A DNA stretch of 64,000 nt from positions 221,194 through 285,193 of the forward strand of contig NZ_FNBL01000002.1 of the NCBI RefSeq assembly GCF_900102315.1, written 5' to 3'. This stretch comes from Celeribacter baekdonensis (GTDB lineage: Bacteria; Pseudomonadota; Alphaproteobacteria; Rhodobacterales; Rhodobacteraceae). Positions 1-64,000 of this stretch are shown here, in pieces (positions within the stretch are counted from its first letter, which is position 1; every line of letters begins with the position of its first letter). The position numbers were made by a program, and so were the translations under genes. The notes beneath the pieces are model-generated. The model was not told where the DNA came from and made no database searches. It was given only the letters and a program-made list of their open reading frames with translations.

Positions 1-200
1 TCCCTGTCAGGTGACGTAATGAATGACGAATGTGTCCGCACGATTGGCCAATCATGTCATGGTATTGTGCAAAGTGAATATGACAATCTGTCCCGCCCGG
101 CGATGTAAGCCCCGGAACCGGTTCAACTTTTTGTTATGATGGCGCTAACCGGGCACGATGTCGCACCCGGCTGCATGTTGTGCTTTACATAATCCGAGCG
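1..200. other. Intergenic left edge, no gene recognised
   Basis: No coding frame with family resemblance is visible here. The stretch lies downstream of the leftward pepN gene, whose stop begins at 201. An inverted CCGGG/CCCGG pair around 150-172 could be part of a weak transcription end for pepN, but there is no convincing T-run on the leftward strand. Confidence 0.4.
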
Positions 201-2810
201 TCAGGCGGACAGAATGCGAGTCACCATTTCGGTCGTGTCGCGCGACAGGGTCGGGGTGGCCAGTATCCGCTCCAACTGGTCGCGTATCATGTCTTGGCGA
301 TCCGCGTCATAGCGTTTCCAGGTTTCAAATGCGCCGGACATCCGTGCCGTGGTTTGCGGGTTGAGCGCATCCAGCGCAATGAGGTGATCGGCCAAAAGCG
401 CATAGGCTTTGCCATCAGAGGTGTGGAAGCCCGCGTGATTGCCCGCCAATGCGCCAAACACGGACCGGAATCGGTTCGGGTTTTTCATAGTGAAATCAGG
501 GTGTTGGGTGAGGGATTTGGCAATGTCCGCGGCCTGATCAGGGGCGGCGGAGGCGACTTGCATCATGAACCATTTGTCCATGACCAAACGGTCGTCTTGC
601 CACTGTTTGGCAAAATCCGCCAATTCATCCTCGCCAAGTCCCGCCGACAACAAGGCCTGCAACGCCCCCGCCTGTTCGGTCATATTGTCCGCGCGTTTGT
701 AAAGCGCGCGCGCCGTGGCCCCGCCATCACTGAGTGTCAAAAGCGAGAGGGCAGACAGGCGCAGGCTGCGTTTGCCTGAGCCATTTGCGTCGGGCGTAAA
801 GGCGCCTGCATCGTTTTCCACATAGAGTGCGGGCAGCACCTCGCGCAGGTGCGCCGCCAAAATCCGCCGTACCTCTTCGCGGGCGGCATAGATTTTATCC
901 GGGTCCGGCGTGACGCCCGCATCATAGAGCGTTTGTGCCAAATCGTCCTGTGACGGCAGCCCAAGCGTCAGCGCCCGGAAGGCGGGATCGAGACTGTCAT
1001 CGGTGAGCACGGTTTTGATCGCGTCGAGATAGGCGTTTGCGGGCGGTGTGCCCTCCATGATCATCGCGATCAACGTCTCTTTCGCCAACATCCGCCCCAT
1101 TTCCCATTTCTGAAACGGGTCGGTGTCATGGGCCAACAGGAAGGCGCGGGTCTTGGCGCTCATCTCGCGTTCAAGCACCACGGGTGCTGAGAAATCGCGC
1201 AGGATCGAGGCGGTCGGGCGCGCGCCCAAACCCTCAAAGACAAAGCTTTGGGTCGCTTTGGTCATCTCTAAAATGGTGGTTGGGATAACCTCGTCGCCGT
1301 TCGGTCCAATCAGACCGACGGCAATGGGCAGGACCATCGGCGTTTTCGTCGTCTGGCCCGGTGTGGCAGGGGTCGATTGGGTGAAGGTCAGGGTGAATGT
1401 GCCGTCCTGCCAGTCCTCTTCAACACTCAAGCGCGGCGTGCCCGCCTGAGAATACCATTGTTTGAATTGTGCAAGATCGCGCCCAGTCGTATCGGCAAAG
1501 GCGGCGAGCCAATCTTCGATGGTCACGGCCTGTCCATCATGGCGCTCAAAGTAGAGATCGCAGGATTTTTTATAGGCCTCATCGCCCACAAGCCGTTTGA
1601 GCATCCCGATGATTTCCGCGCCTTTTTCATAGACGGTTGCGGTGTAGAAATTGTTGATCTCGACAAAACTTTCGGGCCGCACCGGATGGGCCAGAGGGCC
1701 GTTGTCTTCGCGGAACTGACGGGCGCGCAGGGTGAGAACTTCTTCAATCCTTTTAACGGCATGGCTGCGCATGTCGCCGGAGAACATCTGATCGCGGTAG
1801 ACGGTCAGGCCCTCTTTGAGGCAGAGTTGAAACCAATCGCGACAGGTGATGCGGTTGCCGGTCCAGTTGTGAAAATACTCATGAGCAATGATGCCTTCGA
1901 TCCGTTCAAAATTCGCGTCCGTCGAGGTCTCTTTCGAGGCCAAAACACAGGACGAGTTGAACACGTTCAGCCCCTTGTTTTCCATTGCTCCCATGTTGAA
2001 GTCATCGACAGCGACAATGTTGAATATGTCTAAGTCGTATTCACGACCATAGACCCGCTCGTCCCATGCCATACTGTCTTTGAGCGCCTGCATGCCAAAG
2101 GCGCATTTGCCCTCGTCGCCGGGCCGCACCCAGATGTTCAGTTCGACCTTCTTGCCGGATTTTGTGGTGAAGCCGCCGGGATGATTGATCAGATTTCCGG
2201 CCACCAAAGCGAACAAATAGGAGGGTTTCGGCCAGGGGTCATGCCACTCGGCAAAGCCCGGTCCAGAGGCCCCGGGATTGCCATTGGACAACATCACCGG
2301 CATGTCGGATTCAACGCGCACGGAGAAGGGGGCCATCACATCGGGACGGTCCGGGTAATAGGTGATCTTGCGAAAACCTTCGGCCTCGCATTGGGTGCAA
2401 TACATGGCATTTTGTGCGAGCTGACTTTCGCGTCCGCCCTCTTCGGAGGCTTCCACGTTCAGCGGGGACATATAGAGGCCTTCCAGCGCCGTGTTGGTTT
2501 TGGGGCTGATCTCCACCTCGGCTTCAAAGGTAAAGGGGGCGGCCGGAAGATCGCCGGATTTGATCACCAGATGGGTGTCCGCGACCTCATAGGGCACGAT
2601 GGCCTCATTCACGGCCACGGCGATGAGCCTCAGGCCCTCGCCATCCAAAATCAGATCGCCGGGATTTTGCACATTCGGCACAAAGGTGATTTTGGACAGA
2701 ACCCGCGTGGCCCGAGGGGCCAGTCGAAAGGTCAGATGCACATCGCGCACCCAATGGTGCGGCTCTTGGTAATCTTTCAGGTGAATCGTTTGGGGGGCGG
2801 CGTCTTTCAT
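201..2810 (-). CDS. pepN: Aminopeptidase N (M1 family)
   Basis: Cytosolic zinc aminopeptidase that removes N-terminal residues from peptides. The 869-residue product matches the usual length of bacterial PepN (about 870). The exopeptidase motif GAMEN is at residues 274-278. The zinc site is HEYFH at 310-314 with the third ligand E333, giving the M1 spacing HExxH-x18-E. The N-terminal beta domain and the long alpha-helical C-terminal domain are both present, so the gene is intact. It stands alone: the leftward operon upstream ends 146 bp before its start. It starts with MKDAAPQTIH, the only start that keeps the full N-terminal domain. Confidence 0.97.
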   Translation of the reverse strand: MKDAAPQTIHLKDYQEPHHWVRDVHLTFRLAPRATRVLSKITFVPNVQNPGDLILDGEGLRLIAVAVNEAIVPYEVADTHLVIKSGDLPAAPFTFEAEVEISPKTNTALEGLYMSPLNVEASEEGGRESQLAQNAMYCTQCEAEGFRKITYYPDRPDVMAPFSVRVESDMPVMLSNGNPGASGPGFAEWHDPWPKPSYLFALVAGNLINHPGGFTTKSGKKVELNIWVRPGDEGKCAFGMQALKDSMAWDERVYGREYDLDIFNIVAVDDFNMGAMENKGLNVFNSSCVLASKETSTDANFERIEGIIAHEYFHNWTGNRITCRDWFQLCLKEGLTVYRDQMFSGDMRSHAVKRIEEVLTLRARQFREDNGPLAHPVRPESFVEINNFYTATVYEKGAEIIGMLKRLVGDEAYKKSCDLYFERHDGQAVTIEDWLAAFADTTGRDLAQFKQWYSQAGTPRLSVEEDWQDGTFTLTFTQSTPATPGQTTKTPMVLPIAVGLIGPNGDEVIPTTILEMTKATQSFVFEGLGARPTASILRDFSAPVVLEREMSAKTRAFLLAHDTDPFQKWEMGRMLAKETLIAMIMEGTPPANAYLDAIKTVLTDDSLDPAFRALTLGLPSQDDLAQTLYDAGVTPDPDKIYAAREEVRRILAAHLREVLPALYVENDAGAFTPDANGSGKRSLRLSALSLLTLSDGGATARALYKRADNMTEQAGALQALLSAGLGEDELADFAKQWQDDRLVMDKWFMMQVASAAPDQAADIAKSLTQHPDFTMKNPNRFRSVFGALAGNHAGFHTSDGKAYALLADHLIALDALNPQTTARMSGAFETWKRYDADRQDMIRDQLERILATPTLSRDTTEMVTRILSA

Positions 2811-2956
2811 TCTCTGTCCTTTCGCGGGTAGCGCGTCTTGGGCACGTTAGAGCGAGGGACAGGGGGCTTCAACACCCTCAGGTCTCAATGTGATCTTCTT
2901 GTGATCACGCGTGCGATGGTGCGCGTGCCTGGCAAGAGGGACAGCCTGTGATAAGG

Positions 2957-3412
2957 TTATGCCGCACCGACAAAGGCCGCGAGTTTGCCCAAGGTTTGCA
3001 TCCCGAGTTCGACCGCGCCAAAGCCCTTGGCCTCTTGGTATTCGGCATCGCTCGAAAAGATCATCCGCAATGTGATCCGCGATCCGTGGCCGGTGGGTTC
3101 GAAAATCGCCGATGCCTCAGCATGTTTGGGGCCGTTTTCGCCCCAGAGAAGCTCGTACTCAATCCGCTCCATGGGGATCACACGGGTGTAGCGGTGATGA
3201 TTTGGAAAGACGGTCCCATCCGGGCCGATCATGTCGAACACCCATTCGCCACCGTCGCGCAGGTCAATGCGTGTGGTGCGGCAACTGAACCCATCGGGCC
3301 CCCACCATTTGGGGAGCGCCTCGGGGTCGGTCCATGCGCTCCAGATCACCGCGACGGGTGCGGCGATGTCGCGTGAGAGGGTCATGGTGCGGTTTTCGGC
3401 TGAGCGGTCCAT
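2957..3412 (-). CDS. SRPBCC (AHSA1-like) protein
   Basis: A 151-residue START-like hydrophobic-ligand-binding fold of the AHSA1/SRPBCC superfamily. Typical elements are the N-terminal RDIAAPVAVIWSAWTDPEAL, the central KWWGPDGF and the GGEWVFDMIGPDG strand. The chosen ATG overlaps the stop of the upstream gene in a TGATG junction, which indicates translational coupling; a second ATG at 3385 is possible. Third gene of a leftward unit behind an ArsR-type regulator. This pairing of ArsR repressor and SRPBCC proteins is common, but the ligand is unknown. The sister gene immediately upstream is a diverged paralogue. Confidence 0.85.
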   Translation of the reverse strand: MDRSAENRTMTLSRDIAAPVAVIWSAWTDPEALPKWWGPDGFSCRTTRIDLRDGGEWVFDMIGPDGTVFPNHHRYTRVIPMERIEYELLWGENGPKHAEASAIFEPTGHGSRITLRMIFSSDAEYQEAKGFGAVELGMQTLGKLAAFVGAA

Positions 3413-3879
3413 CAGAGCAAGCCCTTGGCATAGGTGGCGAGTTGATCCGCCACTGTGCCCCAACCGTCAAAAAAGCCCATGTCTTTATGGGTTTGCGCCG
3501 CCTCTTGCGAGCGGTGTCGGGCGGTGGCTGTATAGATCGTGCCGCCATCTGGCGCATCCGCAAAGGTCAGGATTGCGGTCATGAACGGGTCCGGCGCGGG
3601 TTTCCATCCTTCGGAGTAGCCATCTGTAAAGACAAGCTTTTCACCGGGGATCAGTTCAAGGTAGACGCCGGTGTTGTCCATCACTGCGCCGTCTACGTCA
3701 AAAACGGTGTTGAACCGCCCGCCCACACGCAGATCAATGTCACAGGCGGTGACTTTATGTGGGGCGGGGATAAAGAAATGCGGGATGTGTTCGGGCTGCG
3801 TCCAACAGTCCCAGACCAAGGCGCGGGGCACGGCCAGAGTGCGGGTAAAGCTGAGGTCAGTCTTTGGATCGAGGGTCAT
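3412..3879 (-). CDS. SRPBCC (AHSA1-like) protein, paralogue
   Basis: A 155-residue SRPBCC protein. It begins MTLDPKTDLSFTRTLAVPRA and contains the family pattern VWDCWTQPEHIPHFF followed by a GGRFNTVFDVDG strand. The start at 3879 is preceded by an AGGAG ribosome site eight bases upstream and overlaps the ArsR gene by 23 bp; the open frame runs further upstream but without family resemblance. It shares fold and gene order with the next gene, so the two look like a tandem duplication. Function beyond small-molecule binding cannot be read from the sequence. Confidence 0.85.
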   Translation of the reverse strand: MTLDPKTDLSFTRTLAVPRALVWDCWTQPEHIPHFFIPAPHKVTACDIDLRVGGRFNTVFDVDGAVMDNTGVYLELIPGEKLVFTDGYSEGWKPAPDPFMTAILTFADAPDGGTIYTATARHRSQEAAQTHKDMGFFDGWGTVADQLATYAKGLL

Positions 3880-4225
3880 CTGTTTGCTCCTGATTGGGTT
3901 GGGCGAGTTGGGTGACATAGGCATCAAAGCGGTCAAGGCGGCTGGTCCAAAGGCTGCGCTGCTCCTCAAGCCAGCTTTGCACCGGGGTAAAGGCACCGGG
4001 GGTGAGGCGACAGGTTCGGATGCGGCCTTGTTTTTCGGTGGAAATCAGCCCGGCGGTTTCAAGTTTCTTCACATGAGCCATGAGGGAGGGCAGGGCCATG
4101 TCATGGGGAGTGTGCAGATCCGACAGGGTTGCCGGCCCGCGCGCCAACCGGGTCAGGATTGCGCGGCGGGTTGGGTCACTGAGGGCTGAGAACAGCGTGT
4201 CGAGATCGTTTGAATGCTTAGTCAT
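3857..4225 (-). CDS. ArsR/SmtB-family transcriptional regulator
   Basis: A 122-residue winged-helix repressor. The family signature LFSALSDPTRRAILTRLARG is near the N-terminus and the recognition region MALPSLMAHVKKLETAGLI follows. There is no CxCxxC-type metal site, so it resembles the SRPBCC-linked ArsR group rather than the arsenic or cadmium sensors. First gene of a three-gene leftward operon with two SRPBCC proteins. A perfect inverted repeat overlaps its start codon and a second lies about 40 bp upstream, so autoregulation is likely. Confidence 0.93.
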   Translation of the reverse strand: MTKHSNDLDTLFSALSDPTRRAILTRLARGPATLSDLHTPHDMALPSLMAHVKKLETAGLISTEKQGRIRTCRLTPGAFTPVQSWLEEQRSLWTSRLDRFDAYVTQLAQPNQEQTDDPRSKD

Positions 4226-4289
4226 ACGACTAAGTATTCGGATTTTGTCGCGTGATGCAAGAAAAACTTAGGACTTTGACTAAGTTTTT
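4217..4289. promoter_or_regulatory. Candidate operator pair for the ArsR-type regulator
   Basis: Two perfect inverted repeats share the core ACTAAG. The first is CTTAGTC-ATAC-GACTAAG at 4217-4234 and covers the start codon of the repressor. The second is AAAAACTTAG at 4262-4271 and CTAAGTTTTT at 4280-4289, separated by eight bases. The repeated core in dyad form, directly upstream of an ArsR gene, fits the usual autoregulatory operator; a hairpin role for the second repeat is the main alternative. Confidence 0.7.
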
Positions 4290-4684
4290 GTCGAGTGACG
4301 TGTTTGGGAACGGGCTGGCCGGTATCGTCGCCACGCTGAATCGAAAAACCGCGTATGGTTACGCGTCATGACACGATTCAGGACCACGATGCACAGCTCT
4401 CAAAGGCCAGGTGAAGACAAGCGCGTCATCTTCGCTCCTCCCCTGACCTCACAAATGTTTTGGCCCGGGCGAGGCCAATCGTGGGCCTTTGCGTGGTTCG
4501 ATATGGGTGCTCAAAACTCAGTCGTGATGCCGGATGTGATCAATAAAGGGGCAGCGGGCGCGATTTGGTGAGTATGTGAACAGCGCAAAGGTGTATGTGC
4601 GCAGGGATGCAGAGGCCTTGCGCACCCATGCCCCTTTTCTCTGCTCGCAAAGCAGGTATCCTTGGCCAAAAGGAGAGGCATATC
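4290..4684. other. Intergenic region between ArsR operon and C26 amidase
   Basis: A 395-bp stretch with no gene I can support. A 67-codon rightward frame at 4368-4571 has no family resemblance and no ribosome site. The stretch must hold the promoter of the C26 amidase gene, but no clear -35/-10 pair stands out. Confidence 0.4.
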
Positions 4685-5470
4685 ATGAGCAGACCCATCG
4701 TTGGCGTGATCGGAAATTCGGACCTGCTGAACGGGCAATACCCGGCCTTTACCGGCGGCAAGATGAACGCCGAGGCCGTCTCCGATGTTGCGGGCTGTAT
4801 GCCGCTTTTGATACCGGCGCATCCCAATTTCGTCTCCTCCGAGGAGCTGATGGGCGTTTGTGACGGTTTTTTGTTCACCGGCGGTCGGCCCAATGTGCAC
4901 CCAGAGGAATATGGCGAACCTGAGACCGAAGCCCATGGGGCGTTTGATCGCTGTCGCGATGCGGTGACATTGCCGCTTATTCGCGCCTGTGTTGAGGTGG
5001 GTCTGCCGTTCCTTGGCATTTGTCGCGGCTTTCAGGAGGTCAATGTCGCCATGGGGGGCACGCTTTATCCTGAAATTCGCGATCTGCCGGGGCGAATGAA
5101 CCACCGGATGCCGCCAGATGGCACGATTGAGGAAAAATTCGCCCTGCGCCACCCGGTGCGTCTGAGCGAGGGTGGAGTGTTTCATCGCTTGTTTGGCACA
5201 GATGAGGTGATGACCAATACGCTGCATGGGCAGGGGATCAAAACCCCCGGTGCGCGCATCGTGATTGACGGCTACGCCCCCGATGGCACGCCTGAGGCGA
5301 TTTATGTCAAAGATGCGCCGGGGTTCACACTTTCGGTGCAATGGCACCCGGAATGGAACGCCTGTCAGGACCCGGTGTCGCGGCCGTTGTTTGCCGCCTT
5401 TGGTGAGGCGGTTCATGCTTATGCCGCGGCGCGCACAGGTGTCGCGAGGCCGCTGTCGAAGGCCGTTTAA
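4685..5470 (+). CDS. Gamma-glutamyl-gamma-aminobutyrate hydrolase-like (peptidase C26)
   Basis: A class-I glutamine-amidotransferase-like hydrolase of 261 residues, of the PuuD/C26 type that cleaves gamma-glutamyl amides. The nucleophile elbow GICRGFQ places Cys at 113, and the catalytic pair is in VQWHPEW (H221, E223). The GRPNVHPEEYGE segment is also characteristic of this family. The start at 4685 has an AAGGAGAGG ribosome site. No puu genes or glutamine synthetase homologue are adjacent, so its place in polyamine breakdown is inferred from the family only. Confidence 0.88.
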   Translation: MSRPIVGVIGNSDLLNGQYPAFTGGKMNAEAVSDVAGCMPLLIPAHPNFVSSEELMGVCDGFLFTGGRPNVHPEEYGEPETEAHGAFDRCRDAVTLPLIRACVEVGLPFLGICRGFQEVNVAMGGTLYPEIRDLPGRMNHRMPPDGTIEEKFALRHPVRLSEGGVFHRLFGTDEVMTNTLHGQGIKTPGARIVIDGYAPDGTPEAIYVKDAPGFTLSVQWHPEWNACQDPVSRPLFAAFGEAVHAYAAARTGVARPLSKAV

Positions 5471-5485
5471 GCGGTCAAATCCCTT

Positions 5486-5980
5486 TCAAAGCGCCTTTTC
5501 CATCCGAAAATTTTCAATCCCGACACCGTCGCGGATCACTGTTTGCCGGGCTGTCACCCGCCAGCCGCGTTTTTCAAAGAAACGCCGGGCCAGATGCGAG
5601 GCCTCTGTGTCCATACAGGGCAGGCCAAGACGACGCGCCTCCGCCTCGCAGGCGTCATAGAGCTTGGCGGCGGTGCCTTTGCCCATCTCCTCCAAGGCGA
5701 CATAGGCAAAATCGATATGGCCATCATGTCCCATGGTGAAAAAGCCTTTGAGCCGTCCCCATCGCGTGGCGCAGATCGCATAGCCCGCGGTCAGCCGCGC
5801 GGGCCAGGTTTCGGGGGCATGGTCGCGGTCCGGTGCCCAAGCGGCGCGTTGTGCCGCCGTATAAAACGCGCCCGTGCCGTCGCGCACCGTGCGGTGAAAC
5901 AGGGCGTAACAGGCGTCGGCGTCTTTGACGGTGATCGGACGTACTGTGATCGGACGCAATGTGAGGGCGCGTATTTTCAT
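5486..5980 (-). CDS. GNAT-family N-acetyltransferase
   Basis: A 164-residue acetyltransferase with the GNAT layout: beta-strand DFAYVALEEMGKGTAAKLYD carries the acetyl-CoA loop, then a helix and the C-terminal ARRFFEKRGWRVTARQ segment common to the family. Convergent with the C26 amidase gene, from which it is separated by 15 bp. The substrate is unknown. The N-terminus holds a short in-frame duplication (RPITV twice, from a repeated GTGATCGGACG), so the true start could be slightly downstream. Confidence 0.85.
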   Translation of the reverse strand: MKIRALTLRPITVRPITVKDADACYALFHRTVRDGTGAFYTAAQRAAWAPDRDHAPETWPARLTAGYAICATRWGRLKGFFTMGHDGHIDFAYVALEEMGKGTAAKLYDACEAEARRLGLPCMDTEASHLARRFFEKRGWRVTARQTVIRDGVGIENFRMEKAL

Positions 5981-6027
5981 GTCCGAACTTGTAGCGCGCG
6001 GGCAGTGTCTCGGCTAGAGTGGCCGCT

Positions 6028-6471
6028 ATGAAATATCTCGATTATCCCCCGGTTTGGCTTTTGGCCTTTATGTGCGCCGCTTACGCCTTGGCCGGTGTTG
6101 GGCTCGGTTTTACCGTGCCGCCGCTGGTGGCTCTGGTCGGGTGGATTTTGATCGCGCTGGGCGTGGGGCTTATGGGTGTGGCCGCCTTCACGATGTGGCG
6201 ACACAAAACCACAGTCATCCCCCACAAACAGCCCTCGGCCATCGTCACCAATGGCGTCTATGCCCTGTCGCGCAATCCAATTTATCTGGGCGACGTCTTT
6301 ACACTCGCAGGCTTTGCTTTACTTTGCGGCAGTTCGATGGGGATCGTGTTGGTTCCGGCCTTTATGGCCGTGATACAAAAGCGATTTATCATTGAGGAGG
6401 AACAAAAGCTCCGGGCGGGATTCCCACAGGATTTCTCCGCTTGGGCCAAAAAAACGCGACGTTGGGTGTAG
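6028..6471 (+). CDS. Isoprenylcysteine carboxyl methyltransferase-like membrane protein
   Basis: A 147-residue integral membrane protein with about four hydrophobic segments. The C-terminal half holds the ICMT/PEMT pattern: VTNGVYALSRNPIYLGDVF, which binds S-adenosylmethionine in this superfamily, and a late EEEQKLRAGFPQDFSAWAKK segment. Bacterial members methylate lipids or small molecules, and the substrate cannot be told. ATG at 6028 is preferred; a GTG nine bases upstream is in frame. Divergent from the GNAT gene with 47 bp between them. Confidence 0.85.
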   Translation: MKYLDYPPVWLLAFMCAAYALAGVGLGFTVPPLVALVGWILIALGVGLMGVAAFTMWRHKTTVIPHKQPSAIVTNGVYALSRNPIYLGDVFTLAGFALLCGSSMGIVLVPAFMAVIQKRFIIEEEQKLRAGFPQDFSAWAKKTRRWV

Positions 6472-6491
6472 TCTGCCATCACGGGTCAAAA

Positions 6492-6519
6492 ATGTTAGCG
6501 CAATAATGTTGCGAAACAT
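6492..6519. promoter_or_regulatory. Imperfect palindrome upstream of pntA
   Basis: CGCAA at 6499-6503 and TTGCG at 6509-6513 form a perfect dyad around TAATG, flanked by a second dyad of ATGTT (6492-6496) and AACAT (6515-6519). It lies 62-89 bp before the pntA start, where an operator would be expected. No regulator for it is encoded nearby. Confidence 0.4.
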
Positions 6520-6580
6520 CGGCAGGATTGGGTAAGGATGCACCAAGAATGCGAATAGGACTGGGGAAAAGGAAAATCTC

Positions 6581-8152
6581 GTGAAATTTGGGGTTCCAAA
6601 GGAAGTCTTTGAGGGGGAGGCGCGCGTCGCGTTGACTCCTGAGAGCGCCAAGCAGTTGCAAAAGCTTGGATATGACTGTGCGGTTGAAACCGGGGCCGGT
6701 GTGCTCGCCGGATTCTCCGATAAAGACTATGCGGAGGCGGGCGTTGAGGTCATCAAGACCGCCGCCGCGCTTTGGAAGGACTGCGACATCGTCGCCAAGG
6801 TCCGCCAGCCGTCCGAGACGGAGATGAAGCGGCTCAAATCGGGTCAGACTTTGATCTCTTTCTTCAACCCAGGTGCCAATGAGGCCGGGATGGAGATGGC
6901 CAAGTCCAAAGGCGCCAACGTGATCGCCATGGAAATGGTGCCCCGGATTTCGCGCGCCCAAAAAATGGATGCGCTCTCTTCCATGGCCAATATCGCGGGC
7001 TACCGCGCGGTCATCGAGGCCTCCAACAATTTCGGCCGTTTCTTCACCGGACAAATCACGGCGGCCGGTAAAGTGCCGCCCGCAAAAGTGTTGGTTGTCG
7101 GTGCCGGTGTGGCCGGTCTTGCCGCCATCGGGACGTCCACCTCGCTCGGTGCGATCACCTATGCGTTTGACGTGCGTCCCGAAGTGGCCGAACAGGTCGA
7201 ATCCATGGGCGCTCAGTTTGTCTACCTCGATTTCGAGGAAGAACAACAAGATGGCGCGGCCACGGGCGGCTATGCCTCTGTGTCCTCGCCCGAGTTCCGC
7301 GAAGCGCAGCTTGCGAAATTCCGCGAATTGGCCCCCGAAGTGGACATCGTGATCACCACCGCGTTGATCCCGAACCGCGAAGCGCCCGAACTTTGGACCG
7401 AAGACATGGTCGCGGCGATGAAGCCGGGGTCCGTGATCGTCGATCTCGCGGCGGAAAAGGGCGGCAACTGCAAGCTGACCAAAATGGACGAGAAAATCGT
7501 CACCGAGAATGGCGTGACCATCATCGGGTACACCGATTTCCCGTCGCGCATGGCGGCTCAGGCCTCGACGCTTTACTCCACCAACATCCGTCACATGATG
7601 ACCGATCTGACGCCGGAAAAAGACGGCCAGATCGTGCATAACATGGAAGATGACGTGATCCGTGGTGCGACGGTGACCTATGCGGGCGAGATCACATTCC
7701 CGCCGCCGCCGCCGAAAATCAAAGCCATCGCCGCCAAGCCGAAAGAAGCGGCTAAAGTGTTGACGGCAGAGGAAAAACGCGCCGCAGAAACCGCAGCTTT
7801 CAAAGCCCAGACCAAACAACAGGTCACTTTGATGGCCATCGGTGCGGTGCTTTTGCTGGGGGTTGGTCTTGTTGCACCTGCCTCCTTCATGCAGCACTTT
7901 ATCGTCTTTGTTCTCTCCGTCTTCATTGGCTTCCAGGTCATTTGGAACGTGTCGCACTCGCTGCACACGCCTCTCATGGCTGTCACCAACGCCATTTCGT
8001 CGATCATCATTCTGGGCGCTCTGATGCAAATCGGGTCGGGTTCTTGGCTTGTGATTGTGCTCGGTGCTCTGTCGGTCTTCATGGCCGGGATCAACATCTT
8101 TGGCGGCTTTATGGTCACACGGCGCATGCTTGCCATGTTCCAGAAATCTTAA
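6581..8152 (+). CDS. pntA: NAD(P) transhydrogenase subunit alpha
   Basis: Subunit of the proton-translocating transhydrogenase, which uses the proton-motive force to reduce NADP+ with NADH at the inner membrane. The 523-residue protein is the fused form: an NAD(H)-binding domain I with the Rossmann loop GAGVAGLAAIGTS, then a C-terminal membrane domain of about four helices from residue 415 on. Some alphaproteobacteria split this subunit in two; this one does not. The start is a GTG, with a GGAAAAGGA stretch upstream and family agreement from the first residue (MKFGVPKEVFEGEARVALTP). pntB follows after 12 bp. Confidence 0.97.
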   Translation: MKFGVPKEVFEGEARVALTPESAKQLQKLGYDCAVETGAGVLAGFSDKDYAEAGVEVIKTAAALWKDCDIVAKVRQPSETEMKRLKSGQTLISFFNPGANEAGMEMAKSKGANVIAMEMVPRISRAQKMDALSSMANIAGYRAVIEASNNFGRFFTGQITAAGKVPPAKVLVVGAGVAGLAAIGTSTSLGAITYAFDVRPEVAEQVESMGAQFVYLDFEEEQQDGAATGGYASVSSPEFREAQLAKFRELAPEVDIVITTALIPNREAPELWTEDMVAAMKPGSVIVDLAAEKGGNCKLTKMDEKIVTENGVTIIGYTDFPSRMAAQASTLYSTNIRHMMTDLTPEKDGQIVHNMEDDVIRGATVTYAGEITFPPPPPKIKAIAAKPKEAAKVLTAEEKRAAETAAFKAQTKQQVTLMAIGAVLLLGVGLVAPASFMQHFIVFVLSVFIGFQVIWNVSHSLHTPLMAVTNAISSIIILGALMQIGSGSWLVIVLGALSVFMAGINIFGGFMVTRRMLAMFQKS

Positions 8153-8164
8153 GGGGTAGGGATC

Positions 8165-9598
8165 ATGGAATACGGATTTACGACAGCGGCCTATGTGGTC
8201 GCAGCGGTGCTCTTCATCCTCTCTCTCGGGGGATTGTCGGGCCAGGAAAGCGCAAAACGCGCGGTGTGGTATGGGATTGTCGGCATGGCCTTGGCCGTGT
8301 TCGCCACCCTGATCGGGCCGGGCTCTGGCCTGTGGCTTTTGTCGCTCGTGCTGATTGCGGGCGGCGGGATCATCGGCTGGATGGTCGCCACCAAGGTCGA
8401 AATGACCGAAATGCCGCAACTTGTGGCCGCGATGCACTCGCTCGTTGGTCTGGCTGCGGTCTTCGTGGGCTTTAACGCCCATTTCGAGGCTTCCAATGTG
8501 GCCGGTCTGGACGCGGCCGCGCGTGATGGTCTTGACGGGTTTGCCGCCCTTTTGGCCCATAAAACTCTGGTCGAGCTGAACATCCTCAAGGTTGAATTGT
8601 TCCTCGGCATCTTCATCGGGGCGGTGACCTTTACCGGGTCTATCGTCGCCTTTGGCAAACTCGCCGGCAAACTGAACTCGAAAGCCACCAAACTTCCGGG
8701 CGGTCACATGTTGAACGCGGCTGCGGCGGCGATCTCTGTGCTGTCGCTGATCTGGTACTTCAACACCGGTGGCTTTTTGCCGCTGGCGATCATGACGCTG
8801 ATGGCGCTGTTCATCGGTTACCACCTGATCATGGGCATCGGCGGCGCCGATATGCCGGTGGTGGTCTCCATGCTCAACTCCTACTCGGGCTGGGCGGCTG
8901 CTGCGATTGGCTTCTCGCTTGGCAACGATCTGTTGATCGTGGTCGGTGCGCTGGTGGGTTCTTCGGGTGCGATCCTGTCTTACATCATGTGTAAGGCGAT
9001 GAACCGCTCCTTTGTCTCGGTCATTCTGGGCGGCTTTGGCGGCACCACGGGGCCGGCGATGGAGGTCGAAGGCGAACAGATCGCCATTGATGCCGACGGT
9101 GTGGCCACTGCCCTCAATGAGGCCGATAGCGTGATCATCGTTCCGGGCTACGGCATGGCCGTGGCTCAGGCACAGGCGGCTGTGTCTGAGTTGACCAACA
9201 AGCTGCGCTCCAAAGGCAAAAACGTGCGTTTCGCCATTCACCCGGTTGCGGGGCGTTTGCCGGGCCACATGAACGTGCTCTTGGCCGAAGCCAAAGTGCC
9301 CTATGACATCGTGATGGAAATGGACGAGATCAACGAAGACTTCCCGGACACGGATGTGGTCATCGTCATCGGCTCCAACGACATCGTGAACCCGGCCGCC
9401 CAAGAAGATCCGAACTCCCCGATCGCCGGGATGCCGGTTCTGGAAGTGTGGAAAGCGAAACAAGTGTTCGTGTCAAAACGCGGTCAGGGCACCGGCTATT
9501 CGGGCATCGAAAACCCGCTGTTCTACAAAGAGAACACCCGCATGTTCTATGGCGATGCCAAAGACAGCATGAACGCGCTGCTGCCGAAGCTCGACTAA
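8165..9598 (+). CDS. pntB: NAD(P) transhydrogenase subunit beta
   Basis: A 477-residue partner of PntA. The N-terminal two-thirds is the multi-helix proton channel domain, including the conserved segment [19 protein letters not shown] with the channel histidine. The C-terminal NADP(H)-binding domain III has the signature [15 protein letters not shown] and the later [10 protein letters not shown] segment. A GGGGTAGGG ribosome site precedes the ATG. Last gene of the pnt operon; a strong hairpin terminator follows 27 bp after the stop. Confidence 0.97.
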
Positions 9599-9599
9599 G

Positions 9600-9621
9600 T
9601 TTCATCGCAGGACAAATACTC
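9600..9621 (-). repeat. Dispersed repeat GAGTATTT-N6-CGATRAAR, copy 1
   Basis: Read on the minus strand, GAGTATTT is followed after six bases by CGATGAAA. It begins 1 bp after the pntB stop and forms the left arm of a larger dyad around the pntB terminator, with copy 2 as the right arm. Confidence 0.7.
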
Positions 9622-9625
9622 ACGT

Positions 9626-9660
9626 AAGGGCGGCCCTCATAAGGCCGCCCTTTTTCTTTG
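9626..9660 (+). terminator. Rho-independent terminator of pntAB
   Basis: A ten-base stem, AAGGGCGGCC at 9626-9635 with GGCCGCCCTT at 9643-9652, a seven-base loop and a T-rich tail (TTTTTCTTT counting the stem end). It ends the pnt transcript. Confidence 0.92.
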
Positions 9661-9681
9661 AGTATTTTCGTCGCGATAAAG
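9660..9681 (+). repeat. Dispersed repeat GAGTATTT-N6-CGATRAAR, copy 2
   Basis: GAGTATTT, six bases, CGATAAAG on the plus strand, immediately after the pntB terminator. It is the mirror image of copy 1, so the pair brackets the terminator as an outer dyad (AAATACTCA at 9614-9622 with TGAGTATTT at 9659-9667). Confidence 0.7.
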
Positions 9682-9937
9682 ACGGCAGGCAGTGCGCAAA
9701 GCCTCTACGTCAGAGGCGATAACCCAAAGATTTCAAAGCCTTTTGCGGCCCCGCATGGATCGCGCTGACATTCGTTCAGGGGTGGTGATGGGGCGCGCCT
9801 GATTTGCGACCATGGTCTTGTATACGGAAGTATTCTGGCAAGTTATTGATATTGCGACAATTTATCTCTTTCCAGATTGGGTTTTGCCGCTATGCTGCGC
9901 AAAAATCGCACCTGTTCCGTATCTATAAAGGCGTCCT
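9682..9937. other. AT-richer leader region before DUF3422 gene
   Basis: About 256 bp without a gene between the pnt terminator and the next coding region. The segment 9810-9900 is clearly richer in A and T than its surroundings and is the likely promoter of the DUF3422 gene, but no canonical -35/-10 pair can be assigned with confidence. Confidence 0.4.
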
Positions 9938-11224
9938 ATGGCTCCCCTGACTGATCACCCTCGCCGTTATGAATTGGCCAATGAATTACACGCACGGCCC
10001 TTTCCCGAAATGCCCGGACAGGCGCGCGCGGCCTATTTTGCGATCCGTGCGGCGGGGGATGCGGCACGGCGCGACCGGGATTTGGACCGCGCGCATCTCT
10101 TGGCGCTGCTGGATCGCTATGGTGCGGCGCATCCGGCGCCGGGGGCGACGCATTACACCGGGCCTATGGGCAAATACCGGCTGAAATGGGAAAGCCACAC
10201 CGAATTCGTCACCTACACGATCTTTGCCGACGGTGTTTCTGAGCGCGCCTATGACAAGGGCACGTTTGAGTTGTTCCCCGAGGACTGGTTGACCGAAGCT
10301 CCGGGCCAAAGGATCACCTCGGCGTTGATCCGGGTGGAAGCGGTGGCGGATGACGCCGCCGTGTCTGAGCGGATTGACCAGTGGTTCGAGCGCGAGAGCC
10401 TTGCGGTGGCGCGGGTGTTGGACGGGGCCATGGTGGTTGCGGGCGATTTCCGCATTGATGAGGCGGGGCACATGCGCTTTGCGCTGTTCCCGCAAGAGGA
10501 CTGTGGCCAACGCCGGATCGGGCGGGTGGTTCAGCGGCTTTGCGAGATCGAAACCTACAAAGCCATGTCGATGCTGGGTCTCGTTCAGGCGCGCAAAGTT
10601 GTTGGCGAACTGGCCGATATCGAAAAGGAACTGTCGGAACTGATGACGGCGTTGACCGAGCGCAATGGCACCTCGGTTGAGGAGGTGTTGGACGATATTC
10701 TGGGGCTTTCGACCCGGATCGAAAATCTGGTGACACGCAGCAACTTTCGCTTTGGCGCGACCGGGGCCTATGAGGCCATCGTCACACAGCGGGTCGAGGT
10801 GTTGCGCGAGACGCGGTTCCTGGGGCGGCAGTTGTTTTCGGAGTTCATGATGCGGCGCTATGATCCGGCGATGCGCACGGTCAAGGCCGCCGAACGGCAA
10901 TTGGAAAGCCTTGCCGAACGGGCGGCGCGCGCGGCCAATCTGTTGCGCACCAAGGTCGATGTCGGGCGTCAGGCCCAAAACCAAGCGCTGCTTGAATCCA
11001 TGGACAAACGCGCCGATTTGCAATTGCGGCTGCAAGAGACGGTGGAGGGCCTGTCCGTGGTGGCAATCAGCTATTATGCGGTCAGTCTCGTCGGCTATCT
11101 GATCTACCCGTTTTTGGAGCCGCTGGGCCTCTCGAAAGGCTTAGCCTTGGCGATGGTCACGCCGCTGGTTGTTGTTGCTGTGTGGCTTGGCTTGCGGCGG
11201 ATAAAGAAGCATCACCTTGGATGA
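9938..11224 (+). CDS. DUF3422 family membrane protein
   Basis: A 428-residue protein of the DUF3422 family, which is widespread in proteobacteria and without known function. The first segment, HPRRYELANELHARPFPEM, is the family hallmark. A soluble N-terminal domain and a helical, coiled-coil-like middle (about residues 220-370) precede two closely spaced C-terminal membrane helices (about 375-420) and a basic end (RRIKKHHLG). The layout resembles CorA-like proteins, but no transport motif is visible. The last 68 bp overlap the 3' end of the convergent YeeE gene. Confidence 0.88.
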   Translation: MAPLTDHPRRYELANELHARPFPEMPGQARAAYFAIRAAGDAARRDRDLDRAHLLALLDRYGAAHPAPGATHYTGPMGKYRLKWESHTEFVTYTIFADGVSERAYDKGTFELFPEDWLTEAPGQRITSALIRVEAVADDAAVSERIDQWFERESLAVARVLDGAMVVAGDFRIDEAGHMRFALFPQEDCGQRRIGRVVQRLCEIETYKAMSMLGLVQARKVVGELADIEKELSELMTALTERNGTSVEEVLDDILGLSTRIENLVTRSNFRFGATGAYEAIVTQRVEVLRETRFLGRQLFSEFMMRRYDPAMRTVKAAERQLESLAERAARAANLLRTKVDVGRQAQNQALLESMDKRADLQLRLQETVEGLSVVAISYYAVSLVGYLIYPFLEPLGLSKGLALAMVTPLVVVAVWLGLRRIKKHHLG

Positions 11225-12221
11225 CGCGGGCGGTCAATGCGCCGCCCACCGCAATCGAGATCAGCGCTAAAATCGCAGCCAAAGACAGGGTCGGCACCCC
11301 CGAAAGCCCCGCGCCCACGGTGCAGCCGCCGGCCAAAACACCACCGACGCCCATCAAAGCCGCGCCTGCCATGTAGCGTCCGGTTTGGCGCGGGGTTTCA
11401 AAGCTTTGCCACTGGAACCGGCGGGCGGAGAGTGATGAAATCAGCGCCCCCAAGATCACGCCGCCGATCAGGCCCGTGCCGAACCCAGCGGGGATAGAGG
11501 AGGCCGCGACGGTCCAAAACAGGGTCTCAGCGGAGGGCGAGGTAAAGGACAGGCTTTCCATTGCGATCGGGTCGAATTCGTCGAACAAGACATAGCCGGT
11601 GCCGATCCAGGCCAAGGGCACCAAGAGGCCGATCAAGGCCCCCAGTGCAAGGTCGCGACCACGCGCCGAGAACCGCCAGGCGGCCAAGGCGGCACCTCCG
11701 GCCAACACGGCCGTCCAGATCAGCGCAGAACCGGGCAGCGCGGCGGATTGGAGGGGGAGGGTGAGCGCGCCAAGCGTGGTGCGTAGCGGTGCCAAGATGC
11801 CTTTGAGCGTGGCGTGGGCGACCACGGCGAAAACCACCAAGACAAGGGCCGCGCGCAGGTTGCCGGTGCCCGTCAAGACGGTGAGCCGGGACACACAGCC
11901 GCGAGTCAGAACCATGCCCGCGCCAAACATCAATCCGCCCAAAAGGATCGCCAGCCACGGCAGATCGGTGGCGAGGAAGCGATGATCGTCGAAGCTGATA
12001 AGACCTTGAGTGACGGCGAGTTGGGTGCCGATGATGGCGGTCGCAAGACCCGCAAGCCAAACCCCGGCGGCGGCGCGACGTTCGCCTTTGGGGCCGGCCA
12101 CCGCGCGGCGGAAGCAGAATTTTGACACTTCGGCCAAGACACCAAAGGCAAGGCCAAGGGCCAAGCCCAAAAGGATCGCCGCTTGGCGTGGCAGAATGTC
12201 TAGCCCGAGGGTCTCATACAT
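11157..12221 (-). CDS. YeeE/YedE family sulfur-compound transporter
   Basis: A 354-residue integral membrane protein of the YeeE/YedE (TsuA) family, whose studied members take up thiosulfate. Three cysteine positions matching the family are visible: C36 in SKFCFRRA, C109 in RGCVSRLT and C300 in AGGCTVGAGLSG. Around nine or more hydrophobic segments are present. No TusA-like partner, which often accompanies this family, is next to it. The end, QATQQQQPAA, is encoded inside the antisense of the DUF3422 gene's last 68 bp. Confidence 0.88.
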   Translation of the reverse strand: MYETLGLDILPRQAAILLGLALGLAFGVLAEVSKFCFRRAVAGPKGERRAAAGVWLAGLATAIIGTQLAVTQGLISFDDHRFLATDLPWLAILLGGLMFGAGMVLTRGCVSRLTVLTGTGNLRAALVLVVFAVVAHATLKGILAPLRTTLGALTLPLQSAALPGSALIWTAVLAGGAALAAWRFSARGRDLALGALIGLLVPLAWIGTGYVLFDEFDPIAMESLSFTSPSAETLFWTVAASSIPAGFGTGLIGGVILGALISSLSARRFQWQSFETPRQTGRYMAGAALMGVGGVLAGGCTVGAGLSGVPTLSLAAILALISIAVGGALTARVIQGDASLSAASQATQQQQPAA

Positions 12222-12390
12222 GGGTCCGTCTCCGAGGTCTGCTGTGCGTGGAATATTTGTCTTGATAAAGGCCGATTGTGCGGCTTTGCAATCTTACGCC
12301 CGTTCCAAATGGACGCATTGTCAGGAACGTTGTTCCAGATCGGGCCAAATTCCCCGGCCTGTCATTTCGCGGTCCTGCAGTGATGTGGCA

Positions 12391-12425
12391 CAAAAAAACG
12401 CGCAGGCGAGACCTGCGCGTTTTTC
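12391..12425 (-). terminator. Terminator of the peptide ABC transporter operon
   Basis: ACGCGCAGG at 12398-12406 pairs with CCTGCGCGT at 12412-12420 around a CGAGA loop, flanked by A-runs on the left and T-runs on the right, so it can work in both directions. It lies 20 bp past the leftward operon's last stop at 12446. Confidence 0.9.
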
Positions 12426-12445
12426 GTTTTTATTATCGGGTCGGC

Positions 12446-13360
12446 TTAGCGACCGCGAATGCGTGGGTCCAAAGCGTCGCGCAGCCCGTCACCGATGTAA
12501 TTCACCGCCAGAACGGTCAGCGAGATCGCCAGACCCGGCCAAATCACCCGCTCGGGATATTGCTGGATCATGTCCTTGGCATCAAACAACAGCCGCCCCC
12601 ACGTTGGGAAATCGGGCGGAAAACCGAGGCCGAGGAAAGACAGCGCGGATTCGGTGATGATCGCATTGGCGATGCCCAACGTGGCGGAGACCATGATCGG
12701 CGACATGATATTGGGCAGGATATGGCGCAACACGACGCGGCGGCTTGGCGTGCCGATGGAGCGGGCGGCCAGCACATATTCGCGCTCTTTGAGGGCCAAA
12801 ACATCGCCGCGCACGATCCGCGCGGTCTGCATCCACGAGGTGATGCCGATCACGAACACGATCAGGACGAAAATCCCGGTCTCAAGCCCGAACATCGCCC
12901 GCAACGGATCGCGAAACAGCATGATGATCACCAGCAAAAGCGGCAACAGCGGCAGGGCCAAAAACAGATCGGTGAAGCGCATCAATAGGCCGTCGAGCCG
13001 TTTCCAATAGCCGGCCAGAACGCCGACGAAGGTGCCCAAAACCAAGGACAGCCCCATCGCGGTCAGACCAACGGAGATCGAGGTCTGCCCGCCTTTGAGC
13101 ATCCGGGCCAAGATGTCGCGGCCCAATTGATCGGCACCAAACGGATGCGCCAAAGAGGGGCCTTTGTTGCGGGCGCGGATGTCGATGTAGGTCGGATCAA
13201 TTTTCCACAGATAGGGGCCAAGGTAAACGGCGGCGATGATAAAGATGAAAAAGATCAGCCCGGCCATCGCGCCTTTGTGGGTTTTGAACTGGTCCCACAC
13301 GTCCCACCATTGATTGCGGGGCGGACGGGCGGCCTGGGTCTGTGCGGTTGCGTCAGTCAT
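12446..13360 (-). CDS. Peptide-type ABC transporter permease (DppC/OppC-like)
   Basis: A 304-residue inner-membrane permease of the OppBC family. It has an N-terminal extension and first helix (GAMAGLIFFIFIIAAVYLG), then the BPD_transp_1 domain with the ATPase-docking EAA region (YVLAARSIGTPSRRVVLRH) and the late SFLGLGFPPDFPTWGRLL segment typical of the C-type permeases. Last gene of the leftward importer operon. Its ATG lies 10 bp after the stop of the B-type permease. The substrate is expected to be oligopeptides or related compounds. Confidence 0.93.
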   Translation of the reverse strand: MTDATAQTQAARPPRNQWWDVWDQFKTHKGAMAGLIFFIFIIAAVYLGPYLWKIDPTYIDIRARNKGPSLAHPFGADQLGRDILARMLKGGQTSISVGLTAMGLSLVLGTFVGVLAGYWKRLDGLLMRFTDLFLALPLLPLLLVIIMLFRDPLRAMFGLETGIFVLIVFVIGITSWMQTARIVRGDVLALKEREYVLAARSIGTPSRRVVLRHILPNIMSPIMVSATLGIANAIITESALSFLGLGFPPDFPTWGRLLFDAKDMIQQYPERVIWPGLAISLTVLAVNYIGDGLRDALDPRIRGR

Positions 13361-13370
13361 ATGATGGGCC

Positions 13371-14378
13371 TCAGTCGTAGCGGATGCGGGGATCGAGGAT
13401 GCCGTACAGAATATCCGCGATAAGATTGAAAAGAACGATGAGCACGGCGAAGATGAAGGTCAGCGTTTGCACCATCGGCGCGTCAGAGGCGTAGATGGCG
13501 GTGATCAACATCTGTCCCAGACCATTCACCTGAAACACTTGTTCGGTGATGATCGCACCGCCAAAAATTGTCGGCACACCCAGCGCAATGACGGTGACCA
13601 CGGGGATCATCGAATTGCGCAGCACATGCGAGAGCACGACGACTTTTTCCGACATGCCTTTGGCACGGGCGGTGCGAACGTAATCCTGATTGAGGTTGTC
13701 CAACATAGACGCGCGCATGAAACGCGAGATTTGCGCGGCGTTATACAGCGCCAAGACCGAGACCGGCATGATCATCTGTTTGACCTGATACCAGAAACTA
13801 CCCCAATCGGTGACGGTGTGGGTGGTGTCATAGATCGACGGGAACCATTGCAAGATCACCGAGAAGACCACGATCAACAACACGCCGGAAAAGAAGGTGG
13901 GGATCGAAAACCCGATCATCGAAATGAACGTGCCGATCTGGTCGAACCACGAATATTGTTTGTAGGCGGAAATAATGCCGATCGGCAGGGCGATCAGGAT
14001 GCCGATGACATAGGACAGGCCGACAACCCAAAGCGTTTGCGGCATGCGTTCGGCCACCACGGTCATCACCGGCGAGCGCGATTGGAATGAGATGATCCGC
14101 TGTTTTCCCTCGGCAAAATCGGTGCCGAACAGGTGATCCCACGCGACTTGCGGCTCAACGACGAAGAATTGGTAGAGCCAGTTCAAAAACCGAATGTGAA
14201 CGGGTTCGCCAAGGCCCAAGGCCTCGCGCATTTTTTCTTTGACCTCGGGCGGCACGGTGAGCGGGATCGAAGACATCGGATCCCCCGGTGCCAAGTCGAG
14301 CAAAAGGAAGATCACCAAAGAGATGAACAGAAGCGTCGGGATGGAGATCAGCAATCGACGGATCGTGTAATTGAGCAT
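13371..14378 (-). CDS. Peptide-type ABC transporter permease (DppB/OppB-like)
   Basis: A 335-residue permease with the characteristic N-terminal helix MLNYTIRRLLISIPTLLFIS, a periplasmic insert, and the core domain with the EAA loop YVRTARAKGMSEKVVVLSH. It pairs with the C-type permease to make the channel. It sits between the binding-protein gene and that permease in the leftward operon, 87 bp downstream of the former. Intact, with the family's usual length. Confidence 0.93.
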   Translation of the reverse strand: MLNYTIRRLLISIPTLLFISLVIFLLLDLAPGDPMSSIPLTVPPEVKEKMREALGLGEPVHIRFLNWLYQFFVVEPQVAWDHLFGTDFAEGKQRIISFQSRSPVMTVVAERMPQTLWVVGLSYVIGILIALPIGIISAYKQYSWFDQIGTFISMIGFSIPTFFSGVLLIVVFSVILQWFPSIYDTTHTVTDWGSFWYQVKQMIMPVSVLALYNAAQISRFMRASMLDNLNQDYVRTARAKGMSEKVVVLSHVLRNSMIPVVTVIALGVPTIFGGAIITEQVFQVNGLGQMLITAIYASDAPMVQTLTFIFAVLIVLFNLIADILYGILDPRIRYD

Positions 14379-14465
14379 GGGCGGCGCCTCGGTTCAGGTC
14401 TTTGTCTTGGATGAAATAAAAAGGTGCCCCGCCATGATGTGACGGGACACCCAAAGATCAGCGCA

Positions 14466-16166
14466 TTACTTTTCGCGATACCAATCGGCGGCATTCCAAA
14501 GCTCGGAATCCCACGAGTTCATGATCACGCCGCCCAAAGTGTTGGAGGCCGCAGAGACACGACCGCGATAGACCAGCGGGATAATCGCATAGTCTTGCAT
14601 CAACATGTCGTTCATCGCTTTGGCAAGTTCCGCACGTTTCTCAAGCTCGCCGGTTTTGGCCATTTCAGCCACCAGCGCGTCGAACTCAGGGGTGCAGTAG
14701 CGCGGCATGTTGTTGCCCTGCCATTGGGTTTCCGGACGCGGTGCCTGTTTGCATTCCCAGTTCGCCATATAGGCTTCCGGGTCAGTGCCATCAAAGTTGT
14801 TGGCGTACATTTCGACGTCAGCAAAGAACTTTTGGAACGTATCGGGCGACCCCGCATCGCCGCCAAAGAACACGGAGCTGTCGATATTGCGCAGCTCGGT
14901 TTGGACACCGATTTCTTCCCACCACTGTTTGATGATCGCCTGGAAATCCTGACGCACGGCGTTGGTCGAGGACTGGAACAACAGTGCCAGTTTCTTGCCG
15001 TCTTTTTCGCGGATGCCGTCGCCATCGGAGTCAACCCAGCCGTCAGCTTCCAAGAGCGCTTTCGCGCCTTCGATGTCCTGCGTCATGCAGCCGTCATTGG
15101 CGGTGGAGGCGTAGATTGCCGGAGCGGGCAGCACGTTACAGGTCACTTTACCCGCCGCGCCATAGCCGATTTCGACCAACAATTCGCGGTCAATCGCCAT
15201 GGACAGCGCCTGACGCACGGCTTTGTCGGAGAGGATCGGGTGCGGATGCGCTGCGGTGGCGCGCTCCTCCCCAAGGGCCGGATCGGGGTCGGTGTAGTTG
15301 ACCATGATGCGTTCCACCAGCGTGCCGAAGGAGACCTCCAAATGGCCTTTGCCTTTGGATTCCATATCGGCCAACACGTCAGGCGCAAGCTGAAGGTTCC
15401 ATGCGTAGTCAAATTCACCGGTTTCCAAAACCGCACGACCAGCGGCTGCGGCATCGCCACCGCCTTTGACGGTCGCGGTCGCAAAGGCCGGTTTCATCGG
15501 ATCGCGGTAATTCGGGTTGGCGGACATCGACACAACATCGTTGGTCTTGAACTCATCCACCACAAACGGGCCGGTGCCGACGGGGGCAAAGTTTTGATCG
15601 GTACAAGAGGCCATCGCCGGACCGGTACAATCGGCAAACTGCGCTTTTTGAATGATCGGGGCCTGTGCGCCGACGAAAGGCCCATAGGGGAAGGGTTTGG
15701 CGACCGCAAAATGCACCACAACGGTCAGATCATCCGGGGTCTCGACGCTTTCAACGTCATTGTATTTCTCGGACTGCGCACAACCGCCACCTTCCGAGGT
15801 GCAATATTCCCAAGAGAATTTCACATCTGCGGAGGTCAGATCGGAGCCATCGGACCATTTCAGGCCTTCTTTGAGCTTCCATGTGATCGTTTTGAGGTCT
15901 GCGGAGACGCCACCGTTTTCAACGGTCGGCACGCTTTCGGCCAAGAACGGCACCATCGCGCCGGTTTCGTCATAACGCGCCAGTGGTTCGAGGACGAGTG
16001 ACGCGACTTCAAGCTCCTTGGTGCCGCCCGACAGATAGGGGTTCATTGTGGAAGGGGCTTGCCAATAGATGATATTGACGTGGCCGTCCGCACCGCGTTC
16101 TGCGAAAGCGGCGGGAGCCATGGCGATACCCGCCACTGCGCCCATTAAGACTGTTTTGAAGTTCAT
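14466..16166 (-). CDS. Peptide-type ABC transporter substrate-binding protein
   Basis: A 566-residue periplasmic solute-binding protein of the SBP_bac_5 (family 5) type. A signal peptide ends near AAFAE (residue 22-23). The family signature region, with LVLEPLARYDETGAMVPFLA and LKEGLKWSDGSDLTSADVKF, follows. A DSDGDGIREKDGK loop resembles a calcium-binding loop seen in many relatives. Several cysteines in the mature chain may form disulfides. It supplies the ligand to the two permeases downstream. The exact ligand is unknown; the divergent M20 amidohydrolase favours peptides or N-acyl amino acids. Confidence 0.93.
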   Translation of the reverse strand: MNFKTVLMGAVAGIAMAPAAFAERGADGHVNIIYWQAPSTMNPYLSGGTKELEVASLVLEPLARYDETGAMVPFLAESVPTVENGGVSADLKTITWKLKEGLKWSDGSDLTSADVKFSWEYCTSEGGGCAQSEKYNDVESVETPDDLTVVVHFAVAKPFPYGPFVGAQAPIIQKAQFADCTGPAMASCTDQNFAPVGTGPFVVDEFKTNDVVSMSANPNYRDPMKPAFATATVKGGGDAAAAGRAVLETGEFDYAWNLQLAPDVLADMESKGKGHLEVSFGTLVERIMVNYTDPDPALGEERATAAHPHPILSDKAVRQALSMAIDRELLVEIGYGAAGKVTCNVLPAPAIYASTANDGCMTQDIEGAKALLEADGWVDSDGDGIREKDGKKLALLFQSSTNAVRQDFQAIIKQWWEEIGVQTELRNIDSSVFFGGDAGSPDTFQKFFADVEMYANNFDGTDPEAYMANWECKQAPRPETQWQGNNMPRYCTPEFDALVAEMAKTGELEKRAELAKAMNDMLMQDYAIIPLVYRGRVSAASNTLGGVIMNSWDSELWNAADWYREK

Positions 16167-16217
16167 AATTAACCTCTCCTTGTTGGATGCTCTTTTTGTC
16201 CTCGGTGGACCGGCGCC

Positions 16218-17234
16218 TTAACTGACGCTCTCTGTGTTTGTTGCGGAATAAAGATGGCAGGCGGTCACATGGCCGGGTGCGATCTCAAATGTCGGTGGCT
16301 CGTCCGTTTTGCAAATCTCCATGACCTGCGGACAGCGCGTACAAAAATTACAGCCCTTCGGCGGGTTGGCGGGGGAGGGCACATCGCCCTGCAAAATCAC
16401 CCGCTCGATTTTATCCTCGATCCACGGATCGGGTTCGGGCACGGCGGATAAAAGCGCTTGGGTGTAGGGGTGTTTGGGCGCCGCATATAATTGCTCGCGG
16501 CTGGCCAATTCGACCACCCGGCCCAGATACATCACCGCCACCCGGTCCGCGATATGGCGCACCATGGAGAGGTCATGCGAAATAAACAGGTAGGTCAAGC
16601 CATGTTCGCCCTGCAAATCCTCCAAAAGGTTTACCACCTGCGCCTGGATCGACACATCAAGTGCTGCGATCGGTTCGTCACAGACGATGAATTTCGGATT
16701 CAACGCCAAGGCGCGGGCGATGCCGATCCGTTGTCTTTGACCGCCGGAGAATTCATGCGGATAGCGATTGGCAAAATCGCGGTTCAGGCCGACCTGATCC
16801 ATCAGATCCATCACCTTGGCGCGCTTCTCAGTTTTGCTCATCTTGGTGTGCTCGTCCAATGGCTCGCCAATGATGGCGGACACCGACATGCGCGGATTGA
16901 GCGAGGCTTGCGGGTCTTGGAACACCATTTGCATCGTCGGACGCATGGTGCGCAGATCGGGCTGCGGCGTATGACCGATCTCGATGCCGTCGATTTTGAC
17001 CGAGCCTTCGGTGATGTCATAGAGCCGCAAAATCGCCCGGCCGACCGTGGATTTGCCACAACCGGATTCGCCTACAAGGCCAAGCGTTTCGCCCTCGTAA
17101 ATGTCAAAGCTGATGCCATCGACCGCCTTCACCTCGCCGACGCGTTTTTTCAAAACACCGGCGTGGATTGGGAAATGCATCTTGAGATCGCGCACTTCGA
17201 CCAGGATTTTCGACACTTTCGGATCATCCAACAT
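16218..17234 (-). CDS. Peptide-type ABC transporter ATPase (DppF/OppF-like)
   Basis: A 338-residue ATPase. Walker A is GESGCGKST, the signature FSGGQRQRIGIARAL, Walker B IVCDEPIAALD. The C-terminal oligopeptide-transporter extension has the expected cysteine cluster (CNFCTRCPQVMEIC), a possible iron-sulfur site. The chosen ATG ([10 protein letters not shown]) has a GGAGG site eight bases upstream and overlaps the oppD-like stop by 11 bp; the frame is open further upstream but would overlap the previous gene by 155 bp. Confidence 0.93.
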   Translation of the reverse strand: MLDDPKVSKILVEVRDLKMHFPIHAGVLKKRVGEVKAVDGISFDIYEGETLGLVGESGCGKSTVGRAILRLYDITEGSVKIDGIEIGHTPQPDLRTMRPTMQMVFQDPQASLNPRMSVSAIIGEPLDEHTKMSKTEKRAKVMDLMDQVGLNRDFANRYPHEFSGGQRQRIGIARALALNPKFIVCDEPIAALDVSIQAQVVNLLEDLQGEHGLTYLFISHDLSMVRHIADRVAVMYLGRVVELASREQLYAAPKHPYTQALLSAVPEPDPWIEDKIERVILQGDVPSPANPPKGCNFCTRCPQVMEICKTDEPPTFEIAPGHVTACHLYSATNTESVS

Positions 17235-18231
17235 GTCGCGGGCCTCCGGCATCGAAATCATAAAAACAGGCGGCGTCGTGACCGGGGCCGACCTCAAAGC
17301 GGGCCGGGTTTTCACGCAGGCAACGCTCAAAGGAAAAGGGACAGCGCGCCGCGAAAGAACAGCTTGAGGGGGCGGCATGCAGGATCGGCGGCTGGCCTTC
17401 GATCACTTCCAAACGCTCGGCGCGTTCACCCCGCACCCGCGGCACGGTTTGCAACAAAGCGCGGGTGTAGGGGTGGCGCGGCTGTTTGAACAGGTCGCGC
17501 ACATCGGCGTGTTCAACAATCTGCCCGCCATACATCACCAAAACCCGGTCCGCGATGCCGGCAATCACGCCCAGATCATGGGTGATCCAAATCACCGCCA
17601 TGCCCAATTTGGCCCGCAGCTCATGCATCAATTCCAAAATCTGCGCCTGAATGGTCACATCGAGCGCGGTGGTCGGTTCATCGGCGATCAACACTTCGGG
17701 ATCACAGGCCAGCGCGATGGCGATCATCACACGTTGGCGCATGCCGCCGGAAAACTGGTGCGGATAGTCTTTCAACCGCCGCTCGGCATCAGGAATGCCG
17801 ACCAATTCCAAAAGCGCCTGCGCCCGTGCGCGCGCCTCCGGTTTGGTCATCCCCATGTGCTTTCTGAGTGGCTCCATGATCTGATGGCCGATGGTGAACA
17901 CCGGGTTCAGCGAGGTCATCGGATCCTGGAAGACAAAGCCGATGCGTGCGCCGCGAATGCGCCGCAGCTCATCGTCGGTTGCGGTCAGCAAATCTAGGCC
18001 GCCAAATTCAACCGCCTCGCCCGACACGATCGCAGGCGGAGCGGGGATCAGCCCAATGAGCGACATCATCGTCACGGATTTGCCCGAACCAGACTCGCCA
18101 ACAATGCCTAATAATTCACCGGGCTTAAGCGAGAACGAAACGGAATTCACGGCATGAACGGCCCCGGACCGTGTTTTAAAAACAGTCGTCAGGTCCCGGA
18201 CATTCAGAACGGGTGCGGCCCCATCGGCCAT
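17224..18231 (-). CDS. Peptide-type ABC transporter ATPase (DppD/OppD-like)
   Basis: A 335-residue ATPase, first gene of the leftward importer operon. Walker [10 protein letters not shown], signature [15 protein letters not shown], Walker [12 protein letters not shown]. The C-terminal extension has a short cysteine cluster ([14 protein letters not shown]). Having the ATPase genes before the binding-protein and permease genes is a less common order than binding protein first. The promoter should lie in the 331-bp gap shared with the divergent amidohydrolase gene. Confidence 0.93.
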
Positions 18232-18562
18232 GCGCAGACCCCCAAGTTGTTGGTGTTGTTGACTTTTGTTATGTTTGCTCCGGCTGTCCGGTGCTTGAAT
18301 TGGTCAAACGGTATCACCTCGGACCGAGGCCGCAAGACCCAACGTGACGTTTTTTGTAACTTTTTTTACCACGCGATAAATTTTGTGGCACATTCCCTTG
18401 ACCTTCGCACAAAGCACGATCACTTTCGCTTTATTCAATCGCGAACAGGGGGGCTGTGCGAAATCGGCACTTGCCTCTGGCGCGTCGCCGCCGTCCCTTA
18501 AACGCGACCTCAGGCCAGATGCCCCATCGGGCGGCCTTTTCACATGACCCTCGGAGTCCAAA
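18232..18562. other. Divergent promoter region, importer operon and M20 gene
   Basis: A 331-bp gap between two diverging genes, with several poly-T and AT-rich patches (for example 18349-18368). It must carry both promoters. A TTGACC at about 18399 could be a -35 for the rightward gene, but the matching -10 is poor. A hairpin with a T-run lies just before the amidohydrolase start and is listed separately. Confidence 0.45.
18512..18540 (+). promoter_or_regulatory. Terminator-like hairpin just upstream of the M20 gene
   Basis: AGGCC (18512-18516) pairs with GGCCT (18533-18537) and GCCC (18521-18524) with GGGC (18529-18532), leaving a four-base bulge, followed by TTTT. It ends 22 bp before the start codon, so it would lie in the leader; a role in attenuation or ribosome access is possible, chance is not excluded. 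Confidence 0.35.
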
Positions 18563-19726
18563 ATGCCGATCAAAAACCGCCTCGCAGAAATGCTTCCCGA
18601 AATCACCGCATGGCGACGGGACATCCACGAAAACCCTGAGTTGCAATTTGACTTGCCGCGCACGTCGAAAAAGGTGGCGGATTTGTTGCGTGAGTTCGGG
18701 TGTGACGAGGTGGTCGAAGGCATGGCCAAAACCGGCGTCGTGGGGGTGATCAAAGGCAAAACCGACACCAAAGGCCGCACCATAGGGTTGCGCGCCGATA
18801 TGGACGCGTTGCCGATCTTGGAGGAAACCGGGGCGGATTATGCCTCCAAAAATCCGGGCGTCATGCATGCCTGTGGCCATGATGGCCACACCTCGATGCT
18901 TTTGGGCGCGGCCAAATATCTGTGTGAAACCCGGAATTTCGATGGCACGGCCGTGGTGATTTTCCAGCCTGCCGAAGAGGGTGGCGGCGGTGGTCGGGTG
19001 ATGTGCGAAGAGGGGTTGATGGACCGTTTCGGCATTGACGAAGTGTATGGCATGCACAATTGGCCGAACTTGGAGACCGGCACATTCGCGATCCGTCCGG
19101 GCCCGTTTTTTGCCGCAGCCGACGAGTTCGACCTCGTGGTGCGTGGCAAGGGGGGGCATGCCGCCAAGCCGCATGAAACCGTCGACAGCACGGTGACTGC
19201 CGCGCATCTTGTGCTGGCGCTGCAAACCATCGCCTCGCGCAATGTCGATCCGACCGAACAAATCGTGGTTTCCGTCTGCACCATCGAATCCTCATCAAAG
19301 GCCCACAACGTGCTGCCCGCCAGTGTGCTGTTGAAAGGCACCGTGCGCACGCTCGACGCAGGCATTCGCGATCAGGCCGAAGAGCGGATCAAAGCGATTT
19401 GTGCGGGCGTTGGCGCCACTTACGGGGCTGAGATCGAGGTCGACTACCACCGTGGTTACCCGGTGATGATCAACCATGATCAAGAAACCGAATATGCCAT
19501 TGAAGCCGCCACCAAAGTGTCGGGCGGCTGCGGGGAATACCCGCTGGTCATGGGGGGCGAGGATTTTGCCTATATGCTTGAGGAACGTCCCGGCGCTTAT
19601 ATCATCGTCGGCAACGGCCCCGGTGCCTCGGTGCATCACCCGAAATACATGTTCAACGACGAGGTTCTGCCTGCGGGCTGTTCATGGTATGCGGAAATGG
19701 TGGAAAGCCGCCTGCCTGCGGCGTGA
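18563..19726 (+). CDS. M20-family amidohydrolase (hippurate hydrolase-like)
   Basis: A 387-residue metal-dependent amidohydrolase of the M20D group, which cleaves N-acyl amino acids or aromatic amides. Metal-binding residues are seen in HACGHDGH (C104, H106) and PAEEG (E138, E139), with a late VMGGEDFAYM segment contributing the final ligand region. The dimerisation domain lies in between. It diverges from a peptide-type importer operon, so it may process the imported compound in the cytoplasm. No signal peptide. Confidence 0.92.
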   Translation: MPIKNRLAEMLPEITAWRRDIHENPELQFDLPRTSKKVADLLREFGCDEVVEGMAKTGVVGVIKGKTDTKGRTIGLRADMDALPILEETGADYASKNPGVMHACGHDGHTSMLLGAAKYLCETRNFDGTAVVIFQPAEEGGGGGRVMCEEGLMDRFGIDEVYGMHNWPNLETGTFAIRPGPFFAAADEFDLVVRGKGGHAAKPHETVDSTVTAAHLVLALQTIASRNVDPTEQIVVSVCTIESSSKAHNVLPASVLLKGTVRTLDAGIRDQAEERIKAICAGVGATYGAEIEVDYHRGYPVMINHDQETEYAIEAATKVSGGCGEYPLVMGGEDFAYMLEERPGAYIIVGNGPGASVHHPKYMFNDEVLPAGCSWYAEMVESRLPAA

Positions 19727-19799
19727 TGTGAGTAGCTGATCAGCAAAGGAAACAGGCGGTCCCGATCGGGGCCGTCAAAATCGGTTTTCGGGAGTGCGC

Positions 19800-20150
19800 A
19801 TGTCTTTTATCGCCATTTTTCTGGCCGCCTTGGTCGCCTTGTTGCATGTTTATATTTTCTACTTGGAAATGTTCGCGTGGGAGCGCCCGCGCACCCGAAA
19901 ATCCTTTGGCACCAGCGAAGAGTTTGCCAAATCGACCAAGGCTCTGGCCGCGAACCAAGGGCTCTATAACGGCTTTCTGGCCGCGGGGTTGATTTGGGGG
20001 CTGGTGGCGGCCAAGGCCGATGTGGTGGTGTTTTTCCTGCTTTGTGTGGCCGTGGCAGGGATTTATGGCGCGATCAGTTCGTCGCGCAAAATCCTGTTTA
20101 TTCAAACCATTCCGGCGTTGGTCGCACTTGTGGCTGTGGTTTGGGTCTGA
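19800..20150 (+). CDS. DUF1304 family membrane protein
   Basis: A 116-residue membrane protein with four hydrophobic segments. The FYLEMFAWERPRTRKSFG stretch and the ANQGLYNGFLAAGL segment are hallmarks of the DUF1304 family. The ATG at 19800 has GGAG at 19791-19794, a good ribosome site; an in-frame GTG at 19794 is unlikely. Function unknown. It ends 11 bp from the convergent moaA stop. Confidence 0.88.
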   Translation: MSFIAIFLAALVALLHVYIFYLEMFAWERPRTRKSFGTSEEFAKSTKALAANQGLYNGFLAAGLIWGLVAAKADVVVFFLLCVAVAGIYGAISSSRKILFIQTIPALVALVAVVWV

Positions 20151-20161
20151 GCTTTCAAAGC

Positions 20162-21181
20162 TCACCCACCCGTGTGCGACATGTGGCGCGAGACCTGACC
20201 ATCCGCCTTTTGGCGTGAATAATCAAAGTCATGGCCTTTGGGTTTGCGCAGGATTGCGGCCTCGATAGCTTTGATCAAAGGCGCGTCATCTTCAGGCGAG
20301 GCGCGCAGAATGTCACGCAGAGAGGCGTTGTCCTCCTGGCCCAGACACATGTACAATTCGCCGGTGCAGGTCATTCGCACCCGGTTGCAGCTTTCGCAGA
20401 AATTATGGGTCAAAGGCGTGATCAACCCGATCTTTTGGCCAGTTTCCTCAAGCCGAATATAGCGCGCCGGCCCGCCCGTGCGTTCCGCCAGATCGGTGAG
20501 GGTAAACTTTGTTGCAAGCTGTGCGCGCAGATCGTCCAAGGCCCAATATTGGCCCACCCGATCCTCATTGCCCAAATCGCCCATCGGCATGACCTCGATA
20601 AAGGTCAGGTCCATGTCCTCGCGGGCGCACCAGTCGGTGAGGGCGAACAACTCGTCTTCGTTAAAGCCCTTGAGCGCCACGGTGTTGATCTTGACCCGTA
20701 GCCCCGCCTTGCGCGCGGCGTCGATGCCCGACAGCACTTTGTCGAGCTTGCCCCAGCGCGTCACGCGTTCAAATTTCGCCGCATCGAGTGTGTCGAGCGA
20801 AACATTTATGCGCCGCACGCCCGCCGCATAAAGATCGCTGGCAAAACGGTCGAGCTGTGAGCCGTTGGTGGTCACGGTCAGCTCTTTCAACGCGCCGCTG
20901 TCCAAATGCCGTGACATTGCGTCGAAAAACGTCATGATCCCGCGCCGCACCAAAGGTTCGCCGCCGGTGATCCGAAGTTTTTCGACCCCCAAGCCGATGA
21001 AGGTCGAACACATCCGGTCCAACTCTTCGAGCGTGAGCAATTCTTTTTTCGGCAGAAACGTCATGTTTTCCGACATGCAATAGACACAGCGGAAATCGCA
21101 CCGATCCGTCACCGACACCCGCAGATAGGTGATCGCGCGGGCAAATGGGTCGATGAGGCGTGGGGCGAGGGCGTTGGACAT
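20162..21181 (-). CDS. moaA: GTP 3',8-cyclase MoaA (molybdenum cofactor biosynthesis)
   Basis: Radical SAM enzyme of 339 residues that converts GTP to the cyclic precursor in the first step of molybdopterin synthesis. The N-terminal cluster motif is CDFRCVYC (CxxxCxxC); the C-terminal substrate-binding cluster is seen as [13 protein letters not shown] with a later cysteine in YMCLGQED. The C-terminal Gly-Gly (SHTGG) needed for activity is present. No other moa gene lies near, so the pathway is spread over the genome. Confidence 0.96.
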
Positions 21182-21222
21182 GTCAGACTATTTAGGGCGC
21201 GTGCCGGGTTCTGCCAAGGGCA

Positions 21223-21867
21223 TTAGCTGTCGCTCGCGCGGCTTTGAACCACACGCCGCACCATCTTCGCCCGTTTGACATCGTGTTTGCCAAGGCTTTT
21301 CAGCCATGTTTCGGCGGTGCGCGACACGTCTTTGTCGGCATCTTGCAGCGCATAGGTCAGCCAAAACAGCACGTCATCAATGGCCAGTTTTTCCGCATCC
21401 GTCGGGTGGGCCAGTTTCGCCAAGGGCATGGACAACATCAAAGCGGCGCGGCGATCCAGACCACGTTCGGATTGGACCAAGGCGTGCACCTTGTCCATTT
21501 TGGACAGATCCACCACGATGCGACGACCGCCGGCGGCGGACAGCGCGTCTATGATCGGCCATGTCGTAGCCTGATCCAGCCAGTCACATATCTGCGCCCA
21601 AATCTCGGCATCGTCTTTGATCCGAGCCTGTGTCAAAAGCTTGGCCGCCATCAGTTGTGCATCAAACACGCCCGTGGCCCAAAGCCCGCGCGTCAGATCA
21701 AGCCGCGCAGGAAACGCCACCGCCTGACGCCAGTCGCGCGCCATCTCTTCGAGGGCTGCGGGGGCAACGCCAAGGTACGTGCCCTCACCAAACCGCGTGA
21801 CCAAATCGGCGGCGCGGGTGGGGTCTGCGGTGGCGTTCAGCGCGCTCATTGCGTCCTGTGGCGTCAT
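21223..21867 (-). CDS. DNA alkylation repair (AlkD-like) HEAT-repeat protein
   Basis: A 214-residue all-helical protein that resembles the AlkD-type DNA alkylation repair family. Supportive stretches are RGLWATGVFDAQLMAAKLL and DVLFWLTYALQDADKDVSRTAETWL with the ending KRAKMVRRVVQSR. AlkD enzymes remove bulky or positively charged N3/N7-alkylpurines. Catalytic residues cannot be assigned safely from the sequence alone. It overlaps the upstream gene by four bases, so the two are translationally coupled. Confidence 0.7.
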   Translation of the reverse strand: MTPQDAMSALNATADPTRAADLVTRFGEGTYLGVAPAALEEMARDWRQAVAFPARLDLTRGLWATGVFDAQLMAAKLLTQARIKDDAEIWAQICDWLDQATTWPIIDALSAAGGRRIVVDLSKMDKVHALVQSERGLDRRAALMLSMPLAKLAHPTDAEKLAIDDVLFWLTYALQDADKDVSRTAETWLKSLGKHDVKRAKMVRRVVQSRASDS

Positions 21868-22427
21868 TGATCTTCTCCCAAATTGAGGCGCAGGATGTCG
21901 GTGTCAAACCCGTCAATCGTTTGCGTGTTTTTGCGACGCCAATAGTCATGAATATAGTCTTTGCCCCGCGTCTGTCCCCATTGGCTGAGCACCGGGCGGT
22001 CTTTGTCAAATGTCATAAACGGCACGGCAAAGCCACAGGAGCTTTGCACCAAATCGACCGTCATGTCACAGAATTGCCGCGTATGCGGTTCCACCGTAAA
22101 CAGCGCGGCCATTTCCTGCCAATCGGGGTCGGTCATATGCACCGCGCGGGCGGTGCCATAGGCGCGCAGGATCAGCGGTTTTTTCTCAAATGAACACCAC
22201 ATAAGCGTCATCCGGTCCGCCCGCACCAAATGCCCCGCCGTCTCATTGCCAGACCCGGTGTAATTCATCCAAACGATCCGGTTTGGTCCCATAACGCGCA
22301 GGCTGTCCATGCCCTTGGGCGAGACATTGACCCGACCCTCAGGCGCCGCTGTGCCGACGAAATACAGGTGCTGCGCTTCGATAAAGGCGCGGTGCTCGTC
22401 ACTGATGGTGGGGAACTGATCCGACAT
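21864..22427 (-). CDS. Pyridoxamine 5'-phosphate oxidase-family protein
   Basis: A 187-residue split-barrel flavin-binding-type protein. The N-terminal HLYFVGTAAPEGRVNVSPKG and the GSGNETAGHLVRADRMTLMW stretch are the expected FMN-contact regions of this family. The C-terminal part with YIHDYWRRKNTQTIDGFDT is longer than the minimal domain. True pdxH function is not implied. Second in a leftward set after glmS, with 7 bp between them, and coupled by a four-base overlap to the AlkD-like gene. Confidence 0.85.
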   Translation of the reverse strand: MSDQFPTISDEHRAFIEAQHLYFVGTAAPEGRVNVSPKGMDSLRVMGPNRIVWMNYTGSGNETAGHLVRADRMTLMWCSFEKKPLILRAYGTARAVHMTDPDWQEMAALFTVEPHTRQFCDMTVDLVQSSCGFAVPFMTFDKDRPVLSQWGQTRGKDYIHDYWRRKNTQTIDGFDTDILRLNLGEDQ

Positions 22428-22434
22428 TTTGCGG

Positions 22435-24258
22435 TTACTCCACGGTCACAGATTTCGCCAAATTGCGCGGTTGATCCACATCCGTGCCCTTGGCCACCGC
22501 CGTGTGATAGGCGATCAATTGCGCCGGGATGGCATAGAGGATCGGGGCAAAAATATCTGGCACTTCGGGCATTTGCACCGTTTGCCACACGCCCTCGCGC
22601 GCCACCTCAAGTCCCTTTTTGTCCGACACCAACAACACTTTGCCGCCGCGCGCCATGACCTCTTGCATGTTCGACACGGTCTTGTCGAACAAGGCGTCAT
22701 GCGGGGCGAAGACGATCACCGGGGTGTGGCTGTCGATGAGCGCGATGGGGCCGTGTTTCAATTCGCCTGATGCGTAACCTTCAGCGTGAATGTAACTGAT
22801 TTCTTTGAGTTTTAATGCACCCTCCAGAGCCAGAGGAAACATCATCCCGCGTCCCAGAAACAACACATCCTTCGCCTCGGACAGTTCGTTTGACACCGCG
22901 TTCAATGTCTCATCCAGATCCAAGGCACGGGTCAAAAGCCCCGGCAATGTGCGCAACTCAGACAGCCGTGCGGCCAGCGTGTCAGCACTCATTTCGCCGC
23001 GTGCGCGGGCCGCCTCAAGCGCCAAAAGTGCGAGGACCGTCAACTGGCAGGAAAACGCTTTGGTCGAGGCCACGCCGATCTCGACACCGGCCAGGATCGG
23101 CAGCGCCATATCGCTTTCGCGCGCAATCGAACTTTCCGCCACGTTGACCACCGATAGGATGGTTTTGGCCTTGCCCTTCATATAGCGCAGGGCCGCCAAA
23201 GTGTCGGCGGTTTCGCCCGATTGGCTGACGAAAATTGCCAAAGTGTTGGGGGAGACAGGCGGTTCGCGGTAGCGGAATTCCGACGCCACGTCGATCTCAA
23301 CCGGCAGGCGCGCCACCTGTTCAAACCAATATTTCGCGGTGTAACAGGCGTAAAACGCAGTGCCGCAGGCGACCATCACAATGCGGTCATATTGGGCAAA
23401 ATCAAGCCCCGGATTGGGGAGGGTGATGCCCGCCCCGTCTTGCGACAGGTAGTAGGACAGCGCCTCCGCGATCACGGTCGGTTGTTCGGCGATTTCTTTC
23501 GCCATGAAATGTTTGTGCCCGGCTTTCTCAATCCGTGCGGCGTCCATGGCGATGGTGCGGCGCTCACGTTGGACCTGTGCGCCGGTGGCGTCAAAAATCG
23601 ACACGCTCTCGCGGGTGATCACCGCGCGGTCACCTTCGTCCAGATAGGTGATTTGATCGGTCATCTGGGCCAAGGCAATCGCGTCAGAGCCGACAAAATT
23701 TTCGCCTTTGCCGTGACCGATGGCCAAAGGCGAGCCCTTGCGCGCGGCAACCAAAAGATCCTCTTCGCCGTCAAACAGGAAACACAGCGCAAATGCGCCC
23801 TCAAGCGCGTCAATCGTCGCCATGGCGGCCTCTACGGGCGACAGGCCCGCCTCAACATGGCTTTGCGCCAAAAGGGCAACGGTTTCCGTGTCGGTCTGGG
23901 TGACGAAATCATAGCCCTTGGTGGCGAGTTCTGCACGCAACTCACGGAAATTTTCGATGATCCCGTTGTGCACCACCGCCACAGGCCCGGCTTTGTGCGG
24001 ATGGGCATTGGTCACCGAGGGTGCGCCATGGGTGGCCCACCGCGTATGGCCGATCCCGGCCTTGCCCGCCAATGGTTCATGCACCAGCAAATCCGACAGG
24101 TTCACCAGCTTGCCCACCGCCCGCCGCCGATCAAGATGACCGTTGTGAACGGTGGCAATCCCGGCGCTGTCATAGCCGCGATATTCCAGCCGTTTGAGCG
24201 CCTCGACAAGGATCGGGGCGGCTTCGTGATTTCCCAAAATACCGACAATACCGCACAT
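22435..24258 (-). CDS. glmS: Glutamine-fructose-6-phosphate aminotransferase
   Basis: Makes glucosamine-6-phosphate from fructose-6-phosphate and glutamine, the first committed step to UDP-GlcNAc for cell wall and LPS. The 607-residue product has the Cys2 nucleophile in MCGIVGILGN, the ATHGAPSVTNAHPH loop of the glutaminase domain, two SIS domains with the SQSGETADTLAALR loop, and the C-terminal KSVTVE. It follows glmU by one base, so pathway neighbours are cotranscribed. No glmS ribozyme-like leader is possible in this tight gap. Confidence 0.97.
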   Translation of the reverse strand: MCGIVGILGNHEAAPILVEALKRLEYRGYDSAGIATVHNGHLDRRRAVGKLVNLSDLLVHEPLAGKAGIGHTRWATHGAPSVTNAHPHKAGPVAVVHNGIIENFRELRAELATKGYDFVTQTDTETVALLAQSHVEAGLSPVEAAMATIDALEGAFALCFLFDGEEDLLVAARKGSPLAIGHGKGENFVGSDAIALAQMTDQITYLDEGDRAVITRESVSIFDATGAQVQRERRTIAMDAARIEKAGHKHFMAKEIAEQPTVIAEALSYYLSQDGAGITLPNPGLDFAQYDRIVMVACGTAFYACYTAKYWFEQVARLPVEIDVASEFRYREPPVSPNTLAIFVSQSGETADTLAALRYMKGKAKTILSVVNVAESSIARESDMALPILAGVEIGVASTKAFSCQLTVLALLALEAARARGEMSADTLAARLSELRTLPGLLTRALDLDETLNAVSNELSEAKDVLFLGRGMMFPLALEGALKLKEISYIHAEGYASGELKHGPIALIDSHTPVIVFAPHDALFDKTVSNMQEVMARGGKVLLVSDKKGLEVAREGVWQTVQMPEVPDIFAPILYAIPAQLIAYHTAVAKGTDVDQPRNLAKSVTVE

Positions 24259-24259
24259 T

Positions 24260-25612
24260 TTACTGCCCTTTTTGCTTTTTAGCTTTGAGAGACTTTAACT
24301 TTTCGAACATTCGCACCGCCAACATCGGTTTGTTCACTTGCTTGGCGCGCCCAATTGCCAAGGCGCCGTTCGGCACGTCAGAGGTGATCACAGATCCGCT
24401 TGCCGTCATTGCCTCATGGCCCACGGTGACCGGGGCGACCAGCATGGTGTTGGAGCCGATAAAGGCGTCGCGCCCCACCGTGGTGCGGTGTTTGAACACG
24501 CCGTCATAGTTACAGGTGATCGTGCCAGCGCCGATGTTGGTGCCATCGCCGATGTCGGCATCACCAATGTAGCTGAGGTGATTGACCTTGGTGCCTTCGC
24601 CAATCTGGGCGTTTTTAATTTCAACGAAATTGCCGATATGGGCGTTGTTCGCCAGTTCCGCGCCGGGGCGCAGCCGGGCATAGGGGCCGACGGTGGCCCC
24701 CATCGACACATGACAGCCTTCAAGGTGGCTGAACGCCCGGATGCGCGCAGTGCTTTCGACCGTCACGCCGGGGCCAAAGATCACATTCGGTTCAATCACG
24801 GCGTCCCGACCCAGATAGGTGTCGAGTGAGAAAAACACCGTCTCAGGGGCCATCAAAGTGACGCCATTCTCCAGGGCCTCTGCGCGTTTGGCGGCTTGGA
24901 AAATGCCATCGGCGCGGGCCAGCTCAGTGCGGGTGTTGACGCCCAAGGTTTCGGTTTCGGCGCAAGAGACGGCGGTGGCTGTCCGCCCGGATTTCCAAGC
25001 GATTTCAATAATGTCGGGCAGGTAATATTCCCCCGCCGCATTGTCATTGCCGACCTGGTCCAACAGGTCAAACAACACGTTAGCGTCTGCGGCGAGCAGC
25101 CCGGAGTTGCACAGGGTGATCGCGCGCTCGGATTCTGTGGCGTCTTTATATTCAACAATGCGGGTCAGCTTGTCACCGACCATCACCAAGCGCCCATACC
25201 GACCCGGATCAGCGGCCTCAAAGCCCAGCACCACAACGTCATGGGTTCGGCGGGCTTCGGCCATGCGCAAGATCGTGTCTTCAGACACAAAAGGCGTGTC
25301 GCCATAGAGGATGAAGACGTCGCCCTCGAACCCATCCAAAGCCTCCTTTGCCTGCAAGACCGCATGGGCGGTGCCCTGTTGTTCGTCTTGGCGGGCGATG
25401 AGGATGTCCTCGTCAATCTTATGCGCTTCGCGGGCGACCTGATCACCGCCGTGCCCCACCACGACCACCGTGCGCGCGGGGTCCAATGCGGCACCAGAGG
25501 CCAGCGCATGGGCAAACATCGGCGCGTTGCCGATGGGGTGCAAGACCTTGGGGAGGTCGGAGTTCATCCGCGTGCCTTGGCCTGCGGCCAAAAGAATGAG
25601 GGCTGTGGCCAT
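24260..25612 (-). CDS. glmU: Bifunctional GlcNAc-1-P uridyltransferase / GlcN-1-P acetyltransferase
   Basis: A 450-residue enzyme for the last two steps to UDP-GlcNAc. The N-terminal uridyltransferase domain has LAAGQGTRMNSDLPKVLHP; the C-terminal left-handed beta-helix shows hexapeptide repeats and the acetyltransferase motif GAGTITCNYDG. First gene of the glmU-glmS operon, diverging from a HAD phosphatase gene with a 193-bp gap. Length agrees with the family (about 450-460). Confidence 0.97.
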   Translation of the reverse strand: MATALILLAAGQGTRMNSDLPKVLHPIGNAPMFAHALASGAALDPARTVVVVGHGGDQVAREAHKIDEDILIARQDEQQGTAHAVLQAKEALDGFEGDVFILYGDTPFVSEDTILRMAEARRTHDVVVLGFEAADPGRYGRLVMVGDKLTRIVEYKDATESERAITLCNSGLLAADANVLFDLLDQVGNDNAAGEYYLPDIIEIAWKSGRTATAVSCAETETLGVNTRTELARADGIFQAAKRAEALENGVTLMAPETVFFSLDTYLGRDAVIEPNVIFGPGVTVESTARIRAFSHLEGCHVSMGATVGPYARLRPGAELANNAHIGNFVEIKNAQIGEGTKVNHLSYIGDADIGDGTNIGAGTITCNYDGVFKHRTTVGRDAFIGSNTMLVAPVTVGHEAMTASGSVITSDVPNGALAIGRAKQVNKPMLAVRMFEKLKSLKAKKQKGQ

Positions 25613-25805
25613 GTGATTTGGGTCCCGATCTGCTCTTTTCTTTATCTGTCTGTCGTTTTACCCATGGGAGAGAGGGCCGCAAGGCCAGTTGCGGTGAAAC
25701 CGCTTCACTTATTTTGACGCCACATTACAGCGATGCGCGACAGTTTGCCAAAGCGGGGTGAACAGGTCGGAGTTGCGACAGCAAAAAGAGACACAGGGAG
25801 AGACC

Positions 25806-26471
25806 ATGCGCACGGTGATTTTCGATCTCGACGGCACCTTGGCGGACACCTCCGCCGATCTGATCGCCTCCGCCAATGCCTGTTTTCGCGGGCTCGGTCA
25901 TGGCGATGTGTTGGACCCTGTGGCGGATGCGTCCACCGCCTTTCACGGTGGCCGCGCGATGCTCACGCTTGGGTTCTCGCGGGTTCAGCCGGGATTTTCC
26001 GAGGCCGATGTGATGGCGCAATATCCGCTTTTGCTGGCGGCTTATGGCGAGGCGATTGATGTGCACACCATGCTTTATCCCGGCGCGGTTGCCGCGATTG
26101 AGGGTTTGAAATCAAAGGGCTACGCGGTGGGCATCTGTACCAACAAGCCCGAAGATCTGGCGGATCGTTTGCTCACACGTTTGGGGGTGCGCGATTTGTT
26201 TGCCTCGATGATTGGCGCCAAAACGGTGGGGGTCTCGAAACCCGATCCCAAACCGTATCTTGCCGCTGTGACAGAGGCGGGCGGGGTCTTGGCGCAGAGC
26301 TTTTTGGTGGGGGACACCGACACGGATCGCAAAACGGCGCGGGCCGCAGGCGTGCCCTGCGCGTTGGTGACCTTTGGCCCGGATGGGGAGGGGGTGCGCG
26401 AGTTGGCGCCTGAGGCGCTGTTGCATCACTATGATGATCTGGCCCGCGTGACACAGGAGTTGATCGGATGA
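25806..26471 (+). CDS. Phosphoglycolate phosphatase-like HAD hydrolase
   Basis: A 221-residue HAD-IA phosphatase. Motif I is FDLDGTLADTSADLI with the nucleophilic Asp, motif II CTNKPEDL, motif III VSKPDPKPYL and motif IV VGDTDTDRKTARAAG. These match phosphoglycolate phosphatase (Gph), which removes 2-phosphoglycolate made by DNA repair or Rubisco, though other HAD substrates are possible. The ATG at 25806 has GGGAGAG upstream. Its stop overlaps the next start by four bases. Confidence 0.88.
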   Translation: MRTVIFDLDGTLADTSADLIASANACFRGLGHGDVLDPVADASTAFHGGRAMLTLGFSRVQPGFSEADVMAQYPLLLAAYGEAIDVHTMLYPGAVAAIEGLKSKGYAVGICTNKPEDLADRLLTRLGVRDLFASMIGAKTVGVSKPDPKPYLAAVTEAGGVLAQSFLVGDTDTDRKTARAAGVPCALVTFGPDGEGVRELAPEALLHHYDDLARVTQELIG

Positions 26472-27670
26472 CATCTGAGGTCTTTACCGGAAATTTCACT
26501 CAACAAGAGCCGATCCCGGAGGCGGCGATTGAGGCCGCGGTGGCGGTGATGCGTTCGGGACGGCTGCATCGTTACAACACTTTGCCGGGGGAGACGGGCG
26601 AGGTGGCGCTTTTGGAGGCGGAGTTTGCCGCCTTCACCGGGGCAAGATACGCACTCGCCGTGGCCTCCGGCGGTTATGCTTTGGGCTGTGCCCTGCGCGC
26701 GCTTGAGGTGCAGCCGGGGGAGCCGGTTTTGACCAATGCGTTTACCTTGGCCCCCGTGCCCGGCGCGATTGCCTCTGTCGGGGCGCGTCCGGTGTTTGTC
26801 GGCGTCACCGAGGGGTTGGTGATTGATCTCGATGATCTTCAGGTGAAAATCTCGGAGAGCGGGGCCAAGGTTTTGATGCTGTCGCATATGCGCGGGCATA
26901 TCGCGGATATGGATGCGCTGATGTATATCTGTAACGGCGCGGGCGTGGCGGTGATTGAAGATTGCGCGCATACGATGGGCGCGGCTTGGGATGGGGTGCC
27001 CTCGGGGCGGCACGGGATCATCGGTTGCTATTCGACCCAGACCTATAAACACATCAATTCGGGGGAGGGCGGGTTGCTCGTCACCGATGAGGATGAAATC
27101 GCGGCGCGCGCCATCATGTTGTCCGGTTCGTACATGTTGTACCCCAAACATACCGCCGCTCCGCCGGCTGAAATGTTCGAAAAGGTCAAATATGACACGC
27201 CGAATGTCTCGGGTCGAATGGACCATTTGCGGGCGGCGATATTGCGGGTGCAGTTGCGAAACCTGACCTCTCAGGTGGACAAGTGGAACGCGCGCTACCG
27301 GGTGGTTGAGGACGGGCTGGCGGATGTGCCGGGACTGACGCGAATTGTGCGGCCGCAACAAGAAAGCTTTGTCGGCTCGTCGATCCAATTCCTTTTGCTT
27401 GATTGGCCCGATGCCAAAATCGAAGCGGTGGTGGCGGGATGCGGCAGGCGCGGTGTGGATTTGAAATGGTTTGGCGCGGCGGAGCCGGTGGCCTTTACCT
27501 CGCGCTATGATTCATGGCGCTACGCTGATCCTCAGCCTTTGCCCGACAGTGATCGGGTGTTGCGGGCGATTGTGGATATGCGCCTGCCTTTGACCTTTTC
27601 GCTTGCGGATTGCGCGACACTGGCGCGGATCATTCGCGATGAGGTGGCGGCGGTCGCAGAGCGCACTTAG
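26468..27670 (+). CDS. DegT/DnrJ/EryC1/StrS-family aminotransferase
   Basis: A 400-residue PLP-dependent enzyme with the fold type I layout of sugar aminotransferases. The lysine that forms the Schiff base is expected in STQTYKHINSGEGG, where Gly-Glu-Gly-Gly follows as in the family. Other family elements are EDCAHTMGAAWDG and the C-terminal PLTFSLADCATLARII. Coupled by an ATGA overlap to the HAD gene. No nucleotide-sugar genes are adjacent, so the substrate and pathway are unknown. Confidence 0.85.
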   Translation: MTSEVFTGNFTQQEPIPEAAIEAAVAVMRSGRLHRYNTLPGETGEVALLEAEFAAFTGARYALAVASGGYALGCALRALEVQPGEPVLTNAFTLAPVPGAIASVGARPVFVGVTEGLVIDLDDLQVKISESGAKVLMLSHMRGHIADMDALMYICNGAGVAVIEDCAHTMGAAWDGVPSGRHGIIGCYSTQTYKHINSGEGGLLVTDEDEIAARAIMLSGSYMLYPKHTAAPPAEMFEKVKYDTPNVSGRMDHLRAAILRVQLRNLTSQVDKWNARYRVVEDGLADVPGLTRIVRPQQESFVGSSIQFLLLDWPDAKIEAVVAGCGRRGVDLKWFGAAEPVAFTSRYDSWRYADPQPLPDSDRVLRAIVDMRLPLTFSLADCATLARIIRDEVAAVAERT

Positions 27671-27979
27671 GCGGTCACATCATATAGAGGTGGGGCACTC
27701 TCTATCTTTCTGGAGGGGATGCGGCCTTTATGTCTGAGTAAAACGATAAGGTAAAGCGCTTCGAATCGCGCGCAAGCTGAATTTCCCGCCACAAATCGCC
27801 CCAAGCCGCATTTCGATCAAAAAAACTTGTCAGCGGCCTCGAAACAAAGGGCTTTCTCCACCTCGGTTCGGTTGACCCCTCTGCCACAGAGGGCTAAACC
27901 ACGACAAGCTAGCATTGCCGCGCGCCCGAGGTCGCTCCACTTTCAGAGACCTGCAAGCGCGCCTATCAAGGAGCCGCAC
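27671..27979 (+). promoter_or_regulatory. Leader region of the nuo operon
   Basis: A 309-bp gap before nuoA that has no coding signal. It contains a perfect 7-bp hairpin, CCCTCTG at 27877-27883 and CAGAGGG at 27887-27893 around CCA, placed between a TTGACC (27872-27877) and a TAAACC (27895-27900) that are 17 bases apart and could be weak -35 and -10 boxes. The promoter of the whole respiratory block is expected here. An operator or leader structure is a plausible reading for the hairpin. Confidence 0.5.
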
Positions 27980-28345
27980 GTGGACGTTTTGCTTCGGGAC
28001 TACCTCCCCATCGTCATCTTCCTTGGCCTCGCCATTGCGCTGGGTCTTGTGTTTATTTTCGCCGCCCTCATCATTGCCGTACGCAACCCGGACCCGGAAA
28101 AGGTGTCGGCCTATGAATGTGGCTTTAACGCCTTTGACGACGCGCGGATGAAGTTCGACGTCAGGTTCTACCTTGTGTCGATCCTGTTCATCATTTTTGA
28201 CCTCGAAATCGCCTTTCTCTTTCCCTGGGCCGTCGCCTTTAAGGATCTGAGCATGACCGGCTTTTGGTCGATGATGGTGTTCTTGGGCGTTCTGACCGTG
28301 GGCTTTGCCTACGAATGGAAGAAAGGGGCGCTGGAATGGGCGTGA
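27980..28345 (+). CDS. nuoA: NADH-quinone oxidoreductase subunit A
   Basis: A 121-residue membrane subunit of complex I, with three hydrophobic helices. The [20 protein letters not shown] loop is the diagnostic segment of NuoA. A GTG start at 27980 is chosen because AAGGAG lies six bases upstream and the family similarity begins there ([14 protein letters not shown]); the frame is open 150 bases further upstream without resemblance. First gene of the nuo operon. Confidence 0.96.
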
Positions 28346-28869
28346 TGACCTCTGCAAATACCGCGGGCGTGGACAAAGAGAATTCCACCCAAGTGCTGAA
28401 CAAAGAGCTTCAGGACAAAGGCTTTCTGTTGACCTCGACCGAGGATCTCATCAACTGGGCGCGCACCGGTTCGCTACACTGGATGACCTTTGGTTTGGCC
28501 TGTTGCGCCGTTGAGATGATGCACACCTCAATGCCGCGCTATGACCTTGAGCGTTACGGCACAGCACCGCGCGCCTCTCCGCGTCAGTCTGATTTGATGA
28601 TCGTTGCGGGCACCCTGACCAATAAAATGGCCCCGGCGCTGCGCAAGGTGTATGACCAGATGCCAGAGCCGCGCTATGTGATTTCCATGGGCTCCTGCGC
28701 CAATGGCGGCGGCTATTATCATTATAGCTATTCGGTTGTACGTGGCTGTGACCGCATTGTGCCCGTCGACATTTATGTCCCGGGCTGCCCGCCGACCGCT
28801 GAGGCGTTGATGTATGGCATCCTTCAGTTGCAACGCAAAATGCGCCGCACTGGCACGATTGCGCGCTAA
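28336..28869 (+). CDS. nuoB: NADH-quinone oxidoreductase subunit B
   Basis: A 177-residue subunit that holds the terminal [4Fe-4S] cluster N2 next to the quinone site. The cysteines are visible in [11 protein letters not shown] (adjacent pair), [10 protein letters not shown] and [11 protein letters not shown]. The start at 28336 overlaps nuoA by ten bases and has GGGG seven bases upstream; ATG at 28345 is also possible. It contacts NuoD and NuoI. Confidence 0.96.
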
Positions 28870-28880
28870 GGAGATTGATG

Positions 28881-29480
28881 ATGAGCGAAGCCCTTCAAGA
28901 ACTCGGCGCCCATATTGAATTGAAACGCCCGGAGGATGTGCTCTCGACCGAGATCACCTTTGGCGAATTGACGATCACGGTGACACCGGCGGGGATTGTG
29001 GATTTCGTGGAGTTTTTGCAACTCGACGGCACCTGCAAATTCTCCTCGCTGGTGGACATCACCGCGGTGGATCACCCGAGCCGCGAGGCGCGGTTTGACG
29101 TGGTTTATCACTTCCTGTCGATGTACCAAAACCACCGCATCCGGATCAAAACGGCCGTGCGCGAAGATGAGACGATCCCCTCGATCATCTCCGTTCACCC
29201 TTCGGCAGGTTGGTTCGAGCGCGAAGTGTTCGACATGTTTGGGATCATTTTCTCCGGTCACCCGGATCTGCGTCGCATCCTGACGGACTACGGTTTCCGT
29301 GGTTACCCGCTGCGCAAGGATTTCCCAACCACCGGCTACACCGAAGTGCGCTATGACGATGAACTCAAGCGCGTGGTCTATGAGCCGGTGTCTCTGGTTC
29401 AGGAATATCGCCAGTTTGACAACCTTTCTCCGTGGGAAGGGGCCAAATACATCCTTCCCGGTGATGAGAAGGGAGCATGA
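28881..29480 (+). CDS. nuoC: NADH-quinone oxidoreductase subunit C
   Basis: A 199-residue peripheral subunit (30-kDa family), separate from NuoD as in most alphaproteobacteria. The signature [11 protein letters not shown]-type region reads [20 protein letters not shown], followed by [17 protein letters not shown] at 28881 is chosen because AGGAG ends seven bases before it; ATG at 28878 and TTG at 28875 also lie in frame. The next gene is a sulfotransferase, not nuoD. Confidence 0.95.
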
Positions 29481-29481
29481 C

Positions 29482-30378
29482 GTGAGCGGCGATCCGGCGA
29501 TTATGATATGTGCGGGAGCGACGAAAGCGGGCACCAGCTCGCTTTACCGCTATTTGCTCGATCACCCGGACGTCTATGCGCGGTCCATTAAAGAGATTCA
29601 CTATTTCGACACGGTGGACTTTGATACTTATCAGTATCAGTTGAAAACCTTAGCTCGACGGCGGGCCGATCTCGAACGGCAACTGGCCGCGGCCGAAGCT
29701 GATCTGGATGTGTGGAAAAGCCTGAATATTCAACGCCAGATTGCCGATGTGGCCGCCGTGATGAGCATGTTGGAGCGTGGTGAAGACGGGGTGGAAGAGT
29801 ATCTCGCTTACCTTCTGGAGGGACTCGACGAGCGCAAAGTTGCTTGTGACATCACGCCTGGCTATGCGCTTTTGTCCGAGGAGCGGCTGCGACGGATGGC
29901 GCAAATGGCGCCCGATGTTCGCTTTGTCTTTTTGATGCGTGACCCGGTGGGGCGGTTGTGGTCGCATGTGCGTATGCAGGCGATACACCAGCTACAGCCC
30001 GGTGAACAAATCTCAGATAAGGCGCACCGGATCATGAACCGCGTCGTGAAACAAGGGCTTGAAACCCAAATTACGTCACGTGGCGATTACGTGGCGATCG
30101 CGGAAAAGCTCAAACGCGCGGTCCCCGAAGACAAGCTTTTGGTGGGCTTTACCGAAGACCTTTTGACGGGCGAGGGGCTTAAGACGCTCTGCGCCTTTTT
30201 GGGGATTGCGGAGAAACCCGTGAAAAAAGAACTGCGTGCCCATCAGGGCGTGAAACTGCAACTGAGTGACAAGCAGCGGCGTGAAGCGGCGGAATTTCTG
30301 GCCCCGCAATACGCCTATGTGGAAAAGACATTTGGCCAGCTGCCTTCCCGGTGGCAGGCGAATATGGCGAGGATCTGA
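29482..30378 (+). CDS. Sulfotransferase-family protein inside the nuo operon
   Basis: A 298-residue protein with the two PAPS-binding signatures of P-loop sulfotransferases: ICAGATKAGTSSLYRYL (lysine at 15) for the 5'-phosphosulfate, and FVFLMRDPVGRLWSHV (R153 to S161) for the 3'-phosphate. A helical, coiled-coil-like insert lies at about residues 54-95. The start is a GTG at 29482, with GGGAG six bases upstream; nuoC ends one base before it, and nuoD starts directly after the stop. No signal peptide or membrane helix is seen. The acceptor is unknown. This is not a standard complex I gene. Confidence 0.82.
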   Translation: MSGDPAIMICAGATKAGTSSLYRYLLDHPDVYARSIKEIHYFDTVDFDTYQYQLKTLARRRADLERQLAAAEADLDVWKSLNIQRQIADVAAVMSMLERGEDGVEEYLAYLLEGLDERKVACDITPGYALLSEERLRRMAQMAPDVRFVFLMRDPVGRLWSHVRMQAIHQLQPGEQISDKAHRIMNRVVKQGLETQITSRGDYVAIAEKLKRAVPEDKLLVGFTEDLLTGEGLKTLCAFLGIAEKPVKKELRAHQGVKLQLSDKQRREAAEFLAPQYAYVEKTFGQLPSRWQANMARI

Positions 30379-31623
30379 ATGATGGACGGCGACATCCGGC
30401 AAAATACCTATGATGATGGTTCGCGGGACGCCCAACCGGGCGAACAAAAGATCCGCAATTTCAACATCAACTTTGGCCCCCAACACCCGGCTGCGCACGG
30501 CGTGTTGCGGATGGTGCTTGAGCTTGATGGTGAGATTGTGGAACGCGCCGACCCGCATATTGGGTTGTTGCACCGCGGCACCGAAAAGCTGATGGAAAGC
30601 CGCACCTATTTGCAAAACCTGCCGTATCTCGACCGCCTCGACTATGTGGCGCCGATGAATCAGGAACATGCATGGTGCTTGGCGATCGAGCGTCTCGCAG
30701 GTGTCGAAATCCCGCGACGCGCTTCGCTCATCCGGGTGCTTTATTCCGAGATTGGCCGCGTGCTCAACCACCTGTTGAACACCACCACCGGCGCGATGGA
30801 TGTGGGCGCTTTGACGCCGCCGCTTTGGGGCTTTGAAGAGCGCGAAAAGCTGATGATCTTTTACGAGCGCGCCTGTGGTGCGCGTCTGCACTCCGCCTAT
30901 TTCCGCCCCGGCGGCGTGCATCAGGACCTGCCGCCGGAGCTTTTGGTGGATATTGACGCCTGGGCCGATCACTTCCCGAAAATTTTGGACGACATCCATT
31001 ACCTGCTGACGGAAAACCGGATTTTCAAACAGCGGACCGTGGATATTGGTGTGATCTGCGAACAAGAGGCGCTGGATTGGGGCTTTTCCGGTGTGATGGT
31101 GCGCGGCTCTGGCATGGCGTGGGATTTGCGCCGGGCACAGCCATACGAATGCTATGACGAATTCGATTTCCAAATTCCGGTCGGCACCAATGGCGATTGC
31201 TATGATCGTTACCTGTGCCGGATGCAGGAAATGTACGAGTCGACCAAGATCATCAAACAGGCAGTGGCCCTGCTGCAATTGCCGGAAAACCAAGGCGATG
31301 TTTTGGCGCGCGGCAAATTGACTCCACCAAAGCGGGCTGAGATGAAAACCTCGATGGAGGCGCTCATCCACCACTTCAAACTCTACACCGAGGGTTTCAA
31401 ATTGCCCGAGGGCGAAGTGTATGCCGCCGTCGAAGCGCCCAAAGGCGAATTCGGGGTCTATATGGTCTCGGACGGCACCAACAAACCCTACCGCGCCAAA
31501 CTGCGCGCGCCCGGCTATCTACATTTGCAGGCGATGGATCATATGGCGAAAGGTCACCAATTGGCTGACGTCTCCGCTCTCATCGCCACCATGGACATCG
31601 TGTTTGGGGAGGTCGACCGCTAA
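30379..31623 (+). CDS. nuoD: NADH-quinone oxidoreductase subunit D
   Basis: The 414-residue 49-kDa-type subunit that forms the quinone-binding pocket with NuoB. The segment [21 protein letters not shown] is the family signature, with the quinone-site histidine in [19 protein letters not shown] and [17 protein letters not shown] are also conserved. It starts right after the sulfotransferase stop, and its TAA overlaps the nuoE ATG by one base. Confidence 0.97.
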
Positions 31624-32753
31624 TGCTGCGCCGTCTTTATCATGAACAACCGGCCTCTTTCGCATTCACCCCGGCAAACCTTGCCTGGGCCGAGGGCCAA
31701 ATCGCGAAATATCCCGAAGGGCGTCAGGCCTCTGCGGTCATCCCGCTGTTGTGGCGGGCGCAGGAACAGACCGGTTGGTTGACCAAACCGGCGCTGGAAA
31801 CGGTCGCGGATATGTTGGGCATGCCCTATATTCGCGTGCTCGAAGTCGCGACCTTCTATTTCATGTTCCAACTCGCGCCCGTGGGTTCGGTGGCGCATAT
31901 TCAGGTCTGTGGCACCACCACCTGTATGATTTGTGGCTCTGGCGACATCATCTCTGTGTGCAAAGAAAAAATCTCTCCCAAACCGCACACGGTCTCTGCC
32001 GATGGCAAGTTTTCGTGGGAAGAGGTCGAATGTCTGGGCGCTTGCGCCAACGCGCCAATGGCTCAGATCGGCAAAGACTATTATGAAGACCTGACGGCGG
32101 AGAATTTCTCCAAACTCTTGGACGACATGGCCGCTGGCAACGTGCCGCTTCCCGGCTCTCAAACTGGCCGTTTCTCCTCTGAGCCTGCGGGTGAATTGGT
32201 GACTTTGGCCGAGTACAAAGGCACGGGCACACAGTACAACGGCTCCGTGCAGCGCGCAGTGGACATTGGCGACACGATCAAACGCATCGACGGCACAGAA
32301 GTGCCGCTGTTGACGCCGTGGATTTCCAAAGGCGGATCAAAACCGACCCCGCCGAAACCCGCAGCACCGGCGAAATCCGCCGTGCAACAGGTGGCCGAGG
32401 CGAAGAGGGCGGCCCCGAAAGCTGCGCCGAAAGACGTTGCGCCTAAGGTTGACGCCGCTGCGGCAGACGCGCCCGCGCAAAAGAAACCCCGCACCATGAA
32501 AGCCCCGCGCAAAGCCGGGGCCGATGATCTCAAGATGCTCAAAGGTGTGGGCCCGAAATTGGAAGAAACGTTGAATGCCATGGGATTCTGGCATTTCGAC
32601 CAAATTGCCAAATGGACCGCTGAGGAAATTGAATGGGTCGATGAAAACCTGAAATTCAAAGGCCGCATTGCGCGCGACGGTTGGGTCGATCAAGCCAAGA
32701 TTTTGGCGGCAGGCGGCAGCACCGAGTTTTCCAAACGCGCCAAATACGACTGA
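31623..32753 (+). CDS. nuoE: NADH-quinone oxidoreductase subunit E with C-terminal extension
   Basis: The [2Fe-2S] subunit of the NADH-oxidising module. Cluster ligands are C96, C101, C137 and C141 (VCGTTTC and CLGAC). At 376 residues it is about twice the E. coli length. The extra part comprises an Ala/Pro/Lys-rich linker (about 240-300) and a helix-hairpin-helix-like domain at 301-376, beginning [17 protein letters not shown] and ending in [17 protein letters not shown]. The same domain ends the next gene product. The extension is shared with other Rhodobacteraceae as far as I know. Confidence 0.95.
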
Positions 32754-32812
32754 CCTAAGAGGCCAAAAGGCCCGTATGGTATTGAACCAACAGGGATTAA
32801 AGGAGCGATGCG

Positions 32813-33532
32813 ATGACTGAGACGACTTCGGGGAAAACCCTTAAGATTGGGCTGATTTCAGCCATCATAGGCGTTTTGGCCTTTATGGCGCTGTTGTGGA
32901 TTGCGGGCTATTCCACGGCGGCCTCTTTGATCGTTGGCGTTCTTGTGGCGCTTTTGGTGGCGATCCTGTTGTGGATCGGCTGGTATGAGGACACGGAGAC
33001 TGAGGACACGCAGACAATGCGTTCCGTGGACAACGGTCATCCTGAGGCGGATGTGACCACGGCTGGCCTGATGGCGGCGACTTCCGTGGGCGATGAACCG
33101 ATGTCTGCGGCACCGGAGATTGCGGTGGAGCATCACGCGGCGGACACGCGCGAGGTCCGTTCAGCCGCGGCGGCCGCCTCGGAACGGGCAAGGCCTGTTG
33201 CGGATGAGCCTGCGGTTGAAACTGTGGCCGAAACGGTCGTTGAGCCAGTCGCAGAGACCGTGGCCGAGGTGGCTGTTGCTGGCGATGGTGCGGATGACCT
33301 GAAAGCGATCAAAGGCGTGGGGCCGAAGATCGAGGTGCAACTGCATGAACGTGGCATCGTGACCTTCGCCCAGGTTGCGGCCTTGAGTGCCGCCGAGATC
33401 GAAGAACTGGGGGCGGCACTCAAAGGCACCTCGGCGGCACAGCTGAGCAAATGGGCCGAACAGGCCAAAATCCTTGCCGCAGGCGGCGAGACAGAGTTTT
33501 CGAAACGCGTCCAAAAGGGCGACGTCTACTAA
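32813..33532 (+). CDS. Membrane protein with C-terminal helix-hairpin-helix-like domain
   Basis: A 239-residue protein with two N-terminal membrane helices (about 10-30 and 35-57), an acidic and Ala/Val/Glu-rich linker, and a C-terminal domain at 161-239 that is clearly paralogous to the NuoE tail: DDLKAIKGVGPKIEVQL at the front and [17 protein letters not shown] at the end. Located between nuoE and nuoF. It may anchor or position the NADH module at the membrane, but that is inference. AGGAGCG precedes the ATG. Confidence 0.8.
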   Translation: MTETTSGKTLKIGLISAIIGVLAFMALLWIAGYSTAASLIVGVLVALLVAILLWIGWYEDTETEDTQTMRSVDNGHPEADVTTAGLMAATSVGDEPMSAAPEIAVEHHAADTREVRSAAAAASERARPVADEPAVETVAETVVEPVAETVAEVAVAGDGADDLKAIKGVGPKIEVQLHERGIVTFAQVAALSAAEIEELGAALKGTSAAQLSKWAEQAKILAAGGETEFSKRVQKGDVY

Positions 33533-33541
33533 GGAAGAAAT

Positions 33542-33763
33542 ATGGCCCCCGATAAAGACCAAGCATTGGCGAAGAAGGCACGGATGGTCTCCGTGGTGAT
33601 CGCCGTGACGATGCTGGTGTGGCTCGGGGCGCAATGGTTGGGTGGGAAATTCGCGATGCAAACGCGTTTCGTTTTTCTCCTCGATCTGGCAGCGCTCGCG
33701 GCATTTGTCTGGGCGTTTGTGGTGATTTATCAGATCTGGCGCGACCGGCGTCAGCAGGACTGA
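33542..33763 (+). CDS. DUF5337-type small membrane protein
   Basis: A 73-residue protein with two hydrophobic helices (about 15-33 and 43-64) and charged ends ([15 protein letters not shown]). It resembles the DUF5337 family found in nuo clusters of Rhodobacteraceae. It follows the previous gene by nine bases and precedes nuoF by 13, so it belongs to the same transcript. Role unknown; a small accessory membrane subunit or assembly factor is conceivable. Confidence 0.75.
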
Positions 33764-33776
33764 AGGGACGAGAGCT

Positions 33777-35072
33777 ATGCTCAAGGATCAGGATCGGATC
33801 TTTACCAACCTCTACGGCATGAATGACCGTAGCCTTGCGGGCGCGCAAAAGCGTGGCCACTGGGATGGCACGGCTGGCATCATGGCCAATGGCCGGGATT
33901 GGATCATCGACCAGATGAAGGCCTCCGGCCTGCGGGGTCGTGGCGGTGCGGGTTTCCCGACGGGTCTCAAATGGTCGTTTATGCCGAAAGAGTCCGACGG
34001 GCGTCCGGCCTATTTGGTCATCAACGCCGATGAATCCGAACCCGCGACCTGTAAGGACCGCGAAATCATGCGTCACGACCCGCATACGCTGGTCGAAGGT
34101 GCGCTGATCGCCGGGTTCGCCATGGGCGCTTGTGCCGCGTATATCTACATTCGCGGCGAATATATCCGCGAACGTGAGGCGCTTCAGGCGGCGATTGATG
34201 AAGCCTATGATGCCGGTCTGATCGGTCGCAATGCCTGCAAATCCGGCTATGATTTCGACGTCTACCTGCACCACGGGGCAGGGGCCTATATCTGTGGTGA
34301 AGAAACCGCGTTGCTCGAAAGCCTTGAGGGCAAAAAGGGCATGCCGCGGATGAAACCGCCCTTCCCGGCGGGCGCGGGTCTTTATGGGTGCCCGACCACA
34401 GTGAACAACGTGGAATCAATTGCCGTTGTCCCGACCATTCTGCGGCGCGGCGCGGAGTGGTTCTCGTCCTTTGGACGTCCGAACAACGTTGGCACCAAAT
34501 TGTTTGCCCTCACCGGCCACGTCAACACCCCTTGCGTGTTCGAGGACTCGATGTCCATGCCGGTGCGCGAGTTGATCGAACGCCACGGTGGTGGCATTCG
34601 CGGCGGTTGGGACAATCTCAAAGCCATCATTCCGGGTGGGGCGTCCTGCCCGATCTTGCCGAAAGATGCGCTTGACGGCGCGATCATGGATTTCGACTGG
34701 ATGCGGGAGAATAAATCCTCTTTCGGCACCGGCTGTATGATCATCATGGACAACTCTGTCGATGTGATCAAAGCCGTGTGGCGCTTGGCGTCGTTTTTCA
34801 AACACGAGAGCTGTGGTCAATGTACGCCCTGCCGCGAAGGCACGGGTTGGATGATGCGCGTCATGGATCGTTTGGTGACGGGTGATGCGGAGATCGAAGA
34901 GATCGACATGTTGCTTGATGTCACGAAACAGGTCGAAGGCCACACCATTTGTGCGCTTGGCGACGCCGCCGCCTGGCCGATCCAAGGTCTCATCCGCCAC
35001 TACCGCGAAGAGATCGAAGACCGGATTAAAGCCAAGAAAACCGGGCGCATGGGCGCCATGGCGGCGGAGTAA
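33777..35072 (+). CDS. nuoF: NADH-quinone oxidoreductase subunit F
   Basis: The 431-residue NADH-binding subunit with FMN and cluster N3. NADH/FMN loops are seen in [18 protein letters not shown] and [16 protein letters not shown]; the [4Fe-4S] ligands are in [12 protein letters not shown] and [10 protein letters not shown]. Length agrees with the family. It follows the DUF5337 gene and is separated from nuoG by four accessory genes. Confidence 0.97.
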
Positions 35073-35080
35073 GTGACGTG

Positions 35081-35458
35081 ATGAAACGCCTCGCCCTTCT
35101 TTCCCTTCTGACGCTCGGTCTCGCGGCGCCTGCTTTTGCGGAGCCGGTAACCTTGACCGTCGACTTCGGGCACTTCCCGAAAGGCACCACCTGTCAAGTC
35201 TTTGGCACCACGGGTCGCGTGTCGCTCAAGACCGGGAAAGAGATCGAATACAAGATCAAGGGGGACACCGGAAACGTCTCTTTCCGCTGCATGCAACCGG
35301 ATGGACGTCGCTTCGATGTGGCGACCGGATCGCTTTTGCCGCAGGGCAATTTCAAACTGGTGGCGATGCAGATCAACCAAGACAATCATGCACATGTTTT
35401 CTGGGATCAGGGCGGGCTTCAACGCCGGACCATCCCGGGTATTCTGAACTGGAACTGA
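35081..35458 (+). CDS. Small exported protein of the nuo cluster
   Basis: A 125-residue protein with a clear signal peptide ending at PAFAE (about residue 20). The mature part looks beta-rich and has two cysteines (TTCQVF, FRCMQP) that may form a disulfide in the periplasm. I do not recognise the family. The ATG at 35081 is preferred over the GTG directly before it. It lies eight bases after nuoF and seven before the DUF3291 gene. Confidence 0.7.
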   Translation: MKRLALLSLLTLGLAAPAFAEPVTLTVDFGHFPKGTTCQVFGTTGRVSLKTGKEIEYKIKGDTGNVSFRCMQPDGRRFDVATGSLLPQGNFKLVAMQINQDNHAHVFWDQGGLQRRTIPGILNWN

Positions 35459-35465
35459 ACCGACC

Positions 35466-35963
35466 ATGACCTCGACCCACCATATCGGAGAACTCAACGT
35501 TGGGCGTCTTATCGCGCCCACCGATGATCCGCGCGTGGCGGAGTTCATGGGCGCGCTGGACCGGATCAACGGGCTTGGCAAACGGATGCCGGGTTTCGTG
35601 TGGATGATGGAGGGCTCGGGCGAACCGGGCACTGGAAACACCGAAACCGCCATCGGCGGAGATGCGCAATTCGTCTCCAACCTGACCGTGTGGGAAGATG
35701 TCCAATCTTTGGAAAACTTCGTCTTTAATACGGTCCACAAACAATTTTATGACCGCCGCCAAGAGTGGTTTGAGATCATGGGCAAACAGCATTTTGTGAT
35801 GTGGTTTGTCGAGAAAGGGCACAAGCCCACATTGGACGAGGCGCTCGAACGCCTTGCCTACAAAGACACACATGGGGACAGCGACCATGCCTTTGGCTGG
35901 TCGTATCTGACGCAGGCCACGCTTTTCAAAACGAAAAGCTGTCGGCCCATAGCCGCGGAGTGA
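35466..35963 (+). CDS. DUF3291 family protein
   Basis: A 165-residue cytosolic protein of the DUF3291 family, likely a dimeric alpha/beta-barrel like antibiotic-monooxygenase folds. Typical segments are LNVGRLIAPTDDPRVAEF, SNLTVWEDVQSLENFVF and HFVMWFVEKGHKPTLDEALE. No catalytic role is established for the family. It lies between nuoF and nuoG in the same transcript; whether it relates to complex I or is a passenger gene is open. Confidence 0.82.
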   Translation: MTSTHHIGELNVGRLIAPTDDPRVAEFMGALDRINGLGKRMPGFVWMMEGSGEPGTGNTETAIGGDAQFVSNLTVWEDVQSLENFVFNTVHKQFYDRRQEWFEIMGKQHFVMWFVEKGHKPTLDEALERLAYKDTHGDSDHAFGWSYLTQATLFKTKSCRPIAAE

Positions 35964-35967
35964 CCCG

Positions 35968-36393
35968 ATGACATCTTTCAAACATATCGCTTTTGCCTTT
36001 GCCTTGATCGCGGGGCCCATGATCGCTGGACCTGTGGCCGCAGCCGATCTGCCGCCTCTGCGCGAGGTCAAAGAGATTGACCAAAACATGCTTTGGGCAG
36101 GGCTCGCGATTGAGGTCGCGGATGAATGCCCGACCATCGACGTGAAGAAAATGAAAGGCCTGTCCTTTCTGTGGGGGCTGAAAAACAGAGCCTCCGCCCT
36201 GGGCTATTCGGACGATGAAATCCGCGCCTATGTCGATAGCGACGCCGAAGAGGCGCGCATTCGCGACCTTGGAACCGCCTATATTCGCGCCTCTGGCTTT
36301 GACCCGACCACATCGGAGGGGCTTTGTGCCTTTGGCGCATCGGAGATTGCACGCGGCTCGATCATTGGGTCATTTTTGAAGGACAAATCATGA
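35968..36393 (+). CDS. DUF5333 family exported protein (copy 1)
   Basis: A 141-residue protein with a signal peptide ending near VAAAD (residue 26-27). Two cysteines are conserved with the following gene: one in DECPTID and one in the C-terminal GLCAFGASEIARGSIIG. The family is typical of Rhodobacteraceae nuo clusters and has no known function. It overlaps the next start by four bases. Confidence 0.78.
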   Translation: MTSFKHIAFAFALIAGPMIAGPVAAADLPPLREVKEIDQNMLWAGLAIEVADECPTIDVKKMKGLSFLWGLKNRASALGYSDDEIRAYVDSDAEEARIRDLGTAYIRASGFDPTTSEGLCAFGASEIARGSIIGSFLKDKS

Positions 36394-36803
36394 GTGCGCG
36401 TTTGACATATCATGCTGCTTTGGTCGCGATGGCGCTTTTGGCCGCGCCCGCAGTGGCGCAGGCGCAAAAGCTGATCACCGAGGATGCCAAGGTCAAAGAG
36501 ATCATGGTTCAGTCACTGATTTCGACCCGGTTGATTTCAGAGTGTGACACGATTGCGCCGCGCAAGGCGCAGCTTAAAAAACAGACGGCTGAGATGGTCG
36601 CCTATATCGACGAGACCGGGTATGGCTCGGCTCAAATCATTTTGCTGCGTGACGAATCCTATCTTGCGCAACTGGCACAAGCGGCGGACGACATGCTGTC
36701 GGCGCGCGGTGTCAATCCTAACAATACAAAGGCGCTCTGTGCCTTTGGAACAGCTGAGATTGCGGGCAAGACAGCGCTTGGCAAACTCATGAAAAACAGG
36801 TGA
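36390..36803 (+). CDS. DUF5333 family exported protein (copy 2)
   Basis: A 137-residue protein with a signal peptide ending at VAQAQ (about residue 23). It is a diverged tandem copy of the preceding gene: both keep a cysteine in a SECDTIA/DECPTID context and the C-terminal LCAFG-xxEIA motif. ATG at 36390 sits in an ATGA overlap. nuoG starts seven bases after its stop. Function unknown; a periplasmic partner or assembly helper is speculation. Confidence 0.78.
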   Translation: MSARLTYHAALVAMALLAAPAVAQAQKLITEDAKVKEIMVQSLISTRLISECDTIAPRKAQLKKQTAEMVAYIDETGYGSAQIILLRDESYLAQLAQAADDMLSARGVNPNNTKALCAFGTAEIAGKTALGKLMKNR

Positions 36804-36810
36804 TTAGAAC

Positions 36811-38829
36811 ATGGCAGATACGCGCAAAATCATCATTGACGGGACCGAGATCGAGGTCGATCCGCGCCTGACACTGCTTCAGGCCTGCGAACAGGCTGGT
36901 GTCGAAGTGCCGCGGTTTTGCTACCACGAACGGCTCTCTATTGCGGGCAACTGCCGCATGTGTCTGGTCGAAGTCGTCGGCGGCCCGCCGAAACCCGCCG
37001 CAAGCTGCGCGATGCAGGTCAAAGATTTGCGTCCGGGGCCGGAGGGCGCGCCGCCGGTGGTGAAAACCAATTCGCCGATGGTCAAAAAGGCCCGCGAAGG
37101 GGTGATGGAATTCCTGCTGATCAACCACCCGCTCGATTGTCCGATTTGCGACCAGGGTGGCGAATGCGATTTGCAGGACCAAGCCATGGCCTATGGTGTG
37201 GATTTCTCGCGCTACCGCGAACCGAAACGCGCGACCGAGGATCTTGATCTTGGCCCGCTCGTCGCGACCACGATGACGCGCTGCATTTCCTGCACCCGCT
37301 GTGTGCGCTTTACGACCGAGGTCGCGGGCATCACCCAGATGGGCCAGACCGGGCGCGGCGAAGATGCCGAAATCACCTCTTATCTGAACGAAACACTGGT
37401 TTCGAACCTTCAGGGCAACATCATTGATCTTTGCCCGGTCGGTGCGCTGACCTCGAAACCCTACGCCTTCACCGCCCGTCCGTGGGAATTGACCAAGACC
37501 GAATCCATCGACGTGATGGACGCGCTTGGGTCCAACATCCGCATTGACACCAAGGGGCGCGAAGTGATGCGCATCTTGCCGCGCAACCATGATGGCGTGA
37601 ACGAAGAATGGATTTCCGACAAGACCCGTTTCGTTTGGGACGGTCTGCGTCGTCAGCGTTTGGACACGCCGTACATCCGCGAAAACGGTAAACTGCGCAA
37701 AGCCACCTGGGCTGAGGCGCTCTCCGCCGCCGCCGTTGGTCTCAAGGGCAAAAAAGTCACCGCTCTGGTGGGTGATTTGGCCCCGGTTGAGGCGGTTTTC
37801 GCGCTCAAACAGATGGTTGAAACTCTGGGGGGCTCGATTGAATGCCGCATTGATGGCGCGAAACTCCCTGCGGGCAACCGCGCCGCCTATGCCGGCACCG
37901 CGACGATCGCCGACATTGATGATGCGAAATTCATCCAACTCATCGGCACCAACCCGCGCGACGAAGCGCCGGTGTTGAACGCCCGTATCCGCCGTGCTTG
38001 GGCCAATGGCGCCAATATCGGTCTGGTCGGAGAAGCCGTTGACCTGACCTATAAATATGCCCATGTCGGCACCGACCGTGCGGCTTTGGACAGCCTTTTG
38101 AACAAAGACTATGGCGCGGTGTTGGAACAGCCTTCACTCGTGATCGTCGGCCAAGGCGCAATCAACGAAGCCGATGGCGAGGCCGTTTTGGCCGCCGCGA
38201 TGAAACTGGCGGAAGCCACCAAATCCAAGCTGATGATCCTGCACACCGCCGCTTCGCGCGTCGGTGCGATGGATGTGAATGCCACCACCGAGGGCGGCCT
38301 TGCGGCGGCGCTCGACGGGGCCGAAGCGATCTACAACCTCGGCGCGGATGAGGTCGAAGTGGGCGAGGGCGCGTTTGTCATCTACCAAGGCAGCCACGGC
38401 GACCGCGGCGCGCACCGCGCTGACGTGATCCTGCCGGCTGCGGCCTATACCGAAGAAAACGGGGTGTTCGTCAACACCGAAGGCCGTCCGCAGCTTGCGC
38501 TGCGCGCCGCCTTCCCTCCGGGCGAGGCGAAAGAAAACTGGGCGATCATCCGGGCGTTGTCTGCGGAAGTCGGGGCCAAATTGGGCTACGACTCACTGGC
38601 GCAACTGCGTAACGCTTTGATCGCTGAGGTGCCGCATCTGGCGCGGATCGACGAGGTGGCTGAGAACGCATGGTCGGCGCTGGCCGCCAAAAAACTTGGC
38701 ACCGCGACCTTCCGCAATGCGGTCAAGGATTTCTACCTGACCAACCCGATCGCACGGGCATCCGTATTGATGGCCGAACTGTCGGCGCAGGCGAAAGCCC
38801 GCAAAGACACAGCAATGGCTGCGGAATAA
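36811..38829 (+). CDS. nuoG: NADH-quinone oxidoreductase subunit G
   Basis: The 672-residue 75-kDa-type subunit. N-terminal [2Fe-2S] ligands lie in [15 protein letters not shown], then [18 protein letters not shown] with the histidine-ligated cluster, and [10 protein letters not shown] for the third. The molybdopterin-oxidoreductase-like C-terminal half is shorter than in E. coli and resembles the mitochondrial form; no extra CxxCxxxC for cluster N7 is seen. Its TAA overlaps the next ATG by one base. Confidence 0.97.
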
Positions 38830-39263
38830 TGACCGCACCCACCGCATATCCCACCGCCGTTCAGGCGCTGGCGCTGGCTGCGCTCATCCCGCTTGCGGGC
38901 TGTGCGATGGCGGCTCCTGCGACCCCGAACGCGCAGGTGGGCCGTGCGGCGCAGGCGCGTGAGTATCTTGGTGTTGAGACCCGGCTTTTGGACGGTGATC
39001 TGGTCAATTTTCTTGTGTCCTTTCGGGGCCATGAGGGCGAAAAAAATGTGGTGGCTTATGCAGAATGCGCCGCCGCGCAATATACGCTGATCCGTGGTTT
39101 CGGATTTGCACGACATGTGCGCACGAATGTCGCACAAGAGGCTGGAATTTGGCGCGCGGATGCTGTTTACACCATCTCGCCAGCGCTCCCCGATGGTGTA
39201 AGCAAACTCGACGCTGAGGTCGTGGTGGCAAACTGCCGGGAAAATAGAATACCGATGGTGTGA
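38829..39263 (+). CDS. Putative lipoprotein between nuoG and nuoH
   Basis: A 144-residue protein with an N-terminal hydrophobic segment ending in the lipobox LAGC (cysteine at about residue 26), then an Ala/Pro-rich stretch and a small domain. Further cysteines are in YAECAAA and VANCREN. No family is recognised. The start is coupled to nuoG by a TAATG overlap, and nuoH begins 12 bases after its stop. Confidence 0.72.
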   Translation: MTAPTAYPTAVQALALAALIPLAGCAMAAPATPNAQVGRAAQAREYLGVETRLLDGDLVNFLVSFRGHEGEKNVVAYAECAAAQYTLIRGFGFARHVRTNVAQEAGIWRADAVYTISPALPDGVSKLDAEVVVANCRENRIPMV

Positions 39264-39274
39264 GAGGCTAAGAC

Positions 39275-40312
39275 ATGGTCGAATTTTTCACGACAACAAA
39301 TCTGGGCATTGCGCTCCTGGTCCTCGGACAATGTCTGTTGGTCTTGGTGCCTTTGTTCGTCGCACTCGCCTTCTTGATGTATGGCGACCGTAAAATCTGG
39401 GCTGCGGTCCAGATGCGTAAAGGCCCCAATATCGTGGGCATCTTTGGTTTGTTGCAGTCCTTTGCGGACTTTATCAAATACATCGTGAAAGAGGTGGTTG
39501 TGCCTGCGGGGGCGGACAAATTTGTCTTTTACCTCGCGCCGATGATCACCTTTGTCACCGCCTGTATCGCCTGGGTTGCGATCCCATGGAACGAGGGTTG
39601 GGTGATTGCCGATTTGAACGTAGCGATCCTTTATATCTTCGCCATCTCCTCGCTTGAGGTTTACGGCGTGATCATGGGCGGTTGGGCGTCGAACTCGAAA
39701 TACCCGTTCTTGGGCGCGCTGCGCTCTGCGGCGCAGATGATTTCCTATGAGGTCTCCATCGGCTTGATCATCATCGGTGTGGTCATCTCCACCGGCTCGA
39801 TGAACTTTGGCGACATCGTCGCCGCGCAGGACGGGGCCGGGATTTTCTCTTGGTACTGGTTGCCGCATTTCCCGATGGTGGTGTTGTTCTTCGTCTCCGC
39901 CCTGGCCGAAACCAACCGCCCGCCGTTCGATTTGCCCGAAGCGGAATCGGAACTCGTCGCGGGCTATCAGGTTGAATATTCCTCCACGCCGTTTTTGTTG
40001 TTCATGATGGGCGAATTGATGGCCGTGGTGCTGATGTGCGCGCTTGTGTCGATCCTGTTCTTCGGCGGCTGGAACTCCCCGGTTGAATTCCTGCCGGACG
40101 GTATCCTCTGGCTCGTCGGCAAGATGTTGTTCTTCTTCTTTATCTTCTCGATGGTCAAAGCCATCGTGCCGCGCTACCGCTACGATCAATTGATGCGCAT
40201 TGGTTGGAAAGTCTTCCTGCCGCTGTCGCTGTTCTGGGTCGTTCTGGTGGCATTCCTTGCAAAATTCGAAGTCTTCGGTGGGTTCTATGCCCGCTGGGCG
40301 ATTGGAGGCTGA
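39275..40312 (+). CDS. nuoH: NADH-quinone oxidoreductase subunit H
   Basis: The 345-residue membrane subunit that links the quinone site to the proton channels. Around eight hydrophobic helices. Conserved loops [16 protein letters not shown]-type (here [18 protein letters not shown]) and [21 protein letters not shown] are present. It starts after the lipoprotein gene, and NuoI follows two bases after its stop. Confidence 0.97.
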
Positions 40313-40314
40313 TC

Positions 40315-40821
40315 ATGGCTCAAACCGACACTCCCTTCGACTACAGCCGCGCTGTGAAATACTTCCTGATGACCGACATCATTGCCGGTTTCAAAATCGG
40401 GTTGCGGTATTTCTTTGCGCCGAAAGCGACGATCAACTACCCGCATGAAAAGGGGCCGTTGTCGCCTCGCTTCCGGGGGGAACATGCGTTGCGTCGCTAT
40501 CCGAACGGCGAAGAGCGTTGCATTGCCTGTAAACTGTGCGAAGCGATTTGCCCGGCGCAGGCGATCACCATTGATGCCGAACCGCGCGAGGACGGCTCGC
40601 GCCGCACCACGCGCTATGACATCGACATGACGAAATGCATCTATTGCGGCTTCTGCCAAGAGGCCTGTCCGGTGGATGCCATCGTCGAAGGTCCAAATTT
40701 CGAATTCGCCACGGAGACCCGCGAAGAGCTGTTTTACGACAAGGAAAAACTGCTTGAAAACGGCGAGGTGTGGGAAGCGGAAATTGCCCGTAACCTCGAA
40801 TTGGATGCACCGTATCGGTAA
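40315..40821 (+). CDS. nuoI: NADH-quinone oxidoreductase subunit I
   Basis: A 168-residue ferredoxin-like subunit with two [4Fe-4S] clusters, N6a and N6b. Motifs are [16 protein letters not shown] and [19 protein letters not shown] at 40315 has TTGGAGG shortly upstream; the open frame extends further upstream inside nuoH without resemblance. It passes electrons toward NuoB. Confidence 0.97.
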
Positions 40822-40830
40822 GGGATCCCC

Positions 40831-41238
40831 ATGAATGATTTCACCAAACTTTTCGCAGAGATGATTGAGCAAAGCCAAAAGATGGCCGCCTCTTTCAATC
40901 CGGCTTTGGAAAATTTCCAGATGCCGGCGTTCGACAAACTGTTCCCGACCATGTCGAAGGAACAGTTGGAAATGTTTTGGGGAAATGCGTTCAACAAGGA
41001 CGGCTTGGATGCCAAAACCCGCCTGCTCGTCGTGCTTGCCGGGCAAACGGTTTTGGGAGCTCAGGCCGAGGTTCCGTTTAAAATGACCGTGCGCCACGCG
41101 ATACAAGCGGGGGCTACACAAAAGGAGATCGCGGAAGTGATCTATCAAATGTCGATGTTGGGCGGTGTGCCCGCAATGTCAAAGGCACTGGAGTTGGCGC
41201 AGGCCGTCTTCTCCGAGACGCAGGAGGGCAGTGAATGA
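40831..41238 (+). CDS. Carboxymuconolactone decarboxylase-like protein
   Basis: A 135-residue protein with the CMD/AhpD-like helical fold, judged from [17 protein letters not shown] and [20 protein letters not shown]. The redox CxxC pair of AhpD is absent, so peroxidase activity is unlikely; it looks like the decarboxylase branch or a non-enzymatic relative. It lies between nuoI and nuoJ and is coupled to nuoJ by a four-base overlap. Its link to respiration is not evident. Confidence 0.75.
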
Positions 41239-41849
41239 CTGTCGTAGATTTCGCTTTTTACACCTTCGCCATCGTGATGTTGGTGGCCGGGCTGTTCACC
41301 GTGGTTTCCAAAAACCCGGTGCATTCGGTGCTTTGGCTGATCCTGACCTTCCTTTCGGCCTCCGGGCTTTTCGTGCTGTTGGGCGCGGAATTCGTCGCGA
41401 TGTTGTTGATCATCGTCTATGTCGGGGCCGTCATGGTTCTGTTCCTCTTCGTGGTGATGATGTTGGACGTGGACTTTGCCGAGTTGAAAGCCGGGATGGC
41501 GAAATACCTGCCGTTTGCTTTGCTGATCGGTGTGGTGTTGCTGTTGCAGATGGGCCTTGCCTTTGGTGACTGGACCACGGCCGAGGGCGCACAGGCGCTG
41601 CGCCAGTCGGTGACGCCGGACGCGGCAGAGATCCACAACACCGCCGCTTTGGGCCTGTTGATGTATGACCAATATCTGATGTTGTTCCAACTTGCGGGTC
41701 TGGTGCTTTTGGTCTCGATGATCGGTGCCATCGTATTGACGCTGCGCCACCGTTCGGACGTCAAACGCCAAAACGTGTTGCAACAGATGTACCGCGATCC
41801 GGGCAAAGCCATGGAACTCAAGGACGTCAAACCGGGGCAGGGGCTTTAA
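41235..41849 (+). CDS. nuoJ: NADH-quinone oxidoreductase subunit J
   Basis: A 204-residue membrane subunit with five hydrophobic helices. The conserved third helix region, [22 protein letters not shown], includes the pi-bulge-forming segment known from NuoJ. ATG at 41235 overlaps the CMD-like gene's stop. A 97-bp gap with two strong hairpins separates it from nuoK. Confidence 0.96.
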
Positions 41850-41871
41850 GCCTGCCTGACGAAATTACGAA

Positions 41872-41921
41872 GGGCGCGCCTGAGCGCAGCGCGCCCTGAA
41901 CCAAAAGCCGCGATACGCGGC
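41872..41921 (+). promoter_or_regulatory. Two adjacent hairpins in the nuoJ-nuoK gap
   Basis: GGGCGCGC at 41872-41879 pairs with GCGCGCCC at 41889-41896 across nine bases; directly after it GCCGCG at 41907-41912 pairs with CGCGGC at 41916-41921 across ATA. Neither has a T-run, so termination is unlikely; mRNA stabilisation, processing or translational tuning is more probable. Confidence 0.65.
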
Positions 41922-41946
41922 GTGAGAGAAAGAACTGAGGGACGGC

Positions 41947-42252
41947 ATGGTCGGACTTGAACATTACCTGACAGTCGCAGCGGCGCTGTTTGTCATCGGC
42001 ATTTTCGGGCTCTTTTTGAACCGAAAGAACGTCATCATCATTTTGATGTCCATCGAGATGATCCTGCTGTCGGTCAATATCAACCTTGTCGCTTTCTCCT
42101 CGTATCTCGGGGATTTGACGGGGCAGATTTTCACGATGCTGGTGCTCACCGTGGCCGCCGCTGAAGCGGCGATCGGGTTGGCCATTCTTGTGAGCTTCTT
42201 CCGCAACCGCGGCACGATCGACGTCGAAGACGTCAACGTGATGAAAGGGTAA
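41947..42252 (+). CDS. nuoK: NADH-quinone oxidoreductase subunit K
   Basis: A 101-residue MrpC-like membrane subunit with three helices. The conserved glutamates lie in [17 protein letters not shown] and [18 protein letters not shown] at 41947 is preceded by GAGGGACGGC. Intact and of the usual length (about 100). Confidence 0.97.
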
Positions 42253-42257
42253 AGTCC

Positions 42258-44339
42258 ATGGAAACGATCATCCTTTTTGCGCCTCTTGTGGGCGCGATCA
42301 TCGCGGGCTTTGGCTGGCGTGTGATTGGCGAAAAGAGCGCGCAATATCTGACCACGGGTCTTTTGTTCTTGGCGGCTTTGCTGTCTTGGGTCGTGTTCCT
42401 CGGCCATGACGGGCAAACGCATCACATCACCGTGCTGCGCTGGATTGAATCCGGGGCGCTGTCGGTTGATTGGGGCATCCGGGTCGACCGTCTCACCGCG
42501 ATCATGTTGATTGTGGTCAACACGGTCTCCGCCCTCGTGCACCTCTACTCCTTCGGCTACATGGCCCATGACGAGAATTTCAAAGACAGCGAACCGTACC
42601 GCGCGCGCTTCTTTGCCTATCTCTCGCTCTTCACCTTCGCCATGTTGATGCTGGTCACCGCCGACAATCTCGCCCAAATGTTCTTTGGCTGGGAAGGCGT
42701 GGGGCTGGCCTCTTACCTGCTGATCGGCTTTTATTTCAAAAAGCCCTCTGCCGGGGCCGCCTCGATGAAAGCCTTTATCGTCAACCGTGTGGGTGACTTT
42801 GGCTTTTCTCTCGGCATCTTTGCATTGTTCTTCCTCACCGACAGCATTCGTTTGGACGATGTCTTTGCCGCGGGTCCGATGTTGGCCCAAACGCAATTGC
42901 ATTTCCTCTGGACCGACTGGAACGCGGCCAATCTGATCGCATTCCTGTTGTTCGTCGGCGCGATGGGCAAATCGGCGCAGTTGTTCTTGCACACATGGTT
43001 GCCGGACGCGATGGAAGGCCCGACGCCTGTGTCCGCTCTCATCCACGCCGCGACCATGGTCACCGCCGGTGTGTTCCTGGTCTGCCGCATGTCGCCGATC
43101 TTTGAATACGCGCCGCAAGCGCAGATGTTCGTGATCTACATCGGGGCCACCACGGCGTTTTTTGCCGCCACCGTCGGCCTTGTGCAAAACGACATCAAAC
43201 GCGTCATCGCCTATTCGACCTGTTCGCAACTCGGCTACATGTTCGTGGCCGCAGGTGTCGGCGCTTATGGTCCGGCGATGTTCCACCTTTTGACGCATGC
43301 CTTCTTTAAAGCCATGTTGTTCTTGTCGGCGGGGTCCGTGATCCACGCGATGCACCACGAACAAGACATGCGCAATTATGGCGCGCTGCGTAAGAAAATC
43401 CCGTTCACCTTCTGGATGATGATCATTGGTACGCTGGCGATCACCGGGGTCGGCATTCCGTTGACGCATTTTGGCTTCGCGGGCTTCCTGTCGAAAGACG
43501 CCATCATCGAAAGCGCTTATGCCTCCGGTGTGGGCTATGCCTTCTGGATGCTGGTCATCGCGGCGCTGTTCACGTCCTTCTACTCGTGGCGTCTGATTTT
43601 CATGACCTTCTACGGCAAAGCCCGTGGCGATCATCAGGCCCATGATCATGCCCATGAAAGCCCGCTTGTCATGCTGGTGCCGCTTGGCGTCTTGGCGCTG
43701 GGTGCGGTGTTCGGTGGGATGATCTGGTACAACAGCTTCTTTGGCGATCATGAGACATTCACCGAATTCTTCGGTCTTCCCATGCAACATGAAGTGGCCA
43801 TGGCCGAGGGCGAAGCGGCTCCGGCGCATGGTGAAGCTGCCGCTCCTGCGGCACATGGCGAAGCGGTGGCCGCGACAGGCTCCGCCCCGCAGGGTGCGAT
43901 CTTTGTTGGGCCAGAGAACACCGTGCTTGATGACGCGCACCACGCGCCGACCTGGGTCAAGGTCTCGCCCTTCATCGCGATGCTCATCGGCTTCATCACC
44001 GCTTGGATTTTCTACATCAAAAGCCCGAGCCTGCCGAAACGTCTGGCCGACAGCCAACCCGTCGCCTACCGGTTCTTGCTGAACAAATGGTATTTCGACG
44101 AGATCTATGATGCGCTCATCGTGCGCCCGTTTTTGGCGCTGGGTCGGTTCTTTTGGAAACGCGGCGACGAGGACACCATTGACGGTGCGATCAACGGCGT
44201 CGCCATGGGCATCGTGCCCTTCTTCACCCGCCTTGCTGGCCGGGCGCAGTCGGGCTTTATCTTTACCTATGCATTTAGCATGGTCTTGGGGATTGTGATC
44301 TTGATTACCTGGATGTCGATCAACGGGGGGACACACTAA
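42258..44339 (+). CDS. nuoL: NADH-quinone oxidoreductase subunit L
   Basis: The 693-residue antiporter-like subunit with the lateral helix, one of three proton pumps. Core signatures are [19 protein letters not shown] and the channel lysine region [30 protein letters not shown]. It is longer than E. coli NuoL (613). The excess is an Ala/Gly/Glu/His-rich loop around residues 515-546, with repeated HGEA units, and a His-rich stretch near 460-470. Its TAA overlaps the nuoM ATG. Confidence 0.97.
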
Positions 44340-45877
44340 TGGATAACGTCCTCTCCTTTGTCACCTTCCTGCCCACTGTGGCGGCTCTTGTTCTCGCGCT
44401 GTTTTTGCGGGGCGATGATGCGGTGGCGCAACTGAACGCCAAACGGCTTGCGCTGTTTGCCACCGTCATCACCTTTGTGATCTCGCTCTTTATTCTCTTT
44501 GGCTTCGATGCGTCTGACACCGGCTTTCAGATGGTCGAAGAAGCTGAGTGGATCATGGGGATGAAGTACAAAATGGGCGTCGACGGGATTTCGGTCCTGT
44601 TCGTCATGCTCACCACAGCTTTGATGCCTTTGGCGATCTGGTCCGCGTGGGATGTGAAGCTGCGGGTCAAGGAATACATGATCGCGTTTCTGTTGTTGGA
44701 AACGCTTATGCTTGGCGTGTTCTGTGCGCTCGACCTGATGCTGTTCTACCTGTTCTTCGAAGGCGGCCTGATGCCGATGTTCCTGATCATCGGCATTTGG
44801 GGCGGCAAAAACCGCATCTACGCGGCGTTCAAATTCTTCCTCTACACCTTCTTGGGCTCGGTGCTCATGTTGGTGGCGATGGTTGCGATGTATATCGACG
44901 CAGGCACCACCGACATCGTGCAATTGCTGGCCCATGATTTCTCTTCCGAGACGATCAAGGTGCTGGGCTTTAACATCGTTGGCGGTTTCCAAACCCTCGC
45001 GTTCCTGGCCTTCTTCGCCTCTTTCGCGGTGAAAATGCCGATGTGGCCGGTGCACACCTGGTTGCCCGACGCCCACGTTCAGGCCCCGACGGCGGGCTCC
45101 GTGGTTCTGGCGGCGATCCTGTTGAAAATGGGCGGCTACGGCTTCCTGCGCTTCTCGATCCCGATGTTCCCGGTGGCCTCCGCCAATCTGGCCGATTTCG
45201 TCATGGTCCTCTCGGTGATCGCGATTGTCTACGCCTCGCTGGTGGCCTTGGTGCAAGAGGACATGAAAAAGCTCATCGCCTATTCCTCGGTCGCGCATAT
45301 GGGCTATGTCACTGCCGGTATCTTTTCGCTGAACCAACAAGGCCTCGATGGTGCGATCTTTCAAATGATCTCGCACGGCTTTGTCTCTGGTGCGCTCTTC
45401 CTTTGCGTTGGCGTGATCTATGAGCGGATGCACACCCGTGAGATCGACGCCTTTGGCGGTCTGGTGAACCGGATGCCCGCCTACGCGCTGGTGTTCATGT
45501 TCTTCACCATGGCCAACGTCGGCCTGCCGGGCACCTCGGGCTTCGTCGGTGAATTCCTCACCCTCATCGGCATGTATCAGGCCAATACGTGGATCGCGCT
45601 GGTCGCGACCTCGGGCGTGATCTTCTCCGCCGCTTACGCGCTTTGGCTCTACCGCCGCGTGGTCTTGGGCGATCTGATCAAAGAAAGCCTCAAGGCGATC
45701 ACCGATCTGAGCGCGCGCGAAAAATGGATCTTTGCGCCGCTGATTGCCATGACCCTTCTCCTGGGCGTTTACCCCGCGCTGGTGCTGGATATCATCAGCC
45801 CGTCGGTCACCGCCCTCATCGACAATTATCACGCAGCTCTGCCGGCCGATCTGGTCGTCGAAGCGGCAAGCCACTAA
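44339..45877 (+). CDS. nuoM: NADH-quinone oxidoreductase subunit M
   Basis: The 512-residue antiporter-like subunit. Conserved stretches include [16 protein letters not shown] (with the pump glutamate nearby), [21 protein letters not shown] and [16 protein letters not shown]. About fourteen hydrophobic helices. Starts in a TAATG overlap with nuoL, and nuoN follows after 12 bases. Confidence 0.97.
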
Positions 45878-45889
45878 GGGATCAGGACC

Positions 45890-47326
45890 ATGACCTCCAA
45901 CGATTTCTCCATCGTCCTCCCAGAAACCTTGCTTGCCATTTACGGCATGCTCGCGCTCCTCTTCGCGGTCTACACCGGCAAAGACAAACTGGCGGGGCTG
46001 ATCACCTGGGTGACGGCTGCGGTCTTTGTCATTGTTGCTTTGCTCATCGGTTTGGGCGGGGGCGGGGCCACCCCGGCCTTCCACGGCATGTTCATTGACG
46101 ACGCCTTCTCGCGCTTTGGCAAGGTTGGCATCCTCTTGGCCGGGGCCGCCGTTTTGGTGATGTCTTATGACTTCCTCGACAAACGCGGCTTCGCCAAATT
46201 CGAATATCCGATCCTTGTGCTGTTCTCGACAATCGGCATGATGGTGATGGTCTCTGCAGGCGATTTGATGGCGCTCTACCTGGGCTTGGAGCTGATGTCG
46301 CTGTCCTTGTATGTCATCGCGTCCTTCCGCCGTGACAGCGTGAAATCGACCGAAGCGGGTCTGAAATATTTCGTGCTGGGCTCGCTCTCGTCCGGGCTTT
46401 TGCTCTACGGGTCGTCCTTGGTCTACGGCTTTGCCGGCACCACGTCTTTCGCCGGTATCCTCTCGGTCGTCTCTGTTGACGCGCCGCTCGGGGTGCTCTT
46501 TGGTCTCGTCTTCATCATGACCGGTCTGGCATTCAAAGTTTCCGCTGTGCCGTTCCACATGTGGACCCCGGACGTCTACGAGGGTGCTCCGACACCGACC
46601 ACCGCCTTTTTCGCCACCGCGCCGAAATTGGCCGCGATGGCTCTTTTCGCCCGCGTGTTGCATGACGCCTTTGGTGGCATCACCGCCGACTGGCAACAGG
46701 TGCTTGCGGTCATCGCCGTGGCCTCGATGTTCTTGGGCGCGATTGCCGGGATCGGTCAGACCAACATCAAACGCCTGATGGCCTATTCCTCGATCTCCCA
46801 CATGGGCTTTGCGCTTATGGGTCTGGCGGCGGGCAATGCCGAAGGTGTGCAATCGGCGCTGATCTACATGGCGATCTATGTCACCATGAACATCGGCACC
46901 TTCGCCTTTATCATGACCATGGAACGCGATGGCCAGCCGGTCACAGACATCGCCTCGCTGAACTTGTATTGGCGCAATTCCCCGGCCAAGGCTCTGGCTT
47001 TGCTGGTGCTGATGTTCTCGCTCGCCGGTGTGCCGCCGATGCTCGGGTTCTTCGGGAAACTGGCCGTGCTTCAGGCCGCTTGGGGGGCAGGTCTCATCTA
47101 CCTCGCCATCTTCGGTGTGATCGCATCGGTGATCGGTGCCTTCTACTACCTGCGCATCGTCTATTACATGTATTTTGGCGTTGAGACCGATCCTTTGGAC
47201 AAAGTGTCTTCGCCGGTGACCTTTGCGCTGTTGACCCTCTCTGCGCTGATCATGTTGGTCGGGATCGTCAATATGTTTGGCGTCGATGGCATGGCTGCGC
47301 TCGCGGCCGAAGCCCTTGTCAAATAA
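45890..47326 (+). CDS. nuoN: NADH-quinone oxidoreductase subunit N
   Basis: The 478-residue third antiporter-like subunit and the last nuo gene. [16 protein letters not shown] holds the conserved glutamate, [21 protein letters not shown] the channel lysine, and [15 protein letters not shown] the second lysine-proximal helix. The following birA gene begins within its last codons. Confidence 0.97.
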
Positions 47327-48062
47327 TCTGTACAGATGGCCCGAAGGGGTAGGGCGCACCGTCCTGCCCTCCGTGGACAGCACCATGTCGGAGGCCGCGC
47401 GTGTCGCGGCCTCTTCCACATTTTCGCAATGGATTTTGGCCCTGTCGCAAACCGCCGCCCACGGTCGGCGCGGTCGGGCCTGGGCCATGCCCGAGGGCAA
47501 TTTTGCCGCCACCTTGCTGATGTTTCCAACGGAACGGCCAGAATTGGTGGCTTTGCGCTCCTTCGTGGCCTCGCTTGCGCTTTATGACGCTTTCGTCGCC
47601 GCCACCGGGCGGACCGATCCGTTTTCACTGAAATGGCCCAATGACGTTTTGCTCAATGGCGGCAAGGTCGCGGGCATCCTTTTGGAACGTGGGCCCGTGC
47701 ATTTGGCCATCGGCATTGGCATCAATCTTGTTGCGGCCCCTGTTCCGGCACAGCTTGAAGAGGGCGCGGTGGCCCCGGTCTCCTTGGCGGATGAAACCGG
47801 CGCTCTGGTTGTGCCCGAAGACTTTCTGGACCTGCTTGCCCCCGCTTACGCCCATTGGGAGGCGCAATTTGTCACCTATGGCTTTGCGCCGATCCGCACC
47901 GCCTGGCTCGCGCGGGCCGCGCGTTTGGGCCAACCGATCCGGGCGCGTACCATGCGCGAAGAGCATCATGGCACGTTTGAAACCGTCGATGCCTTTGGCA
48001 ATCTTGTGCTCGCCACATCCAATGGCAAACTCACCATCCCCGCCGCTGAGGTTTATTTTTAA
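47316..48062 (+). CDS. birA: Biotin-[acetyl-CoA-carboxylase] ligase
   Basis: Attaches biotin to the biotin carboxyl carrier protein. The 248-residue form has only the catalytic and C-terminal domains and lacks the DNA-binding domain of E. coli BirA, so it should not regulate bio genes. Motifs: [14 protein letters not shown] for the biotinyl-AMP loop and [19 protein letters not shown]. The start is unclear: no ATG fits, and a TTG at 47316 ([12 protein letters not shown] follows) is proposed, overlapping nuoN by 11 bases. Confidence 0.88.
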
Positions 48063-48842
48063 ATGCTTCTCTGTATCGACACCGGCAACACCAACACCGT
48101 CTTTTCCATCTGGGACGGAACCGATTTCATCGCCACATGGCGCACCTCGACCGAACATCAACGCACGGCGGATCAATATTATGTCTGGCTGGCGACCTTG
48201 ATGAATTTTCAAAAAATCGAGGCCGACATCACCGAGGTGATCATTTCCTCCACCGTGCCGCGGGTGGTGTTTAACCTGCGGGTTCTGGCCAATCGTTACT
48301 TCGATTGTCGTCCCCTTGTGGTCGGCAAACCCGAATGTCTTTTGCCCCATGCGCCGCGTGTGGACGAGGGGACAACGGTCGGCCCCGACCGTCTGGTCAA
48401 CTCCGCCGCCGCGTTTGATACATTCGGTGGCGATCTGATCGTGGTTGATTTCGGCACGGCCACCACATTTGATGTCGTGGCCGAAGATGGCGCTTATGTC
48501 GGCGGCGTGATTTCGCCCGGCGTCAACACCTCGCTTGAATCCCTGCACCTCAAAGCCGCAGCATTGCCGCATGTGGACGTGACCATGCCGGATAAAGTGA
48601 TTGGCACCAACACGGTGGCCTGTATGCAATCGGGGGTATTTTGGGGCTATGTCGGCCTCGTGCGCGAAACCTGTAACCGGATTAAGGTCGAATATGACCG
48701 CCCGATGCAAGTCATCGCCACCGGAGGCCTTGCGCCTTTGTTCAATCAGGGCCACAAACTCTTTGACGCATTTGACGAATTCCTGACCATTCGCGGCCTC
48801 GTGGTCATTCACCAATATAATAAGGATCAGGGCAACATATGA
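48063..48842 (+). CDS. coaX: Type III pantothenate kinase
   Basis: First step of coenzyme A synthesis. The 259-residue ASKHA-fold kinase has IDTGNTNTVFSIWDG, the catalytic-region VDFGTATTFDVV and ISPGVNTSLESLHLKAAALP. It starts immediately after the birA stop and overlaps the RNase J start by four bases. The order nuoN-birA-coaX-rnj recurs in alphaproteobacteria. Confidence 0.96.
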   Translation: MLLCIDTGNTNTVFSIWDGTDFIATWRTSTEHQRTADQYYVWLATLMNFQKIEADITEVIISSTVPRVVFNLRVLANRYFDCRPLVVGKPECLLPHAPRVDEGTTVGPDRLVNSAAAFDTFGGDLIVVDFGTATTFDVVAEDGAYVGGVISPGVNTSLESLHLKAAALPHVDVTMPDKVIGTNTVACMQSGVFWGYVGLVRETCNRIKVEYDRPMQVIATGGLAPLFNQGHKLFDAFDEFLTIRGLVVIHQYNKDQGNI

Positions 48843-50503
48843 GCGATAGACTTCTTTACCTCCCGTTAGGCGGCGCCGGCGAAATCGGCATGAACTGTTA
48901 TGTGTACGGCTATGGCCCGGCGGGCAGCGAACGCTATATCGTCGTCGATCTCGGCGTGACGTTCCCCTCGATGGATGGCACCCCCGGTGTCGATCTCATC
49001 TTTGCCGACATTGCGTGGCTGGTGGAGCGCAAGGACCGGATCGACGCTATTTTCATCACCCATGCGCATGAGGATCACGTTGGCGCGGTCGGTCATCTTT
49101 GGCCCCGTCTCGGCGCGCCGATCTATGCCCGTGCTTTCACCGCCCACCTCGCGCGGCTGAAATTCGAAGAGCACGGTCATGATGAGTTGATGATCAAAAC
49201 CGTCTCGAAATGGCCGGACACAACGACCGTTGGGGCCTTTACCGTCGGCTTCCTGCCGATCTCGCATTCGATCCCCGAAAGCTCGGCCTTGGTCATCGAC
49301 ACGCCTGCGGGGCGGATCATCCACACTGGCGATTTCAAACTCGACGAGACCCCGGTGGTGGGCGAGGCCTTTGATCGCGCGCTTTGGGAAGAGGTGTCGA
49401 AAGACGGCATCAAAGCCATGGTGTGCGATTCCACCAACGTGTTTTCGCCCAATCCTGGCCGCTCTGAATCCGAAGTCATCGGCCCGCTCACCGAGCTGAT
49501 CGCCGGACTTGACGGCATGGTCGCCGCCACGACATTTGCCTCCAACATCGCTCGGGTCAAAACCTTGGCTGTTGCGGGCGCGAAAGCGGGACGTTCCGTG
49601 GTGCTTTTGGGCCGCGCGATGCGCCGGATGATCACCGCCGCGATTGAAACCGGGATCATTTCCGATTTCCCCGCCACGGTGTCGCCGGAAAATGCCACCG
49701 ATATTCCGCGCGAAAACCTGATGTTGCTGACCACCGGGTCGCAGGGCGAACATCGTGCGGCGACCGCACAATTGTCGCGTGGCAAATACCTCGGCCTGAA
49801 ATTCGCCGCCGGTGACACGATGATTTTCTCCTCGAAAACCATCCCTGGCAACGAAGTTTCTGTCGGTCGGATCGTCAACGCGTTTTCCGAGATGGACGTC
49901 AATGTGATCTCTGACCAGGATGGCTTGTTCCACGTCTCAGGTCACGCCAATCGTCCCGATCTTGCGACCCTGCACGAGGTTGTTAAACCGCAGGTCGTCA
50001 TCCCGATGCACGGCGAACACCGCCATCTGCGCGAACATGCGAAACTTGCGGAATCCAACGGGTTTCAGGCTGTGGTTGCGCCGAATGGTGTCTGTCTTGA
50101 TCTGTCGGGCAATGCGCCGCGCGTGGTTGAATATGTCGAAACCGGGCGGACGTATCTTGATGGGTCAATCCAGATCGGCGCGATGGATGGCATTGTGCGC
50201 GACCGGATTCGCATGGCCATGAACGGGTTGATTGTTGCCACGGTGATCATTGAGGACAACGAGCCTTTGGGCGATTGCTGGTGCGAAGTGCGTGGCCTGC
50301 CCGAGGTCGGCCTGTCGCGTGCGCCGTTGGTGGATGTGTTGGAAGAGGATGTGAACCAATTCCTGATGCGCGCCAAGCCCAAGACCCTTTCGGATGACGG
50401 CAAACTCGAAGAAGAGATGCGTCGCATCATTCGCAAATCGACCCATGAAGAGACCGGCAAAAAGCCGGAGGTCCAAATCGTGATCTCCCGCCTGTCCAAT
50501 TGA
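48839..50503 (+). CDS. rnj: Ribonuclease J
   Basis: A 554-residue metallo-beta-lactamase/beta-CASP nuclease involved in mRNA decay and rRNA maturation. The zinc motif HAHEDH is present in FITHAHEDHVGAVGH, the HTGDFKLDETP aspartate region follows, and the beta-CASP/C-terminal motif PMHGEHRHLREHAKLA is complete. Last gene of the co-directional block that starts with nuoA. Two hairpins follow as terminators. Confidence 0.96.
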   Translation: MSDRLLYLPLGGAGEIGMNCYVYGYGPAGSERYIVVDLGVTFPSMDGTPGVDLIFADIAWLVERKDRIDAIFITHAHEDHVGAVGHLWPRLGAPIYARAFTAHLARLKFEEHGHDELMIKTVSKWPDTTTVGAFTVGFLPISHSIPESSALVIDTPAGRIIHTGDFKLDETPVVGEAFDRALWEEVSKDGIKAMVCDSTNVFSPNPGRSESEVIGPLTELIAGLDGMVAATTFASNIARVKTLAVAGAKAGRSVVLLGRAMRRMITAAIETGIISDFPATVSPENATDIPRENLMLLTTGSQGEHRAATAQLSRGKYLGLKFAAGDTMIFSSKTIPGNEVSVGRIVNAFSEMDVNVISDQDGLFHVSGHANRPDLATLHEVVKPQVVIPMHGEHRHLREHAKLAESNGFQAVVAPNGVCLDLSGNAPRVVEYVETGRTYLDGSIQIGAMDGIVRDRIRMAMNGLIVATVIIEDNEPLGDCWCEVRGLPEVGLSRAPLVDVLEEDVNQFLMRAKPKTLSDDGKLEEEMRRIIRKSTHEETGKKPEVQIVISRLSN

Positions 50504-50508
50504 ATTTT

Positions 50509-50541
50509 CCCCCGTAGCAGTTTTGGCTGCGGGGAGGTTTT
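50509..50541 (+). terminator. Hairpin 1 after RNase J gene
   Basis: CCCCGTAGC (ending at 50518) pairs with GCTGCGGGG at 50526-50534 through one G-U pair, followed by AGGTTTT. It starts six bases past the rnj stop. The T-run is short, so it may be only moderately strong. Confidence 0.65.
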
Positions 50542-50567
50542 GGGCCGAATCTGCAAATGCACAAAAC

Positions 50568-50593
50568 AAAACCCGCGCCATGGCGCGGGTTTT
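50568..50593. terminator. Bidirectional terminator between rnj and rhlE-like genes
   Basis: A perfect 26-base palindrome: four A, CCCGCGCCA, then its exact mirror TGGCGCGGG and four T, centred at 50580/50581. It serves the two convergent genes. Confidence 0.93.
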
Positions 50594-50620
50594 TGAATTT
50601 TTGCAAAGGATGCTTTGGCT

Positions 50621-52216
50621 TTAACTGGCGCTGCGTTCGTCAAAGCTTAATGCAATGAAAGAGGGCAGGTGATCGCCCAGACCCACAACCTTTTTATCAT
50701 CGTCGCGCCGACCGCGGCTGCGCGAACTGCTGTTGCGGTCCCGGTTCTCGGAGGATTTGCTATCAGAGGCGGCCTGTGATGTGCGCTGCTCGCGCTGCTC
50801 GCGGGGTTCACGCGGAGCGCGTTCTCTGGCGCGCGATTCCGGCTTTGCCTCCACAGTCTTTGCCGCCACAGTGGCCTCTTCTCGGGCCTCGGGGGCCTCT
50901 TGCGTCTGGCTCTCAGAGGCCTTCGCTTCTGTCGCCTCAACCGCCGTCTCCGGCTTGTCGGATTTGCGGCTTCTGCTGCTGCGCGAGCGGGTCCGTTTCG
51001 GTTTGTCCTCAGATTTGACCTCAACAGGGGCGTGATGCGAGGTCGTGCTCTCCGCCTCGGCAACGGTGCCCAAAGGATTGTCCAAACGCGGGATTTCTTT
51101 GCCAATCAGACGTTCCACATCCGCGAAATTCTTTTCGTCGCGCGGCTCACAGAGCATGATCGTTTTGCCATCTCGGCCTGCACGCCCCGTGCGCCCGATC
51201 CGGTGGACATAGTCCTCGGCGTGGCTTGGGACATCAAAGTTGAACACATGGGTCACAGACGGCACATCCAAACCGCGCGCGGCCACATCAGAGGCCACGA
51301 GGATTTTCAATTTGCCGTTGCGGAACCCGTCCAATGTTGCGTTGCGTTGACTTTGCTCCAGATCGCCATGGATTGGTGCCGCGTCATAGCCGTATTTTTT
51401 CAGGGATTGCGAGACGATATCGACATCGGTCTTGCGGTTACAAAACACGATTGCATTGTCGAGCTTTTCGCCCTCTAGGTCGATTAACGTACGCAAAAGA
51501 TGACGTTTTTCCGAGGCCGCGCGGTCGCGACGCGAGGCTTTGAACATCACCACATGCTGTTCGATGTTTTCGCCAGAGGTGGCTTGGCGCGCCACTTCGA
51601 TGCGAGCCGGGGCCGACAGGAAGGTGTTGGTGATCCGCTCGATTTCCGGTGCCATCGTGGCCGAGAAAAACAGCGTTTGGCGGGTGAACGGCGTGAGGCC
51701 AAAGATGCGTTCGATGTCGGGGATGAACCCCATGTCGAGCATCCGGTCGGCCTCGTCCACCACCATGACTTTGACGTCAGAGAGGATCAATTTGCCGCGT
51801 TCGAAATGATCGAGCAACCGGCCCGGTGTGGCGATCAAAACGTCCACGCCCTTGTCGATCAGGATATCCTGTTCTTTGAACGACACCCCCCCGATCAACA
51901 GAGCTTTGGTCAGCTTCATGTATTTGGTGTAGGTGTCAAAGTTCTCCGCCACCTGCGCCGCCAATTCGCGGGTCGGACAGAGTACGAGCGAGCGCGGCAT
52001 CCGGGCGCGGGCGCGGCCACGGCTGAGCAGGGTGATCATCGGCAAAACGAAGGAGGCGGTTTTGCCGGTCCCGGTCTGGGCGATGCCCAAGACATCCCGG
52101 CCCTCAAGGGCGGGGGGAATCGCACCGGCCTGAATCGGGGTCGGAGATTCGTAGCCAGCGTCCTCGATGGCTTTGAGAACTTTGGGAGCAAGGTTTAAGT
52201 CGGAAAATTTGGTCAA
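50621..52216 (-). CDS. rhlE: DEAD-box RNA helicase (RhlE-like)
   Basis: A helicase of about 531 residues. Motifs: Q-region SPTPIQAGAIP, Walker A AQTGTGKTA, DEAD box VVDEADRMLDMG, SAT, and HRIGRTGRAGR. After the core comes a long Arg/Ser/Glu-rich, disordered tail of about 170 residues, as in RhlE. A TTG start at 52216 is chosen because similarity begins at LTKFSDLNLAPKVLKAIEDA and GAAAGG lies upstream; the frame continues upstream to a GTG at 52324 without a ribosome site. Role in RNA remodelling; RNase J lies opposite. Confidence 0.9.
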   Translation of the reverse strand: MTKFSDLNLAPKVLKAIEDAGYESPTPIQAGAIPPALEGRDVLGIAQTGTGKTASFVLPMITLLSRGRARARMPRSLVLCPTRELAAQVAENFDTYTKYMKLTKALLIGGVSFKEQDILIDKGVDVLIATPGRLLDHFERGKLILSDVKVMVVDEADRMLDMGFIPDIERIFGLTPFTRQTLFFSATMAPEIERITNTFLSAPARIEVARQATSGENIEQHVVMFKASRRDRAASEKRHLLRTLIDLEGEKLDNAIVFCNRKTDVDIVSQSLKKYGYDAAPIHGDLEQSQRNATLDGFRNGKLKILVASDVAARGLDVPSVTHVFNFDVPSHAEDYVHRIGRTGRAGRDGKTIMLCEPRDEKNFADVERLIGKEIPRLDNPLGTVAEAESTTSHHAPVEVKSEDKPKRTRSRSSRSRKSDKPETAVEATEAKASESQTQEAPEAREEATVAAKTVEAKPESRARERAPREPREQREQRTSQAASDSKSSENRDRNSSSRSRGRRDDDKKVVGLGDHLPSFIALSFDERSAS

Positions 52217-52427
52217 GTCGTGCCTTTCGCGATATTGCGGCTGTTTTTTCGGCCGCAAATCCCGCGCGGCCCGTTCGGCCATATTGCCGATACGTCTGTG
52301 GAACGCCTCATACGCTTCAATCACGAAAAGGTCAAGGAATGCTGCGATTTGCGCACTGATTGCAACTGTGAATCTCTTTGTGCGTCTGGCACAGTGGGGT
52401 CAGAGGAAACCAAAGAGGAGACGCACG

Positions 52428-52847
52428 ATGATTAAAAAACATGGATCCGCGACATGGAGTGGTGATCTGAAAGAGGGCAAAGGGCTTGTTTCGACGCAAA
52501 GCGGCGTGCTCTCAGACGCGCGCTATGGTTTCAACACCCGTTTCGAAGACGGCATGGGCACCAACCCCGAAGAGTTGATCGGTGCGGCCCATGCGGGCTG
52601 TTTCTCGATGGCGCTGTCCGGCCAATTGGCCGAACGTGGCATCACCGCCGATCAGATCGAAACCAAATCCACCATTCACTTGTCGATGGAGGGCGGGCCG
52701 AAGATTGTGAAAGCGCATTTGACGGTTTCGATCCGCGCAGAGGGCGACAAGGCGCTGATCGAAGAGGCGGCAAAGGCGGCTGAAACCGGCTGTCCCGTGT
52801 CCAAGGTTTTGGACTGTGAGATCAGCATGGATCTGACGATCGCATAA
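52428..52847 (+). CDS. OsmC-family protein
   Basis: A 139-residue OsmC/Ohr-superfamily protein. The two redox cysteines are in AAHAGCFSMAL and ETGCPVSKVLDCEI, as in OsmC peroxidases that reduce organic hydroperoxides. The ATG at 52428 has AGAGGAG upstream. Convergent with prfC; a shared terminator lies between. No regulator is adjacent. Confidence 0.9.
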   Translation: MIKKHGSATWSGDLKEGKGLVSTQSGVLSDARYGFNTRFEDGMGTNPEELIGAAHAGCFSMALSGQLAERGITADQIETKSTIHLSMEGGPKIVKAHLTVSIRAEGDKALIEEAAKAAETGCPVSKVLDCEISMDLTIA

Positions 52848-52884
52848 ATCGGGTTTTGGACGAGAATGTTCGATTTCAAATGGT

Positions 52885-52918
52885 AAAGGCTGACCGCATT
52901 GCTGTGGTCAGCCTTTTT
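52885..52918. terminator. Bidirectional terminator between osmC-like and prfC
   Basis: AAAGGCTGACC at 52885-52895 pairs with GGTCAGCCTTT at 52906-52916 across a ten-base loop, ending in TTTTT. It lies between two convergent genes. Confidence 0.92.
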
Positions 52919-52948
52919 GGTTCGGTTTGTGCAATTTCAGAAACGGCG

Positions 52949-54556
52949 TCAAACCATCATTTCCTTGGTCGCCGACAGGGTCAGCGCCGGGTAGTCGCGC
53001 ACGATTCGGTCAATGTCCCATTGTAGGCGGGTCAAGAACACCGGGTCGCCGTCGTGGTCATAGGAGATATGTTGTTTGTTGGTGTTGATGAACTTGTCCA
53101 TCTCGGCTTTGGGCCCCGTGACCCAGCGCGCCGAGGTGAATTGCGACGCGTCAAACCGCACCGGCAGCCCGTATTCCAATTCAATCCGGCTGGCCAAAAC
53201 CTCGAACTGCAAGGCACCGACCACGCCGACGATGAAACCGGACCCAATGGCGGGTTTGAACACTTTCGCGGCCCCTTCTTCGGCGAATTGCATCAAAGCC
53301 TTTTCCAAATGCTTGGCCTTCATCGGGTCGCCCGCGCGCACGGTTTGCAACAGCTCGGGTGCAAAGCTTGGGATGCCGGTGACGCGGATGTCCTCGCCTT
53401 CGGTCAAGGTGTCGCCGATGCGCAATTGGCCGTGGTTCGGGATGCCCATGATGTCGCCAGCCCAGGCTTCTTCGGCCAATTCGCGGTCAGAGGCCAAAAA
53501 CAGCACCGGGTTGGAGATCGCCATCGGCTTTTTCGTGCGTACATGGGTGAGTTTCATACCGCGTTTGAAATGCCCCGAGGCCAAGCGCACAAAGGCCACG
53601 CGGTCGCGGTGTTTCGGGTCCATATTGGCCTGCACCTTGAACACATAGCCCATGACCTTGGTCTCATCCGGGCTGATCGGTCGTGGTGTGGCCTTTTGCA
53701 CCTGCGGCTCGGGGCCAAATTTGGCGATCCCGGCCATCAATTCCTGGACGCCAAAGGAGTTGATCGCGGAGCCGAACCAGATCGGCGTCATGGTGCCGTC
53801 CAAGAACGCCTGACGGTCAAACGCGGGCAACAATGCGCGCGCCATTTCCAATTCTTCTTTAAGCTGCTCCAACAGATGCGCAGGCACATGTTCGGCCAGT
53901 TTCGGGTCATCGAGGCCCTTGATCTTAATGCTGCCTGCGACCTTGTTGCGGTCCGCCCGGTCCATCAGTTCAAGGCGATCATTGATCACATCGTAACAGC
54001 CAACAAACTCGCGGCCCACGCCAATGGGCCAGCTTGCCGGGGTCACGTCAATCGCCAGGTTCTCTTGAATTTCATCAATGATATCAAAAGTATCCCGGCT
54101 CTCACGGTCCATCTTGTTACAAAAGGTCAGGATCGGCAGGTCGCGCATCCGGCAGACTTCAAACAGCTTGCGTGTTTGGCTTTCAACACCCTTCGCCCCG
54201 TCGATTACCATCACAGCCGCATCCACCGCCGTCAGCGTGCGGTAAGTGTCTTCGGAGAAATCCGAGTGACCGGGCGTGTCGACAAGATTGAAGCGATAGC
54301 CATCAAAATCAAAGGACATGGCCGAGGCCGACACGGAAATCCCGCGGTCCTTTTCCATTTGCATAAAGTCCGAGCGCGTCCGCCGCGCTTCGCCTTTGGC
54401 CCGCACCTGACCTGCCATCTGGATCGCGCCCCCGTACAACAGGAACTTCTCCGTCAACGTCGTTTTACCGGCGTCCGGGTGAGAAATAATGGCAAAGGTG
54501 CGCCGACGCGCAATTTCGTCAGGCAGAACAAGGGCGGTATGTGTGGCGTTTGACAT
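52949..54556 (-). CDS. prfC: Peptide chain release factor 3
   Basis: Translational GTPase of 535 residues that recycles RF1/RF2 after termination. G motifs: SHPDAGKTTL (G1), VDTPGHSDF (G3) and FCNKMDRES (G4). Lengths and the C-terminal region fit RF3 rather than EF-G. ATG at 54556 (MSNATHTALVL) is chosen over an in-frame TTG 36 bases upstream without resemblance. Confidence 0.96.
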   Translation of the reverse strand: MSNATHTALVLPDEIARRRTFAIISHPDAGKTTLTEKFLLYGGAIQMAGQVRAKGEARRTRSDFMQMEKDRGISVSASAMSFDFDGYRFNLVDTPGHSDFSEDTYRTLTAVDAAVMVIDGAKGVESQTRKLFEVCRMRDLPILTFCNKMDRESRDTFDIIDEIQENLAIDVTPASWPIGVGREFVGCYDVINDRLELMDRADRNKVAGSIKIKGLDDPKLAEHVPAHLLEQLKEELEMARALLPAFDRQAFLDGTMTPIWFGSAINSFGVQELMAGIAKFGPEPQVQKATPRPISPDETKVMGYVFKVQANMDPKHRDRVAFVRLASGHFKRGMKLTHVRTKKPMAISNPVLFLASDRELAEEAWAGDIMGIPNHGQLRIGDTLTEGEDIRVTGIPSFAPELLQTVRAGDPMKAKHLEKALMQFAEEGAAKVFKPAIGSGFIVGVVGALQFEVLASRIELEYGLPVRFDASQFTSARWVTGPKAEMDKFINTNKQHISYDHDGDPVFLTRLQWDIDRIVRDYPALTLSATKEMMV

Positions 54557-54745
54557 GAGGGCGGATATAGCGGGGCAGGGGCGAGGCGGCAATGGGGATA
54601 TGCAGCCTGTTGCCGCCCACCGTCGCCAAAACGATCAGGGGCGTCCTCCCATTGGAATAGGCGGTGGTCTGTGGCGTTGGGGGGGATGGGGCATCTTCAC
54701 GGCATTGGTCCTGTTTCAGGTCCCCTTGCCAAATTCTCCTTGCCA

Positions 54746-54772
54746 AACGAAAAACGCCCCCAAAAGGGAGCG
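54746..54772 (-). terminator. Terminator of the Hint-domain gene
   Basis: Read leftward, CGCTCCC and GGGGGCG pair around TTTT (plus-strand positions 54755-54772), followed by TTTTTCGTTT. It lies 34 bp past the stop of the Hint gene and copy 3 of the dispersed repeat lies between. Confidence 0.85.
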
Positions 54773-54781
54773 CCATTTAGG

Positions 54782-54803
54782 TTTCATTGCAGCTTAAATA
54801 CTC
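54782..54803 (-). repeat. Dispersed repeat GAGTATTT-N6-CGATRAAR, copy 3
   Basis: On the minus strand, GAGTATTT, six bases, CAATGAAA. It lies directly after the stop of the Hint-domain gene (54806), the same position relative to a stop as copies 1 and 4. Confidence 0.65.
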
Positions 54804-54805
54804 AA

Positions 54806-55840
54806 TTACGCCGAGGCCGAGCGCAGCAGTTCCGCCGCAACAGAGGGCTCCAACATGCCATCATGCAATTCAAACGCGCGTGGCGACTCAGCGACGGCGT
54901 GGGTGGTTCTGATCCGGGCCTGTATGTCTGCGGGGAGGGCGGATCGCACCTGCCCATCAACAAACATGCTCTCGGCGGCGATGCCTTCGGCGTAGATGAT
55001 TTCATGGCTGTCAAACAGCAATTGGAAGTAATCGACAAACCCACCCTCGGTCTGAACGACATTGACGCCATTGACCAAAAGTTTTGCCTTTACAAGAACT
55101 TCGGCACGTCCTGCGCGGGCATGGTCACGGCGTTGATAGATGAAAATCCGGTGGTTTGGCGAGACAATCAGATCATGTTCGTTGTTCAAAGCGCCCTGTT
55201 TGATCACAATGGGGGCAAAGGCACCGGTGGCGCGGACGGTTTGTTGACCGATCCAACGGATTTCACGCGGTCCATGGTCGCGGGTCAAAACACGGTCGCC
55301 CACGGCCAACTCTTCGATTGGTTTTTGTAGCCCATTGGCCAATGTGATCCGTGTGCCTCGGGTAAAGGCGACATAGGCGACCTCTGCCAGACGCGCCCGC
55401 GCGCTGTCTCGGTCGATTTTGACCAACACATATTCGATGTCGGGATCAATCGGGGCAAAAGGCAACAGATAGGTGTCTTCGATCAGGCCCGTTGCATCGG
55501 TCTCAATCAGAATCAGCGCCTCAACTGTCGCGCCTGAACCGGCCATAAACGTGGCCACACAATCGAGGTGAAGCGCGGCCCCGGTTTGGTGGCCCAATTG
55601 GGAGTTAGCCGCAATGCTCAAACCCGTTTCATCCACCACAATGGACAGGCGCTCACGCTTGGCGGTTTTTTTCAGGCAATAGGCATCGGCCAGTTCAATT
55701 TCATCAGCATGTCCAATGGGTTCGCCAAGGTTGATGCCATGTCTGACACAAAAATCAATGGCGCGGTACACCGGAAGTGTCTGCACGGGGCCGGTCGGGG
55801 CCATGTGGTTTTGTGTTTTGCCTCTCATCTGCGTGTTCAT
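54806..55840 (-). CDS. Hint-domain protein lacking the usual cysteine
   Basis: A 344-residue protein. Residues about 155-300 form a Hint (hedgehog/intein-type) domain of the kind frequent in Rhodobacteraceae: FTRGTRITLANGLQKPIEEL, GDRVLTRDHGPREIRWIG and IVSPNHRIFI. The residue before FTRGT, usually the nucleophilic Cys, is Ala158 here (GCC codon), so self-processing is unlikely. The N-terminal part is not recognised. Start at 55840 follows a G-rich stretch; an upstream ATG at 55858 is also possible. GC is lower than in neighbours. Confidence 0.8.
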   Translation of the reverse strand: MNTQMRGKTQNHMAPTGPVQTLPVYRAIDFCVRHGINLGEPIGHADEIELADAYCLKKTAKRERLSIVVDETGLSIAANSQLGHQTGAALHLDCVATFMAGSGATVEALILIETDATGLIEDTYLLPFAPIDPDIEYVLVKIDRDSARARLAEVAYVAFTRGTRITLANGLQKPIEELAVGDRVLTRDHGPREIRWIGQQTVRATGAFAPIVIKQGALNNEHDLIVSPNHRIFIYQRRDHARAGRAEVLVKAKLLVNGVNVVQTEGGFVDYFQLLFDSHEIIYAEGIAAESMFVDGQVRSALPADIQARIRTTHAVAESPRAFELHDGMLEPSVAAELLRSASA

Positions 55841-56292
55841 CACTCCCCCCGACCACATTCTTTGACAGTTGCACGGATGAAAGCGGTCACACAGGGCCTA
55901 CTGTGCCGACGCATCTCGAATCCGTTCTGTTCCACCACCATCAGGCAGGTATTATGTCTGGAAAAGCCTTGTTTGTACACTGTTCTACTCCGCACCCTCG
56001 TGACACCAACACTCATCACAACGCATTCAAGCTATTTGGAACAAGCTATTTGGAAACAGTGGCAGGATTTTGTCAGGACTGGTTCAATGTTGGGGGAATT
56101 GGGCGGAAATCGTGCCATTTTGGTGAACGCGTGAGTGCCAATGTATCGGTCGCATATGACGGATATTCGACTCGGCCTCGTCGAGGCCTGTGGTCCGAAG
56201 AGAGTGATGAAAGGTGACATCCGACGGGGGTAGCCCTAAAACAAGGCGATATGCGACGACATCAACGCGACGATCACGAAGGGAAGATAAGG
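55841..56292. other. Low-GC gap with tandem and inverted repeats
   Basis: About 450 bp between the Hint gene and the SDR gene. An 87-codon rightward frame (ATG at 55954, ending 56217) has a fair ribosome site, but its codon choice is unlike the neighbours and it resembles nothing I know, so it is not called. The gap contains a perfect 14-bp tandem duplication and a 15-base palindrome (GGCCTCG-T-CGAGGCC at 56174-56188). Confidence 0.45.
56028..56055. repeat. Perfect tandem duplication, 14-bp unit
   Basis: CAAGCTATTTGGAA occurs twice in a row at 56028-56041 and 56042-56055. As 14 is not a multiple of three, it shifts any reading frame passing through it. It looks like a recent slippage event. 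Confidence 0.9.
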
Positions 56293-57072
56293 ATGGATCT
56301 TGGGATCAGTGGAAAGCGGGCTTTGGTCTGTGCCTCCTCCAAAGGGCTTGGTCTGGGCTGTGCCCGTGCCTTGGCCGAGGCGGGGGTGGATTTGGTGATG
56401 AATGCGCGCGGAAGCGAGGCGTTGGAGCGTGCCGCCGCCGGGATTCGCCAAGATTTCGGCGTTTCGGTCACCACCGTTGCCGCCGATGTGACCTCGGACG
56501 ATGGCCGCGCCGCCTTGCTCAAAGCTGCGGGAGAGGTCGATATTCTGGTCACCAATGCGGGTGGCCCGCCGCCGGGCATGTGGACCGATTGGGACCGCGA
56601 GGATTTCATAAAGGCGTTGGATGCCAATATGTTGACGCCGATTGCGTTGATCAAAGCGCTGGTGCCGGGGATGATGGACCGGGGCTGGGGCCGGGTGGTG
56701 AATATCACCTCCGTCTCCGTCAAGGCGCCGATTGCCGTTTTAGGCCTCTCGAATGCTGCGCGCACCGGGCTGACGGGGTATGTTGCCGGGACCTCACGGC
56801 AAGTGGCGGCCAAGGGCGTGATCATGAACAACCTGTTGCCGGGGCTTCATGCCACCGACCGTACGGTGTCCTTGGACAAGGCGGCCTCGGAGGCCTCTGG
56901 CAAACCCGCAGCAGAGATTCGCGCCGCAAAAGTAGCGGCCATTCCCGCCGGGCGTTACGGCACGGCTGAGGAGTTTGGCGCCACATGTGCGTTCATGTGT
57001 TCGCAATTTGCGGGCTTTATGGTCGGGCAAAACATCCTCTTGGATGGCGGGGCAACGACGACCACGATGTGA
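56293..57072 (+). CDS. SDR-family oxidoreductase with altered catalytic motif
   Basis: A 259-residue Rossmann-fold protein. The nucleotide-binding loop is ASSKGLGLG and the NNAG-type motif reads TNAGGPPPG. Ser140 of the triad is present (VNITS), but the Tyr and Lys of YxxxK, expected 13 and 17 residues later, are Ser153 and Arg157 (LSNAARTGL). C-terminal end DGGATTTTM is as in FabG-like SDRs. A known atypical branch shares this change, as far as I recall. Substrate unknown. ATG at 56293 gives the family N-terminus MDLGISGKRALV. Confidence 0.88.
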   Translation: MDLGISGKRALVCASSKGLGLGCARALAEAGVDLVMNARGSEALERAAAGIRQDFGVSVTTVAADVTSDDGRAALLKAAGEVDILVTNAGGPPPGMWTDWDREDFIKALDANMLTPIALIKALVPGMMDRGWGRVVNITSVSVKAPIAVLGLSNAARTGLTGYVAGTSRQVAAKGVIMNNLLPGLHATDRTVSLDKAASEASGKPAAEIRAAKVAAIPAGRYGTAEEFGATCAFMCSQFAGFMVGQNILLDGGATTTTM

Positions 57073-57078
57073 TCCGCT

Positions 57079-57103
57079 CCGCCGCCCGCACTTTGGGCGG
57101 CGG
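57079..57103 (+). terminator. GC-rich hairpin after the SDR gene
   Basis: CCGCCGCCC at 57079-57087 pairs with GGGCGGCGG at 57095-57103 over a seven-base loop. No T-run follows, so it may stabilise the 3' end rather than terminate by itself. Confidence 0.5.
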
Positions 57104-57202
57104 GCATCACGGCTTTGGCATGTTTTGGCATGTGCGGTGTTTTTACTTGCGCTTGTTCCATGAGTCGCGAAATCTAAGACCGCGACAATGGGGGAGGCCA
57201 GC

Positions 57203-58258
57203 ATGAGCCACGCAGATGTTCAGGACTATTACGGCAAGGTGCTTCAGGGCAGTTCGGATTTGAAAACCAACGCCTGCTGTACCGCTGGGGACATGCCTGA
57301 TGCGCTCAAAAAGGCGCTCTCCAACATTCATGACGATGTGCTCACGCGCTATTATGGTTGCGGTCTGATTGCTCCCGATGTGCTTGAAGGCACACGGATT
57401 TTGGATCTTGGCTGCGGTGCCGGGCGCGATGTCTATGCGCTGGCGCAGATGGTGGGCGAGGCCGGGTTTGTCGCCGGTGTCGATATGACCGAAGAACAAT
57501 TGGCCGTGGCGCGGGCCCATCAGGGCTATCACGCCGAAGCCTTTGGCTACGCCGCCTCAAACGTGGCGTTTCACGAGGGCTACATCGAAAAACTCGATGA
57601 TTTGCCGCTGGATGCGGGGTCTTTTGACATCATCGTCTCCAATTGCGTTTTGAACCTCGCGATGGACAAACCTGCCGTGTTGCGTGAGGCCTATCGGTTG
57701 TTGAAGCCGGGCGGCGAGATGTATTTTTCCGACGTTTATGCCGACCGACGCGTGCCTGAGGCGCTGCGGGCCGATCCGGTGCTGTATGGTGAATGCCTCT
57801 CCGGCGCGCTGTATTGGAAGGATTTCGAACATATGGCGCGGGCGGCCGGGTTTGCCGATCCGCGCCGGGTCACCCATCGCGCTTTGACGGTGGAAAATGC
57901 GGAACTGGAGGCGAAGGTCGCGCCGATTTCGTTCATGTCCGCCACCTATCGCCTGTTCAAACTTGATCTTGAACCGGAGTGCGAAGACTATGGTCAGGCT
58001 GTGATGTACAAAGGCACCGTGCCCGGCGCGCCCCATGCCTTTGCTCTGGATGCGGGGCATGTGATGGACACGGGGCGGGTGTTTCCGCTCTGCGGCAACA
58101 CGTTCAAAATGCTCAAAGATACGCGCTTTGCACCGCATTTCGCCTTCATCGGCGATTTTTCAACCCATTTTGGCCTGTTCACGGGCTGTGGTGGCACCAG
58201 CCCATTTGACAGTTTGATCGCAAGCACCGCGGACGCCCCCGCGTCCTCCTGTTGCTAA
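57203..58258 (+). CDS. arsM: Arsenite methyltransferase-like protein
   Basis: A 351-residue SAM methyltransferase. The SAM-binding loop is ILDLGCGAGRDVYAL. Four cysteines, C25 (or C26), C53, C148 and C198, keep the spacings of the arsenic-binding cysteines of the algal ArsM (C44, C72, C174, C224: 28 and 50 apart in each pair). The stretch YGECLSGALYW around C198 is diagnostic. The chain ends in Cys-Cys. ATG at 57203 follows GGGGAGG. It would convert As(III) to methylated forms; no ars operon or ArsR gene adjoins it, and other methyl acceptors are possible. Confidence 0.85.
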   Translation: MSHADVQDYYGKVLQGSSDLKTNACCTAGDMPDALKKALSNIHDDVLTRYYGCGLIAPDVLEGTRILDLGCGAGRDVYALAQMVGEAGFVAGVDMTEEQLAVARAHQGYHAEAFGYAASNVAFHEGYIEKLDDLPLDAGSFDIIVSNCVLNLAMDKPAVLREAYRLLKPGGEMYFSDVYADRRVPEALRADPVLYGECLSGALYWKDFEHMARAAGFADPRRVTHRALTVENAELEAKVAPISFMSATYRLFKLDLEPECEDYGQAVMYKGTVPGAPHAFALDAGHVMDTGRVFPLCGNTFKMLKDTRFAPHFAFIGDFSTHFGLFTGCGGTSPFDSLIASTADAPASSCC

Positions 58259-58326
58259 GGCGGGTTTGGACTGATAGGGAGCCTTAGAGTTTTCGTCAGA
58301 CAAACCATATATGCGCAACCGATCCT

Positions 58327-59418
58327 GTGACTGATCCCGTGACCACCCCCCGGTTAGAAATCCGCAACATCACCCGCACCTTTGAGGGGCGCGAGGTGGT
58401 GTCTGATGTGTCGCTCACCGTCATGCCGGGGCAGGTGACCTGTCTTTTGGGGCCGTCTGGCTGTGGCAAATCGACGACGCTGCGGATCATCGCGGGCGTC
58501 GATATGCAGGATACGGGCGAGATTTATGTCGATGGGAGCCTGGTCTGTGACACCCAGTTTCGGGTGCCGCCGGAGCGCCGTTCGATTGGTTTGATGTTCC
58601 AAGACTTTGCACTTTTCCCGCATTTGTCGGTCGAAGACAACGTGGCCTTTGGGTTAAAAGGCGACAAATCGAACAAAAGAGCGCGAGTGCGTGAGTTGCT
58701 TGAAAAGGTCGATCTTTTGCGCGCGATTGACAAATACCCGCATGAATTGTCCGGCGGTGAACAGCAACGGATCGCGCTTGCACGCGCCTTGGCCCCGCGC
58801 CCGTCGATCATGTTGATGGACGAGCCGTTTTCAGGCCTTGATGAGCGCCTCAAAGATGACATTCGCGACAGCACTCTGGATGTGCTCAAGGCCGAAAACA
58901 CCGCTGTTCTGCTGGTCACCCACGAGCCGCATGAGGCGATGCGGATGGCCGATGAGATCGCCCTGATGCGAGACGGCAAGATCGTCCAACAGGGCGCGCC
59001 CTATAATATTTACAACGCTCCGGTGGACCGTCAGGCCGCCGCGTTTTTCAGCGATATCAATGTGATCCGCGGCACGGTTCGCAATATGGCCGTGACCACC
59101 GCCTTTGGCGAATTCCTCTGTCCGCCGCGCCCGGATGGCACGGAGGTCGAGATTGTCATTCGGCCACAACATCTGCGCATCGACTTTGATCGTGACGGGC
59201 GCGGGCCCAATCCGACGCCGCAAGACGGCGCACCCGCGCGTGCCATTGTCGAACGCGCACGGTTCATGGGACGTGAGAGCCTTGTGGAATTTCGGATGGA
59301 TTTTGACGGCTCGATGTTGAAAGCCACGGTGCCCTCGGTGTTTTTGCCCAAACCGGGCACGCCGATGTGGCTGATGATGCGCCGGGATCGGTGTTTCGTC
59401 TTTCCGGTCGCCTCCTGA
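58327..59418 (+). CDS. ABC transporter ATPase, Fe3+/FbpC-like, orphan
   Basis: A 363-residue ATPase of the CUT/FbpC group. Walker A GPSGCGKST, Q-loop FQDFALFPHLS, signature LSGGEQQRIALARAL, Walker B IMLMDEPFSGLD. The C-terminal third is a TOBE-like domain with a VIRPQHLRIDF motif. The start is a GTG at 58327; another GTG lies four codons later. No permease or binding-protein gene is adjacent, so its partners must be elsewhere. Fe3+ is a guess from the family. Confidence 0.88.
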   Translation: MTDPVTTPRLEIRNITRTFEGREVVSDVSLTVMPGQVTCLLGPSGCGKSTTLRIIAGVDMQDTGEIYVDGSLVCDTQFRVPPERRSIGLMFQDFALFPHLSVEDNVAFGLKGDKSNKRARVRELLEKVDLLRAIDKYPHELSGGEQQRIALARALAPRPSIMLMDEPFSGLDERLKDDIRDSTLDVLKAENTAVLLVTHEPHEAMRMADEIALMRDGKIVQQGAPYNIYNAPVDRQAAAFFSDINVIRGTVRNMAVTTAFGEFLCPPRPDGTEVEIVIRPQHLRIDFDRDGRGPNPTPQDGAPARAIVERARFMGRESLVEFRMDFDGSMLKATVPSVFLPKPGTPMWLMMRRDRCFVFPVAS

Positions 59419-59425
59419 TACTTGG

Positions 59426-60136
59426 CTAACATTTGGCCTTTTGCAGGGCGATAAATTCCGCAAGCGTTTTCCCCGGCTCATCGACAAACTGCGCCCCGGT
59501 GTCGATCACCCGCTCGATCCGATCCACCCGGAACACCCGAAAGTCCTGCCGCGTTTCGCACCAGGCCGAGAGGGTCCAAACACGCCCCCAATATTCAAGC
59601 TGAAGCGGGCGGACAACGCGGGTGCTGATCTGATCGTCGAGCGCTTTATAGGTGATCCGCAGCCGCTTTTTCTCCCGCACCGCCTCGCGCAATCCGGGCA
59701 TATGGCGAAATCCAGCGGCGGCATCGGCAAAGGGAAACACCGCAAACCCCCACCCGGCACTGGGCGGGCCGGAGTTTTCGGGCAGCACGGCGTCGATCTT
59801 GGCGGCAAGGCTTTGGGCGTTTTGCGCCAGTTCCGGGTCGGTCGCCTCGCTCAAAATCGCCACCGCCAAATGCAGCGCCTCCAATTCCCCCATACTCAGG
59901 TTCATTGGCGGCAAGGTGATCGGGGAGGTGACCATATAGCCGACGCCGCGCTCGCCCTCGACCGGCACACCAGAGGCGCGCAGCGTGGCCATATCGCGCC
60001 AAATCGTGCGTTCCGACACCTCAAGTTTTGCGGCCAGTTCATGGCCTTTGTGGAGCTTTCCATCCCGCAGGATTTGAATAAGATCAAACAGGCGGTCACT
60101 GCGCCGGATACCGGTTTGTTTGCGACCGCCTGCCAT
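59426..60136 (-). CDS. WYL-domain transcriptional regulator (YafY-like)
   Basis: A 236-residue regulator: N-terminal winged helix (RSDRLFDLIQILRDGKLHKG, SERTIWRDMATLRASG) and C-terminal WYL domain, where the motif reads RITYKALDD to PLQLEYWGRVWTLSAWCE. WYL proteins sense small ligands or nucleic acid. It starts two bases after the stop of the small upstream gene, which is likely cotranscribed and perhaps its target. Convergent with the ABC ATPase gene. Confidence 0.9.
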   Translation of the reverse strand: MAGGRKQTGIRRSDRLFDLIQILRDGKLHKGHELAAKLEVSERTIWRDMATLRASGVPVEGERGVGYMVTSPITLPPMNLSMGELEALHLAVAILSEATDPELAQNAQSLAAKIDAVLPENSGPPSAGWGFAVFPFADAAAGFRHMPGLREAVREKKRLRITYKALDDQISTRVVRPLQLEYWGRVWTLSAWCETRQDFRVFRVDRIERVIDTGAQFVDEPGKTLAEFIALQKAKC

Positions 60137-60138
60137 GG

Positions 60139-60465
60139 TTATGCCGCCTCAGGAGATATGATGCGCGCAAGGGTGATGGGGGCGTGGCCCATGCTCACCG
60201 TGTCGCGGTCCACCAGCGCCATGAACGCCTGCGCCTCAGGGGCGGCCATGAATCCGGCATCCGCCGCCTTGGCTGCGGCGTCATTGGCCCAGACATAGTG
60301 CTCATGCCAAAGCCCGCTTGCGTCCTTGTAAAGCGTGCGGGCGCGAAAGCCCTCGCACCGATCCAGATAGGCGTTCAGACCCTTGGCCACCGCAGTGAGG
60401 TCGCTGTCGCTCACCCCGGCAATGGTGCGGAAGGTAACAGTTTCAATGATTTGAATATCAGACAT
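60139..60465 (-). CDS. Small antibiotic-monooxygenase-like (ABM) protein
   Basis: A 108-residue protein. The pattern ETVTFRTIAGVSDSDLTAVA, then YLDRCEGFRARTLYKDASGLWHEHYVWANDAAAKAA and FMALVDRDTVSMGHAPI, suggests the dimeric alpha/beta-barrel fold of ABM-like proteins. ATG at 60465 has GGAG five bases upstream. First of a two-gene leftward unit with the WYL regulator, and divergent from tatA. Activity unknown. Confidence 0.72.
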   Translation of the reverse strand: MSDIQIIETVTFRTIAGVSDSDLTAVAKGLNAYLDRCEGFRARTLYKDASGLWHEHYVWANDAAAKAADAGFMAAPEAQAFMALVDRDTVSMGHAPITLARIISPEAA

Positions 60466-60681
60466 GATGTCTCCGATTCGAGTTTCAACACCGTCACCAT
60501 GGGCAGTTTCAACTGACATAAACCTGTCAGTAGCGTTTTTCCACCCCTGCCCATCGCGCCAATGTTGTGCATCGGGGGAGAATCCGTCGTTTTGGCCTTT
60601 TCCTTGGTCTCAGAGCCGCCTAATCCTAATCCTCGCGAGATTTGATCACCGGGCGCATCGCCCGCACCGATGGAGAACCAC

Positions 60682-60897
60682 ATGCTCAACAATATCGGCC
60701 TTCCCGGCCTCCTGCTCATCGCTGTCGTCGTTTTGGTCCTGTTTGGCCGCGGCAAGATTTCCGGCCTCATGGGCGAAGTCGGCAAAGGCATCACCTCCTT
60801 CAAAAAAGGCGTCTCTGAGGGCTCCAAAGAGATCGAAGACGAGGCCGCACAGGTTGCCAAAGACGTCACCCCCGAAGAAGAAAAAGACAAGGTCTAA
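60682..60897 (+). CDS. tatA: Sec-independent protein translocase TatA
   Basis: A 71-residue pore subunit of the twin-arginine system, which exports folded proteins. One N-terminal membrane helix ([19 protein letters not shown]), the hinge [17 protein letters not shown] and an amphipathic helix, then an acidic tail. ATG at 60682 has GGAG six bases upstream; an earlier in-frame ATG at 60670 would overlap that site. tatB follows after 105 bp. Confidence 0.95.
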
Positions 60898-61002
60898 GAC
60901 CTGTCTTTGGGCGGGACCTGTCTCGCCTTCGCCGGATCTGGGCCTCGTTTGGGGTCGGGATGATCCGCTTCTTTTGGGTTTTTGTGAAAAAGGCGTGTGC
61001 GC

Positions 61003-61710
61003 ATGAGTGCTATCGTGATGCCGTCCATTCCGCTCTTCTTTGACATGGGCATGTCAGAACTTTTGGTCATCGGGGTCGTGGCGTTGATCGTCGTCGGCCC
61101 AAAGGACCTGCCGGGGATGTTCCGAACGCTGGGACGGTTCACGGCGCGGGCGAAATCCATGGCGCGGGAGTTTTCGCGGGCCATGGAAAGTGCTGCCGAT
61201 GAGAGTGGGATCAAAGAGGCCACAGACGCCTTCAAAGGCGCGACAAACCCGAAGAAATTCGGGCTTGATAAGCTCAACGATGCGGCATCGACCTTTGAAA
61301 AATGGGACCCTCTGAAGTCTTCTGATGGCAAGGCTGCGCCGAAAACGACGGCGTTGCAAAAGGATGAGCTGAGCCCCGAGCGAGCTGAGGCGGCCAAGAA
61401 AATTTCAGAGAGTGCGGCAAAGAAAGCGGCCGAGCGCAAAGCGGCTGAGGCGGCTGAGGCAGAGGCCGCTGCGGCACCTGCGAAGGCGACTGCAAAGGCG
61501 ACTGCCGCGAAGAAACCGGTGGCAAAAAAGCCTGCCGCGAAGAAGCCTGCACCTAAGACGACGGCGGCCAAAACAGCGGCCAAGCCGACAGCCAAGCCGA
61601 CGGCGGCCAAACCTGTCGCTGCAAAAAAGGCAACGGCCCCGAAAGCCACGCCTAAAAAGGCGGTGGCCAAATCGACCAAGATGAGCACATCGAATGAGGG
61701 CGAGGCATGA
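61003..61710 (+). CDS. tatB: Sec-independent protein translocase TatB, with long Lys/Ala/Pro tail
   Basis: A 235-residue receptor-complex subunit. The conserved core is MGMSELLVIGVVALIVVGPKDLPGMFRTLGRFT (glutamate before the helix, GPKDLP hinge) in the first 45 residues. From about residue 120 the tail is almost only Ala, Lys, Pro and Thr with repeated AAKKP and KPTA units, like histone H1 tails. Total length exceeds E. coli TatB (171). Start choice between ATG 61003 and ATG 61018 is uncertain. tatC overlaps by four bases. Confidence 0.9.
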   Translation: MSAIVMPSIPLFFDMGMSELLVIGVVALIVVGPKDLPGMFRTLGRFTARAKSMAREFSRAMESAADESGIKEATDAFKGATNPKKFGLDKLNDAASTFEKWDPLKSSDGKAAPKTTALQKDELSPERAEAAKKISESAAKKAAERKAAEAAEAEAAAAPAKATAKATAAKKPVAKKPAAKKPAPKTTAAKTAAKPTAKPTAAKPVAAKKATAPKATPKKAVAKSTKMSTSNEGEA

Positions 61711-62600
61711 GCCAAACTGACAGCGATATCGAAGACAGCTCCGCACCGTTGGTCGAACATCTGGCCGAGCTGCGGAGCCGGTTGATCCGGGCCGCTTTGG
61801 CCTTTGTCGTTGCCATGGTGATCTGTTTTACCGTGGCCAGTCCGATCCTTGATTTTCTGTTGATCCCGATCGAAAAATCCATGCGCGCCTTGGGCAACCC
61901 GAACCCGGTGATGCAATACACGGCACCGCAGGAATATTTCTTTACCCTGATCCGCATTTCGATGGTCGGCGGCTTGATGCTGTCCTTCCCTGTCGTCGGC
62001 TATCAGCTTTGGCGCTTTGTCGCGCCGGGGCTGTACCGCAATGAAAAGAATGCGTTTTTGCCGTTTCTCATCGCCTCACCGATGTTGTTCCTCGCGGGCG
62101 CGGCCTTTGCGCAATATGTGGTTGTGCCGCTGGCGATGACGTTCTTCTTGGGCTTTGCCGATCTGCCCTCTTTTGTCGGCGCACTTGTCGCCAATGGCGG
62201 CGATGTGGCAACCGCGACCCAGGACACGGGCATCAACATCGTGTTCAACGGGAAGGTGAATGAGAGCCTCGATATCACGTTGAAAATGATTGTGGCCTTC
62301 GGGCTGTGCTTTCAGCTTCCGGTGCTGTTGACCCTGATGGGCAAGGCCGGATTGGCCACGGCGCACGGGCTGCGCTCAACCCGTAAATATGCGGTTGTGG
62401 GCATCCTGACCGTCGCCGCCTTGGTCACGCCACCGGATGTGACGACCCAGTTGATCCTGTTTGTCGTGGTCTATGGCCTCTACGAAATCTCCATCTTCCT
62501 CGTCGCCCGCGTTGAAAAGAAACGCACCGAAGAACTGCGCGCCGCTGGCGTTTTGGACGAAGACGAAGACCTGTTCGGCGATTTTGACGACGATAAATAA
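61707..62600 (+). CDS. tatC: Sec-independent protein translocase TatC
   Basis: The 297-residue six-helix core receptor for twin-arginine signals. The N-terminal APLVEHLAELRSRLIRAA and the conserved FPVVGYQLWRFVAPGLYRNEK loop bind the signal peptide. It ends in an acidic tail (DEDEDLFGDFDDDK). An ATGA overlap couples it to tatB; the DUF815 gene follows after 11 bases. Confidence 0.96.
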   Translation: MSQTDSDIEDSSAPLVEHLAELRSRLIRAALAFVVAMVICFTVASPILDFLLIPIEKSMRALGNPNPVMQYTAPQEYFFTLIRISMVGGLMLSFPVVGYQLWRFVAPGLYRNEKNAFLPFLIASPMLFLAGAAFAQYVVVPLAMTFFLGFADLPSFVGALVANGGDVATATQDTGINIVFNGKVNESLDITLKMIVAFGLCFQLPVLLTLMGKAGLATAHGLRSTRKYAVVGILTVAALVTPPDVTTQLILFVVVYGLYEISIFLVARVEKKRTEELRAAGVLDEDEDLFGDFDDDK

Positions 62601-62611
62601 GCGAGGTTGCC

Positions 62612-63454
62612 ATGAGCAAAAAGACCCTCAAACGTATTGCGGAGGCCTTGGAACGCATGGCCCCCGCGCCTCTGGCCGCACCTGATTTTGACGGGGCAGA
62701 TGCCTATGTCTGGCACACCGAACCGGACGCGCTTGTGCCGGTTCAAAACGTGTCGCGGGTCGATCTGTCGCTGCTTGTCGGTGTGGATCGCTCGCGTGAC
62801 ACGTTGCTTGAGAACACCCGCCAATTCGCGCGCGGCTTGTCGGCCAACAATGCGCTGTTGTGGGGGGCACGGGGGATGGGCAAATCATCCTTGGTGAAAT
62901 CCGTTCATGCGGCTGTGGTGGCCGAGGGCTTGGACCTAAAGATTGTTGAAATGCAGCGCGAAGACCTTGGCTCTGTGTCGCGGCTTTTGGCGCTTTTGCG
63001 CGGCTCCGAGCATCGGTTTTTGCTATTCTGTGATGATCTGTCCTTCAGCCATGATGACGACCATTACAAATCCCTCAAAGCCGTGCTGGATGGCGGGATC
63101 GAAGGTCGGCCAGACAATGTTTTGTTCTATGCCACCTCAAATCGCCGCCACCTGATGCCTCGCGATATGATTGAAAACGAACGCTCTTCTGCGATCAATC
63201 CCTCGGAGGCGGTAGAGGAAAAAGTCTCGCTTTCGGATCGCTTCGGTCTATGGCTGGGCTTCCATCCCTGTTCGCAGGATGAGTATCTGACGATGATCCG
63301 CGGCTATTGTGACGCCTATGGGGTTCAGATCGACGCCGATACACTGCGTGCCGAGGCGGTGGAATGGCAAGCCACCCGCGGCTCGCGCTCTGGCCGGGTG
63401 GCGTGGCAATATTTCACCGATTTGGCTGGGCGCAAAGGTATCGCGCTCGGATAA
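62612..63454 (+). CDS. DUF815-family AAA-type ATPase
   Basis: A 280-residue ATPase of the DUF815 group. Walker A reads LLWGARGMGKSSLVKSV, Walker B FLLFCDDLSF, sensor 1 FYATSNRRHLMPRDM, and the DRFGLWLGFHPCSQDEYL segment is characteristic. No membrane segment. The family's role is unknown. It probably shares a transcript with tatABC. The dispersed repeat starts two bases past the stop. Confidence 0.88.
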   Translation: MSKKTLKRIAEALERMAPAPLAAPDFDGADAYVWHTEPDALVPVQNVSRVDLSLLVGVDRSRDTLLENTRQFARGLSANNALLWGARGMGKSSLVKSVHAAVVAEGLDLKIVEMQREDLGSVSRLLALLRGSEHRFLLFCDDLSFSHDDDHYKSLKAVLDGGIEGRPDNVLFYATSNRRHLMPRDMIENERSSAINPSEAVEEKVSLSDRFGLWLGFHPCSQDEYLTMIRGYCDAYGVQIDADTLRAEAVEWQATRGSRSGRVAWQYFTDLAGRKGIALG

Positions 63455-63456
63455 GT

Positions 63457-63478
63457 GAGTATTTAAATCACGATAAAG
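63457..63478 (+). repeat. Dispersed repeat GAGTATTT-N6-CGATRAAR, copy 4
   Basis: GAGTATTT, six bases, CGATAAAG on the plus strand, two bases after the DUF815 gene's stop. Confidence 0.7.
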
Positions 63479-63700
63479 CCAAATCACGGTAAAGCGGAAG
63501 GCCCGCAGGGCTGCATCCCGGCCGCCGATCCATAGCGCAGTGGCGTCTTCGGAAGGGTTTTGGTCCCACGGGCCGGGATGTCTTTACCGCGAACGGTCAT
63601 CGGCGCTCCCGCCTGTACCGTGATTGAGATAGATCAGATCAAGGTTAAGACAGGGTTTCCAAACGCAAAGAGGCCGCGCCTTTTCGCGCGACCCCTTGTT

Positions 63701-63742
63701 TTTACCGTTGTGTCTTTACCGTGCTGTTTTTACCGTGAAAAA
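63701..63742. repeat. Three tandem 14-base units TTTACCGT-N6
   Basis: TTTACCGT begins at 63701, 63715 and 63729, exactly 14 bases apart, with different six-base spacers. The last unit runs into the reversed GAGTATTT element. The core is the reverse complement of the ACGGTAAA in the forward repeats at the left of the same gap. Confidence 0.8.
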
Positions 63743-63748
63743 ATACTC
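63728..63748 (-). repeat. Dispersed repeat, variant copy 5
   Basis: On the minus strand GAGTATTT, five bases rather than six, then CGGTAAAA. It lies eight bases past the stop of the leftward LytM-like gene. Confidence 0.55.
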
Positions 63749-63755
63749 AAACCCG

Positions 63756-64000
63756 TCAGTTCAAATAGGGCGTCGGGTCCACGGTTTGTGTGCCTTTGAA
63801 GACCATGAACTGCAACGCGTTGAATTCGTTGGCTGTCACTTTTGCGATGGTCTGACCGCGTTTGACGCTGGCGCCCTTTTTCACCGAAATGCTGTCGATA
63901 AAGCTATAGGCGGTTTGCAGGCCGTCGCCGTGATCGACCACCATGATTTTCACCCCATCGGCGTTGGTCGAGATCAATTTGACCGTCCCGTCCTTGGCCG
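63756..64000 (-). CDS. Degenerate LytM/M23-type peptidase domain protein, 3' end
   Basis: Partial gene; the coding frame continues past the right edge, so only the last 80 or so residues are visible. VDHGDGLQTAYSFID, the KKGASVKRGQTIAKV stretch and NALQFMVFKG align with the LytM domain (HGxxxxTxYxH, GxxVxxGQxI, HLHFEVR). The catalytic histidines are absent: Phe replaces the first, and LQF replaces HxHF. This is what is seen in EnvC/NlpD-type amidase activators, so an activator or wall-binding role is likelier than hydrolysis. Confidence 0.8.
   Translation of the reverse strand, partial: AKDGTVKLISTNADGVKIMVVDHGDGLQTAYSFIDSISVKKGASVKRGQTIAKVTANEFNALQFMVFKGTQTVDPTPYLN

Follow-up and report, generated by a model that had tools for sequence, protein, structure and literature searches.

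The nuo operon of Celeribacter baekdonensis carries an intact gene for a PAPS-type sulfotransferase (ST) between nuoC and nuoD, an arrangement that recurs in 17 of 20 Celeribacter genomes and in 52 of 162 genera of the family and is therefore not due to chance. On balance, ST is probably a functional, cytosolic, PAPS-dependent enzyme of the carbohydrate type with a surface glycan as its substrate, carried as exchangeable cargo in a nuoC-nuoD slot and not forming part of complex I. The evidence comes from the gene and its neighbours in the window (the whole 64,000-nucleotide stretch of DNA that was analysed), from the occupancy of the junction across the family, and from the selection and phylogeny of the nuo-linked STs.

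The sulfotransferase gene and its nuo neighbours

Pfam matches name nuoA, nuoB, nuoC, nuoD, nuoE and nuoF around ST in the window (Table 1), and the ST reading frame is intact with no internal stop. The nuoC stop codon TGA occupies 29478-29480 and the single base 29481 separates it from the ST GTG, with the ST stop TGA (30376-30378) followed without a gap by the ATG of nuoD, in agreement with the initial annotation, which described a gene wedged one base after nuoC and directly against nuoD. A Shine-Dalgarno-like GAGAAGGGAG lies in the 3′ end of nuoC 6-7 bases 5′ of the ST GTG, and GAGAAGG is found at the same position in 9/9 named Celeribacter loci. ST is probably cotranscribed with its neighbours. 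A scan of 27500-32900, uninformative for this organism, returned 0 sigma-70-like promoters against 2.7 expected and 12 terminator-like sites against 6.2 expected. The + strand has three of these terminator-like sites, and one falls within ST (30174-30190). The base composition of ST (GC 0.56, GC3 0.64) is close to that of nuoB-nuoE (GC3 0.65-0.71) and thus gives no indication of a recent foreign origin.

Directly upstream of nuoA, at 25758-27670 and in the same place in 9/9 named Celeribacter loci, are genes of the HAD and DegT/DnrJ/EryC1 families. The DegT/DnrJ/EryC1 family includes many sugar aminotransferases, and a link of these two genes to sugar metabolism is possible. The nuo cluster of the window also holds DUF3291, DUF5333 and carboxymuconolactone-decarboxylase-family genes (35466-36393 and 40831-41238).

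Table 1. Features of the nuoA-nuoF region in the window
Feature	Position	Strand	Basis and remarks
nuoA	27827..28345	+	Pfam; as listed, Pfam match from residue 74 only
nuoB	28264..28869	+	Pfam; as listed, nuoA+nuoB stretch 27827..28869
nuoC, 5′ flank of slot	28875..29480	+	Pfam; ORF as listed, from TTG
PAPS-type sulfotransferase (ST; Sulfotransfer_3)	29482..30378	+	Pfam, motifs, profile; GTG start, 298 aa
nuoD, 3′ flank of slot	30379..31623	+	Pfam
nuoE, accessory HHH_5 protein (32813-33532) and nuoF	31623..35072	+	Pfam

Protein family and predicted chemistry

ST matched Sulfotransfer_3 (PF13469) at 2.1e-7 with 31.9 bits, above the curated cut-off of 27, and Sulfotransfer_4 at 1.1e-6, likewise above its cut-off. 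In an alignment of 58 nuo-linked STs the PAPS loop is kept at K15 (53/57 rows), G17 (55/57) and T18 (57/57), and R153 and S161 are both invariant (58/58), so that the first assignment of the gene as a PAPS-type sulfotransferase is borne out by Pfam and by both PAPS motifs. We take the loop lysine to bind the 5′-phosphosulfate and R153 and S161 to be the arginine and serine that bind the 3′-phosphate. E38, kept in 57/57 rows, is presumably the catalytic base glutamate of carbohydrate-type sulfotransferases, and at the C-terminus P288 and W291 are retained in 58/58 rows of the nuo-linked clade.

The window protein and 39 relatives, taken from named loci, were combined into a profile, which matched 3rnl (7e-36), heparan 3-O-sulfotransferases (2.5e-25 to 1.5e-20) and NDST (1.7e-16), with human-type SULTs at 1e-11 or weaker in the same search; other kinds of sulfotransferase (5x2b, CurM) were matched as well. 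The segment of ST around E38, KEIHYFD, aligns with EIHFFD of 3-OST-5. Homology therefore points to a carbohydrate-type (heparan 3-O-sulfotransferase-like) enzyme. On reading, the protein sequence has neither an evident membrane segment nor an evident signal peptide, and the product is likely to be cytosolic. An APS kinase match in the source genome makes a supply of PAPS for ST likely. Such matches occur in 184 of 198 family genomes, the 14 genomes lacking one including the ST-bearing G019, G068 and G160, and being so widespread they provide no phylogenetic-profile signal for ST.

Relatives of ST encoded outside the slot were compared by their surroundings, with neighbours examined in 7 of the 19 off-slot loci fetched. 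A close relative (L202) lies with genes for an ABC transporter ATPase, a nucleotidyltransferase and a GT2 protein, and L205 adjoins a sub-threshold GT61. L201 has uvrB and a pectate-lyase-like protein nearby, L204 an RTX protein, L206 an acyltransferase and L208 a LysR regulator, and the neighbour of L203 has no Pfam match; apart from the pectate-lyase-like protein no clear glycan gene was found beside these five. Taking together the profile matches, the off-slot neighbours and the DegT/DnrJ/EryC1 gene, a glycan is the favoured acceptor. L203, L204 and L205 are ST relatives fused to alpha/beta-hydrolase domains, L203 and L205 also having a weak Sulfotransfer_2 match.

Occurrence and occupants of the nuoC-nuoD junction

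The named loci closest to the window are those of Celeribacter, with ST 92% and nuoD 99% identical in C. baekdonensis B30. ST lies between nuoC and nuoD in 9/9 named Celeribacter loci and in all 17 genomes of the genus set that carry it. One of the three genomes without ST (85% complete) shows no nuoD either, and in the other two, out of 19 having nuoD, the junction measures 185 and 222 bp. Celeribacter litoreus and G537 carry a second, distant ST between nuoB and nuoC (L178:3443-4387; L246:1474-2319) besides that between nuoC and nuoD. In three loci (L243-L245; G542, G539 and G540) ST and nuoD are in one frame with a single TAG between them (L243 and L244 read directly), such that read-through would yield an ST-NuoD fusion.

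Across the family, the junction was scored in 162 genomes with nuoC and nuoD on one locus, one per genus, out of 198; in the other 36, nuoC or nuoD was either absent from the matches listed, encoded on a separate contig or not found. An intact ST occupies the junction in 52 genera, a broken ST in 2 (L151 and L081, re-read from initial ST calls) and neither in 108, in a set enriched in ST carriers by the 30 loci that were chosen for their ST. At loci chosen by nuoC and nuoD alone, an ST match was found in the gap in 46 of 131, one of them the remnant in G089. Confinement to one or a few strains, which the initial annotation held would make a functional link to the operon unlikely, is thus not what the spread within the family revealed.

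Any ST match at E <= 1e-3 was found in 101 of the 198 genomes, generic sulfotransferases included. Matches of at least 150 bits numbered 50. All but one of them (49) are found between nuoC and nuoD, 5′ of nuoD, counting G196, in which the contig begins inside ST with nuoC out of view, and G131, in which a small membrane protein stands between ST and nuoD. The lone exception, G039 (L201), has its ST elsewhere, in a stretch with uvrB. Nuo-linked STs outside the 162 genomes are those of G162 and G184, those of G061, G196 and G021, which are cut by contig ends, and that of G448 from a draw across the class. In that draw of 337 genomes, four outside the family matched at E <= 1e-15, and none of nuoA-nuoF was found in the 3-4 kb fetched around each match. 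G070, scored for an NTF2-like protein among the 162, has an ST between nuoB and nuoC, and G120 a distant ST, divergently oriented, upstream of nuoA. In G184 (L168, L166) nuoC and ST are ~927 kb from nuoD, the nuo cluster being split at or near the slot.

Tight spacing is general. Among the 39 single-ST genera examined, and taking the nearest in-frame start, which leans to short spacing, the ST start is -4 to +8 nt from the nuoC stop in 30 of the 35 measurable and the nuoD start is no more than 4 nt from the ST stop in 31 of 32, extending the coupling geometry first noted in the window.

The 108 genera lacking ST have a small membrane protein (32 genera; 26 alone, 6 with an NTF2-like protein), a Lumazine_bd_2/NTF2-like protein alone (5), a GFA protein (6), other sequence of more than 100 bp, such as a FlK-like thioesterase gene (14), or an empty junction of no more than 100 bp (51), the cargo classes being identified from one representative each against Pfam. 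The small protein or a GFA protein accompanies an intact ST in the slot of 12 genera, two of which carry two STs. In this ST-enriched set no other single cargo is as frequent as ST. Gaps of more than 150 bp were found at nuoC-nuoD in 106/162 and at nuoB-nuoC in 6/160; nuoD-nuoE was enlarged in 39 of 110 measured, with 42 further loci having no nuoE in reach, and thus the nuoC-nuoD slot is not the sole variable junction.

In 44/162 genera, whatever the cargo, nuoC is followed by a small protein that is hydrophobic and two-helix-like, has about 55-78 aa and bears a motif like KLLPHFGI(N/H) (e.g. L034, L053, L079, L092). One representative had no Pfam or NCBIfam match, and no convincing match to the protein was found in the genome of the window. 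It could be an undescribed accessory protein.

Selection, loss and allele replacement

The ST protein is under purifying selection. Its dN/dS was 0.04-0.24 across 30 Celeribacter pairs having a nuoD dS of less than 0.6, and the relaxed selection that the initial annotation had named as an argument against a functional link was not found. Taken with the near-invariant catalytic residues, these values indicate that it is the enzyme that is selected, and ST is likely to be active. In 27 of the 30 pairs ST dS was 0.6-1.7 times nuoD dS, as expected if ST is inherited with the operon; in one pair the ratio was 2.3 and in two pairs involving G533 it was 3.2 and 3.4. Between G533 and the window, dS was 0.26, 0.41 and 0.36 for nuoB, nuoC and nuoD and 1.24 for ST, with the drop in identity confined to ST and a return to 99-100% at 30301-30500, which is most readily explained by replacement of the ST allele in a near sister species; no donor was found for it. 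This one clear case suggests recombination through the flanking genes. The three pairs among G539, G540 and G542 are outside the 30, since the nuoD match ran over the stop, and were recomputed separately: for G539-G540, an ordinary pair, dS was 0.36 for ST and 0.22 for nuoD; for G542 against G539 and G540 it was 1.15-1.38 for ST, 0.44-0.51 for nuoD and 0.98-1.07 for nuoC. Replacement in G542 is ambiguous because the synonymous divergence of nuoC nearly equals that of ST.

Loss of ST in place was seen in three genomes. In G066 the remains are pieces in two frames, and in G089 a C-terminal remnant of ~80 residues is matched by tblastn at 48 bits and by the profile at only 10 bits. G541 is not among the profile matches listed, and short collinear matches to the ST of related species remain in it (lowest E 3.8e-5, where 200 shuffles gave 0.009 at best), with the last bases of ST kept beside nuoD.

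Such remnants, together with unrelated alternative cargo and a patchy distribution requiring at least 38 changes in ST presence on a weakly resolved nuoC+nuoD tree (162 rows), would also be expected were ST a pure hitchhiker of little benefit at an insertion-tolerant junction, a coupled insert being hard to remove without harm to the translation of nuoD. The retention of the last ST bases in G541 fits that explanation. It is nevertheless unlikely, given that the low dN/dS and the conserved catalytic residues show the protein itself to be selected.

Phylogeny of the nuo-linked sulfotransferases

In a tree with 31 outside STs, the nuo-linked STs fall in a separate family clade (SH-aLRT 96) that contains 16 non-nuo family rows. 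An inner clade with support of 98 has 69 of 76 rows nuo-linked or from Celeribacter, and a further inner clade of 58 rows with support of 92 has 57 such rows and one from elsewhere. The tree includes L030 and L141 but no other row shorter than 200 aa, and two long fusion rows were trimmed for it; five long-branch joins were flagged. The second ST of C. litoreus and several copies in tandem or outside the slot have deep branches, tandem and B-C slot copies stand apart from the main clade, and the nuo-labelled L083 and divergent L159 are outside the inner clade.

It is conceivable that different sulfotransferases were captured repeatedly and independently at this one junction, in place of a single old insertion. 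Mantel correlations between ST and nuo distances were -0.08 and -0.10 (Pearson; tree and raw distances), against 0.22-0.30 for nuoC-nuoD, which is evidence against a simple vertical descent of ST; of the 13 ST groupings with support, 9 are contradicted by a supported nuo grouping, and the tandem and B-C slot copies outside the main clade are what separate captures would leave. With node-count distances, however, the ST-nuo correlation was 0.20 (0/2000 permutations), against 0.25 for nuoC-nuoD. Moreover, of the 8 nuoC groupings with support, 5 are contradicted by a supported nuoD grouping. The AU test rejected the nuo tree with the ST data, yet the nuoC data reject the nuoD tree, and the nuoD data the nuoC tree, with about the strength shown against the ST tree, so that the conflict between the ST and nuo trees is uninformative. 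With the 58-row clade almost wholly nuo-linked, repeated capture appears improbable and the insertion of ST in the nuo operon looks old.

A possible respiratory role

In a further explanation ST acts on the respiratory chain, whether on a quinone, a complex I-bound lipid or a complex I subunit, its place in the operon reflecting its function as might be envisaged from the mycobacterial enzyme Stf3. The 49/50 loyalty of the closest homologues to the slot could be read as such a functional tie, and the tight coupling in most genera measured, the persistence of ST beside nuoC in G184 and the related STs between nuoB and nuoC in G070 and C. litoreus are all in its favour. However, 108 of the 162 genera have neither ST nor a remnant scored at the junction, 2 of the 19 Celeribacter genomes with nuoD do without it, and elsewhere unrelated genes fill the slot; among the 30 best loci, ST in those of other genera is 33-49% identical to the window ST, against about 80-86% for nuoD. 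This explanation is accordingly given a low probability, and the specific proposal that ST sulfates a quinone, bound lipid or subunit with the maker encoded inside the complex I operon, from which about a third of the sampled family genera would have a sulfated electron-transport component, a lower one still. A respiratory function is possible and less likely than carriage as cargo with coupled expression. ST is not a subunit of complex I, as the initial annotation also held, nor a supernumerary one, for Pfam and PDB searches matched sulfotransferases only, with no homology to a known subunit and no NCBIfam match, and two thirds or so of genera with nuoC and nuoD have no intact copy in the slot.

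Proposed role of the slot and its cargo

ST gives the impression of a beneficial gene carried along by the operon and not of a component of the respiratory complex. Under this preferred explanation the nuoC-nuoD junction would be an accessory-gene slot of the family with ST as one of its cargoes. Cargo in the slot would be translated by coupling with nuoC and nuoD, giving constant production, and the conserved nuoC and nuoD flanks would supply homology for the exchange of alleles between species, or for loss. ST itself would most likely move sulfate onto a sugar hydroxyl of a surface polysaccharide or glycolipid precursor. Both an old insertion held in the operon and modification of a surface component, as initially suggested, fit best with these data, and a specific functional link to respiration is not supported, given the many genera without ST, its loss in place and the unrelated cargo.

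A literature search on ST in nuo operons or in these bacteria and on nuo gene order, in which subscription journals were partly covered, found no ST between nuoC and nuoD. The nuo operon dealt with in one report is that of a production strain, unrelated to the ST case (PMC6731281). A core respiratory operon serving as a stable, family-wide landing place for exchangeable accessory enzymes would clearly exemplify the carriage of cargo by a highly conserved operon. The nuoC-nuoD ST also offers an easily found and widely distributed marker for a clade of sulfotransferases, and cautions that location in a nuo operon is no proof of a respiratory role.

Comparison with known systems

The nuo/nqo clusters of Rhodobacter and Paracoccus carry accessory reading frames and, as here, non-subunit genes are scattered in alphaproteobacterial nuo clusters; they are not known to have a sulfotransferase gene between nuoC and nuoD. 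Stf3 of mycobacteria, the sulfomenaquinone enzyme, is a bacterial sulfotransferase with a respiratory substrate and is not known to be encoded in a nuo operon. Among characterised enzymes the best profile matches are the heparan sulfate 3-O-sulfotransferases and NDST, which in animals take part in making heparan; they have the EIH(F/Y)FD segment in common with ST, and their similarity to it is low. Closest in kind are the solved protein 3rnl and the bacterial Sulfotransfer_3 proteins, which resemble ST in the GA.K.GT PAPS loop, in KE.H(F/Y)F and R(D/N)PV.R..S and in length, with the nuo-linked clade set apart from them by P288 and W291 and by its location in a respiratory operon.
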